Shown here piece by piece: positions 1 to 37,655 of a stretch of DNA of 37,655 nucleotides. Source of the stretch: Halobacteriales archaeon QS_4_66_20 (GTDB lineage Archaea > Halobacteriota > Halobacteria > Halobacteriales > Haloarculaceae); the NCBI GenBank assembly GCA_003021015.1, contig PXRK01000053.1:1-37655 (forward strand), read 5' to 3'. The position numbers and the translations under genes are program-made. Positions within the stretch are counted from its first letter, which is position 1, and each line of letters starts with the position of its first letter. The notes under the pieces were generated by a model. The model did no database searches. It saw only the letters and a program-made list of their open reading frames with translations, and was not told the DNA's origin.

Positions 1-555
1 CAGCCCGACGCCGCCGCAGCCGTGGACGGCGACCCAGTCGCCGGCCTCGACGTCGGCCCGGTGGGCCAGCCCGTGGAAGGAGGTCATGAACCGGCAGCCC
101 AGCCCCGCCATGTCGACCGACGAGACCCCGTCGGGAAGTTCTACGAGGTTGTGGTCGGCGCTGGGGACGTGCAGCTCCTCGGCGAAGGCGCCCTGGACCT
201 GTTCGACGAACCCCAGCGGGACGACGTTCTCACAGGTGTTCGAGAACCCTCGCTGACACTGCGGGCAGGTCCCGTCGCCGATGTTGAACGGGACGGCGAC
301 GTGGTCGCCCTCGCTGACCGTCTCGACGTCCTCGCCGGTTTCGACGACCCGGCCGGCCGGCTCGTGGCCGAGTATCTGTCCCGGCTGCGGCTGAATGCCG
401 AGCCAGTCCCAGTCGCCCATCCAGCCGTGCCAGTCGGACCGGCAGACGCCGCAGGCCTCCAGCTCGACGACGGCCCCCTCCGCGGTCGCATCGGGTGCGT
501 CCACCTCGGTCATCTCGAGCGGTTCACCGTGCTCTTGGAGTACTGCTGCGCGCAT
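1..555 (-). CDS. Zinc-dependent alcohol dehydrogenase (MDR family), C-terminus beyond window
   Basis: This gene runs off the left edge, so only about the N-terminal 185 residues are visible. The translation starts MRAAVLQEHGEP at an ATG at 555. It has the catalytic-zinc cysteine in CGVCRSDWH, the GHEPAGRV motif of medium-chain dehydrogenases, and the structural-zinc cysteines in CPQCQRGFSNTC. It ends inside the GCGGVGL nucleotide-binding turn. These features identify an NAD(P)-dependent zinc alcohol dehydrogenase that interconverts alcohols and aldehydes or ketones in the cytosol; the substrate cannot be read. A TATA-like AATATATT lies about 33 nt upstream (584-592). The missing part is the Rossmann cofactor domain and C-terminus. 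Confidence 0.9.
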   Translation of the reverse strand, partial: MRAAVLQEHGEPLEMTEVDAPDATAEGAVVELEACGVCRSDWHGWMGDWDWLGIQPQPGQILGHEPAGRVVETGEDVETVSEGDHVAVPFNIGDGTCPQCQRGFSNTCENVVPLGFVEQVQGAFAEELHVPSADHNLVELPDGVSSVDMAGLGCRFMTSFHGLAHRADVEAGDWVAVHGCGGVGL

Positions 556-706
556 TGCGTTGTGGATATGTTAACGCATTCCAATATATTTTTCTGTCCG
601 TTCACTGCTGATTTGTTAAGTCATCTCGACACAACTCGGGACTGTCAGGGTCGATACTCGTAGATATCATGCCCTGACGTGTCACAGAGTCACGTCCGGG
701 TGTATA

Positions 707-1279
707 TCACTCCTCAGCCAGCAGCAGGCCGAGGTACGATGTCTGGATCTGTTCGGTCGGGTCGAGCCCCAGTCGCTCCACGACAGCGGCCGCCTCGCTC
801 CGGAGCGCGTCGAGACACTCCTCCCCCTCCGGGCCCGCTTCCAGATCAGTGTCCGTCTCGAGTTCGACCTCGACGAACTCCCCGAGACCGTCGACGGTAT
901 CGAGCGTCACCGTACAGTCGTCCACCACGTACCGCGTCCGCTCCTTGGGGACAGTCACAGCGGGGTCGTACCCCAGCCCCAGCAGAATCTCCCGCACTGC
1001 CTCGCCGTCGTCGACACCAGTTTCGGCCTCCGCCCGGGTCTTCGAGGCGTCCTCGAGTAGCGGCCCCTTGTACGTGACAGCAGCGCGTTGCTCGTCGTCA
1101 CCCTCGTGCCGTTCGCGACGGATCCGAAGCGCCTCGTCAGTCTCCGCGAAGTTGCGGTCCGGCGCATCGAAGTACGTGTCCCTCTGGACCACCGTTCCGG
1201 CGGCGTCTGCGCCGAGTTCCGACAGACGGGGGCGCACCTCGTCGTGGTCGGCCCGGAGTTTCAACTCCACTTCGTACAT
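707..1279 (-). CDS. CYTH-domain protein, class IV adenylate cyclase (CyaB) family
   Basis: A 190-residue protein beginning MYEVELKLRA. The EVELK stretch is the ExExK signature of the CYTH fold, which binds triphosphates and divalent metal in a tunnel. Later acidic and basic strands (VTYKGP, KTRAEAET, KERTRYVVDD, LGEFVEVELET) match the CyaB-like branch over its whole length. Known members are class IV adenylate cyclases or thiamine-/inorganic-triphosphatases, so a cyclase role here is only a family assignment. The start at 1279 is preferred because a TATA-like tract (1303-1309) lies 27 nt upstream, as expected for a leaderless transcript. It is divergent from the FKBP gene. Confidence 0.85.
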   Translation of the reverse strand: MYEVELKLRADHDEVRPRLSELGADAAGTVVQRDTYFDAPDRNFAETDEALRIRRERHEGDDEQRAAVTYKGPLLEDASKTRAEAETGVDDGEAVREILLGLGYDPAVTVPKERTRYVVDDCTVTLDTVDGLGEFVEVELETDTDLEAGPEGEECLDALRSEAAAVVERLGLDPTEQIQTSYLGLLLAEE

Positions 1280-1302
1280 GGTCGGGCGTCCGACCGCTGG
1301 GC

Positions 1303-1309
1303 GTAAAAA
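1303..1309 (-). promoter_or_regulatory. TATA-like box for the CYTH gene
   Basis: The sequence TTTTTAC is centred 27 nt before the ATG at 1279. This spacing implies a leaderless mRNA and supports that start. Confidence 0.5.
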
Positions 1310-1424
1310 CACACGCTTTCGGGGACGATGTGGCCGCCGTCGGCCGATCGGTGTGGCGTGCTACCGTGCGGGACGACCGCACCGAAACGGTGTCCTTAAG
1401 AGTACTACGACTGACTCTCACGGT

Positions 1425-2474
1425 ATGAGCAACGATTCCGAGGCCGAGAGCGAGGCGGCCGGCGGCGGCGACGAGGAAGCCGAACAATCACAGGAAGAGA
1501 CGGGGCTGCAGGAGGACGACTTCGTCCTGCTCGACTACACCGCGCGCACGACCGACGACGGGACGCTCGTCGACACGACGGACCCCGAGGTCGCGGAGGA
1601 CGAAGACGTCGACGCCGACCAGGAGTTCGCCCCCCGCACCATCGTGCTCGGTCACGGGCACATCTTCCAGTCCGTCGAGGACGACATCATGGGCAAGGAG
1701 GTCAGCGGCACCGGCACCGTGACCGTCCCCGCCGAGGAGGCGTTTGGCACCTACGACGAGGACGAGGTCCGCACGATCAGCAAGGACAAGATCCCCGAGG
1801 ACGACCGCTATCCGGGCGCCCAGGTCCGAATCGACGGCCAGGAGGGGTTCGTCGAGACGATCATCGGCGGTCGCGCGCGCGTCGATTTCAATCACCCCCT
1901 CGCCGGCGACGACATCGAGTACGAGTACGAAGTCGTCGACGTCGTCGAAGACCGCGAGGAGAAGGCCAGTGGCCTGCTGGACGTGTTCCTCGACATGGAC
2001 CTGAACATCTGGTTCCAGACCGACACTGTCGAGGAGGAGCAGCTGGTCGAACCCGACGAGGACGGGGAAGCCGACGAGGACGGGGAAGCCGCCGAGGAGG
2101 AGCCAGAAGGTGAGGACGCCGACGCCGAAAGCGAGGAAGACGCCGAAGAGGAAGAGGAACAGAAAGATGAGGAGGAACCCGAGCCCGAGTTCGAAACCGT
2201 CGAGGTCGAGAAAGACTCGCTGTACATCGAGGCGACGCCGGAGCTGACGATGAACCAGCAGTGGATGATGCAGAAACAGCAGATCGGCCAGCAGCTGATC
2301 GACCTCCTGGGGATCGACCGGATCGTCGTCCAGGAGACCATCGACAGCAGCGGCATGGGCATGCCCGGCATGATGGGCGGCATGGGGGGCATGGGCGGTG
2401 GCGGCGGCGACATCGAGGAGGCCCTCGAGGAAGCCGACATCGACGCCGACGACCTCGCCGAGGAACTCGAATAA
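1425..2474 (+). CDS. FKBP/SlyD-type peptidyl-prolyl cis-trans isomerase with acidic linker and Met/Gly tract
   Basis: A 349-residue protein. Residues 30-175 form an FKBP domain of the SlyD-like class with an inserted flap: DDFVLLDYTART, then DDIMGKEVSGTGTVTVPAEEAFG, and ARVDFNHPLAGDDI near its end. It catalyses proline isomerisation and probably acts as a cytosolic folding chaperone. The protein then departs from a short SlyD. Residues 202-256 are almost all Asp/Glu and include a perfect 18-bp tandem repeat (2055-2072 and 2073-2090). After a conserved C-terminal domain comes a Met/Gly-rich run (about 310-328) and an acidic tail. The start ATG at 1425 has a TATA-like CTTAAG about 27 nt upstream (1395-1400). 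Confidence 0.9.
   Translation: MSNDSEAESEAAGGGDEEAEQSQEETGLQEDDFVLLDYTARTTDDGTLVDTTDPEVAEDEDVDADQEFAPRTIVLGHGHIFQSVEDDIMGKEVSGTGTVTVPAEEAFGTYDEDEVRTISKDKIPEDDRYPGAQVRIDGQEGFVETIIGGRARVDFNHPLAGDDIEYEYEVVDVVEDREEKASGLLDVFLDMDLNIWFQTDTVEEEQLVEPDEDGEADEDGEAAEEEPEGEDADAESEEDAEEEEEQKDEEEPEPEFETVEVEKDSLYIEATPELTMNQQWMMQKQQIGQQLIDLLGIDRIVVQETIDSSGMGMPGMMGGMGGMGGGGGDIEEALEEADIDADDLAEELE
2055..2090 (+). repeat. 18-bp perfect tandem duplication inside the FKBP gene
   Basis: Two adjacent identical 18-mers (GACGAGGACGGGGAAGCC) encode DEDGEA twice in the acidic linker. Replication slippage that preserved the reading frame is the likely origin. Confidence 0.9.
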
Positions 2475-2555
2475 CGCCGGAGAGCTCGGACGCCTATGGC
2501 TGTGACGCACGAACTGTGACACCGTAGTGGTAACGAATCACCGAACCGAGCAGGG

Positions 2556-2561
2556 TTTAAA
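2556..2561 (+). promoter_or_regulatory. TATA box of the sco-tlpA genes
   Basis: TTTAAA lies 27 nt before the ATG at 2585. This supports 2585 over the ATG at 2570 as the leaderless start. Confidence 0.6.
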
Positions 2562-2584
2562 CTGTTGAGATGCTACACTCAACT

Positions 2585-3316
2585 ATGCACAGACGGGACT
2601 TCCTGAAAGCGGGGACAGCAACGGGGGTCGCGATGTCCGCGGCCGGCTGTCTCGACGTCGGGCCGCTGTCGAGTTCGCCGGGGGCGACGGACGACGTCGT
2701 GCTCGAGAAGCCCGAGCAGTACGACGACCTCCGGTCCGCCCGTGACGAGGGCGCTCTCGAGTACCCGATTCACGCCGACCCGCTGCCCGAGGCGACCGTC
2801 CCGGCGCCGCTGCACGACCGCGAGGTCACGACGACGGAGTTCGTCGGCGACCGGCACGTCCTGATGACGTTCATCTTCACACGGTGTCCCAACGCGTGTC
2901 AGCTCCTCACGGACGCCCTCCGGCACGTCCAGGACGAGTCCGTCGAGGACGGGTTCGCCGACGACGTGGCGTTCATGCCGGTGACGTTCGACCCCGAACA
3001 CGACACCGCCGACAAACTGCGGGCTCACGGTGAACGGCACGGGGTGATCCGGGAGCCAGACCACTGGTACTACCTCCGGCCGGACGGGCCGGAGCGTGCG
3101 GACGAAGTCGTCAACGGGCAGTTCGGGATCGGGTTCGAGTACCTCTCGCCGGAGGAACGCGAGGAGCGCGAGTTGGGCGAGGACATGTTCTTCCAGCACA
3201 TCTCGGCCATCCTGCTGGCGAACAAGGACGGGTACGTCGAACGGCTGTACACCGGCCAGGAGGCCAGTCCGGTCACTCTGGTTGACGGCGTCGAAACGCT
3301 ACGGGAGCGGTGGTAA
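2585..3316 (+). CDS. SCO1/SenC family lipoprotein, copper chaperone for terminal oxidase assembly
   Basis: A 243-residue protein. The N-terminus MHRRDFLKAG is a twin-arginine signal followed by a lipobox SAAGC (Cys22), so the mature protein is predicted to be a lipid-anchored extracytoplasmic protein. The thioredoxin-fold domain carries the Sco CxxxC motif CPNAC (Cys101, Cys105) and a downstream histidine (FFQHIS, His205), the usual Cu ligands. Sco proteins deliver copper to, or reduce, the CuA site of cytochrome c oxidase. The TATA position supports the start at 2585. The next gene starts one base after this stop codon, and a CcdA homologue follows, which fits a role in respiratory complex assembly. 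Confidence 0.92.
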   Translation: MHRRDFLKAGTATGVAMSAAGCLDVGPLSSSPGATDDVVLEKPEQYDDLRSARDEGALEYPIHADPLPEATVPAPLHDREVTTTEFVGDRHVLMTFIFTRCPNACQLLTDALRHVQDESVEDGFADDVAFMPVTFDPEHDTADKLRAHGERHGVIREPDHWYYLRPDGPERADEVVNGQFGIGFEYLSPEEREERELGEDMFFQHISAILLANKDGYVERLYTGQEASPVTLVDGVETLRERW

Positions 3317-3317
3317 C

Positions 3318-3848
3318 GTGAGACGACGCGAACTCCTCGCTGGCGTCGGCGCGCTGGGTGCGCTCGGCGTCGGCGGCGCGGTCGCGTTCACCGACCTGAG
3401 CCTCACCGACAGTGGCGGCGTTCAGGGCGTCGAACCGGTCGAAATCCAGCGGTTCGAGGCCCGCGGCAGCCCGCAGGGGACGGAGATGGTGCCGGAGCCG
3501 GACCGGGTGACGTTCGTCGAGATGTTCGCCACCTGGTGTGGGATCTGCCAGCGGAACATGCCAGAACTCGTCGAGGCCGCCGAAGCGGTCGACGACGACG
3601 TGCAGTTCCTCTCTGTCACCAACGAGCCAGTCGGGCAGACCGTCCAGCCGGCCGACGTCGTGGAGTGGTTCGAGTCCCGCGGCGGGAACTGGCACCTGGC
3701 GGTCGACGACGAACTGGAGCTGAGCAGGCGGGTCGACGCGACGGGCGTCCCAACGCACCTGGTGTTCGACGCCGAGAACCGGATCACCTGGGAGAAAACC
3801 GGGTTCACAGAGAGCGATACCATCGTCGAGCAGATCCAAAGCGCCTGA
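3318..3848 (+). CDS. TlpA-like thioredoxin-fold protein with N-terminal export signal
   Basis: A 176-residue protein starting at GTG 3318, one base after the Sco stop, so the two are co-transcribed. The N-terminus RRRELLAG followed by a hydrophobic stretch looks like a Tat signal or membrane anchor, placing the domain outside the membrane. The active site is WCGIC (Cys74, Cys77) in FVEMFATWCGICQRNMPEL, and the cis-proline segment TGVPTHLVFD is present. This is a TlpA/ResA-type thiol-disulfide oxidoreductase. It probably reduces the Sco protein or apocytochrome cysteines with electrons passed by the CcdA homologue encoded next. Confidence 0.9.
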   Translation: MRRRELLAGVGALGALGVGGAVAFTDLSLTDSGGVQGVEPVEIQRFEARGSPQGTEMVPEPDRVTFVEMFATWCGICQRNMPELVEAAEAVDDDVQFLSVTNEPVGQTVQPADVVEWFESRGGNWHLAVDDELELSRRVDATGVPTHLVFDAENRITWEKTGFTESDTIVEQIQSA

Positions 3849-3885
3849 TACTGAGTATTGTGAGTCGTTCCGGGATCGACTGAAC

Positions 3886-4551
3886 ATGGCATCCACGACC
3901 GCAATGACAGCGTTCGCAATCGGCGCGGGGACGGCGACGTTTTTCTCGCCGTGCGTCTACGCCCTGTTGCCCGGATACGTCAGCTACTACGTCGCGTCCG
4001 TCGACGAGGAGGGGGCGCCGCTGGCGGGTGCGACGGCGCGCGGGCTGGCGGCGACCGCGGGCGCCGTCGGGACGTTCGCCGTGCTCTCGGTGGTGGCCGT
4101 CCTCGCGAGCGAAACGGTCGAGCAGGCGATCCCGGTGATCGAGCCGCTGGTCGGCGTCGCGCTGGTCGCGCTCGGTCTGCTGGTGTTCTGGGAGGGTGCC
4201 GTCTCGCTGTCTGTCCCGCTGCCGAAACGCCGCAGCAGCGTGCTCGGGTTCGGGCTGTTCGGTGCGGGCTACGCGGTGGCCGCGACAGCCTGCGTGCTCC
4301 CCGTGTTTCTCTCGGTCGCGCTGCAGGCTGTCAGCCTCGGCGTCGGCGGCACAATCGTCGTCTTCGCCGCCTACGCCGGGACGTTCGGCGCACTGATGCT
4401 GGCGGCGACCATTGCGACCGCTGTCGGTCACGACGCGCTCCTCGGCCGGATGACTACCCACTTGGGCCTGCTGAGGCGGGCCGCCGGCGTGGCTATCGTC
4501 CTGGCGGGTGTGGCGCAGCTGTACGTCGCCTGGCAGGTTTCGGCCGCGTGA
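3886..4551 (+). CDS. ccdA: CcdA/DsbD-type transmembrane thiol-disulfide carrier
   Basis: A 221-residue integral membrane protein with about six hydrophobic segments. The two expected membrane cysteines sit in FFSPCVYALLPGY (Cys23) and AATACVLPVF (Cys136), matching the redox pair of the CcdA family, which moves reducing equivalents from cytoplasmic thioredoxin across the membrane. Its position after sco and tlpA genes supports a shared role in cytochrome or CuA maturation. The start ATG at 3886 lies 37 nt after the tlpA stop. No nearby alternative start fits the membrane topology better. Confidence 0.88.
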   Translation: MASTTAMTAFAIGAGTATFFSPCVYALLPGYVSYYVASVDEEGAPLAGATARGLAATAGAVGTFAVLSVVAVLASETVEQAIPVIEPLVGVALVALGLLVFWEGAVSLSVPLPKRRSSVLGFGLFGAGYAVAATACVLPVFLSVALQAVSLGVGGTIVVFAAYAGTFGALMLAATIATAVGHDALLGRMTTHLGLLRRAAGVAIVLAGVAQLYVAWQVSAA

Positions 4552-4565
4552 ACCACCTCGGGGTC

Positions 4566-4675
4566 ATACTGTCGGACGTAACTCTGTGTCACGTCGTGAC
4601 ACTCTCCTGGCTGTATTCGCACGGTTGAACGGCTGAACGTGACGCGTAATTTCACGAAATTACGTCCGACAGTAT
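4566..4675. mobile_element. 110-bp MITE-like element with 16-bp terminal inverted repeats
   Basis: The ends ATACTGTCGGACGTAA (4566-4581) and TTACGTCCGACAGTAT (4660-4675) are perfect inverse complements. Inside are two further palindromes: GTGTCACGTCGTGACAC (4586-4602) and CGTAATTTCACGAAATTACG (4645-4664), the second overlapping the right terminal repeat. No protein is encoded. It sits between the convergent ccdA and histidine kinase genes, so it may also act as a bidirectional terminator. No clear target-site duplication is visible. A non-autonomous transposable element is an inference from the architecture. Confidence 0.6.
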
Positions 4676-4697
4676 CAACTGGTTCGAAGCTGATCGG

Positions 4698-6317
4698 TCA
4701 TCGGTCCTGGTCGGGGACCCGGAGTTCGACGGTCGTCCTGCCGTCGTTGTCGATCGAGAGCTCGCCGTTGAACTTCGTCACGGCCCACTTGAGCTGCCAG
4801 AGGCCCAGCCCGGTCGCGTGCTGCAGGGGCGTCTCCGTCCCGGCTGAAATCGTCTCGATTTCCTCGTCCGGAATTCCCGAGCCGTCGTCGACGACAGTGA
4901 GGCAGTGCCCCGGTTCGATCGGTTCGAGCGTCACATGGACTTCAGTGTCCGCCCGGGAGAGGGCGTTCTTGATGGCACTCTCGGTGGCAGCGACCAGCGC
5001 GTGGCGCTCGGTAACCACCATCGCTTCCTCGGGGACCGACAGCGAGAGTTCGACGCCGTTTTGGGTGCGGGCGTTCTCGGCGATCTCGCGAACCAGTGCC
5101 GCCACGTCGACGTCGCCGGTCGTCGAGGGCTGGGAGACGATCTGGTCGATCGAGCGTGCGCTGCGGCCGAGTTCGGTCAGCCGATCGGCGGACTCGATGA
5201 TGGAGTCGGCGTACCCGTCCGCCGTCTCGTCGGCCAGGACCTCGGCGTTGCTCTTGATCACCTCGATCTGATTGCGGAGGTTGTGCCGGAGCACTCTGTT
5301 GAGCACTTCCAGGCGCTGTTCGCGCAGCTCCAGTTCGGTGACGTCGTGGAGGCTCAGCGTGTGCCCGAGTTCCCGGTCGTGCTGGTCGGTCAGCCGCGAG
5401 ATCACCGGGTCGAACTGCCGACTCCCCTCGTCCGTGAGGAGTTCGATCGTCTCCATCCCCTCCACGTCGTCGATGCTGGCTCCGATGACCTCGGACAGTT
5501 CCTCGCCGAGCGCCCCAGTCTTCGAGACGTCGAGGCGGTCGGCGGCGGTCCGATTGAGCCGGATCACGCGCTCTTCCTCGTCGACGACGAACATCAGATC
5601 CTCGGTCTGCCTGACGATCACGCGCTCGCCGATCCGACCGACAGCGGGCGTCGACTGGAACGTCTCGTACCGGTACAGCGACGCACCCACCGCTGCTGTA
5701 CACCCGACCATACCGAGAGTGAACATGCCAACTGCGGGCCCTTCACCGAGCGATTCGATGATCGGGCTCGAGAAGTTCGCGATAATGAAGTGGGTGACCG
5801 GGGCGAGCGACAGGACGACCCCCTGACGAAGCGTCAGGTGCCCGTAGCGGTAGGACGTTCTGACCACGAGATAACACCCGATCGTCAGTAGTCCGATCAG
5901 GTACAACGCGCTCAGCGAGCCGAGTATACCGAAGATTGTGCGTTCACCGAACCAGATGCTGGTGAACAGCAGCGGAAAAGCGGCCGCGGGCAACGTCAGT
6001 GCGACGATGGTCCGACGCGTAATCCGGGTGTACGTCCCCGTGTACTGGAGGACGAACGTGATCCATGGAATCATCGTGAGCGCCCACAGCGAGATGCCGA
6101 GCGGCGACCAGATGTGCCCCCCGATATCGAACGTCGGTGCTGCCAGGCTGGCGACCGCGATCCCCACCAGGCCGATTCCCGTAATCGAGACGAACGCGAC
6201 GAACGGGACCGTCCCCGGTTGATCCCATGTCCGGTACGTGTGATACCCCATCGCACTGAGGACTACCCCGGTGCACAGCAACACCAACTGGAACGCAGTC
6301 GCCAGTCCGATGGCCAT
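4698..6317 (-). CDS. Membrane sensor histidine kinase (7TM, PAS, HATPase)
   Basis: A 539-residue protein. Residues 1-215 contain about seven hydrophobic helices resembling the N-terminal 7TM sensor region of haloarchaeal kinases. Residues 225-325 form a PAS domain (EDLMFVVDEEERVIRLNRTAAD). The phosphoacceptor is His345 in RVLRHNLRNQI. The ATPase domain has Asn451 (AIKNAL), the G1 box DDGSGIPD and the G2 box GLGLWQLKW. No receiver domain is fused and no response regulator is adjacent, so this is an orphan kinase with an unknown partner. The stimulus is unknown. The ATG at 6317 has an AT-rich TATA-like stretch about 29 nt upstream. Confidence 0.92.
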   Translation of the reverse strand: MAIGLATAFQLVLLCTGVVLSAMGYHTYRTWDQPGTVPFVAFVSITGIGLVGIAVASLAAPTFDIGGHIWSPLGISLWALTMIPWITFVLQYTGTYTRITRRTIVALTLPAAAFPLLFTSIWFGERTIFGILGSLSALYLIGLLTIGCYLVVRTSYRYGHLTLRQGVVLSLAPVTHFIIANFSSPIIESLGEGPAVGMFTLGMVGCTAAVGASLYRYETFQSTPAVGRIGERVIVRQTEDLMFVVDEEERVIRLNRTAADRLDVSKTGALGEELSEVIGASIDDVEGMETIELLTDEGSRQFDPVISRLTDQHDRELGHTLSLHDVTELELREQRLEVLNRVLRHNLRNQIEVIKSNAEVLADETADGYADSIIESADRLTELGRSARSIDQIVSQPSTTGDVDVAALVREIAENARTQNGVELSLSVPEEAMVVTERHALVAATESAIKNALSRADTEVHVTLEPIEPGHCLTVVDDGSGIPDEEIETISAGTETPLQHATGLGLWQLKWAVTKFNGELSIDNDGRTTVELRVPDQDR

Positions 6318-6362
6318 TGCTAGGGGTTCACCGGTGATCCATCAAAAAGGTGGTTGATCCGT

Positions 6363-6677
6363 TCACGACGATCTCGTCTTCCCCACCCTTTGGTCGTCCT
6401 CGACGGTCTCGGCGTCGTTGTACAGCCCCGAGAGCGGCGGCTCCGAGACGGCCGGATTGCTCGTCCGTTTGACCGCCAGCAGGTGGCCGCCGACCGTGGG
6501 GTTCGGCGCGAGCGGGACCGCGACTACTGCCCCGGCGGTGGCGAGAACTGTGGCGAGGGTCCCGTGGATACCGAGGACCGACAGCAGGTCCCGCCGGAGG
6601 CGCATCCGGGTACGGTCCGACACCATACAGCACCGCTCGGAGGCGTCCGTTGTGAGCGTTGCGCTCTCGCTCCGCAC
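6363..6677 (-). CDS. Small haloarchaeal membrane protein, function unknown
   Basis: A 104-residue open frame with strongly G/C-biased third positions, as in neighbouring real genes. It has one or two hydrophobic helices (LLSVLGIHGTLATVLATAGA onward) and a soluble C-terminus. I do not recognise a family. The start is uncertain. The GTG at 6677 has a TATA-like CCATTTTACC 26 nt upstream (6699-6708), fitting a leaderless transcript. An ATG at 6626 would shorten it to 87 residues. It lies just upstream of the histidine kinase on the same strand, with only 45 nt to the kinase start, so the two may be linked. Confidence 0.55.
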   Translation of the reverse strand: MRSESATLTTDASERCCMVSDRTRMRLRRDLLSVLGIHGTLATVLATAGAVVAVPLAPNPTVGGHLLAVKRTSNPAVSEPPLSGLYNDAETVEDDQRVGKTRSS

Positions 6678-6772
6678 GTCCGCCGGGCGTCCGTGAAGGT
6701 AAAATGGTTCTTTGACTCTCAGGTACTGGTTTATGAGTCCCGATCAAGGGGACAGACGAGGAGAGACGCCAC

Positions 6773-7021
6773 ATGTCACGAGACCACGCCTCCACGGCGC
6801 GTCACGCCGTCCTGCGATCCCTGACGGGATTGCTCTCCCGCTACTACGGCGTCACCCCACCGCAGGTCCGCGCGGTCCCGTTCTGGCTGACCGTGCTGCT
6901 CCCCTGGGCAGTCCTCCTAGTGACCGTCACCGGAACCGCGACCGACAGGCCGGCCCTCCTCGCCGGCCTGGTCGGTGCGACCCTGCTGTGTGCAGTACTC
7001 GGCCGCCGCTACCCCCAGTAA
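6773..7021 (+). CDS. Small membrane protein, PspC-like in size and layout, function unknown
   Basis: An 82-residue protein with a basic amphipathic N-terminus (MSRDHASTARHAVLRSLTGLLSRYYGVTP is the general region) and two hydrophobic helices near residues 37-55 and 60-78, ending in GRRYPQ. Codon use is typical of the surrounding genes. A TATA-like TTTATG is at 6730-6735, and GAGGAG (6758-6763) may serve as a ribosome-binding site. It is divergent from the small membrane gene at 6363. The layout loosely recalls short envelope-stress (PspC-like) proteins, but I would not assign a function. Confidence 0.7.
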   Translation: MSRDHASTARHAVLRSLTGLLSRYYGVTPPQVRAVPFWLTVLLPWAVLLVTVTGTATDRPALLAGLVGATLLCAVLGRRYPQ

Positions 7022-7156
7022 CGATGTCGACAGAGCCCGAATCGCCTTCCCCGACGGCAATGGAATCGTCCGCCAACAGACAGCGCGAGGCTGCCGATCT
7101 GCGGATCGAACGCTGGGCGTACTCGAATGCGAGGACCTGGCGGATCACACTCGCCA

Positions 7157-7621
7157 TCAGATCCCTTCGATGGAGCGCAGCGTCTCCGCGACGTCGGCCG
7201 GCGCGCCGGCGCGGCCCCCCCGAACGCGGTGGGTCGGGATCAGGATCGGCGCCGGGTTCTCGCCGAGCGCGTCGCGGACGGCCGCCAGATCTTCCTCTTC
7301 GTCGGGATCGCGTCCCGGGACCATCATCGCGACCTGCTCGATCGACCCCGACTCGCCGTACGGGATCTCCCGGACCTTCTCGAGCACGGCCCGGGTATCC
7401 GTCGGCATCGTCATCGCCACAGTCACGTCGGCGAAGTCGTCCTGCTCGCCGTCGAGGTACGCCGCGATCCTGTCGAGGAGTTCGTGCTCGTCCGACCCGT
7501 CCGGGACATCAGCGGGAAACTCCACGGAGAGGACGCGCCCCTGTGCGATCCCGAGCTGGACGTACCGATCAAGAACTGTGGACTCGCGGGCGTAGATCCC
7601 CGCCGCCTCGTCAGTTGCCAT
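7157..7621 (-). CDS. Alkyltransferase-like protein: MGMT family without the acceptor cysteine
   Basis: A 154-residue protein related to the DNA-binding domain of O6-methylguanine-DNA methyltransferases. The family hallmarks are VREIPYGESGSIEQVA and the C-terminal ILIPTHRVRGGRAG. In true MGMT the latter is PCHRV with the suicide cysteine. Here Thr130 replaces it, and no cysteine occurs anywhere in the protein. It should therefore bind or flag alkylated DNA, like ATL proteins, rather than repair it by direct transfer; this is inference. The ATG at 7621 is chosen because the upstream extension lacks family similarity and a TATA-like segment sits about 27 nt before it. Confidence 0.75.
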   Translation of the reverse strand: MATDEAAGIYARESTVLDRYVQLGIAQGRVLSVEFPADVPDGSDEHELLDRIAAYLDGEQDDFADVTVAMTMPTDTRAVLEKVREIPYGESGSIEQVAMMVPGRDPDEEEDLAAVRDALGENPAPILIPTHRVRGGRAGAPADVAETLRSIEGI

Positions 7622-7749
7622 ACCGCACACTCGGCGAGCCAGGCGTGAAAGCGCTTCGAGACTCTCGGGCATCCCGATTGGGTCCAGACCCATAGGTCGT
7701 CGAGAACGTCGTATAGCTTCTTGTCTGTCAACGAGATGGTGTTCCCGCG

Positions 7750-7860
7750 TCACTCCCGAAGCTCCTCGACGATCAGCAGGTTCGCGTTCGGCTTGAGCCG
7801 CGTCACGAACCAGCCGTCATTGGTGTCGATCAGGTCTATCGTCCGGTAGTCGAAAAACCC
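7750..7860 (-). pseudogene. IS4-type (ISH) transposase C-terminal fragment
   Basis: Read on the minus strand, the 37 codons directly after the vapC stop encode GFFDYRTIDLIDTNDGWF, then VTRLKPNANLLIVEELRE and a stop. This resembles the core segment of haloarchaeal IS4-family transposases, in which a short DYR..D.ID.N.GWFV.RLK.NAN stretch is conserved. It has no start codon and no remaining domains, so it is a relic of an insertion sequence next to the toxin-antitoxin pair. Confidence 0.6.
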
Positions 7861-8253
7861 TCAATACGCTTCGACGTCAACGTCGAGCGCGTCGAAGTGC
7901 TCAATGTTCGCGGTGAGGACGGGTTCGTCGTAGATATCTGCGACTGCCGCGATCATCGGGTCGACCTTGTCGATGCCGCTTTCGCCGTCGGTCTGCTGGT
8001 CTGCCCCTGCGAGGAGCTGTCCAGCACGGTGGGCGATGGTCTCGTCCTGTTCGACGACCGGGTACATCCGGAGCGCCTTCCAGACGTTCCTCAGTTCTTC
8101 TTCATCGCCGAACGCAGCACCGTAGGAAAGTTCCACGACGACCGGAGAGGGAACGCGCTGAACGGTTCGCGATTCGGACAGTGCGAGCCCCTTCTCGAAC
8201 GCATCGCGCTGGCCGTCGAAGAGGTCGATCAGGAACGACGTGTCGAGGATCAA
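7861..8253 (-). CDS. vapC: VapC-type PIN-domain ribonuclease toxin
   Basis: A 130-residue PIN-domain protein. Acidic residues expected to bind Mg2+ are visible as Asp4 (MILDTSFLIDLF), Glu41 (VVVELSYG) and Asp98 (IDKVDPMIAAVA); the last strand reads LTANIEHF. VapC toxins cut tRNA or rRNA and are neutralised by the co-encoded antitoxin. The start codon appears to be TTG at 8253-8251, overlapping the vapB stop by four bases (TTGA), which indicates translational coupling. An IS4-type transposase scrap follows directly after the stop. Confidence 0.88.
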   Translation of the reverse strand: MILDTSFLIDLFDGQRDAFEKGLALSESRTVQRVPSPVVVELSYGAAFGDEEELRNVWKALRMYPVVEQDETIAHRAGQLLAGADQQTDGESGIDKVDPMIAAVADIYDEPVLTANIEHFDALDVDVEAY

Positions 8254-8480
8254 TCAAATCGCTCCCGAAGCTCGCGTTTCTCCTCGACGTCCGCCTCTCG
8301 CTTCTCTTCGAGACGGTCGCGCATGCGCTTTGCTATCTCAGACGACAGGATTCCGGCGACGTCCCTGGGATGGGGACCGCCGACGAGGCGACGCAGCGTC
8401 TCCTCCATCGTCTCGCCTTCCCGTTTGTGTGTTTTGACGAACTCGTGGAACTCCTCGGAGATGCGGATCGATTTACTCAT
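8250..8480 (-). CDS. vapB: VapB-type antitoxin
   Basis: A 76-residue protein starting MSKSIRISEEFHEFV at 8480. The N-terminal beta strand and helix (about residues 1-40) look like a ribbon-helix-helix DNA-binding dimer. The charged helical C-terminus (RMRDRLEEKREADVEEKREL) would wrap the toxin. It lies directly upstream of and overlaps vapC. An imperfect palindrome just before its start is a likely self-regulation operator. The exact antitoxin subfamily is not certain. Confidence 0.85.
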   Translation of the reverse strand: MSKSIRISEEFHEFVKTHKREGETMEETLRRLVGGPHPRDVAGILSSEIAKRMRDRLEEKREADVEEKRELRERFD

Positions 8481-8484
8481 GTTG

Positions 8485-8502
8485 CGTATATTCGAGTATA
8501 CG
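8485..8502. promoter_or_regulatory. Probable vapBC operator palindrome
   Basis: CGTATATTCGAGTATACG is an 18-bp dyad with 16 of 18 positions symmetric, located 5-22 nt upstream of the vapB ATG. An antitoxin-toxin complex bound here would block transcription; this is inferred from position and family behaviour. Confidence 0.55.
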
Positions 8503-8672
8503 AGGTTATCAATCCTCCGATGAGATGCCCGGTCGGGCACTGTTAAATTGCACCTGTTGATTTCGCGTATGTAATTGGCTCTCGATTTACCAGTGCCGAA
8601 AGAGGAATGGTACTCCAGAGCGGACAAATGGCAACCACAAAGGAGTTGCAACAGGTCCGAACGGCACCATCA

Positions 8673-9341
8673 ATGAGTAACGAATCACCGATGTTCGGCC
8701 GCGCGTACGACGCCATCATGGCGCTGCCGGAGCGGACGGTGCTGGAAGCGCACCGGCGCTTTCTGGCGGAAGGGCTCGCGGGTCGCGTGGTCGACCTCGG
8801 CGCAGGGACCGGCGCGCAGTTCCCGGCGTACGCGGAGCACGGCGGCGAGATCACCACGCTGTACGCCGTCGAACCGGACCCGGCGATGCGGGAGCGGGCA
8901 CGCGACCGGGCGGCCGAGGTGGACCTCCCCATCGAACTGGTCGACGCGGACGGGGAATCGCTCCCGTTCGCAGACGGGTCGATCGACGCCGTGGTCGCGT
9001 CGCTGGTGTTCTGTACCATCCCGGACGCCGAGGACGCCTTCAACGAAGTTGCGCGCGTGCTCCGCCCCGGCGGCGAGTTCCGGTTTCTCGAACACGTCCG
9101 CGCGGCAGGCAGGGTCGGGGGCGTCCACGACCTCCTGACGCCGTGCTGGCGGCCGGTCGCGGGCGGCTGTCACCTCAACCGGAAGACCGGCGACATGTTC
9201 CGGAGCGACGGCCGCTTCGAACTGCTCGAGTACGACCGCTTCGAGTCGGGACTCGCGCAAGCGCTCCCCTTGATCCGTGGGTCGCTGCAACGGCGGGCCG
9301 GTCCGGGACTGCTCTCGCGACTCGTTCTCACGGGCGGGTGA
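8673..9341 (+). CDS. Class I SAM-dependent methyltransferase
   Basis: A 222-residue protein from the ATG at 8673. Motif I is [12 protein letters not shown], motif II is around [13 protein letters not shown], then [30 protein letters not shown] and [16 protein letters not shown] follow. This is a UbiE/METTL7-like small-molecule methyltransferase layout, with a C-terminal half ([13 protein letters not shown]) as in METTL7-like proteins. The substrate is unknown. ATGs at 8628 and 8607 would add 15 or 22 residues; the added sequence lacks family similarity, so the shorter form is favoured, without certainty. It precedes the trp genes but has its own end and a separate trp promoter follows. Confidence 0.85.
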
Positions 9342-9352
9342 GCCGCTTCACA

Positions 9353-9366
9353 AGTCTTATGTACAT
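9353..9366 (+). promoter_or_regulatory. trpCBA promoter with TGTACA motif
   Basis: A TATA-like TCTTATGTA (9355-9363) is centred about 30 nt before the trpC ATG and overlaps the palindrome ATGTACAT (9359-9366). TGTACA is the TRP-box core bound by the TrpY repressor in Methanothermobacter. Whether a related repressor acts here is inference. Confidence 0.45.
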
Positions 9367-9388
9367 GTCTGTCCATTAGTGTTCAGTA

Positions 9389-10152
9389 ATGGACGAGAGT
9401 GTAGCAGTTGCACCCGCAGTGCAGTCGATTCTGGCGGCGGCCCGCGAGCGGCCGGGCGGGACCGAGCGCGTCTCGGTCGACGCACGACCGCTGGCGGACG
9501 CGTTCGAACGTGCGCTGGCCGGCGGCAGGACGCCGCTGATCGCCGAGGTGAAGCCGACGTCGCCGACGACCGACGGCAGCCGGGCGGACGACCCCGTCGC
9601 GCTGGCGGAGGCGATGGTCGACGGCGGGGCGGCGGCGCTGTCGGTGCTGACCGAACCCGAGCACTTCGGCGGCAGTCCCGAGCACCTCCGGCGCGTTCGG
9701 GAGGCCGTCGAGGTGCCGGTGTTGCGCAAGGACTTCGTCCTCGCGGAGGCACAGCTCGACACCGTCGCGGCGGACCTGGTGTTGCTGATCGCCCGCTTCG
9801 TCGACGACCTGCCGGCACTGACCGCAGCCGCACAGGAGCGGGGGTTCCAGGTTCTCATCGAAACCCACACACGCGCCGAGGTCGACGCGGCAGTCGAGGC
9901 GGGCGCCGACGTGATCGGGATCAACAACCGCGACCTCGCGGCGCTGGAGGTCGACCTGGGGACGTTCGAGCGGGTCGCCCCGGCGGTTCCGTCGGATGCG
10001 ACGCTGATCGCGGAGAGCGGCATCGGGACGCGGGCGGACGTCGAGCGGATGCGCGGCGCCGGCGCCGACGGGCTGCTCGTCGGCTCGGCGATCATGGACG
10101 GCGACGTCACCGGGAACACGCGGCGACTGACTGGAGCAACAGAGCCCACATC

Positions 10153-10156
<4 letters not shown>
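9389..10156 (+). CDS. trpC: Indole-3-glycerol phosphate synthase
   Basis: A 255-residue TIM-barrel enzyme that closes the indole ring in tryptophan synthesis. The recognisable blocks are [11 protein letters not shown] (catalytic Lys), [33 protein letters not shown] and [13 protein letters not shown]. It begins with ATG at 9389 after a TATA-like element. Its stop overlaps the trpB start (ATGA), so the three genes form one translationally coupled operon. The archaeal order trpC-trpB-trpA lacks trpD, trpE, trpG and trpF here, so the rest of the pathway lies elsewhere. The protein is acidic, as usual for halophiles. Confidence 0.97.
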
Positions 10157-11411
<1,255 letters not shown>

Positions 11412-11415
<4 letters not shown>

Positions 11416-12242
11416 CGCTCGCGGCGGCGTTCGCGGACGACCTGGCGTTCGTCCCTTACCTCGTGGCCGGCGACCCGACGTTCGACGACTCGCTGGCGTA
11501 CATCGAGGCGCTGGACCGCGGTGGCGCCGACGTGATCGAACTCGGGCTCCCGTTCTCGGAGCCGATCGCCGAGGGGCCGACGATCCAGGAGGGGATCGTC
11601 CGGGCGCTCGACGGCGGCATGACGACCGAGCGGTACTTCGAGTTCGTCGGGGCGCTCTCGGTCGAGGCCCCCGTCGTCTGCATGACCTACTACAACCTGA
11701 TCTACCAGTGTGGCGACGAGCGCGGGCCGCGCCCGTTCGTCGAGCGGGCCGCGGCGGTCGGCATCGCTGGGCTGGTCGTCCCCGATCTGCCGCCGGAGGA
11801 GGCGGGACCGCTGCGGGCGGCCTGCGACGAGTTCGGCCTGGATCTGATCTTTATCGTCGCCCCGACGACCCGCGGGGAGCGACTGGAGCAGATGTACGAG
11901 CACGTCTCGGGGTACGTGTACGTCCAGGCGCGCCTGGGGACGACGGGCGCACGCGATGACGTCTCTGAGCAGACGGACGCCTCGCTCGCCCGCGTCGCCG
12001 ACTGGGAGGTCCCGAAAGCCGTCGGCTTCGGCATCAAGACCGGCGACCACGCCGAGCGCATCATTGCCGCCGGCGCCGACGGCGTCATCGTGGGTTCGGT
12101 GCTGGTCGACATCGTCGCCGAGGGGGGCACAGAGGACCACCCGAGGGAGGACGTCGCTGCGCGACTGGCGGAGAAAGCCGAGGAGCTGAAAGGCGGCGCG
12201 GTCGCTGGCGCGCGCCGGGGGACGCGAGCCGAGCAACCATGA
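11412..12242 (+). CDS. trpA: Tryptophan synthase alpha chain
   Basis: A 276-residue TIM-barrel subunit that cleaves indole-3-glycerol phosphate and passes indole to TrpB. It starts at GTG 11412, overlapping the trpB stop (GTGA). The catalytic Glu43 lies in [19 protein letters not shown]. The second catalytic acid, Asp60 of the Salmonella enzyme, corresponds to Glu54 here, a conservative change. The phosphate-binding [10 protein letters not shown] segment is present. The end has an unusual tail ([16 protein letters not shown]), probably a species-specific extension. Confidence 0.97.
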
Positions 12243-12293
12243 GCGGGACAGGCATGAACTGCGGTCACGAAAACACTGATTATCTCCGTTCCC

Positions 12294-12298
12294 GGAGG
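12294..12298 (+). promoter_or_regulatory. Shine-Dalgarno site for the ADH synthase gene
   Basis: GGAGG lies 8 nt before the ATG at 12307. This is a leadered start in a window where most first genes are leaderless, and it fits read-through from the trpA gene 64 nt upstream. Confidence 0.5.
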
Positions 12299-12306
12299 AT
12301 GCAGTA

Positions 12307-13116
12307 ATGACAGCTGGGAAGCAGGCACGACTCGACAGGATCGGCACAGGCGGCAAGTATCTCGTAGTCCCGATGGACCACGGGATCACGCTCGGGGCGG
12401 TCACGGGGCTGGTCGACCTCGAATCGACGATCGACGCGCTCACCCGGGGGGGCGCCGACGCGGTCCTGACCCAGCGCGGGGTCGCCCCCCGCGTCCACGG
12501 CAACCGCAACGGCGCCGGCTACATCGTCCACCTCAACGGCTCGACCGCCATCGGCCCGGACGAGGCCGACAAGCGCGAAACCGGGACCGTGGAGGACGCG
12601 ATCCGCGCCGGCGCCGACGCCGTCTCCTTTCACGTCAACGTCGGCAGCGAGCACGAACCCGACCAGATCACCGCGCTCACCGACGTGACGCGGGAAGCAG
12701 AGCGGTTCGGTCTCCCGATGCTTGCGATGACATACGCCCGCGGCCCCGACATCAGCGACCCGAGCGACCCAGAAGCCTACGCCGAGGACCTCGGGCACGC
12801 CGCACGCCTTGGCGAGGAACTCGGAGCCGATTTAATCAAGACCTCCTACTCCGGGGACGCGGAGAGCTTCCGGCGCGTCGTCGAATCGACCCGCCTGCCG
12901 GTGCTGATCGCCGGCGGGAGCAAGGGCACCGACCGCGAGACGCTGTCGATGGTCCGCGGCGCGATGGACGCCGGCGCCGCGGGCGTCTCGATGGGCCGCT
13001 CGCTGTTCCAGCACGAGACGCCCGAAGCCATCGCCGAAGCCGTCGCCGCGGTGATCCACGACGACGCCAGCCCCGACGACGCCGCCGAGCGGGCCGGCCT
13101 GGCTGCCGAGGTATGA
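12307..13116 (+). CDS. 2-amino-3,7-dideoxy-D-threo-hept-6-ulosonate synthase (class I aldolase fold)
   Basis: A 269-residue member of the archaeal DhnA/FbaB-type aldolases used as ADH synthase in the alternative entry to the shikimate pathway. It shows VVPMDHGITLG (catalytic Asp), SFHVNVGSEHE, MLAMTYARGPDI, LIKTSYSGD (Schiff-base lysine) and LIAGGSKGTD. It would condense an aspartate-semialdehyde-derived unit with a sugar-derived unit to make ADH, the precursor of 3-dehydroquinate. Placement directly after trpCBA supports an aromatic role over fructose-bisphosphate aldolase, which is the main alternative for this family. A partner 3-dehydroquinate synthase II gene is not next to it. Confidence 0.9.
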   Translation: MTAGKQARLDRIGTGGKYLVVPMDHGITLGAVTGLVDLESTIDALTRGGADAVLTQRGVAPRVHGNRNGAGYIVHLNGSTAIGPDEADKRETGTVEDAIRAGADAVSFHVNVGSEHEPDQITALTDVTREAERFGLPMLAMTYARGPDISDPSDPEAYAEDLGHAARLGEELGADLIKTSYSGDAESFRRVVESTRLPVLIAGGSKGTDRETLSMVRGAMDAGAAGVSMGRSLFQHETPEAIAEAVAAVIHDDASPDDAAERAGLAAEV

Positions 13117-13127
13117 CGGATAGCCAG

Positions 13128-13163
13128 CGGAAGCCTCGCCCTTCAGGGCGGGGAGGAAGTCAA
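13128..13163 (+). mobile_element. Solo right end of an IS200/IS605-type (TnpB) element
   Basis: A hairpin with stem CCTCGCCC / GGGCGGGG (13134-13141 and 13146-13153, TTCA loop) is followed by AGGAAGTCA. The same layout closes the tnpB element at 36 kb, read on the minus strand: stem CCCCGT / ACGGGG followed by AGGATGTCA. Stem bases differ between the two but stay paired. No tnpB or tnpA gene accompanies this copy. It begins 11 nt after the ADH synthase stop. It could be a decayed insertion, or it could still give a guide-RNA-like transcript or terminate transcription. Confidence 0.6.
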
Positions 13164-13204
13164 CCGTAGCCACTGTGACCCCCGCCCCGCCGACCCGACC
13201 GTTC

Positions 13205-13537
13205 TCAGTTTTTCGGCCCGTCGATCTGTTCGACCTCGTCCGACTCCGGATAGTGGAGCGACACGGTGTGTGCCGTGTGACGGGCGTGGGTTGTCGCGAA
13301 CCGGCGGGCGGGGCGCTCGCCGAGGAACCGGTCGGTGCAGGGACAGCGACGGCAGTCGGCGATCCAGGGAGAGACGCCGTCGGGGTAGTGGCCGGTGTGT
13401 CGGTGGTGGTCGAGCGCGAACTGTTCGAGTGCGCGGTTCCCGGCACGCTGGTCGTCGAGTTCGTAGGAGAGTTCCCACTCCCGACCACAGCGCGAACAGG
13501 AGACCGTCGGAGTCATTTCGGGCGGGTCGTCGGTCAT
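13205..13537 (-). CDS. Conserved haloarchaeal zinc-finger protein, function unknown
   Basis: A 110-residue protein with a CSRCGREW knuckle near the N-terminus (Cys14, Cys17) and a second cysteine cluster [11 protein letters not shown], with several histidines between (HHRHTGHYP), consistent with one bound zinc. Codon use and acidity are typical of real genes here. I do not recognise a specific family. The ATG at 13537 is the natural start. It is divergent from srp19 with 61 nt between the start codons, and its 3' end faces the solo transposon end. Confidence 0.7.
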
Positions 13538-13570
13538 ACTGTCCCTACGGCGACCCGCGTCAAAAAGAGG

Positions 13571-13577
13571 TTTGTAT
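13571..13577 (+). promoter_or_regulatory. TATA-like box of srp19-gar1
   Basis: TTTGTAT is centred 25 nt before the ATG at 13599, which places the transcript start at the initiation codon and excludes the upstream in-frame ATG at 13572. Confidence 0.5.
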
Positions 13578-13598
13578 CAGCGTCTCCCACGCCAGGGT

Positions 13599-13877
13599 AT
13601 GGTCGAAAACGTCATCTGGCCCGTCTATCTCGACGCCGAGAAGACACGGGCCGAGGGGCGGCGGGTGTCGCGGGACCTCGCCGTCGAGGAGCCGACGGCC
13701 GAGGAGATCGCACAGGCGGTCCAGCAGGTCGGGTACGACGCCGTCATCGAACGCTCGAAGACGTACCCGCGGGAGTACGAACCCCGTGGCCGCGTCCTCG
13801 TGAAGGGCGCCGACGACGCGAGCAAGAGCGACCTCCTGGGCGCGACGGCGGCGTACCTCGACGTCATCCGGGCATGA
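13599..13877 (+). CDS. srp19: Signal recognition particle 19 kDa protein
   Basis: A 92-residue protein, the usual length for archaeal SRP19. It begins [23 protein letters not shown], the RNA-binding core that clamps helices 6 and 8 of SRP RNA, and contains [15 protein letters not shown]. Its job is to prepare 7S RNA for SRP54 binding during membrane targeting. The stop overlaps the next start (ATGA), so srp19 and gar1 are coupled. The SRP RNA itself is not in this window. Confidence 0.96.
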
Positions 13878-14098
13878 GACGGATCGGCCAGGTGGTCCGC
13901 GCGACCTCCTCGCTCGCCGTCGCCAGGAGCAGTGACGACACCCACCCGGATCTCGGCACGGAACTCATCGACGAGGACCTCGACGACGTGGGTACGGTCG
14001 TCGACGTGTTCGGCCCGGTCGAGCGCCCGTACCTGGCGGTGACGACGGAGGCGGATAACCCTGCGATGCTCGTCGGCCGGACCGTCTACGCGCGGTGA
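13874..14098 (+). CDS. gar1: Gar1-like H/ACA ribonucleoprotein component
   Basis: A 74-residue small beta-barrel protein: [19 protein letters not shown] at the start, then [30 protein letters not shown], as in archaeal Gar1. Gar1 assists Cbf5 in H/ACA-guided pseudouridine formation in rRNA. It starts inside the srp19 stop codon, the common haloarchaeal srp19-gar1 pairing. Charged tails seen in eukaryotic Gar1 are absent, as expected for archaea. Confidence 0.88.
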
Positions 14099-14169
14099 GC
14101 GTGCTGGACTGACGGGACGGCCCGGTCCGAGGTCGTAATCCTGATACGCATCCTGGTCGAGACCCGAAT

Positions 14170-15303
14170 ATGGACGACCGCGAGCGGAAGCTGCTTGCCT
14201 GTGCCGGAATCGCCGGGATCTTTCTGGCGATCCAGTTCGGCGCGCTGGCGCTGGTCGAGCCGTTCCAGCAGGAGGGTCACCAGGTCGTCGAGGACACCAC
14301 CGACCCGACGATCAGCGTCCTCTACGTCGGAGCGATCGTCGTGGTGACGGCGCTGATGCTCGCGGCAATGAAGTACGGCGGCGACGAGGCGCTGCGCCTG
14401 ATCATCATCTTCGCCAGCGGCTACATCTCGCTTTTCGTCTTCCAGGTGATCGTACCGAACGTGCTGACTGTCGACGTTGGCGGATCGACCGTCGACGTGA
14501 TCGCCTGGCTCGGCGCGGCCGCGGTCGCGGTGGCGCTGTACAGCTACCCGGAGTGGTACGTCATCGACGCTGCCGGCATCGTGATGGGGATCGGCGGCGC
14601 CGGCCTGTTCGGGATCAACTTCGGTATCCTCCCCGCGGTGGTACTGCTGGCTGTCCTCGCCGTCTACGACGCGATCAGCGTCTACGGCACCGAACACATG
14701 CTGACGCTCGCCTCGGGGGTGATGGAGATGCGGGTGCCGGTCGTGCTCGTGGTCCCGCTGACGCTGTCGTACTCGTTTCTGGATGCGGAGAACCCGGTCG
14801 ACGGTGAGGACGAGGGCGAGGACGACCAGTCGGATCAGGGGGACGACCCGGAGCCACCGGACGCGGCCGAACTCCGGGACCTCGGGCCCGAGGGGATCAG
14901 CGAGCTACCCGAGCAGCGCCTGACAGCGATCGAGGACGAGACGATCGAAGCGGTCGACGACGAAATCATCGCGGCGGTCCAGGAGGAACTGCCCGGGCGG
15001 GACGCCCTGTTCATCGGGCTCGGCGACGCCGTGATCCCGACGGTGCTGGTCGCCAGCGCGGCCTTTTTCGTCGAGACCGATCCCACGCTCTCGGCCTTCG
15101 GGGTGTCGGCGAACCTCCCGGCACTGGGGGCCATCGCCGGCACTGTCGCCGGGCTGTCGATCCTGCTGTGGATGGTGCTGAAGGGGCGGGCACACGCTGG
15201 CCTGCCGTTGCTCAACGGCGGCGCAATCGCGGGGTACCTCCTGGGGGCACTGCTCAGCGGGCTGTCCCTGCTCGAAGCACTCGGCGTGGACGGCGTGCTC
15301 TGA
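14170..15303 (+). CDS. Presenilin/signal-peptide-peptidase family intramembrane aspartyl protease
   Basis: A 377-residue polytopic membrane protein with about nine hydrophobic helices. The two catalytic aspartates are Asp167 in VYDAISVYGT and Asp286 in FIGLGDAVIP (the YD and GxGD motifs). The PAL-like motif near the C-terminus reads GLPLLNGG (Pro346). These define the A22 family of proteases that cut transmembrane helices. Between helices 6 and 7 is a long, very acidic cytosolic loop (about residues 205-275). The substrates of haloarchaeal members are unknown. The gene ends one base before the convergent ornithine cyclodeaminase-family gene. Confidence 0.9.
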   Translation: MDDRERKLLACAGIAGIFLAIQFGALALVEPFQQEGHQVVEDTTDPTISVLYVGAIVVVTALMLAAMKYGGDEALRLIIIFASGYISLFVFQVIVPNVLTVDVGGSTVDVIAWLGAAAVAVALYSYPEWYVIDAAGIVMGIGGAGLFGINFGILPAVVLLAVLAVYDAISVYGTEHMLTLASGVMEMRVPVVLVVPLTLSYSFLDAENPVDGEDEGEDDQSDQGDDPEPPDAAELRDLGPEGISELPEQRLTAIEDETIEAVDDEIIAAVQEELPGRDALFIGLGDAVIPTVLVASAAFFVETDPTLSAFGVSANLPALGAIAGTVAGLSILLWMVLKGRAHAGLPLLNGGAIAGYLLGALLSGLSLLEALGVDGVL

Positions 15304-15304
15304 T

Positions 15305-16306
15305 CTACCCGAAAAACGCCTCGCTGGCCGGCGAGAACGACACCGACTCGCCGAGCCCTTCCTCGCGCGCGCGGTCGAATAGAAGCTTCGCTGCGGCGAC
15401 CGTCTCGATCCCGGTGCCGCCGCTGTCGAACACCGTGATCTCCGCGTCGGAGGTCCGTCCCGGCGCCGTCCCCGCGACGACGTCGCCGAGTTCGGCGTGC
15501 GCGTGGCCCTCCTCGATCGCTCCCTCGACGAGCGCTTGCATGTATGCGCCAGCGTCGCGGTCGATGCGTCCGAGCAGGTCCGGCACGTACGTCGACCGGG
15601 CGATGGTGGTCCCATCGAGCTCCCGTTTGTCGGGGTCGTACTGGCCCATTGCGGTCACGTGCGTCCCGGGATCGAGCCACTCGCCGTCGAACACCGGCTC
15701 GGTCGCCCTCGTGGCTGTGATCACGACGTCCGAGCCGCGGACGGCCGTCTCGCTGTCCTCGACGGCCTGGACGGACGCGTGGAGTGTGTCGTCCATCGAC
15801 GCGGCGAACGATTCGCGGTGCTCCTGCGTCGGGGAAAAGATCTCCACTCTCTCGAACTCCCGGACGGTCGCGGTCGCGAGTAGCTGGCCGCGCGCCTGCG
15901 AGCCGCTGCCGATCATTCCGAGGGTGCTGGCGTCCTCGCGGGCGAGCGCGTCGACGCCAGCCGCACCGGCAGCACCGGTCTTGTACGGGTTCATGCTCGC
16001 GCCGTCGAGCACCGCCATCAGTTCGCCCGACGCGGCGTCGAACAGCGGCAGGGCGAACTGTGCGTCGCGGCTCTCGAAGCCCGCCGCGTACATGTACCCG
16101 CCCATCGCCCCGCTGTCCGGCAGGATAGCGGTGTAGCTCGTCAGAAACCCCTGCGGGTCGTCGCTGTCGAGTCTGGTTCGAGGTCGAGCGGGCGCACCCT
16201 CCCCGCGCTGTCTGTAGCCGTCCCGCACAGCCTCGACGTACTCGGCTGGCGTTGCCAATCCGTGCAGGTCGTCGCTGCTGAGAAACCGGACCTCGGACAT
16301 GTCCAT
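15305..16306 (-). CDS. Ornithine cyclodeaminase / mu-crystallin family protein
   Basis: A 333-residue protein of the OCD/alanine dehydrogenase family, which binds NAD(P) and deaminates or reduces small amino or imino acids. The visible motifs are GGYMYAAGFESRD, DGASMNPYKTGAAGAAGVDALAREDA, the Rossmann turn GMIGSGSQARGQL and VTAMGQYDPDKREL. Substrate use cannot be told from sequence; ornithine cyclodeaminase, alanine dehydrogenase and ketimine reductase are all possible. Starts at 16306 or 16300 differ by two residues; the first is favoured by an AT-rich element about 25 nt upstream. Confidence 0.9.
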   Translation of the reverse strand: MDMSEVRFLSSDDLHGLATPAEYVEAVRDGYRQRGEGAPARPRTRLDSDDPQGFLTSYTAILPDSGAMGGYMYAAGFESRDAQFALPLFDAASGELMAVLDGASMNPYKTGAAGAAGVDALAREDASTLGMIGSGSQARGQLLATATVREFERVEIFSPTQEHRESFAASMDDTLHASVQAVEDSETAVRGSDVVITATRATEPVFDGEWLDPGTHVTAMGQYDPDKRELDGTTIARSTYVPDLLGRIDRDAGAYMQALVEGAIEEGHAHAELGDVVAGTAPGRTSDAEITVFDSGGTGIETVAAAKLLFDRAREEGLGESVSFSPASEAFFG

Positions 16307-16468
16307 GCGTGGGCACTCCCGGGGCTTAGCTGTTTGCACCTCCACGCGTCAACGGCGTCACTCTCCTCCCCCCAGTATTATCACAGATAAAAATGATCAG
16401 AGGCATATTTAGCGGCGACCAAGCGGTTGCTTGCTGAATATTTCACTGGTGATAATCTGGCCAAAGGC

Positions 16469-16475
16469 CTTATGT
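16469..16475 (+). promoter_or_regulatory. TATA-like box of the small gene at 16497
   Basis: CTTATGT is centred 25 nt before the ATG at 16497. The 190-bp interval before it is AT-rich and contains the inverted pair ATTATCAC (16377-16384) and GTGATAAT (16449-16456), of unknown meaning. Confidence 0.4.
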
Positions 16476-16496
16476 GACGTCCTGTGAAAGTATGGC

Positions 16497-16700
16497 ATGG
16501 AGGGACGAGGCGGCCCACGAACCGCCGAGACAATGACAACGAACACGACTGACGACACGGGCGCGGGAGTTGTCGACGACGAGGCAGACCGGTACGCAGA
16601 ACTGAACATCGGCGACGAGGAGTTCGTCATCTACGATCGGGAAAACTACCAGGCATGGCTTCAGTCGTCAGTGACAGTCGACCTCGACACGCGACGATGA
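16497..16700 (+). CDS. Small conserved haloarchaeal protein, function unknown
   Basis: A 67-residue acidic protein, or 55 residues if the ATG at 16533 is used. The core VDDEADRYAELNIGDEEFVIYDRENYQAWLQSS (split here across the middle of the protein) recalls short haloarchaeal proteins seen near promoters of unrelated genes, with a conserved FVIYDREN segment. It has no membrane segment and no cysteine. The TATA position points to a transcript beginning at about 16497, so 16497 would be leaderless while 16533 would have a 36-nt leader. Function is unknown. Confidence 0.7.
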   Translation: MEGRGGPRTAETMTTNTTDDTGAGVVDDEADRYAELNIGDEEFVIYDRENYQAWLQSSVTVDLDTRR

Positions 16701-16854
16701 CCTGTCGGCGCGGGCGCTGCGGTGGCGGGCCGCCGACACCTCCACGGGATCGCCGGCTATGACGCGCTTTCGGGGACGCTGATCGGGCGATCACACAGGA
16801 CACAGATGAACTCGGGACGGAACATCAATCAGGGCTGTCCCCTTTCTCTCTTTC

Positions 16855-17385
16855 ATGGAGTTCGAGATCCTCGGCGACGAGGCCGACGGTCCGACGCTCG
16901 AACTGGACTACCGGGAGTTCGCCTACGCGGGCAAGTTCGTCATGTCCTCGACCGGCAAGAGCGTCGCCAGAGCCGACGGCGACGTCGTCGGCGCCGTCGC
17001 GTTCAGCGAGGACCACTCGGATCCCGGCGCGGTGCGGCTCCGCTACGTGACAGTCCGCGAGGACAGGCGCGGAGAGGGTGTCGGGGCGCGGCTACTGCGG
17101 TTCACCGCAGCGACGCTGACCGACTGGTACGGCCGGGTGCTGATTGCGGTCAACAACCCGATCGCCTACCAGTCGTGTTACCGCGCCGGCTTCGCGTTCA
17201 CCGGCGAGGAGACGGGGATCGCCGAACTGCTGCTCTCCTATGGCCCCGACGGGGATCGATCGACCGAGATGTTCCAAACCGGATTGCAAACGTTCGAGAC
17301 GAGGGATCTCCCAGAGGCCCAGCGCGCAGTGGTTGCGGATCACCGCGATGGAGAGCCACCGCCGGTCGTGGACGTGCCGGCGTAA
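16855..17385 (+). CDS. GNAT family N-acetyltransferase
   Basis: A 176-residue protein. The acetyl-CoA binding motif A is VRLRYVTVREDRRGEGVGARLL, with the R/Q-x-x-G-x-G/A signature as RRGEGVG, and motif B is ANNP-like (VNNPIAYQSCYRAGFAFTG). It would transfer an acetyl group to an unidentified amine. The C-terminal 50 residues (from about 125) extend beyond the minimal GNAT fold. A pyrimidine-rich leader precedes the start. No operon partner is evident; the next gene is convergent. Confidence 0.87.
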   Translation: MEFEILGDEADGPTLELDYREFAYAGKFVMSSTGKSVARADGDVVGAVAFSEDHSDPGAVRLRYVTVREDRRGEGVGARLLRFTAATLTDWYGRVLIAVNNPIAYQSCYRAGFAFTGEETGIAELLLSYGPDGDRSTEMFQTGLQTFETRDLPEAQRAVVADHRDGEPPPVVDVPA

Positions 17386-17414
17386 CGAACGGGAGGACAG
17401 AGCCGAACTGGCGG

Positions 17415-18245
17415 TCAGATCGCCGATTCGAACAGCCGCGAGTCGCAGTCCTCGCACGTGACCGCCGCCACGTCCTGTGTCGAACAGCAGGACTCGACGG
17501 TCTCCGTTTCGAAGGAGGGGACGCCACCACACTCCGGACACCGGTCGATGAACAGCCGCAGTCCGTTCAGCAACTGTCCGCGCGATTCGACGGCCAGCTC
17601 GTCCCAGCCGTCGTACTCCCGCGAGAGGGTCTGTGCTGCGCCGAGGTCGGCCAGAAACGCCGCCTCGGACTCCCAGCGGCCGACGACGGTTCCGTCGACG
17701 AACGCCTGGAACGCCCGTCCGTGTTCGGTGAACCGGACGTTCGCCTCCTCCAGGCCGAGCAGCGCCAGCAGGCGCTCCCGGCTGCCCTCGCTCTCGGCTT
17801 TCACCCGACCGATCTCCTCGAACCAGCTCTCCCTGAACGACGCCGTCAGACAGAGGTCCTCGCCCTCCTCGCAGGGCTCCAGCGCCCCGACGCCAAGCAG
17901 TTCCGCCTCCGGATCGATCTCGGTGTCGGCGGCGACGTTCGTTTGGACTTCGGGCTCCTTGCCGAACAGCCCCAGCAGCCACGGCGGGAAGTACTGTTTG
18001 GTCAACTCGGGTGTGCCCGGTACGAGGTACCCCCTGAGGTAGATCGCGCCCAGGCTACAGCCCAACAGGACGACACCCACCGCGAGCCCGGCGATCGGAC
18101 TCGTTACCTGGCTCACCCCGGCCACGGCGGCCACGCTCAGGGCGACGGCGATGATCGTGTTGACGACGGTGCAGGGCAGACACCGGTTCTCGCCGGTGTA
18201 CTCCGGCTGCTTGAGCCGAGCTAACGTGGCGCTCGTCGATGCCAT
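17415..18245 (-). CDS. Membrane protein with C-terminal zinc ribbon, function unknown
   Basis: A 276-residue protein starting at ATG 18245. Near the N-terminus a CLPC pair (ENRCLPCTVVNT) precedes two membrane helices (about residues 28-70). A long soluble region follows (FTEHGRAFQAFVDGTVVGRWE). The C-terminus carries a zinc-ribbon-like set: CPECGG, then CC and CEDCDS. The N-terminal CLPC before a helix recalls thiol-active membrane proteins (VKOR/DsbB-like) but the rest does not match them. I do not recognise the family. A longer in-frame start at 18284 is less likely. Confidence 0.75.
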   Translation of the reverse strand: MASTSATLARLKQPEYTGENRCLPCTVVNTIIAVALSVAAVAGVSQVTSPIAGLAVGVVLLGCSLGAIYLRGYLVPGTPELTKQYFPPWLLGLFGKEPEVQTNVAADTEIDPEAELLGVGALEPCEEGEDLCLTASFRESWFEEIGRVKAESEGSRERLLALLGLEEANVRFTEHGRAFQAFVDGTVVGRWESEAAFLADLGAAQTLSREYDGWDELAVESRGQLLNGLRLFIDRCPECGGVPSFETETVESCCSTQDVAAVTCEDCDSRLFESAI

Positions 18246-18351
18246 ACCTGGGGTGTAGACTGTCTCCCAGTTGAATGTTGCCACTGCGGTCCTCGTCCGG
18301 TGAGTCGGCGAGTGTCGGGAGATTCAAACCGCTTACCTCCCAACTGGGGGT

Positions 18352-19329
18352 ATGGGAAACGCTGACCTGCGGTCGCTGGCCGCCATCGAGGAGGTGCCGT
18401 TCGATTCGCTGGCAGGGTCGGTTGTCGCCGTAGACGCCCACAACTGGCTCTACCGGTACCTGACGACGACCGTCAGGTGGACCGACGAGGAGATCTACAC
18501 GACCGACGACGGGATGGAGGTCGCCAACCTCGTCGGCGTCGTCCAGGGGCTACCGAAGTTCTTCGAGCACGACCTGACGCCGGCCTTCGTCTTCGACGGC
18601 GCGGTGACCGACCTCAAGGCCGAGGAGGTCGACCGCCGCCGGGAGCAGCGCGAGCAGTACGAGGAGGATCTGGCTGAGGCACGCGAACGCGGCGATGGGA
18701 TTGCCGTCGCTCGCCTGGAGTCGCGAACCCAGCGGCTGACCGACGTCATCATCGAGACGACCCGCGAACTGCTCGAACTGCTCGACGTGCCGATCGTCGA
18801 CGCCCCCGCGGAGGGCGAGTCCCAGTGTGCGCACATGGCCAGACAGGGCGCCGTCGACTACGCGGGGACCGAGGATTACGACGCGCTGCTGTTCGGCGCG
18901 CCGCTGACGCTGCGACAGCTCACCAGCACGGGCGATCCGGAGCTGATGGACTTCGAGGCGACGCTGGAAAAGCACGGCCTGACCTGGGAACAGCTGGTCG
19001 ACGCGGCCATCCTCATCGGGACCGATTTCAACGAGGGCATCTCGGGCATCGGCCCGAAAACGGCCATCAAACTCCTCCAGGAGCACGGCGACCTCTGGGG
19101 CGCGCTGGAGGCCAGAGACGAGCATATCGAGGGCGCAGACAGGCTCCGGAACCTGTTTCTCGACCCGCCGGTCACGGATGTCTCCGTCGACGCGGAGGTC
19201 GAACCGGACGTCGATGCGGCCCGCCAGTTCGTCGTCGACACCTGGCAGGTCGACCCCGACGAGGTCGCCCGAGGGTTCGAGCGCATCGAGGACGCGATGG
19301 TCCAGACGGGACTCGAGGACTGGACCTGA
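18352..19329 (+). CDS. fen: Flap endonuclease 1
   Basis: A 325-residue structure-specific nuclease that removes 5' flaps in Okazaki fragment maturation and repair. The metal-binding acids are visible at Asp28 ([11 protein letters not shown]), Asp82 (FVFDG), Glu154/Glu156 ([10 protein letters not shown]), Asp175/Asp177 ([12 protein letters not shown]) and Asp225 ([18 protein letters not shown], with the helix-2-turn-helix). The C-terminus QTGLEDWT resembles a PCNA-interacting box but ends in Thr instead of the usual Phe. The start ATG at 18352 has a TATA-like element about 24 nt upstream. The next gene starts 2 nt after the stop. Confidence 0.96.
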
Positions 19330-19331
19330 AC

Positions 19332-19769
19332 ATGGACCTGGAACCGTACGACCACGTCAGGCCGACAGTCGACGGGGAGTACGAGCCGGGCATCTACCGG
19401 GTGGTCGGCACGGACGGGGACAGCGTCACGCTGCTCAGGGTCGGAGACAGCGACGGACACAGAGTGTCTTCCGGCACCGTCGTTGGGGTTTCAAGCGACG
19501 AGCTCGACGCGTTCGAGCCGGCCGAGAACCCCGACGGGAACCGCCCGCTGGGCGCCAGACTCGTGTCCCTGCCAGCGACGGTGGGCTGGTCGTTCGTCGC
19601 GTTCGGCCAGCAACTCGCCGCACGACCGCTCCCGGCCGCCGCCGCGCTGGCCCTGTTCGCCGTCGGATTGGTCGGTGAGAGCACTCTCGGACTCCGGGAG
19701 CCGCTCGCGACGGTGATCGCACTCGTCGGCGCGCTCGCGCTCACCCTGCTCGGGAGCGGCCGGCTGTAG
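19332..19769 (+). CDS. Haloarchaeal membrane protein co-transcribed with fen, function unknown
   Basis: A 145-residue protein starting two bases after the fen stop, so it is probably co-expressed. Residues 1-65 are soluble and acidic (EPGIYRVVGTDGDSVTLLRV, VGVSSDELDAFEPAENPDGN), resembling a small beta domain. The rest has two or three membrane helices (LPAAAALALFAVGLVGEST, LATVIALVGALALTLLGSG). Codon use is typical of real genes here. No function can be assigned; the link to FEN1 may be only positional. Confidence 0.75.
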   Translation: MDLEPYDHVRPTVDGEYEPGIYRVVGTDGDSVTLLRVGDSDGHRVSSGTVVGVSSDELDAFEPAENPDGNRPLGARLVSLPATVGWSFVAFGQQLAARPLPAAAALALFAVGLVGESTLGLREPLATVIALVGALALTLLGSGRL

Positions 19770-19819
19770 CGCCGGCTGTGGTCACGCCCTATTCAGATTC
19801 CCCTCGTCGCCTTCCTGAA

Positions 19820-19868
19820 GCCCACGAATTGTGACTCCCCGGCGGTAACGAGTCCCAACAATCACTAT
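19820..19868 (-). repeat. Partial copy of the 111-bp hairpin element
   Basis: Read on the minus strand from 19868, the first 29 nt match the left arm of the copy at 33341 at 26 of 29 positions (ATAGTGATTGTTGGGACTCG, then TTACCGCCG). The next stretch, GGAGTCACA, matches the opposite arm of that copy. The other terminal repeat is missing, so this is a broken or rearranged copy. Confidence 0.55.
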
Positions 19869-19881
19869 CACAGTAATACCG

Positions 19882-20439
19882 TCAGGAGTCCTTGCGCTTG
19901 ACGACGTCACCGAGCGTGTACTCGCCGCCCGACGAGTCGCTCTCCCACTCGGTGTCGTCGTCGGCAGCACCGGCCGAGAGGTCGATGTCGAGTTCCCGTT
20001 CGAGCTTGCGCTGGAGTTCGTCCGTCGGCAGCGTCTCGCCGTGTTCGAGCTTGCGGATGTAGCTCGCCTTCTCGTTGAGTTTCTTCGCGAGCTCCTCCTG
20101 GCTGAGCCCGGCTTTCTCGCGCCCGTCGCGGATTCGGCTGTCGTACTCTTGTGCGATCTCCTCGATGTCGTCGAACATGTCGCTCCGGCGTCCCCCGCCC
20201 GAGGCCGACGACCCCGACGACGAACTGCTCGCGGTGCCGGACGAGCTGCTGGACGATCCGCCGGAGGAGCTGCTGCCCGAGGAACTCGTCGAGTACTTCG
20301 TCGACGAACTGGATTCGGACTCGGTCCGGATCTCGGTCCCGAAGTCAGTGCACGCGTCACAGACGTCGAGTTCGGCTCCTTCGATCTTGACGCGGTTCGG
20401 GTTGGACGTCTCGGTCCCGCACATCTCACACTGGACCAT
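19882..20439 (-). CDS. mbf1: Multiprotein bridging factor 1 (archaeal MBF1)
   Basis: A 185-residue protein. The N-terminal zinc ribbon has Cys4/Cys7 and Cys27/Cys30 (CEMCGTE, CDACTDF). The XRE-type helix-turn-helix spans about residues 107-140 (GLSQEELAKKLNEKASYIRKLEHGE). Archaeal MBF1 is linked to ribosome function and quality control as well as transcription. Between the domains is a Ser/Gly-only linker of about 40 residues (42-83), longer than is typical. The ATG at 20439 is supported by a TATA box 27 nt upstream. An upstream ATG at 20460 would lie at the transcription start and is unlikely. Confidence 0.93.
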   Translation of the reverse strand: MVQCEMCGTETSNPNRVKIEGAELDVCDACTDFGTEIRTESESSSSTKYSTSSSGSSSSGGSSSSSSGTASSSSSGSSASGGGRRSDMFDDIEEIAQEYDSRIRDGREKAGLSQEELAKKLNEKASYIRKLEHGETLPTDELQRKLERELDIDLSAGAADDDTEWESDSSGGEYTLGDVVKRKDS

Positions 20440-20462
20440 ACAGCGTGTAGCGCGGCCCATCG

Positions 20463-20469
20463 CTTAAAG
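20463..20469 (-). promoter_or_regulatory. TATA-like box of mbf1
   Basis: CTTTAAG is centred 27 nt before the ATG at 20439, consistent with a leaderless mRNA starting at that codon. Confidence 0.55.
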
Positions 20470-20540
20470 GATGTGCCGTCCTGTCGGCTCGTCGTTCATC
20501 CGCGCCCTCATCACCCGGACAGGCCACGTCGGACGGCGGC

Positions 20541-21149
20541 CTATCGTAGATCCCGCATCGCGTAGTAGAACCGCTGGAGTGCGGTGAGGTGTCCGACGAC
20601 CGCGAAGATCACGAGCAGCCAGCCGACCGCGGTCAGCCCCAGGGCCGTCGCGTCGATGACCGCGGCGACGGTCGCACCGACGCCGATCAGCGCCAGCCGG
20701 TCCGCGCGGCCGAGTAGCCCGCCGTACACCCTGTCGAGCCCGACTGCCTGGGCCTGCGTGCCCAGGTACGAGGTCATCAGGACGCCGGTGATCGCCGCCA
20801 GCCCCAGCGCGTACTGCCCCACGCCGGCGGCCAGCCCGCTGATGATCAGGATGTCAGCGTAGCGGTCGAGCACGTGATCCAGCAGGTCACCGGCGTCGGA
20901 CTGGCTGTCCAGCTCTCGCGCCAGCGCGCCGTCGAGCAGGTCGAAGATCCCGTTCCACAGCACCAGAACCGCCCCGAGCAGGTACAGCAGCCGCAGCTCC
21001 GCGGCGAGCGCGAACGCAACACCAGCGCCGACCGCCGTCAGGAGGGCGAGCACGCTCACGGCATCCGGCGTCAGGCCGAGCCGCTTCGCGCCCGCCACGA
21101 ACGGATCCAGCAGGCGTTCTGCGACCGGCCGGAGCGTATCCAGCGTCAT
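20541..21149 (-). CDS. CDP-alcohol phosphatidyltransferase (archaeal phospholipid synthesis)
   Basis: A 202-residue integral membrane enzyme with about six helices. The full signature D-x2-DG-x2-AR-x8-G-x3-D-x3-D is present: Asp70, Asp73, Gly87, Asp91 and Asp95 in DLLDGALAREL and GDLLDHVLDRYAD. It joins a CDP-archaeol-type donor with a polar head-group alcohol. Archaetidylinositol phosphate or archaetidylglycerol phosphate synthesis are both possible; the acceptor is not readable. It is the last gene of the hisC operon, 15 nt after the NTPase gene. Confidence 0.92.
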   Translation of the reverse strand: MTLDTLRPVAERLLDPFVAGAKRLGLTPDAVSVLALLTAVGAGVAFALAAELRLLYLLGAVLVLWNGIFDLLDGALARELDSQSDAGDLLDHVLDRYADILIISGLAAGVGQYALGLAAITGVLMTSYLGTQAQAVGLDRVYGGLLGRADRLALIGVGATVAAVIDATALGLTAVGWLLVIFAVVGHLTALQRFYYAMRDLR

Positions 21150-21164
21150 CCATCCGGACGGTTC

Positions 21165-21671
21165 TCACAAGTAGTCGATAAAGGACACGGTCCCGGCCTG
21201 CGGGTCCCGCGACCCCTCGATGACTGCCTCGATCGCAGACGCGACTTCAGCCGGCGTCAGGCCCGTCGTGTCGATCTCGTAGATCCGATCCTGGCCGTGG
21301 TTCTCGACGGCCTCGCCCAGAATGACGTCCAGCGCCTCGCTCTCCGCGTTCTCGGCGACCGAAGCCGGTGATTTCTCGCGCGACCGAAGCCGGCGTTCGA
21401 TCTCCTCGGGATGGCAGCGCAACACGACAACCCGGTCGGCGTCGAACTGGTGGGCGAGGTGCGATTCGAAGACGACGTCATTGCGCCCGTCCAGCCATTC
21501 AGCGACGGCATCGACGTCCGCAATGGCGGAGTCCCGTTCGTCGTCGTGGCCGACAGTGAGGCCCTCCGATCGGATGACGTCGTTGAGATGAACCACCGAT
21601 AGCTCGGTGTCCAGTTGGTCAGTTGCAGCCGTCTTTCCGGTCCCGGGCGTCCCGGTGACCGCGACTTTCAC
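21165..21671 (-). CDS. Adenylate kinase-like NTPase (Fap7/hCINAP type)
   Basis: A 168-residue P-loop protein. Walker A is VAVTGTPGTGKT (residues 7-14), followed by ELSVVHLNDVI, DVVFESHLAHQF and VVVLRCHPEEIERRLRSR, the pattern of the Fap7/AK6 group. These have adenylate kinase activity and act in late small-subunit ribosome maturation. It overlaps the hisC stop by four bases (ATGA) and is followed by the phosphatidyltransferase. The operon mixes unrelated functions, as often seen in haloarchaea. The haloarchaeal protein may be mainly a ribosome factor. Confidence 0.9.
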   Translation of the reverse strand: MKVAVTGTPGTGKTAATDQLDTELSVVHLNDVIRSEGLTVGHDDERDSAIADVDAVAEWLDGRNDVVFESHLAHQFDADRVVVLRCHPEEIERRLRSREKSPASVAENAESEALDVILGEAVENHGQDRIYEIDTTGLTPAEVASAIEAVIEGSRDPQAGTVSFIDYL

Positions 21672-22741
21672 TCGGCCAGCACCTCGTTGATCGTCTCGAC
21701 AGCCCGCCGGGTGTCCTCGCGAGTGCCACAGGAGATCCGCACGCAGTCGTCCAGCCCGAAGCTCGAACAGTCCCTGACGATGACGCCGGCTTCCTGGGTC
21801 GCCTCCGCGACGGCCCCTGCGTCGCCGACTTCGGCCAGGACGAAGTTACCGCCGCTCTCCCAGGTGCGCGCGTTCAGGTGCTCGTGCATGTACTCGCGTG
21901 CCCACTGCACCGTCTCGACGGTCTGCTCGACGTGCTCCCGGTCGTCCAGGGCGGCCAGCCCCGCGTGACAGGCCAGCGTACTTACGGCGAACGGAGTGTT
22001 GACTCGGTCGTAGGCCTCCGCCCACGCGGTCGGGACGAGTCCGTACCCCAGCCGCATCCCGGCCAGCCCGTACGCTTTCGAGAACGTCCGCAGGATGGTG
22101 ACGTCCTCGCGCTCGTCGATCAGGTCCCGTGCTGACGGTCGATCAGTGAACTCGCCGTACGCCTCGTCGACGACGGTCAGTGTCTCGTCGTCCGTCCCCT
22201 CGGCGACGGCTCGCATCTCGGACAGCGTCAGTTCCGAGCCCGTGGGGTTGTGCGGCGTCGTGAGGTAGATGATCCGGTGGCCGTCGTACGCGTCGAGGAC
22301 GTCCCCGGGGCGCTGCTCGAAGTCACCATCGCGCGTGATCGGATACTGGTCGACAGTCGCGCCGTGGTACCGGGCACTCATCGGGTAGTACGCGAATCCA
22401 GGGTCCGGAACGAGGACGCTATCGCCTTCCGCCAGGAACGCTCGTCCGAGATAGTTGAGAAACCCGTCGCCGCCGGGGCAGAGCCACACCTGCTGGGGGT
22501 CGGCATCCCACGTGTTGGCGATGGCTTCGGTGAGGTCAGTGTGGACTGCTTTCGGGTAGGTGTAGACGCTCTCGGCGTGCGAGCGGATCGCGTCGACGGC
22601 CCGCGGGCTGGGGCCGAACGGGTTCTCGTTCGAGGAGAGTTTGACCAGGCTCTCGGGGTCGAGGCCCAGGTCCCGTGCCACTTCTTCGATCCCGCGCCCC
22701 GCCCGGTAGGGAACGTGGGCAGAGAGGTCCCGCGTGTTCAT
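21668..22741 (-). CDS. hisC: Histidinol-phosphate aminotransferase
   Basis: A 357-residue fold-type I PLP enzyme of histidine synthesis. The PLP lysine is Lys222 in TFSKAYGLAGMRLGYG, the cofactor-binding Asp is Asp192 in VVDEAYGEF, and KLSSNENPFGPSP and TTPHNPTGSE are typical of HisC. It converts imidazole-acetol phosphate and glutamate to histidinol phosphate. The ATG at 22741 is fixed by a TATA element 27 nt upstream. It leads a three-gene operon with the NTPase and phosphatidyltransferase genes. Confidence 0.95.
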   Translation of the reverse strand: MNTRDLSAHVPYRAGRGIEEVARDLGLDPESLVKLSSNENPFGPSPRAVDAIRSHAESVYTYPKAVHTDLTEAIANTWDADPQQVWLCPGGDGFLNYLGRAFLAEGDSVLVPDPGFAYYPMSARYHGATVDQYPITRDGDFEQRPGDVLDAYDGHRIIYLTTPHNPTGSELTLSEMRAVAEGTDDETLTVVDEAYGEFTDRPSARDLIDEREDVTILRTFSKAYGLAGMRLGYGLVPTAWAEAYDRVNTPFAVSTLACHAGLAALDDREHVEQTVETVQWAREYMHEHLNARTWESGGNFVLAEVGDAGAVAEATQEAGVIVRDCSSFGLDDCVRISCGTREDTRRAVETINEVLAE

Positions 22742-22764
22742 GCGAGAGGATTTGCGCCAGGCGT

Positions 22765-22770
22765 CTTAAG
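22765..22770 (-). promoter_or_regulatory. TATA-like box of the hisC operon
   Basis: CTTAAG is centred 27 nt upstream of the hisC ATG at 22741, implying a leaderless operon transcript. Confidence 0.55.
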
Positions 22771-22838
22771 GGTGCTCATCAGCACGGACTTCGGCAAGAC
22801 GGTAACGGTTTTGACGGCGGACGACAATCCCCCCGGTA

Positions 22839-22911
22839 GGGCGTGTGGCCTAGCGGATAGGGCGAGGGGTTCCTAACCCCTCGATCGCGGGTTCGAATCC
22901 CGCCACGCCCG
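22839..22911 (+). tRNA. tRNA-Arg (anticodon CCT)
   Basis: A complete 73-nt cloverleaf. Acceptor strands GGGCGTG and CACGCCC pair, with discriminator G at 22911. The D arm is GCC..GGGC, the anticodon stem AGGGG/CCCCT encloses loop TTCCTAA with anticodon CCT, and the T arm holds GTTCGAATCC. It reads AGG codons. There is no intron and CCA is not encoded. The 3' part is repeated 97 bp downstream, which marks it as a probable integration target. Confidence 0.96.
22888..22911 (+). repeat. tRNA-Arg 3' end, first copy of a 24-bp direct repeat
   Basis: The final 24 bases of the tRNA (T arm and acceptor 3' strand) recur exactly at 22985-23008. Such repeats arise when an integrase recombines at a tRNA 3' end. 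Confidence 0.8.
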
Positions 22912-22984
22912 TGCAGCGACCGAAGGGAGCGAACCGGCATGGCAGGATTCGAAGCACGCGAGACGAGCGATGCGAGTCTCGCAC

Positions 22985-23008
22985 CGGGTTCGAATCCCGC
23001 CACGCCCG
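22985..23008 (+). repeat. Duplicated tRNA-Arg 3' end (att-like site)
   Basis: This is an exact copy of 22888-22911, preceded by a hairpin (GCGAGAC, then GTCTCGC, around 22962-22983). It lacks a 5' tRNA half and cannot form a tRNA. The 73 bp between the copies contain no gene, so if an element integrated here it has been lost or lies beyond the right copy. Confidence 0.75.
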
Positions 23009-23058
23009 CTATCGTGTCGAGCGACAGCGAGACCGATAGCTATACAGCCAGACGTGAT

Positions 23059-23520
23059 TCACTCCCGGTCGATCGGTGAGCGAACGACTTCCTTCTGGGC
23101 GTGGCCCTCGCGGGTTCCCTTGACAGTGTAGGCGAACTCGTAGTCACCAGTGCCGTCTCGATCCTCGATCACGAGCCGACGCACCGAGTGTTCGACGACG
23201 GCGAGTCCCCGGGAGTCGGCGGCGTAGGGTGTCGTTTGAACCAGCAACTCCTCGTCCTCGTCCGTGACCATCCTGAAATGATCCGGCAGCGAGATCTCTG
23301 CGCGTCCGTCCTCGAGTTGTGCGACACCGGACGTCTCAGTGCGCGCGACGGGTGCTTCGGGGGCCGTGTAGACGACCTCCCGCCGTCCAGCGTCCGTCGA
23401 GACTGCCTCGACGAAGTGTTTCGTCCCGCTGACCTCGATGTTCCCGTCGATCTGAACGGCGTCCGTCCCGAAGACGACGTTACTCGTCCCGTCGTTCTCC
23501 TCGTGCGTTCCGAGCACCAT
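23059..23520 (-). CDS. Protein with a phage tail/fibre-like C-terminal domain, 5' end frameshifted
   Basis: A 153-residue frame from ATG 23520. The beta-rich sequence (VSGTKHFVEAVSTD, VVYTAPEAPVARTETSGVAQLE, ISLPDHFRMVTDEDEEL, GLAVVEHS, GDYEFAYTVKGTREGHAQKEVV) resembles a C-terminal domain found in bacterial and phage proteins with tail-fibre-like architecture. The match is by pattern memory and is uncertain. Coding-like sequence continues in frame upstream (QRHIRDQEADRDDYEPKAG, then VVYLGDGTDWTAE) with no start codon, so 23520 is probably not the true start; see the fragment at 23521-23683. The gene borders the tRNA-Arg repeat, hinting at a viral origin. Confidence 0.6.
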   Translation of the reverse strand: MVLGTHEENDGTSNVVFGTDAVQIDGNIEVSGTKHFVEAVSTDAGRREVVYTAPEAPVARTETSGVAQLEDGRAEISLPDHFRMVTDEDEELLVQTTPYAADSRGLAVVEHSVRRLVIEDRDGTGDYEFAYTVKGTREGHAQKEVVRSPIDRE

Positions 23521-23683
23521 CTCCGCCGTCCAGTCGGTGCCGTCCCCCAGATATACGACGCCGGTATCCGTCGCGACGAACTTCGCTCCCGCTTTCGGCT
23601 CGTAGTCGTCTCTGTCGGCCTCCTGATCCCGGATGTGGCGTTGCGCCCTCCCTTCCTGTTGATACGATTGGGTAATCCGGCAT
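23521..23683 (-). pseudogene. Out-of-frame 5' portion of the tail/fibre-like gene
   Basis: From ATG 23683 the minus strand reads MPDYPIVSTGRE in one frame. After a GGGAGGG run near 23645 the coding-like sequence moves to the frame of the downstream gene (QRHIRDQEADRDDY, KFVATDTGVVYLGDGTDW). Deleting one G would join them into about 207 residues. A TATA-like GTTAAAC (23712-23718) sits about 31 nt before the ATG. The shift may be a real mutation, a recoding event or a sequencing error. Confidence 0.5.
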
Positions 23684-23718
23684 CGCGGGCGCAGCTACTC
23701 TCCCAGTTCGGTTTAACA

Positions 23719-23726
23719 TTTATTTT
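23719..23726 (+). promoter_or_regulatory. TATA-like box of the PaaI-type thioesterase
   Basis: TTTATTTT is centred about 27 nt before the ATG at 23749, supporting a leaderless start. The divergent gene has its own AT-rich element just beside it. Confidence 0.5.
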
Positions 23727-23748
23727 CACACCCCACAATCGGGCGGAC

Positions 23749-24186
23749 ATGGAACTGACCGAGTTGTTCAATCAGATGCCGTTCGTCGAGCACCTGGGTA
23801 TCGAAGTGACGGAGGCCGGGAGCGGCTACGCCGAGGCACGGCTCCCGTTCAGCGAGGAGCTCAGGTCTCACCACTCCGGGGCAGTCGCACACGGCGGCGC
23901 GACGTACGCGCTGGCGGACACCGCCGGCGGGGCCGCAGTAATCTCGATCGTTGGTGACGTCACGCCGACTGTCGATATGCGCATCGAGTACCTTTCACCG
24001 GCGACGACGGACCTGCTCGCGACCGCGGAGGTGATCCGGAACGGGTCGAGTCTCGCGATCGCCCACGTCGAGGTCCACGACGCCGAGGGCACGCGTGTCG
24101 CGACGGCCCAGGGGACCTACAAGGCCAGCGGCCAGGGGGAAAAGACCCCGTGGGGGCCCGACGCCGACGAGGTCCGTGACGGCTGA
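23749..24186 (+). CDS. PaaI-like hotdog-fold thioesterase
   Basis: A 145-residue hotdog protein: MPFVEHLGIEVTEAGSGYAEARLPFSEEL, then AVAHGGATYALADTAGGAA with the HGG loop and acidic residue typical of PaaI/HGG-motif thioesterases, then VDMRIEYLSPA. It should hydrolyse acyl- or aryl-CoA thioesters. The start is supported by its TATA element. It is followed 72 nt later by a MaoC-like gene and then by the convergent Liv transporter/acyl-CoA synthetase operon, which suggests shared acyl-CoA metabolism. Confidence 0.9.
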   Translation: MELTELFNQMPFVEHLGIEVTEAGSGYAEARLPFSEELRSHHSGAVAHGGATYALADTAGGAAVISIVGDVTPTVDMRIEYLSPATTDLLATAEVIRNGSSLAIAHVEVHDAEGTRVATAQGTYKASGQGEKTPWGPDADEVRDG

Positions 24187-24258
24187 CCCGAACCTGTTCG
24201 ATGGGGCTCTCACCAGTGCGATTTTACCCGGCTGGCGACAACACGGGGGCGAGACACG

Positions 24259-24642
24259 ATGGAGAAACTGAGTGAAGGCGCGACGCACACGTTCGAGCGG
24301 ACATTCACGAGGGAGGACGTGCGACAGTTCGCGGCGGTGTCGGGGGACACCCAGGAGCGACACACCGAACCCGACGAGGACGGGCGTCTGATGGTCCACG
24401 GGCTGCTCACAGCGACGCTCCCGACGAAGATTGGCGGGGATCTGGAGGTCCTCGCGCACACGATGGAGTTCGAGTTCCGCAAACCAGTCTACACTGGCGA
24501 AACGATCGGCTGTACCTGGACGATGGAACGGGTCGAGAAGCAAGGCGATGGATACGAGATCACCGCCGATGTCGTCTGCGAGCGCGGTGACGATGTAGTT
24601 CTAACCGCAACCGTCGACGGCCTCGTCCGGGACGATTCTTGA
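24259..24642 (+). CDS. MaoC-like hotdog dehydratase/hydratase
   Basis: A 127-residue protein with the single-hotdog MaoC pattern: FTREDVRQFAAVSGDTQERHTE near the hydratase signature (SGD..E.H), then GRLMVHGLLTATLPTKIGGD and FEFRKPVYTGETIGC. In classical (R)-enoyl-CoA hydratases the segment is SGDxNPxH with catalytic Asp and His. Here the Asp and a His remain but NP is replaced by QE. Enoyl-CoA hydration or a related thioester reaction is likely. A TATA-like ATTTTACC lies about 33 nt before the ATG. Confidence 0.85.
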   Translation: MEKLSEGATHTFERTFTREDVRQFAAVSGDTQERHTEPDEDGRLMVHGLLTATLPTKIGGDLEVLAHTMEFEFRKPVYTGETIGCTWTMERVEKQGDGYEITADVVCERGDDVVLTATVDGLVRDDS

Positions 24643-24677
24643 CCTTCCATAAAGGACAGAAAACCGATGCCCACGTT

Positions 24678-25715
24678 TCAGTAGGCGTAGGGCCACTTGC
24701 GTAAATACTCCTTGACCTGGCCGAGCGCGGCCATCAACCCTTTCGGCTCCAGGATCAGGACGAAGATGAGGATGATCCCGAAGACGAACGGCTCCAGCGC
24801 CGTCGCGTCGGGGAACGTGTCAGTCAGGAAGTCCAGCAGGTAGTGCTGGAGGAGTTCGACGCTGCCCACGCCGAGAATCACGCCCCAGACGCGGCCCATC
24901 CCGCCAAGCAGGAGCATAACGTAGTGGAGCAGTGTGATGTCGATGCCGTAGAATCCGGGGTCGATGAAGCCGATATACATCGCGTACAGCGACCCTGCAA
25001 CGCCGACCATGAACCCGCCGATGGCGTACGCTAGCAGCTTGTTCCGGAAGCGGTTGATCCCGAGCACCTCGGCGGAGAGGTCGTTCTCGTGGAGCGCGCG
25101 GAACATCCGGCCGATCCCCGTCCGGCTGAGGTTCATCGTGAGGATGACGAACACCGCCATCACCCCGAGAGCGAAGAAGTACTGCTGTAGAGCGGACTCG
25201 ATTGCGAGGAAATCGCCCACGAGGCCGATCTCCTGGGGCATCGACTGCTGGGTGCCGCCGTGGATCGGGGCGAACTCCTCGCGGGTGAAGAAGAACTGGA
25301 CGGCGATGAACTGCAGCGCGAGCGTCGAGATGGCGATGTAGAACCCTTTGACGCGCCAGGCAGGCAGCCCGAAGATGGCCGCGATCAGCCCTGTGAGGAG
25401 ACCGGCGACGAGCATCGACGGGATCATTCCGGCGCCCAGTTCGTTGACCATCCTGGCGGTCGTGTACGCCCCGATCGCCATGAAGGCACCCTGCGCGAGC
25501 ACGATCTCGCCGGCGTAGCTGAGCATAACGTGCAAACCGAGCACGGCGACGACGAAGATGAAGATCAGCGTGACCGTCGAGACCAGACTCCCGCTGAGAA
25601 CGAACGGCGCGAGCAGCGGGATCGGCAGTGCGAGCAAGAATGCGACCCGCTGGATCCGCCACCGCAACAGCCCCATGCGCCCCTCGTATGAGGTGAAGTA
25701 CTCACCGCAGGGCAT
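24678..25715 (-). CDS. livM: Liv-type ABC transporter permease LivM
   Basis: A 345-residue inner permease with about nine helices. The GLHVMLSYAGEIVLAQGAFMAIGAY segment and ALHENDLSAEVLGINRFRNKLLAYAIGG loop are hallmark LivM sequences. It forms the channel with LivH for branched-chain amino acids or, in this family, also short acids and aromatic compounds. The ATG at 25715 is preferred over an upstream GTG because GGAGGTG lies 6 nt before it. It is the last gene of the six-gene operon, 75 nt after livH. Confidence 0.93.
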   Translation of the reverse strand: MPCGEYFTSYEGRMGLLRWRIQRVAFLLALPIPLLAPFVLSGSLVSTVTLIFIFVVAVLGLHVMLSYAGEIVLAQGAFMAIGAYTTARMVNELGAGMIPSMLVAGLLTGLIAAIFGLPAWRVKGFYIAISTLALQFIAVQFFFTREEFAPIHGGTQQSMPQEIGLVGDFLAIESALQQYFFALGVMAVFVILTMNLSRTGIGRMFRALHENDLSAEVLGINRFRNKLLAYAIGGFMVGVAGSLYAMYIGFIDPGFYGIDITLLHYVMLLLGGMGRVWGVILGVGSVELLQHYLLDFLTDTFPDATALEPFVFGIILIFVLILEPKGLMAALGQVKEYLRKWPYAY

Positions 25716-25790
25716 TCCCAACACCTCCCGGGGCGGGACCGCTACTGGGCGAGTGACGCGCGTCGTGGGGGTTGTGTTGTCCGATCATGG

Positions 25791-26711
25791 TTACAGCCTC
25801 TCGATCCGCTCGGTTCCGAACAGCCCGTACGGCATCAGCATGATCACCACCAGCAGGAACACCATCGGGAACACCGAATCCAGCCCCGGCATGAGGAACT
25901 CCCCCATGTACACGCCGAACTGCCGGAGGACGCCGACGACGATCCCCCCGATGAACGCTCCGGGGATGCTGTCGAGGCCGCCGAAGACGACGGCGGCGAA
26001 CACGAGGATGGTCACGTCGGCGATTGTGTAGCCGACGCCACCCGATGACATCGCGAGCAGGATCCCGCCGATCGAGGTGATCGCGATCGACAGCGCCCAG
26101 GCGATGACGATCGTCCGTTCGATCGACACGCCCAGGACCATCGCGGCCTGCTGATCGCTGGCGCTGGCCCGGAGGATCGAGCCCAGCACTGTGTACCGGA
26201 AAAACGCCATCAGCGCGGCGACGGTCAGCAAGGCCAGCGCCACGCCCAGCACGAACGGTGCCTGGAGTTCGGTGTCCAGCGGGAGTGACAGGCTCCATCC
26301 CGGCTGTAGCTCCTGGGGGTAGGCCCTGTACTGCGCGCTGATGAAGAACCTGCTGCCGCCCTCAATGATGCCCACGAAGGCGAGTGTCACGATGATTACC
26401 GACAGCACCGGCTCCCCGATGAAGTGGCGAAACACCAGCCGTTCGAGGAGCACGCCGAGCAGTGCTCCGATCAGAATCGTCACGACCACTGCCGCGTACA
26501 CTGGGATCTGGACCTCGACGAACCAGAACGGCAAGGAGGTCGACAGCACCACGACTAAGAACGCTCCGAGCAGCGCGAACTGCCCCTGTGCGAAGTTCAG
26601 CACGCCCGTGATCTTGTAGATGAGCGAGAAGCCGATGGCCACGAGCGCGTACAGGGCGCCGATGCCGATCCCGGTCACGAGGGCGCTAAACAGCCCGCCT
26701 GCCTCAACCAT
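25791..26711 (-). CDS. livH: Liv-type ABC transporter permease LivH
   Basis: A 306-residue permease with about eight helices. GIGALYALVAIGFSLIYKITGVLNFAQGQFALLGAF and the coupling loop GSILRASASDQQAAMVLGVSIERTI are diagnostic of LivH. The ATG at 26711 overlaps the end of the acyl-CoA synthetase gene by 8 nt, and two GTG codons upstream are alternatives. Its position shows that synthetase and transporter are transcribed together. Confidence 0.94.
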   Translation of the reverse strand: MVEAGGLFSALVTGIGIGALYALVAIGFSLIYKITGVLNFAQGQFALLGAFLVVVLSTSLPFWFVEVQIPVYAAVVVTILIGALLGVLLERLVFRHFIGEPVLSVIIVTLAFVGIIEGGSRFFISAQYRAYPQELQPGWSLSLPLDTELQAPFVLGVALALLTVAALMAFFRYTVLGSILRASASDQQAAMVLGVSIERTIVIAWALSIAITSIGGILLAMSSGGVGYTIADVTILVFAAVVFGGLDSIPGAFIGGIVVGVLRQFGVYMGEFLMPGLDSVFPMVFLLVVIMLMPYGLFGTERIERL

Positions 26712-28752
26712 CTGCACCACCCCCCTCGACGGGCGCCTCCGCGCGCGTCTCGACGTCGACGACGGTCATCTCCCCGCGCTCGACCGACTCCCTGCCGTCC
26801 TGGTAGGTAATGGTGACGTCGATCGCGACGCTGTCGCGACCCTCGTAGATCCCGTCGATGAGCTCCTGGTACCGGTTCGTGACGATCTCGCGCCGGATCT
26901 TCCCGGTTCTGGTCATCTCGCCGTCGTCCGGGTCGAACTCCTTGAACAGCACCACGAACCGTTCGATCTTGTGCTCGTCGAGCTTCTCGTTGGTCTCCTC
27001 GATGACGCCGCGCATCAGCTCCAGCACCGGCTCCTTCTGGGTCAGGTCGCGGTAGCCCGCGTACTGGATATCGCGCTGGTCCGCCCACTCGGAGACGTTG
27101 TCGTAGCGCATGTTCAGGACTGCCGACAGCGACTCCCTGCCGTCGCCGACGACCAGCGCCTCCTTGATGTAGGGGTTGAACTTGAGCTTCGTCTCGACGC
27201 TGATCGGTGCGACAGCGCTCCCATCAGCCAGTTCGAGCACGTCGTCCATCCGGTCGAACACCTTGACGTGGCCGTCGTCGGTGATGGCGCCGAAGTCGTC
27301 CGTGTGGAGCCAGTCACCTTCCAGCGCCTCCTCGGTTTTCTCGGGCTGGTTGTAGTAGCCCGAGGTGACCACGGGCCCGCTGACGACCAGCTCGCCGCCG
27401 GGCGTAATGCCGACTTCGACGTTCGGGAACACCTCGCCGACAGTGTCGACCTGGATGTCGCCGTCCCGATGCATCGTGACGAAGCCACAGACCTCGGACT
27501 GGCCCCAGATCTGCTTGAGCGGCACGCCCAGCGCGTGGTAGTACTGGAAGTGGTCCTCCCCGAGGGGGCCGCCCCCAGTGTAGACGTTTTTCGCCCGCTT
27601 GAGGCCGATCTTGTCGAGGATCGGCCGGTAGACAGCCCAGTACGACAGCCAGTGGCCGAACCGCAGCAGGGCTGGGGGGTCCTGCTCACGCTTGTCGCCG
27701 CTGACGTACTCGGCGTACCGGTTGCCGATCGCCATCGCCGCGTTGTACACCGTCCGTTTCAGCCACGTCGTGTTCTCGATCTGCGCTTTGATGTCGGCGA
27801 CCCAGCCCTCGTAGGCGCCCGGCGACGAGAAGATGATCTCGGGGCCGATCTCGCGGAGATCCTCGCTCTCGGTGTCGTCCTCCTCGGGAAAGTTGGCGGT
27901 CCAACCGCCGAGGAACGCAGCCGCCATCAGGATCATCTGCTCGCCGATCCAGGCCATCGGCAGGTACGAGAAGTAGTCCGACCCCTCCGGCAACGGGTCG
28001 ATCTCGATCGCCGCGTTCGCGAGGTTGACGAAGTTGAAGTGCGAGAGCTTCACTCGCTTCGGCATACCGGTCGTCCCCGAGGTGGGTGGCAACATCGCCG
28101 GGCGGTCGGGGTCGAGCTCCTGGATCCACCCCTCGAACTCGTCGTCGGTAACCGCACCGTTTTCGAGCTGCTCGCGGCCGCGTTCCTCCAGTTCCTCGTA
28201 GCTCAGCACCGGCGGCTCGGTGTCCTCGTAGCGGAACATCCCCTTCTCGTCACGGTAGACGATCGCCTCCAAGTCGTCCGCGCGGTCGGCGACCTGCAGG
28301 AGCTTGTCGACCATCTCCTGGTCCTCGGCGTAGGCGACTTTCGGATCGAGCAGTTCCAGCTGGTTGCCGATGGCGTCGGGCAGCATGTCCTCGTAGTTCG
28401 GCGCAGCCATGCCACCGAGCGTCTGTGCGCCCAGCCACGCCCACAGCTGGTGGGGTCGGTTGTAGCCGATACTGAACAGCACGTCGTCGTGGCCGAACCC
28501 CAGCGACTCCAGGCCGAGCGTGATGTACTGGACCCGGTCGTAGTAGCTGTCCCAGGTAAACTCCTTCCAGACGCCGTAGCGCTTCCAGCGCAGCGCCACC
28601 TCGTCGCCGTGCTCCTGGACGTGGTTCAGCATGATCTCCGGGAGGGTGATGTCGTCGATGATCTCCGTGTCACCGTCCGGCGCCGTCACGACGCGGTCGA
28701 TCGACGGCCCCGTCTCGACGCCGGCCGAGAGCGTCTCGTCGCCACTCGTCAT
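26704..28752 (-). CDS. AMP-forming long-chain acyl-CoA synthetase embedded in the Liv operon
   Basis: A 682-residue adenylate-forming enzyme. The nucleotide loop is LPPTSGTTGMPKRVKLSH (residues about 221-238), with LPMAWIGEQ, YTGGGPLGEDHFQYYHALG, IWGQSEVCGF, WLHTDDFGAI and the C-terminal catalytic lysine region MTRTGKIRREIV. It activates a carboxylic acid to acyl-AMP and then acyl-CoA. Its size matches long-chain or very-long-chain synthetases, but the placement between livG and livH suggests that the imported acid is the substrate. The ATG at 28752 is one base from the livG stop. Confidence 0.93.
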   Translation of the reverse strand: MTSGDETLSAGVETGPSIDRVVTAPDGDTEIIDDITLPEIMLNHVQEHGDEVALRWKRYGVWKEFTWDSYYDRVQYITLGLESLGFGHDDVLFSIGYNRPHQLWAWLGAQTLGGMAAPNYEDMLPDAIGNQLELLDPKVAYAEDQEMVDKLLQVADRADDLEAIVYRDEKGMFRYEDTEPPVLSYEELEERGREQLENGAVTDDEFEGWIQELDPDRPAMLPPTSGTTGMPKRVKLSHFNFVNLANAAIEIDPLPEGSDYFSYLPMAWIGEQMILMAAAFLGGWTANFPEEDDTESEDLREIGPEIIFSSPGAYEGWVADIKAQIENTTWLKRTVYNAAMAIGNRYAEYVSGDKREQDPPALLRFGHWLSYWAVYRPILDKIGLKRAKNVYTGGGPLGEDHFQYYHALGVPLKQIWGQSEVCGFVTMHRDGDIQVDTVGEVFPNVEVGITPGGELVVSGPVVTSGYYNQPEKTEEALEGDWLHTDDFGAITDDGHVKVFDRMDDVLELADGSAVAPISVETKLKFNPYIKEALVVGDGRESLSAVLNMRYDNVSEWADQRDIQYAGYRDLTQKEPVLELMRGVIEETNEKLDEHKIERFVVLFKEFDPDDGEMTRTGKIRREIVTNRYQELIDGIYEGRDSVAIDVTITYQDGRESVERGEMTVVDVETRAEAPVEGGGADG

Positions 28753-28753
28753 C

Positions 28754-29590
28754 TCAGTCTACCCCCGTGTATATCTGCTGGACCTCCGGATCCTCGACGA
28801 CGTCCTCCGGTTCGCCCCGCGCGATCACGGCTCCCTGATTGAGTACGATCATCCGTTCGGAGACGTCGGTGACCACCTCGAGGTCGTGTTCGATCATCGC
28901 CATGGTCAGCCCTTCTTTCTCGTGCAGATCGGCCAGAAACCGGACCATGTCGTACTTCTCGTCAAACGTCAGGCCGCTCATCGCCTCGTCTAACAGCAAC
29001 ACGTCGGGTTCCAGCGCGAGCGACCGGGCCAGGTCGACCCGCCGCTGGATCCCCAGCGGGAGCGCGCCGATCGTGCTGTGGCGGTACTCCCAGAGTTCGA
29101 GGTAGTCGAGGATCTCCTCGACGCGACGCATGTTCTCGGCCTCGATGTCGCGGCCGCCGACGCCGTAAAACAGCATCGCCGAGAGCACGTTCGGCCGGTT
29201 CTTGACGGCCCTGATCGTCATCACGTTCTCGAGGACGTCCTCCTCCTCGAACAGTTCGAGCCCCTGGAACGTGCGCCCGAGGCCCTTCCGGGCGCGCTTG
29301 TAGGAAGGGTCGTCGGTCACGTCTTCGCCGCCGAGGTAGATCTCGCCGCCGGCGTCGGGGTCGTAGAACCCGTTGAGCACGTTGAGCAGCGTCGTCTTGC
29401 CGGCGCCGTTCGGGCCGACGATCGACACCCACTCGCCGTCGTCGATGCCGATCGAGACGTCGTCGACGGCAGTGACTGCGCCGAACGTCCGCGTCACGCT
29501 CCGGCAGCCGAGCGCGGCCTCCTCGGGGGGCGTCGCCGGCCCCTTCCGGAGCCCTGCAGGTTTCGGCGAGGCTGTACCAGGTCCGCTCAT
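28754..29590 (-). CDS. livG: Liv-type ABC transporter ATP-binding protein LivG
   Basis: A 278-residue ATPase. Walker A is VGPNGAGKTTLLN, the Q-loop region is GLGRTFQGLELFEEEDV, the signature region is LPLGIQRRVDLARSL (a LivG-type variant of LSGGQ), Walker B is VLLLDEAMSGL and the switch His is in MIEHDLEVV. The extra LivG loop (NRPNVLSAMLFYGVGGRDIEAEN) is present. An N-terminal extension of about 27 residues is specific. It is coupled to livF (start and stop 2 nt apart) and to the synthetase. Confidence 0.94.
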   Translation of the reverse strand: MSGPGTASPKPAGLRKGPATPPEEAALGCRSVTRTFGAVTAVDDVSIGIDDGEWVSIVGPNGAGKTTLLNVLNGFYDPDAGGEIYLGGEDVTDDPSYKRARKGLGRTFQGLELFEEEDVLENVMTIRAVKNRPNVLSAMLFYGVGGRDIEAENMRRVEEILDYLELWEYRHSTIGALPLGIQRRVDLARSLALEPDVLLLDEAMSGLTFDEKYDMVRFLADLHEKEGLTMAMIEHDLEVVTDVSERMIVLNQGAVIARGEPEDVVEDPEVQQIYTGVD

Positions 29591-29592
29591 GG

Positions 29593-30411
29593 TCACTTCC
29601 ACCTCTTTCTGATCTTGTAGTGTCTGATGTCCGAATACCTGCTCTCCTCGGCACTGGTGCCGAGGTAGAACTCCTTGATCTCCTCGCGGTTCATCAGCAC
29701 GTCCGCCGGGTCCTGGAGCTCGATCTGCCCGTTCTCGAGGACGTACCCGTAGTCCGCAATCTCGAGCGTCCGTTTTGCGTTCTGGTCCGCAATGATCATC
29801 GTGATGTCCTCCTCGCGGTTGATCTTCCGGAGCGTCTCGTAGATGTCGACGACGAGCTGTGGCGCTAGTCCGAGCGACGGTTCGTCGAGCAGGAGCAGGT
29901 CGGGCCTGTGGATCAGCGCCCGGGAGATGACCAGCATCTGCTGTTCGCCACCGCTGGTGTAGCCAGCCTCGACGTCCAGGAGATCCTCCAGTTGCGGGAA
30001 GTACTCGAAGGCGATCTCGTAATCGGAGTTGTCGTACCGGATCCGCCGCCCGTCGCGGTACAGTCCACACCGGAGGTTCTCCTCGACAGTCAGATCCTCG
30101 AACACCCGCCGCCCCTCGAGGATGTGCGTGACGTTTCTGCCGACCATCTCTTTCGTGTCGGCGTTGGTGACGTCCTCGCCCTCGAAGTAGACGGACCCGC
30201 GGGTCACCTCGCCGCGCTCGCTGCGGCCGATCCCCGAGATCATCTTGAGGATCGTCGACTTGCCGGCGCCGTTCGGGCCCAGGAGTGCGACGATATCGCC
30301 CTCCTCGGCTTCCATGGAGACGCCCTGGACAGCCAGGAACGTTCTGTCGTAGACGATTTCGACGTTGTCGAGTTCGACGACCGGCGGCTCCTCGTCTGCA
30401 GTCGCACTCAT
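29593..30411 (-). CDS. livF: Liv-type ABC transporter ATP-binding protein LivF
   Basis: A 272-residue ATPase. Walker A is LLGPNGAGKSTILKM, the Q-loop part is VTHILEGRRVFEDLTVEENL, the signature is YTSGGEQQMLVISRAL, and Walker B is LLLLDEPSLGLAPQLV, the LivF-specific form. The switch region reads MIIADQNAKRTLEIADYGYVLENG. It pairs with LivG. The ATG at 30411 sits one base after the end of the solute-binding protein gene; a longer in-frame start would run into that gene. Confidence 0.95.
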   Translation of the reverse strand: MSATADEEPPVVELDNVEIVYDRTFLAVQGVSMEAEEGDIVALLGPNGAGKSTILKMISGIGRSERGEVTRGSVYFEGEDVTNADTKEMVGRNVTHILEGRRVFEDLTVEENLRCGLYRDGRRIRYDNSDYEIAFEYFPQLEDLLDVEAGYTSGGEQQMLVISRALIHRPDLLLLDEPSLGLAPQLVVDIYETLRKINREEDITMIIADQNAKRTLEIADYGYVLENGQIELQDPADVLMNREEIKEFYLGTSAEESRYSDIRHYKIRKRWK

Positions 30412-30412
30412 G

Positions 30413-31678
30413 CTACGGCAGCCATTCCTCGCGGCGTTCGAGCTGAATCTCCTCCTCGGCGACGATCTCGGCATCGCTGACCCGATACGTCTGGCCCCAC
30501 ATCGTCGCCCGGCGGTCGCCCTCCATGTAGTTGAGCGTCACCGGGATCAGGCCCCGCGCGTCGAAATCGTCCATATCGAAGATCGCCTGGCGGACTTCCG
30601 CACCCGAGGTGATGTCGCCGCCGTCGTCCTGGACCTGTTTGACCGCCTCCACGGCCAGCAGGGCGTGGGCGACGCCGCGGACGTAGTTGATGTTCGCGAC
30701 CTCCGGGTTGCTCATGTCCCGATCCTCCCGCTCGAAGGAGTCCTGGATGATCTCCCAGCCGTCGGGTTCCTGGTCGCTCGTCTGCCCCCAGGACATGTTG
30801 GAGTTGACGTACCTGACACCCTCGAACAGGTCGGACACCGTCTCGGCGCGGAACTCGTCGACGGTCCAGGTCAGCCCCATCACCGTCAGGTCTGCGCCCA
30901 GATCGTTCACCGAACTCATCAGCACCTGCATCGGGGCGGCCGTGTTCTGGTGGATCAGGTAGTCGATATCATTGTTCATGGCCCGCTCGACCTGCGTGTC
31001 CGCGGTGTTCGCGTCGAGTTCGAGGATGATGCTCTCGGCGACGTCGAGCCCGAGTTCCTCCGCGTAGGCTTCGGTCCCCTCGACCGGTGTCTGCCCGAAC
31101 GGGGTGGAGTTGTGGATCATCGCAACGGTCGAGTCGGGGTCGTTGTTAGCGACCCACTTCGCGTGTGCGCGCCCCTGACTGGTGTAGTCGATGTTTGTAA
31201 AGAAGTTGTACGGCGTTTCATCCGACATCAGGCTGTCGGCGTACGATGCCGAGATGTACACAATCTCGTCGCTGGCAACTTCCGGCGCCAGCGCCTCGGT
31301 GTCGGCCGTCCCCCAGCCGATGATGACTGGGGGGTTACCGTCGCTCGTCAGGTCGTCGTACTGCTGTTGTGCCTGTGGCACCTCGTAGGCGTAGTCCTGC
31401 CAGTTGTGTTCGATCTCGAAGCCCAGGTCCTCGTTCTCGTTGAACCACGTCATGGCGTCCCGCGACCCCAGCCCGGTCGGCTGTCCGACGTCGGCCGTCG
31501 CACCGCTGAGGTCGTAGATACCACCGATCGTCACCGTGTCTCCGTCGTCACCGCCGCCGTCGCCCACACAGCCGGCGAAACTCGCTGCGGTGGTCGCCAC
31601 CGCGACGCTGGCGCCACGACGCAGGAACGCTCGTCGGCTGTGCGGGCTGTCACCAAGACCACTGTTGTTCGCTGGCAT
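30413..31678 (-). CDS. livK: Liv-type solute-binding lipoprotein (Tat-exported)
   Basis: A 421-residue periplasmic-binding protein of fold type I (LivJ/LivK-like). The twin-arginine signal SRRAFLRR (residues 14-21) is followed by a hydrophobic core and lipobox SFAGC (Cys37), so it is predicted to be lipid-anchored on the outer face. The mature start VTIGGIYDLSGATADVGQP and VIIGWGTADTEALAPEVA are typical of the family. The ligand is not readable: amino acids, urea, short acids and aromatic acids are all known. It leads the operon livK-livF-livG-synthetase-livH-livM, preceded by an AT-rich divergent promoter shared with the UspA gene. Confidence 0.94.
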   Translation of the reverse strand: MPANNSGLGDSPHSRRAFLRRGASVAVATTAASFAGCVGDGGGDDGDTVTIGGIYDLSGATADVGQPTGLGSRDAMTWFNENEDLGFEIEHNWQDYAYEVPQAQQQYDDLTSDGNPPVIIGWGTADTEALAPEVASDEIVYISASYADSLMSDETPYNFFTNIDYTSQGRAHAKWVANNDPDSTVAMIHNSTPFGQTPVEGTEAYAEELGLDVAESIILELDANTADTQVERAMNNDIDYLIHQNTAAPMQVLMSSVNDLGADLTVMGLTWTVDEFRAETVSDLFEGVRYVNSNMSWGQTSDQEPDGWEIIQDSFEREDRDMSNPEVANINYVRGVAHALLAVEAVKQVQDDGGDITSGAEVRQAIFDMDDFDARGLIPVTLNYMEGDRRATMWGQTYRVSDAEIVAEEEIQLERREEWLP

Positions 31679-31840
31679 GCTCTATTCTTAATGAATAATA
31701 TCATCCATTTAGTTTATTCGGTCAACGGACTGTCGTCATCGGGTGAACGCGGAGTACTTACCCGCAAAAGAATAAATTATTTCGGCCGGACGTTGTAGGT
31801 CGTCGTTACATCTATTTAGCCTCCAGCGGATAGCTGGACC
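31679..31840. promoter_or_regulatory. AT-rich divergent promoter region (livK and uspA)
   Basis: This 162-bp gap is markedly AT-richer than the coding DNA. For uspA, CTATTTAG (31812-31819) lies 26 nt before the ATG at 31841. For livK a GATATTATT-type box lies at about 31696-31704. Short dyads occur at ATTCTTAATGAAT and GAATAAATTATTTC and may bind a regulator. Confidence 0.5.
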
Positions 31841-32245
31841 ATGTACAGAATCGTGGCAGGAATCGACACCGACACTGATCGCGCGGAGGCGGTGGGCCGG
31901 ACGCTCGCAGAGATGCCGTTCGAGGAGGCGGAGGTCGTTCTCGTCCACGTGTTCGAGGAGAATCCGGAAGGTGCCGGCGTGGGACAGGTCGGTTCGGTTT
32001 CCCACGTAGAAAAGATCCTCACGGAGAGAGTCGACTTCGAGGTGACTCCGGTCGGAAAGAGCGGTGATCCGGCAGCTGGCCTGCTCGACGCGGCGGAGGA
32101 GTTCGACGCGAACCTACTCTGTGTGGCGGGTCGCAAGCGGACGCCGACCGGCAAGGCGATCTTCGGCAGCGTCACCCAGGACGTCATCCTCGACTCGACG
32201 TATCCCGTCGTGGTCTGTGACGACCAGTGGCCCGGCGATGAGTGA
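31841..32245 (+). CDS. Universal stress protein (UspA family)
   Basis: A 134-residue single-domain UspA protein. MYRIVAGIDTDTDRAE opens the alpha/beta fold, and AGRKRTPTGKAIFGSVTQDVIL holds the ATP-binding G-x2-G-x9-G(S/T) signature. It acts as an ATP-binding stress-response protein; the exact role is unknown. The start is supported by a TATA-like box 26 nt upstream. It is divergent from the Liv operon, a frequent pairing in haloarchaea. The stop codon TGA (32243-32245) abuts the left end of a 111-bp hairpin element. Confidence 0.93.
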   Translation: MYRIVAGIDTDTDRAEAVGRTLAEMPFEEAEVVLVHVFEENPEGAGVGQVGSVSHVEKILTERVDFEVTPVGKSGDPAAGLLDAAEEFDANLLCVAGRKRTPTGKAIFGSVTQDVILDSTYPVVVCDDQWPGDE

Positions 32246-32355
32246 TAGTGATTGTTGTGAGTCTTTACCGCTGTCGACCCATCAGACTCCGGTGTCAGCC
32301 CGTGACACTCCCGAGAATGCGATTCGACTCCGAAAATAATCACAACAATCACTAT
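32245..32355 (+). mobile_element. 111-bp hairpin element, copy A
   Basis: The ends ATAGTGATTGTTGTGA (32245-32260) and TCACAACAATCACTAT (32340-32355) are perfect 16-bp inverted repeats. An inner hairpin GTGTCAGCCCGTGACAC sits at 32292-32308, exactly at the centre, and the flanking arms are partly complementary, so the whole element can fold into one long hairpin. It encodes no protein. A second copy of the same length and orientation is at 33341. A non-autonomous transposable element or a terminator-like structure are both possible. Confidence 0.7.
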
Positions 32356-32410
32356 GAGACCCCCACCTGTGGAACCGAGCAGCGATCCAACCTGAAACTA
32401 CCCGGACCTC

Positions 32411-33313
32411 ATGACAACTGATCAGAACGACAACGACGGTGCCGATCACTTCAGCCCGGCGATCGACGCGCATACGCACCTGCTTCCGTCGTCGCTGACC
32501 GAGGCGATCCGGCGTGCACTCACCGGCGAAGCCGGATGGGAGTTCTCCCACCCAGTGACCAGATCCGGCATCGAAGGGATTCTCACCGACGCAGGGGTGA
32601 GCGCGTACGTGGCACTGCCGTACGTCCACGAAAAGGGGATGGCAGCTGACCTCAACGACTGGCTCTGCTCGCAGGCTGTAGACAGCGACCGGCTGATCCC
32701 GTTCGCGACCGTCCACCCGGAAGACGACGACGTCGCCTTGCTCGTCAGGAAGGCGTTCGAACAGGGAGCCAGGGGCCTGAAGTTCCACTGTCCCGTCCAG
32801 GAGTGCAAACCGGGCGACCCGCGCATCCAGCCGGCGCTAGACGTCGCTGTCGAGTACGACCGGCCGGTAACCTACCACGGCGGGACCGCCCCGATGTTCG
32901 AGGAGAGCCCGTACGTGGGTCACGACGTCTTCGCGGAGCTGGTAGCGTCTTACCCCGATCTGCGCGTCTGCTGTGCGCACATGGGGACCTTCGAGGTCGA
33001 GCAGTTCGTCGCCCTGGCCCGGGAGCATGCGAACGTCTACCTCGACACCACCTTCGCTATGTCGACAGAGGCCGAGGAGACGATGGGGTTCGACCCGAGT
33101 TCGATCCCGGACGCGACGTTCGTCGACCTGTCGGAATCGATCATGTACGGCTCGGACCTGCCGAACATTCCGTACCCCTACCGCGAAGAACGGGCGGAGC
33201 TACTCGCCCGTGACCTCCCCGCCGACACGTACCGGGATCTGTTCTACCGGACGGCGACCCGGTATCTCGGGTTCGATCGGGAATCGGGAGACGCCCCTCC
33301 CACCAGCCAGTAG
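32411..33313 (+). CDS. Amidohydrolase-2 family metal-dependent hydrolase/decarboxylase
   Basis: A 300-residue TIM-barrel protein. Metal ligands are visible as His21/His23 (AIDAHTHLLP), His156 (VTYHGGT), His190 (VCCAHMGTFE) and Asp249 (MYGSDLPNIPY); GLKFH (Lys124, His126) adds catalytic residues. The family includes decarboxylases such as ACMSD and gamma-resorcylate decarboxylase, and lactonases. The substrate is probably a small aromatic or cyclic acid, judged only from the neighbouring PaaK-like, MaoC-like and Liv genes. It is bracketed by two direct copies of the hairpin element. Confidence 0.88.
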   Translation: MTTDQNDNDGADHFSPAIDAHTHLLPSSLTEAIRRALTGEAGWEFSHPVTRSGIEGILTDAGVSAYVALPYVHEKGMAADLNDWLCSQAVDSDRLIPFATVHPEDDDVALLVRKAFEQGARGLKFHCPVQECKPGDPRIQPALDVAVEYDRPVTYHGGTAPMFEESPYVGHDVFAELVASYPDLRVCCAHMGTFEVEQFVALAREHANVYLDTTFAMSTEAEETMGFDPSSIPDATFVDLSESIMYGSDLPNIPYPYREERAELLARDLPADTYRDLFYRTATRYLGFDRESGDAPPTSQ

Positions 33314-33340
33314 CACGTCGGCTGTCTACGGTCGTGAGTG

Positions 33341-33451
33341 ATAGTGATTATTGCGACTCTTTACCGCCGTCGATTCGTCAGCCACCGGTTTCAGCCCATG
33401 ACATTCCCGGGACGACGATGTGACTCCGAAAACAATCGCAATAATCACTAT
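33341..33451 (+). mobile_element. 111-bp hairpin element, copy B
   Basis: The ends ATAGTGATTATTGCGA (33341-33356) and TCGCAATAATCACTAT (33436-33451) are perfect 16-bp inverted repeats. The element is the same length as copy A and co-linear with it (shared tracts include CTTTACCG, GTCAG, TGACTCCGAAAA). Where the terminal arm differs from copy A, both arms of the same copy changed together. It lies between the convergent amidohydrolase and PaaK-like genes and could terminate both. Confidence 0.7.
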
Positions 33452-33466
33452 GAGTGTGACTCACTA

Positions 33467-34630
33467 TCAGTACCGCTCGTCGAACACGCCGGACCGGTCG
33501 AGGTCTTCGACCACTACCACCTCGTCCGGCGAGATGATCAAGCGATCCGCGAGCGCCTCGGCGAGTTCTCCCTCCTCGGCCGATCCCTCGCAGCGGATTT
33601 CGAGGTGGTCGGTGGACTCCGGGCGCGTCACCGTCAGGCTGTACTCGCCGGTGAGACCCTCGAAGCCCGCGAGGACCGCGGGGATGCTCTCGGGGTACAG
33701 TTTCACGCCTTTGACTTTCAGCCGGTTGTCCGTCCGGCCGATCACCCCGTCGGGGAGCACGAGGTCGTCCCCGCGGCGTTCCAGCTCCGCGAGGTCGCCG
33801 GTCCGGTACCGGACGAGCGGGAACCCGTCCTTCCGGCGGTGCGTGACGACGACCTCACCACGCTCGCCCGGTTCCAGCGGGTCGCCGGTGTCGGGATCGA
33901 CGATTTCGACGATCGCGTACTCCGAGGAGACGTAGAGCCCGTTTTCGTCCGTCGTCTCTGCCGCGATGGGTAGCACGTGTCTCGTCCCGAAGTAGTCGAC
34001 GGCAGTGTCACACCCCAGCGCGTCTTTCACTTCCTCGCGGTAGCCAGGAATCGACGTGAACGGCTCGCCACCGCCGACGAACACCTCGACTGACGCCCCT
34101 TCGTCGCCGACTTTCGTCGCGAAGCTGGGGTTCCCGATCAGGGCGTCGACATCGTACTCCTGTATGAACGCCGCAGCCTGCTCCGAGTCGCCTGGACCGA
34201 CCGGGAACACCTCGGCGCCGAGTTCTTCGAGGCCGCGCTGGACGAGCAGACCGGTCCCGAACAGGTGATAGCCGAACGTGTTGAGCACCCTGTCACCCGG
34301 CGAGATCCCGGCACGCTCGAACACGTCGGCGTTGACCGATGCCTGGTAATCGAGGTCGTCGGCCGTGTCGAACATCGGTGCGAGGTCGTCACCCATCGGG
34401 GAAAACGAGATCATTGCCCCCGCGGTGTACAGCGACCCCTCGGGCGGATTTGCCTCGAAGTCCGCCTCCAGATCCTCAGTCTCGACGAACGGTACCTCCT
34501 GGAACGCCTCCCAGCTATCGATCGATGCGGGATCGATCCCCGCGCTGTCGAACGCCGCTGCGTACAGGTCGAACTCCGCTGCATGCGCTAGCTGCTCGCG
34601 GAGGTCCGCCAGCACCTTTTGTCCGTACAT
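33467..34630 (-). CDS. PaaK-like (phenylacetate-CoA ligase family) adenylate-forming protein
   Basis: A 387-residue protein, shorter than the usual PaaK of about 430. The C-terminal half is typical: VVVTHRRKDGFPLVRYRTGDLAEL and GRTDNRLKVKGVKLYPESIP. The N-terminal part lacks the expected SSGTTGxP nucleotide loop; the corresponding region reads AMISFSPMGDDLAPMF. It may have an altered ATP-binding loop or a different acyl-transfer role. The ATG at 34630 has the TATA box TTTTTATAAG 26 nt upstream. It is convergent with the amidohydrolase and divergent from the XdhC-family gene. Confidence 0.85.
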   Translation of the reverse strand: MYGQKVLADLREQLAHAAEFDLYAAAFDSAGIDPASIDSWEAFQEVPFVETEDLEADFEANPPEGSLYTAGAMISFSPMGDDLAPMFDTADDLDYQASVNADVFERAGISPGDRVLNTFGYHLFGTGLLVQRGLEELGAEVFPVGPGDSEQAAAFIQEYDVDALIGNPSFATKVGDEGASVEVFVGGGEPFTSIPGYREEVKDALGCDTAVDYFGTRHVLPIAAETTDENGLYVSSEYAIVEIVDPDTGDPLEPGERGEVVVTHRRKDGFPLVRYRTGDLAELERRGDDLVLPDGVIGRTDNRLKVKGVKLYPESIPAVLAGFEGLTGEYSLTVTRPESTDHLEIRCEGSAEEGELAEALADRLIISPDEVVVVEDLDRSGVFDERY

Positions 34631-34652
34631 ACTGTCTGCTACGGAGAATCGT

Positions 34653-34662
34653 CTTATAAAAA
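34653..34662 (-). promoter_or_regulatory. TATA box of the PaaK-like gene
   Basis: TTTTTATAAG on the minus strand is centred 26 nt before the ATG at 34630, one of the strongest TATA matches in the window. Confidence 0.6.
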
Positions 34663-34842
34663 TACGTGACAGACAGGAAATCATTTCTCGCGTAGGCAGA
34701 ATATGAGTCGGGACTGTGGTCTCTACCCCGGAACAGTTGTGAGACGCTTCACATGTCGATCCTGCGGAGGGTCTGTACGCTTATGGGGGTCGATACCGTA
34801 CTGGTCGGTAACCAGCCGAATATCAGGGGAGGACGACAGATC

Positions 34843-36042
34843 ATGTCAGAAAGCACGTGGAGTGTTCCGGAGACAGAGGTACTACAGCGGATACACGAGA
34901 GTCTGGACAGCGACGGGACGGACGTTCTCGCCACAATCGTAGAGGTCGAGGGCAACGCCTACCGTCGCCCCGGGGCGAAGATGCTGCTCGACGAGGAGGG
35001 GACGGGTATCGGGAGCATCACAGCCGGCTGTCTGGAGAACGAACTGATCGAGGCGAGCGACGGCGTTCTGGAGTCGGAGCGGCCGGAACTGATCACGTAC
35101 GACCTGACCGGCGACGACGACGTCTGGGGGCTGGGCGTCGGGTGTGACGGTATCATCCACGTGCTGCTCGAACCGCTGACCGAAACCTACAGGCCGGTAG
35201 TGACGGCGTTCGCAGCGGGCAGGCACGTCGGCGTCCTGACGGTGCTGGACGACGACGGCGGACCGCTCGAACGCGGCGACAGGGCGTACGTCTTACCAGA
35301 CGACCGGACGCTCGACCTCCCGGGAGACGGGGACGATGCGACAGCCTGGCCGGCCACTGATCTCGTCGACCCCGCAGTGACACTCGCCGAGTGGGGCCGA
35401 GCGGACGTCGTCGACCTCGACGTCGACGGTCGCCACCTGCGCGTGTTCGTCGACGGCCTCGCCGCACCGCCGGAACTGCTCGTGTTCGGTACCGGCCACG
35501 ATGTCGGTCCAGTGGTGGACCTGGCGACGAAAAACGACTTCCGGGTGACCGTCGTCGGCTTCCGCGGCGGCGTCGACCTCGCCGAGCGGTTCCCCGAGGC
35601 CGACCGGACGGTCACCACCTCGCCAGGAACGCTGCGTGAGGATCTGACGATCACCGACGAGACCCACGCCGTCGTGATGACGCACAACTTCATCGACGAC
35701 CGACTCACCGTCGAGGCGCTGCTGGACTCCCCCGCTCCGTACATCGGTCTCATGGGACCGCACGACAGGTTCCAGGAGATGGTCGAGGCGTTCGACGAGA
35801 GCGGTCGCAGCCTCGACGACGGGGACCTCGACCGGATCTACACGCCGATCGGCCTCGACCTCGGCGGCGGGTCACCGTACCAGATTGCCCACAGCATCGT
35901 CGCCGAACTGCTCGCCGTCGTCAACGAACGCACGCCGAAGCACCTGCGGGACCGCGAGGGGAACATCCACGAACGGATCGAACTCGACGAGGGCAGCGAC
36001 GAGGACCGCGAGGCAGACGCAACTGCCGTGGACACCGACTGA
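34843..36042 (+). CDS. XdhC/CoxI family protein (molybdenum hydroxylase maturation)
   Basis: A 399-residue protein. The N-terminal XdhC domain includes VLATIVEVEGNAYRRPGAKML, GSITAGCLENELIE (Cys63) and GLGVGCDGIIHVLLEPL (Cys101). The C-terminal half is a Rossmann domain (LLVFGTGHDVGPVVDLATKND, YIGLMGP, GLDLGGGSPYQIAHSIVAELLAV). XdhC proteins bind molybdenum cofactor and help its sulfuration and insertion into xanthine-dehydrogenase-type enzymes. No Mo-hydroxylase genes are in the window. The ATG at 34843 follows GGGGAGG (about 34827-34833), and a TATA-like CTTATGG lies at about 34779. The stop touches the TnpB element end. Confidence 0.9.
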   Translation: MSESTWSVPETEVLQRIHESLDSDGTDVLATIVEVEGNAYRRPGAKMLLDEEGTGIGSITAGCLENELIEASDGVLESERPELITYDLTGDDDVWGLGVGCDGIIHVLLEPLTETYRPVVTAFAAGRHVGVLTVLDDDGGPLERGDRAYVLPDDRTLDLPGDGDDATAWPATDLVDPAVTLAEWGRADVVDLDVDGRHLRVFVDGLAAPPELLVFGTGHDVGPVVDLATKNDFRVTVVGFRGGVDLAERFPEADRTVTTSPGTLREDLTITDETHAVVMTHNFIDDRLTVEALLDSPAPYIGLMGPHDRFQEMVEAFDESGRSLDDGDLDRIYTPIGLDLGGGSPYQIAHSIVAELLAVVNERTPKHLRDREGNIHERIELDEGSDEDREADATAVDTD

Positions 36043-36093
36043 TGACATCCTCCCCGTGGTGAACGACGGGGTTTCCTCGCCGTCGTGGGAGTC
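36043..36093 (-). mobile_element. Right end of the TnpB element (putative guide-RNA scaffold end)
   Basis: Read on the minus strand after the tnpB stop, the segment contains GGCGAGGAAACCCC, then loop CGTTCACC with stem CCCCGT / ACGGGG (36052-36057 and 36066-36071), then GGAGGATGTCA ending at 36043. In TnpB systems the omega/re-RNA ends at the element boundary and the guide lies just beyond it. Here that guide would be the last bases of the XdhC-family gene. The boundary is inferred from similarity to the solo end at 13128-13163. Confidence 0.6.
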
Positions 36094-37443
36094 TCAGACT
36101 GCCTGAGAGTCCCCGGAGGCAATATTCCCGTCACGGTGGACGGTACTCGGGTCTGTGCGCTGTTCTTTGGGACGGTGAGAGCGTGGTGACTCCGACCAGT
36201 TGTGGTCGTCCCACTCGAACCGCACGGGCCGTGCCATCGGCCTGACTGTCTGTTCTGTGTGCCGTCTCAGGAACGTCTCTGATGCTGTGAGGTCGGCGTG
36301 GCCCTCGAACCCACACTCGCAAGTCAACGTGTCTTGGTGCCGTGTCGTCCGGCCTGTACTCCCGCATTGCGGGCACTCTTGGCTGGTCCACGCCTCTGAC
36401 CGCACTTCGACGGAGATACCGTATTCTTCGGCGGTACAGGCTAGTCGCTCGGTGAATTGCGTGAACGCCCAGAAGTTGTGGGTCTTGGCGTTGGTTTTGA
36501 CCGACCAGTGCGTCTCCAGCACGTCGGTCAACCCACCGAGATACACGGTATCGACGCCTTCGGCGTGCAGTCGGTCCAGCAGGTCACGACACAACGCTTC
36601 TTGAGCGTGGTCGCGGCGACGGGTTCGCTTCCGATACAGTCGCCGGATACGCTCGCTATTGTATCGCCCTTCCCGTAACTTGGACTGCAACCGGGCGATT
36701 TCTCGCGTTGTCTCGCGGAACCGTTGGAACAACTCGCGGCCTTCGTACAGGTATTGCTCGCCGGTCGTGGTGGTACAGGCGACGAGAGTGTTTGCACCAA
36801 TGTCCAGAGCGGCCGTCTCGTCGGCCAGTGGAGTATCCCGTGCCTCGTCAGAAACAGTCACGGGTTGTGAAGCCCTGAAAGTGCTGTCTGTCTCGTCATA
36901 CCACAATTCCAACCGGCTCTGGTCCTCGTAATCAGGCCAGTTTGGGTCGCCAACGATTTCCAGCCGGAGACGGCTTTTCGGGCTGTTGTGCCTGTCTCGC
37001 AGGGTTTCACCGACGACGATCTCAACTCGGGAGCGGTCGCCCCATTCGACGGTGTATGCGTCCTTTCGGACGACGCCTTTGAGAACACGTCCGTCGTCTT
37101 GGTTACCACGGAAGCCCGGTGGTTCCGGATGTTCCATAACCGACGTATTCGAGTCGTCGTGGTACGCGTTCTTGTTCTCGAAGAACGAGCGCCACGCTTC
37201 GCTGTTTGCTCGCCGGACAGTTTGGGCGGTGGACGCACCAAGCACGCCTTTGTACTTGCCTTCGAGTCGGCCTGTATCGGCGTCCCACACGTCACCCTCG
37301 AAGCCGTCCTCGTCGTTGTACCGCATGAGGCGCTGGAAATTTATCTCGTTCCAGAGAGCGGCACACGCGTCCAACAGGTCCCGTAGCACCTGCTCTCCAT
37401 CCTCGGAGAGGGGTCGCACGGCAAACGTGTTGGTACGCTTCAT
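36094..37443 (-). CDS. tnpB: TnpB RNA-guided nuclease of an IS200/IS605-type element (IS1341-like)
   Basis: A 449-residue TnpB, full length for the haloarchaeal type. RuvC acids are visible: Asp214 ([12 protein letters not shown]), Glu310 (LGGLTDVLE) and Asp384 (GHADLTAS). The zinc finger is CPQCGSTG and CECG (Cys357, Cys360, Cys375, Cys377). The N-terminal helical domain ([34 protein letters not shown]) is intact. No tnpA transposase is beside it, so the element cannot move alone. The ATG at 37443 is chosen because [12 protein letters not shown] is the usual start; a TATA-like CTTATTT lies about 32 nt upstream. The nuclease is probably active, by motif only. Confidence 0.92.
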
Positions 37444-37489
37444 GCCACAATTCTTTTCACGTCGACAAGTCAAATAAGTCTTGTGAGAC
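37444..37489. promoter_or_regulatory. Divergent promoter region of tnpB and the zinc-ribbon gene
   Basis: This 46-bp AT-rich gap holds CAAATAAG (37471-37478), which reads as CTTATTTG for tnpB. The left end of the transposon should also lie here or just inside, but I could not define it. Confidence 0.4.
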
Positions 37490-37655
37490 ATGACTGTTGA
37501 CACACCGCTTACGTGTTACATCTGTGGAGAAACAGATGATTGGACGACCGTTGACCTGATTGGCTGTTTCGAGGACCGACAGGCCGCAGGAGAACGGTTT
37601 GAAGAAAAGCATGGGGAGAAGCCAGGCAGCTACCTGTTTGTCTGTCCTGAGTGCA
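37490..37655 (+). CDS. Zinc-ribbon small protein, 3' end beyond window
   Basis: The first 55 residues are visible from ATG 37490. A knuckle CYICGET (Cys12 and Cys15 of CYIC) and a second pair VCPEC near the window edge suggest a bound zinc. Between them is an acidic segment ([18 protein letters not shown]). The reading frame stays open to the last base. I do not recognise a family. It is divergent from tnpB. Confidence 0.65.

What the first reader, a model, noticed from the sequence alone, without database searches (positions are those of the whole stretch)
32245..33451. Two 111-bp hairpin elements with co-varying arms bracket the amidohydrolase gene
Copies A (32245-32355) and B (33341-33451) have equal length, the same orientation and perfect 16-bp terminal inverted repeats. 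The arms differ between copies (TGTTGTGA versus TATTGCGA) but each substitution is matched in the opposite arm, so pairing is kept. An inner dyad lies at the exact centre of copy A. Paired change implies that the folded form, as DNA or RNA, is maintained, or that the arms convert each other. Copy A abuts the uspA stop codon; copy B lies between convergent genes. This could be a MITE family, a terminator family or a structured RNA.
Basis: partly seen in the sequence, partly recalled or inferred. Interest (0 to 1): 0.7.

Follow-up and report, generated by a model that had tools for sequence, protein, structure and literature searches.

The report
Orphan haloarchaeal mini-transposons with matched arms
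The two hairpins are copies of a gene-less, 109-letter piece of DNA present in well over a hundred places in this salt-loving microbe's genome and in many of its relatives; it is likely cut and pasted by an enzyme not yet found, and often sits exactly in what is predicted to be a gene's stop signal, likely without harm.

Summary
They are miniature inverted-repeat transposable elements, not a structured RNA or terminator family. The genome gives 266 arm matches (0 in the reversed control). Flanks carry identical 3-bp TSA duplications in 57 of 66, 32 of 39, 26 of 29 and 18 of 21 elements (sets found by arms or profile); the target consensus is GWC-TSA-GWC; empty sites exist. Lengths cluster at 107-109 and 77-80 bp. 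At least nine arm sequences occur; both arms change together between subfamilies, but changes private to one copy are one-sided (20 of 20), and no inner pairing is conserved. Copy A's duplication is the uspA stop codon; 25 of 67 elements sit on a predicted stop codon. The family matches in 58 of 391 genomes of the class, including Haloquadratum walsbyi C23, where repeats of this size were published in 2011 as 'small mobile repeats' said to cause no target duplication and to move enigmatically. No autonomous copy was found in what was searched. The enzyme is unknown.

The parts
32246..32354 (+). Copy A, 109-bp element; arms 32246-32260 and 32340-32354
   Evidence: covariance model match 8.4e-24, A is one of the model's own sequences
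32243..32245 (+). Left target duplication TGA of copy A, which is the uspA stop codon
32355..32357 (+). Right target duplication TGA of copy A
33342..33450 (+). Copy B, 109-bp element of another arm subfamily (TAGTGATTATTGCGA); arms 33342-33356 and 33436-33450
   Evidence: covariance model match 3e-22, B is one of the model's own sequences
33339..33341 (+). Left target duplication TGA of copy B
33451..33453 (+). Right target duplication TGA of copy B
4567..4674 (+). Third intact element in the window, 108 bp, arms TACTGTCGGACGTAA, unrelated core, TCA duplication at 4564-4566 and 4675-4677
   Evidence: model match E 0.0019, not a model sequence
19767..19867 (-). Decayed copy: one end intact (arm 19853-19867), the other end lost
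   Evidence: E 4.1e-6
31841..32245 (+). uspA-like gene (Usp, PF00582) whose stop codon is the insertion site of copy A
32411..33313 (+). Amidohydrolase gene (PF04909) between the two copies; no sign that it moves with them
   Evidence: the gene is present without A or B at the G017 orthologue

Best explanation
Copies A and B are non-autonomous DNA transposons (MITEs) from a family of elements of mostly 107-109 or 77-80 bp, likely moved in trans by an unidentified DDE-type transposase that would make a 3-base staggered cut at the palindromic target GWC-TSA-GWC. Shown: dispersed copies, 3-bp direct duplications, empty sites, nesting, two length classes, arms matched within a subfamily and changed in both arms between subfamilies, one-sided decay afterwards, frequent placement on predicted TGA stop codons. 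Inferred: the enzyme reads both 15-bp arms plus the conserved unequal subterminal blocks, so an arm change persists through amplification only when both ends carry it; arm pairing then reflects two matching ends rather than a maintained hairpin. Inferred: insertion into a stop codon is tolerated because the duplication restores the stop.
For: 266 arm matches in the genome, 0 control. Identical TSA flanks: 57 of 66 (the arm pattern included two flank letters per side, of a kind that favours unlike middle bases), 32 of 39 profile hits, 26 of 29 in H. walsbyi, 18 of 21 in six further genomes (counted by eye, 2 spurious rows dropped). Clean empty site: element L364:9541 in G017 against own L016, missing exactly 108 bp plus one TCA, flanks 98/99%; further ones. 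Copy A is absent from G017, which has a copy inside its uspA instead. Lengths 80 (10), 108 (18), 109 (34), others 6 among 68 own elements, shuffled 0. Arms 96.0% paired, covariation score 0.199 against 0.087 shuffled. 20 of 20 private changes one-sided. 25 of 67 on predicted stop codons against 17.7% weighted expectation, p 1e-4; 23 of 63 if only TSA duplications are counted, p 3e-4.
Against: No transposase with these ends was found. 30 frames from 18 of 40 arm-bounded intervals of 0.2-3.5 kb show no transposase domain. In H. salina two arm groups were listed genome-wide without an arm pair around a transposase (for judged from coordinates). In G037 and G352 the arms tested occur only in short elements plus chance-level single hits. 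About 346 of 441 kb of H. salina plasmids gave none. The 30 fetched of 86 DDE_Tnp_1 matches have other ends and DDE_Tnp_1_2 is absent from 6 of 6 genomes. A DDE enzyme is therefore inferred from the duplication alone. 9 of 66 elements lack identical flanks. The strict length is unexplained. In one search the number of further pair types does not exceed the shuffles (12 against 12.0).
Confidence: 0.87

Rival explanations
1. A structured RNA or transcription terminator whose hairpin is maintained by selection in place.
For: Single-strand folding is far better than shuffles for A, B and the third element (z -4.2 to -6.2). Arms covary between subfamilies. Convergent gene pairs are somewhat over-represented: 19 seen, 12.0 expected, chi-square p 0.07 over the three classes, 56 of 67 elements.
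Against: Private arm changes are not compensated (20 of 20 one-sided). No inner pairs are conserved. Subterminal blocks are conserved in sequence and unequal on the two sides. Dispersed insertions with target duplications and empty sites. No Rfam match to the elements at gathering scores.
Confidence: 0.05
2. Arms stay matched because one arm is copied onto the other (quasi-palindrome correction), not because an enzyme reads both ends.
For: Paired arm changes exist, and arms can be replaced while the core stays related (arm types a and c: core 68%, arms 7 of 15; shuffled cores mean 53%, maximum 62%).
Against: In-place correction should give paired private changes; 0 of 20 seen, 0 of 5 between orthologues (one informative locus). 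All nine partnered elements in G352 keep the same unmatched arm position.
Confidence: 0.06
3. A single-strand (IS200/IS605-like) or site-specific recombinase mechanism with a 3-base joint moves the element, so TSA is a recombination site rather than a staggered-cut duplication.
For: No DDE partner found; Haloquadratum repeats of this size are reported to sit in palindromes of IS605-type elements and PATEs (PMC3119063, sections 25 and 31).
Against: The middle base, G or C, is the same on both sides in 57 of 66, as a staggered cut predicts. The target consensus is symmetrical. IS605-type elements are described as causing no duplication and having no terminal inverted repeats (PMC3119063 Table 4, passage).
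Confidence: 0.1

Closest known systems
Small (short) mobile repeats SMR-A and SMR-B of Haloquadratum walsbyi (HqIRS42, 43, 55; HqIRS40, 41), PMC3119063
   Same: About 110 bp (SMR-A) or, for HqIRS41, 80 bp; prominent inverted terminal repeats; SMR-A families without sequence similarity to one another; many copies; repeats said to be unlike any transposon of the genome; mobilisation unknown. Members of 107-108 bp are present in H. walsbyi C23 itself: found by blastn of copy A (end match E 2.8e-5), by the arm pattern and read; identity of G141.
   Different: The paper says no target duplications; here 26 of 29 arm pairs in that same genome have identical TSA flanks. The paper stresses insertion into IS605-type and PATE palindromes; here predicted stop codons are frequent.
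IS5-related (IS1031 group) and PIF/Harbinger elements with 3-bp TNA duplications (recalled, from no call)
   Same: 3-bp T-N-A duplication, short inverted repeats, MITE derivatives.
   Different: DDE_Tnp_1_2 absent in 6 of 6 genomes; the DDE_Tnp_1 elements examined have unrelated ends and, where a duplication was seen, mostly 6-9 bp.
Bacterial small MITEs such as RUP and Correia elements (recalled, from no call)
   Same: About 100-bp, intergenic, high-copy non-autonomous elements.
   Different: Those have TA-type duplications and a known or presumed parent IS (recalled); here TSA, and no parent was found.
REP/RAYT systems (recalled; PMC2817692 seen in a search listing only)
   Same: Abundant intergenic palindromes without a self-coded enzyme.
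   Different: REPs are shorter and cause no target duplication (recalled); here a 3-bp duplication and lengths of about 109 or 80 bp.

Membership tests
MITE | Short, non-coding, terminal inverted repeats | tested here: met
   109 bp; 15-bp arms; too short for a transposase
MITE | Target-site duplication | tested here: met
   TSA in 57 of 66, 32 of 39, 26 of 29, 18 of 21
MITE | Mobility (presence/absence at orthologous sites) | tested here: met
   Clean empty site L364/L016; others
MITE | Ends shared with an autonomous element | tested here: inconclusive
   None found, but searches were partial and a partner outside these genomes is not excluded
SMR-A (H. walsbyi) | About 110 bp with prominent inverted repeats, multi-copy | tested here: met
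SMR-A (H. walsbyi) | No target duplication | tested here: not met
   TSA duplication here and in the H. walsbyi genome itself; so not filed as SMR-A as published, though read as the same kind
SMR-A (H. walsbyi) | Repeats unrelated to the transposons of the genome | tested here: inconclusive
   No match found in parts of H. salina, and by arm search in G037 and G352; for H. walsbyi only as stated in PMC3119063
SMR-A (H. walsbyi) | Preference for IS605-type/PATE palindromes | not tested
   Flanks of 67 own elements are not palindromic beyond the consensus; IS605 context not examined
IS5/IS1031-derived MITE | TNA 3-bp duplication (recalled) | tested here: met
IS5/IS1031-derived MITE | Cognate transposase with the same ends | tested here: not met
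   (30 of 86 loci)
Structured RNA family | Compensated changes in fixed copies; conserved inner structure | tested here: not met

The most novel reading that the evidence does not exclude
An orphan transposition system of haloarchaea: one family of trans-acting enzymes that carries none of its own ends mobilises ruler-length elements (108 plus or minus 1 bp, or about 80 bp), whose arms turn over in both ends at once as enzyme specificity changes. It would be a DDE-type counterpart of REP/RAYT in which element length itself is selected.
Probability: 0.3. Interest if true: 0.75.

Novelty: new member of a known kind. Interest (0 to 1): 0.5.

Why it matters
These repeats were described in one species in 2011 with the remark that they cause no target duplication and move by an enigmatic mechanism (PMC3119063). 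Here related repeats match in 58 of 391 genomes of the class, with a 3-bp duplication and a defined target. That makes the open question testable: which enzyme makes a 3-base staggered cut at CTSAG. The stop-codon placement suggests how an element can multiply in a gene-dense genome with little harm, and the length classes are an unexplained rule. For annotation: such hairpins beside genes should not be called terminators or regulatory RNAs without evidence.

Tried and rejected
Rejected: structured RNA or terminator, in-place arm correction (see rivals). Rejected: composite transposon carrying the amidohydrolase. The gene is present without A or B at the G017 orthologue. Of 40 arm-bounded intervals of 0.2-3.5 kb, frames of 19 were listed and 30 frames from 18 were scanned against Pfam: transporters, kinase, aminotransferase and other host genes or no match, no transposase.

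Led nowhere: viral contigs (0 hits). Five of those 24 loci have a loose second arm 315-1261 bp away with unlike flanks, most contigs are low in GC, and I read them as chance. Plasmid collection: for copy A one near-full match on an H. salina plasmid (74% identity) and two end-only matches, none for the third element. PL47 of H. walsbyi: no inverted-repeat pair at that setting. PF01609 and PF13586 as partner. The literature listings shown held no named Halovenus element and no 3-bp haloarchaeal MITE that I recognised; of PMC10969869 only passages were seen.

False lead, withdrawn: an element that seemed flipped between L129 and L182 came from my script reversing a 108/109-bp pair; one search shows the same orientation.

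Full report
Observation. Copies A and B are real. The flanks show that the element is TAGTG...CACTA, 109 bp with 15-bp arms, inside a direct TGA repeat; the stated 111 bp includes one base of each repeat. A and B differ at arm positions 9 and 13, both changes matched in the opposite arm.

Copy number. The 120-bp query gave 223 candidates in the own genome, of which the tool scored 40; 108 matches are listed, many of them single arms of the same elements. Besides A itself, 26 of the listed copies are 89-99% identical over 91-119 query bases, which I read as a recent burst. The arm-plus-subterminal pattern with up to 3 mismatches gave 137 + 129 matches, 0 reversed; an element gives one or two, so well over 100 elements. 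In 41 own stretches (809,397 bases: 40 from contigs chosen because they had listed hits, plus the window) a general scan for T-N-A direct repeats around 15-bp inverted arms, 60-140 bp long, found 68 elements: 80 bp (10), 108 bp (18), 109 bp (34), six of other lengths (101-122 bp); 0 in shuffled sequence. One of the 68, a 116-bp register shift of another, was dropped for later counts (67).

Target duplication. That scan required the duplication, so the counts that matter come from searches on arms or profile. 57 of 66 elements have the same TGA or TCA on both sides, with consensus GWC-TSA-GWC. These 66 are those of 76-129 bp among 69 found in own and relatives' loci, whose pattern reached two letters into each flank (G-A as read from each end); that favours T and A but unlike, not like, middle bases. 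Others: 32 of 39 profile hits in own stretches (the profile was seeded from 30 elements); 26 of 29 in H. walsbyi stretches (two of the three exceptions are a 141-bp chance pair and a 122-bp overlapping call); 18 of 21 in six further genomes (counted by eye; two spurious rows dropped; one fetched region gave none). The central base is the same, not complementary, on both sides, so it is a direct duplication and not part of the arms.

Empty sites. An element in G017 (108 bp, TCA) has an own-genome counterpart without it, flanks 98 and 99% identical, missing exactly the element plus one TCA. Own L168:1403 against L193 is empty with 88/83% flanks, and nested elements have empty counterparts in other copies. 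Own L162:17582 against L226 has a further 12-base difference beside the site: 'empty', 'other'. Copy A is absent from G017 (76% flanks) and B's spacer there is shorter too; G017 has a copy inside its uspA frame instead. Full tallies (directions overlap): G000 to G006 3 filled, 4 other; G000 to G017 3 filled, 1 empty, 2 other; G006 to G000 3 filled, 2 other; G017 to G000 4 filled, 1 empty, 2 other; G006 to G017 3 filled (one with a poor element match), 1 weakly aligned empty.

Arms. Of 182 elements in stretches and loci of G000, G006 and G017, 177 of the usual lengths were grouped into nine arm types, 1 unassigned; 5 of other lengths were left out. Cores of types a, c, g, h, i are related (62-81% in pairs); the others (42-59%) are at the shuffled level. 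Types a and c share 68% of the core (shuffled, better of two orientations: mean 53%, maximum 62%) but only 7 of 15 arm letters. On 45 aligned copies from several genomes the 15 arm pairs are 96.0% paired, 5 have double changes (shuffled mean 2.8, reached in 10 of 500), covariation score 0.199 against 0.087 shuffled and at most 0.091 when slid; the number of pair types does not exceed the shuffles. Related sequences inflate such scores. Beyond the arms RNAalifold finds no pair; instead TCTTTACCGCCG on one side and GAAAATAA on the other are largely conserved in sequence.

Are the arms maintained as a hairpin? Against the nearest of four subfamily consensus arms, 38 own copies show 20 changed arm cells, all one-sided (1 of 39 skipped as too different). 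Copy B's arms count as a subfamily of their own, justified by 7 elements of that type. Orthologous comparisons: 11 locus pairs tried, 8 comparisons at 5 loci obtained; all 5 one-sided counts come from one locus and represent two independent events; 0 paired. Some multiplied subfamilies are imperfect: nine elements in G352 keep a T/C difference between arms, and H. walsbyi copies differ at arm positions 12 and 14. So double changes belong to founders of amplified subfamilies, and fixed copies decay without visible compensation.

Gene context. A codon-usage gene caller written for this purpose places 4 of 67 elements inside a predicted gene (each within 50 bp of its edge), 7 at stretch edges, and 25 of 67 with the duplication exactly on a predicted stop codon, two of these with TAA. 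Among non-coding plus stop-codon TSA sites 12.2% are stop codons, or 17.7% weighted by the target matrix, which was itself built from these elements; binomial p 1e-7 and 1e-4; for TSA duplications alone 23 of 63, p 6e-7 and 3e-4. Gene-pair orientation differs only weakly from expectation, p 0.07. Copy A is such a case. Reading: insertion into TGA duplicates the stop and spares the protein.

Distribution. A covariance model of arms plus core matched 58 of 391 genomes of the window's class, 26 of 86 genera (strict filters, 9 candidates scored per genome, so copy counts are floors). Four of the 58 (G000, G048, G068, G141) had given sequences to the model. Listed matches are mostly 107-109 or 80 bp, with a few of 103-106, 118 and 124. 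An exact-pattern scan of genome contigs found 83 stretches; the 80 listed all have haloarchaeal titles.

Enzyme. In H. salina (4 contigs) two arm groups were listed genome-wide. The surroundings of the arms that lack a short partner were fetched and scanned; the arms were judged from coordinates. No arm pair encloses a transposase. In G037 (2 contigs) the arm TACGGACAGTTGTAA occurs in five 108-bp elements plus four 2-mismatch single hits; four of the five tie in model score. In G352 the arms occur in nine 80-bp elements plus two weak hits, with 12 control hits at that setting. So near-identical dispersed copies exist where no autonomous relative with the same arms was found. DDE_Tnp_1 loci (30 of 86 matches fetched, inverted ends sought within 1.3 kb) and DDE_Tnp_1_2 gave no candidate. 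About 346 of 441 kb of H. salina plasmids gave only a few T-N-A-flanked intervals with unlike ends. The DDE reading rests on the short symmetrical duplication.

Comparison with the known. PMC3119063 (passages; sections 25 and 31) describes SMR-A, about 110 bp, and SMR-B, one of 80 bp, with inverted repeats, no target duplication and enigmatic mobilisation. Size, repeats, multiplicity and presence in the very strain fit; the absence of a duplication does not. I read the window elements as the same kind and the published no-duplication feature as incomplete, but do not file them as SMR-A as defined. That the H. walsbyi copies read here are the numbered HqIRS families is inferred from size, number and strain.

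Uncertain. The enzyme; why length is fixed; whether any copy has been put to use by the host. Gene calls are home-made, G000 is an 89%-complete draft, and elements at contig ends are under-counted.

Noticed in passing
window 4567-4674: A third intact element of the same kind with other arms and an unrelated core, TCA duplication, between predicted genes.
   Followed up: yes
window 19767-19867 (- strand): A truncated copy: one end intact, the rest lost.
   Followed up: partly
L122:2663-2881, L126:2356-2862, L165:928-1197: Elements interrupted by other mobile DNA: L122 by a second element with different arms, L126 and L165 by an insert with ends like GTTCAGATAAG, perhaps an unrelated MITE.
   Followed up: partly
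L091:965-1073 (G017 uspA): A copy inside the coding region of the uspA orthologue, one of few cases that interrupt a gene.
   Followed up: partly
G352, 80-bp elements: All nine elements share one unmatched arm position (T on one side, C on the other), so a mismatch did not prevent amplification.
   Followed up: partly
L013, L022, L023: Copies at or near contig ends of the own draft genome; the repeats may break the assembly.
   Followed up: no
Two length classes, about 107-109 and 77-80 bp, with little between, shared by families whose cores are unrelated. No explanation found.
   Followed up: partly
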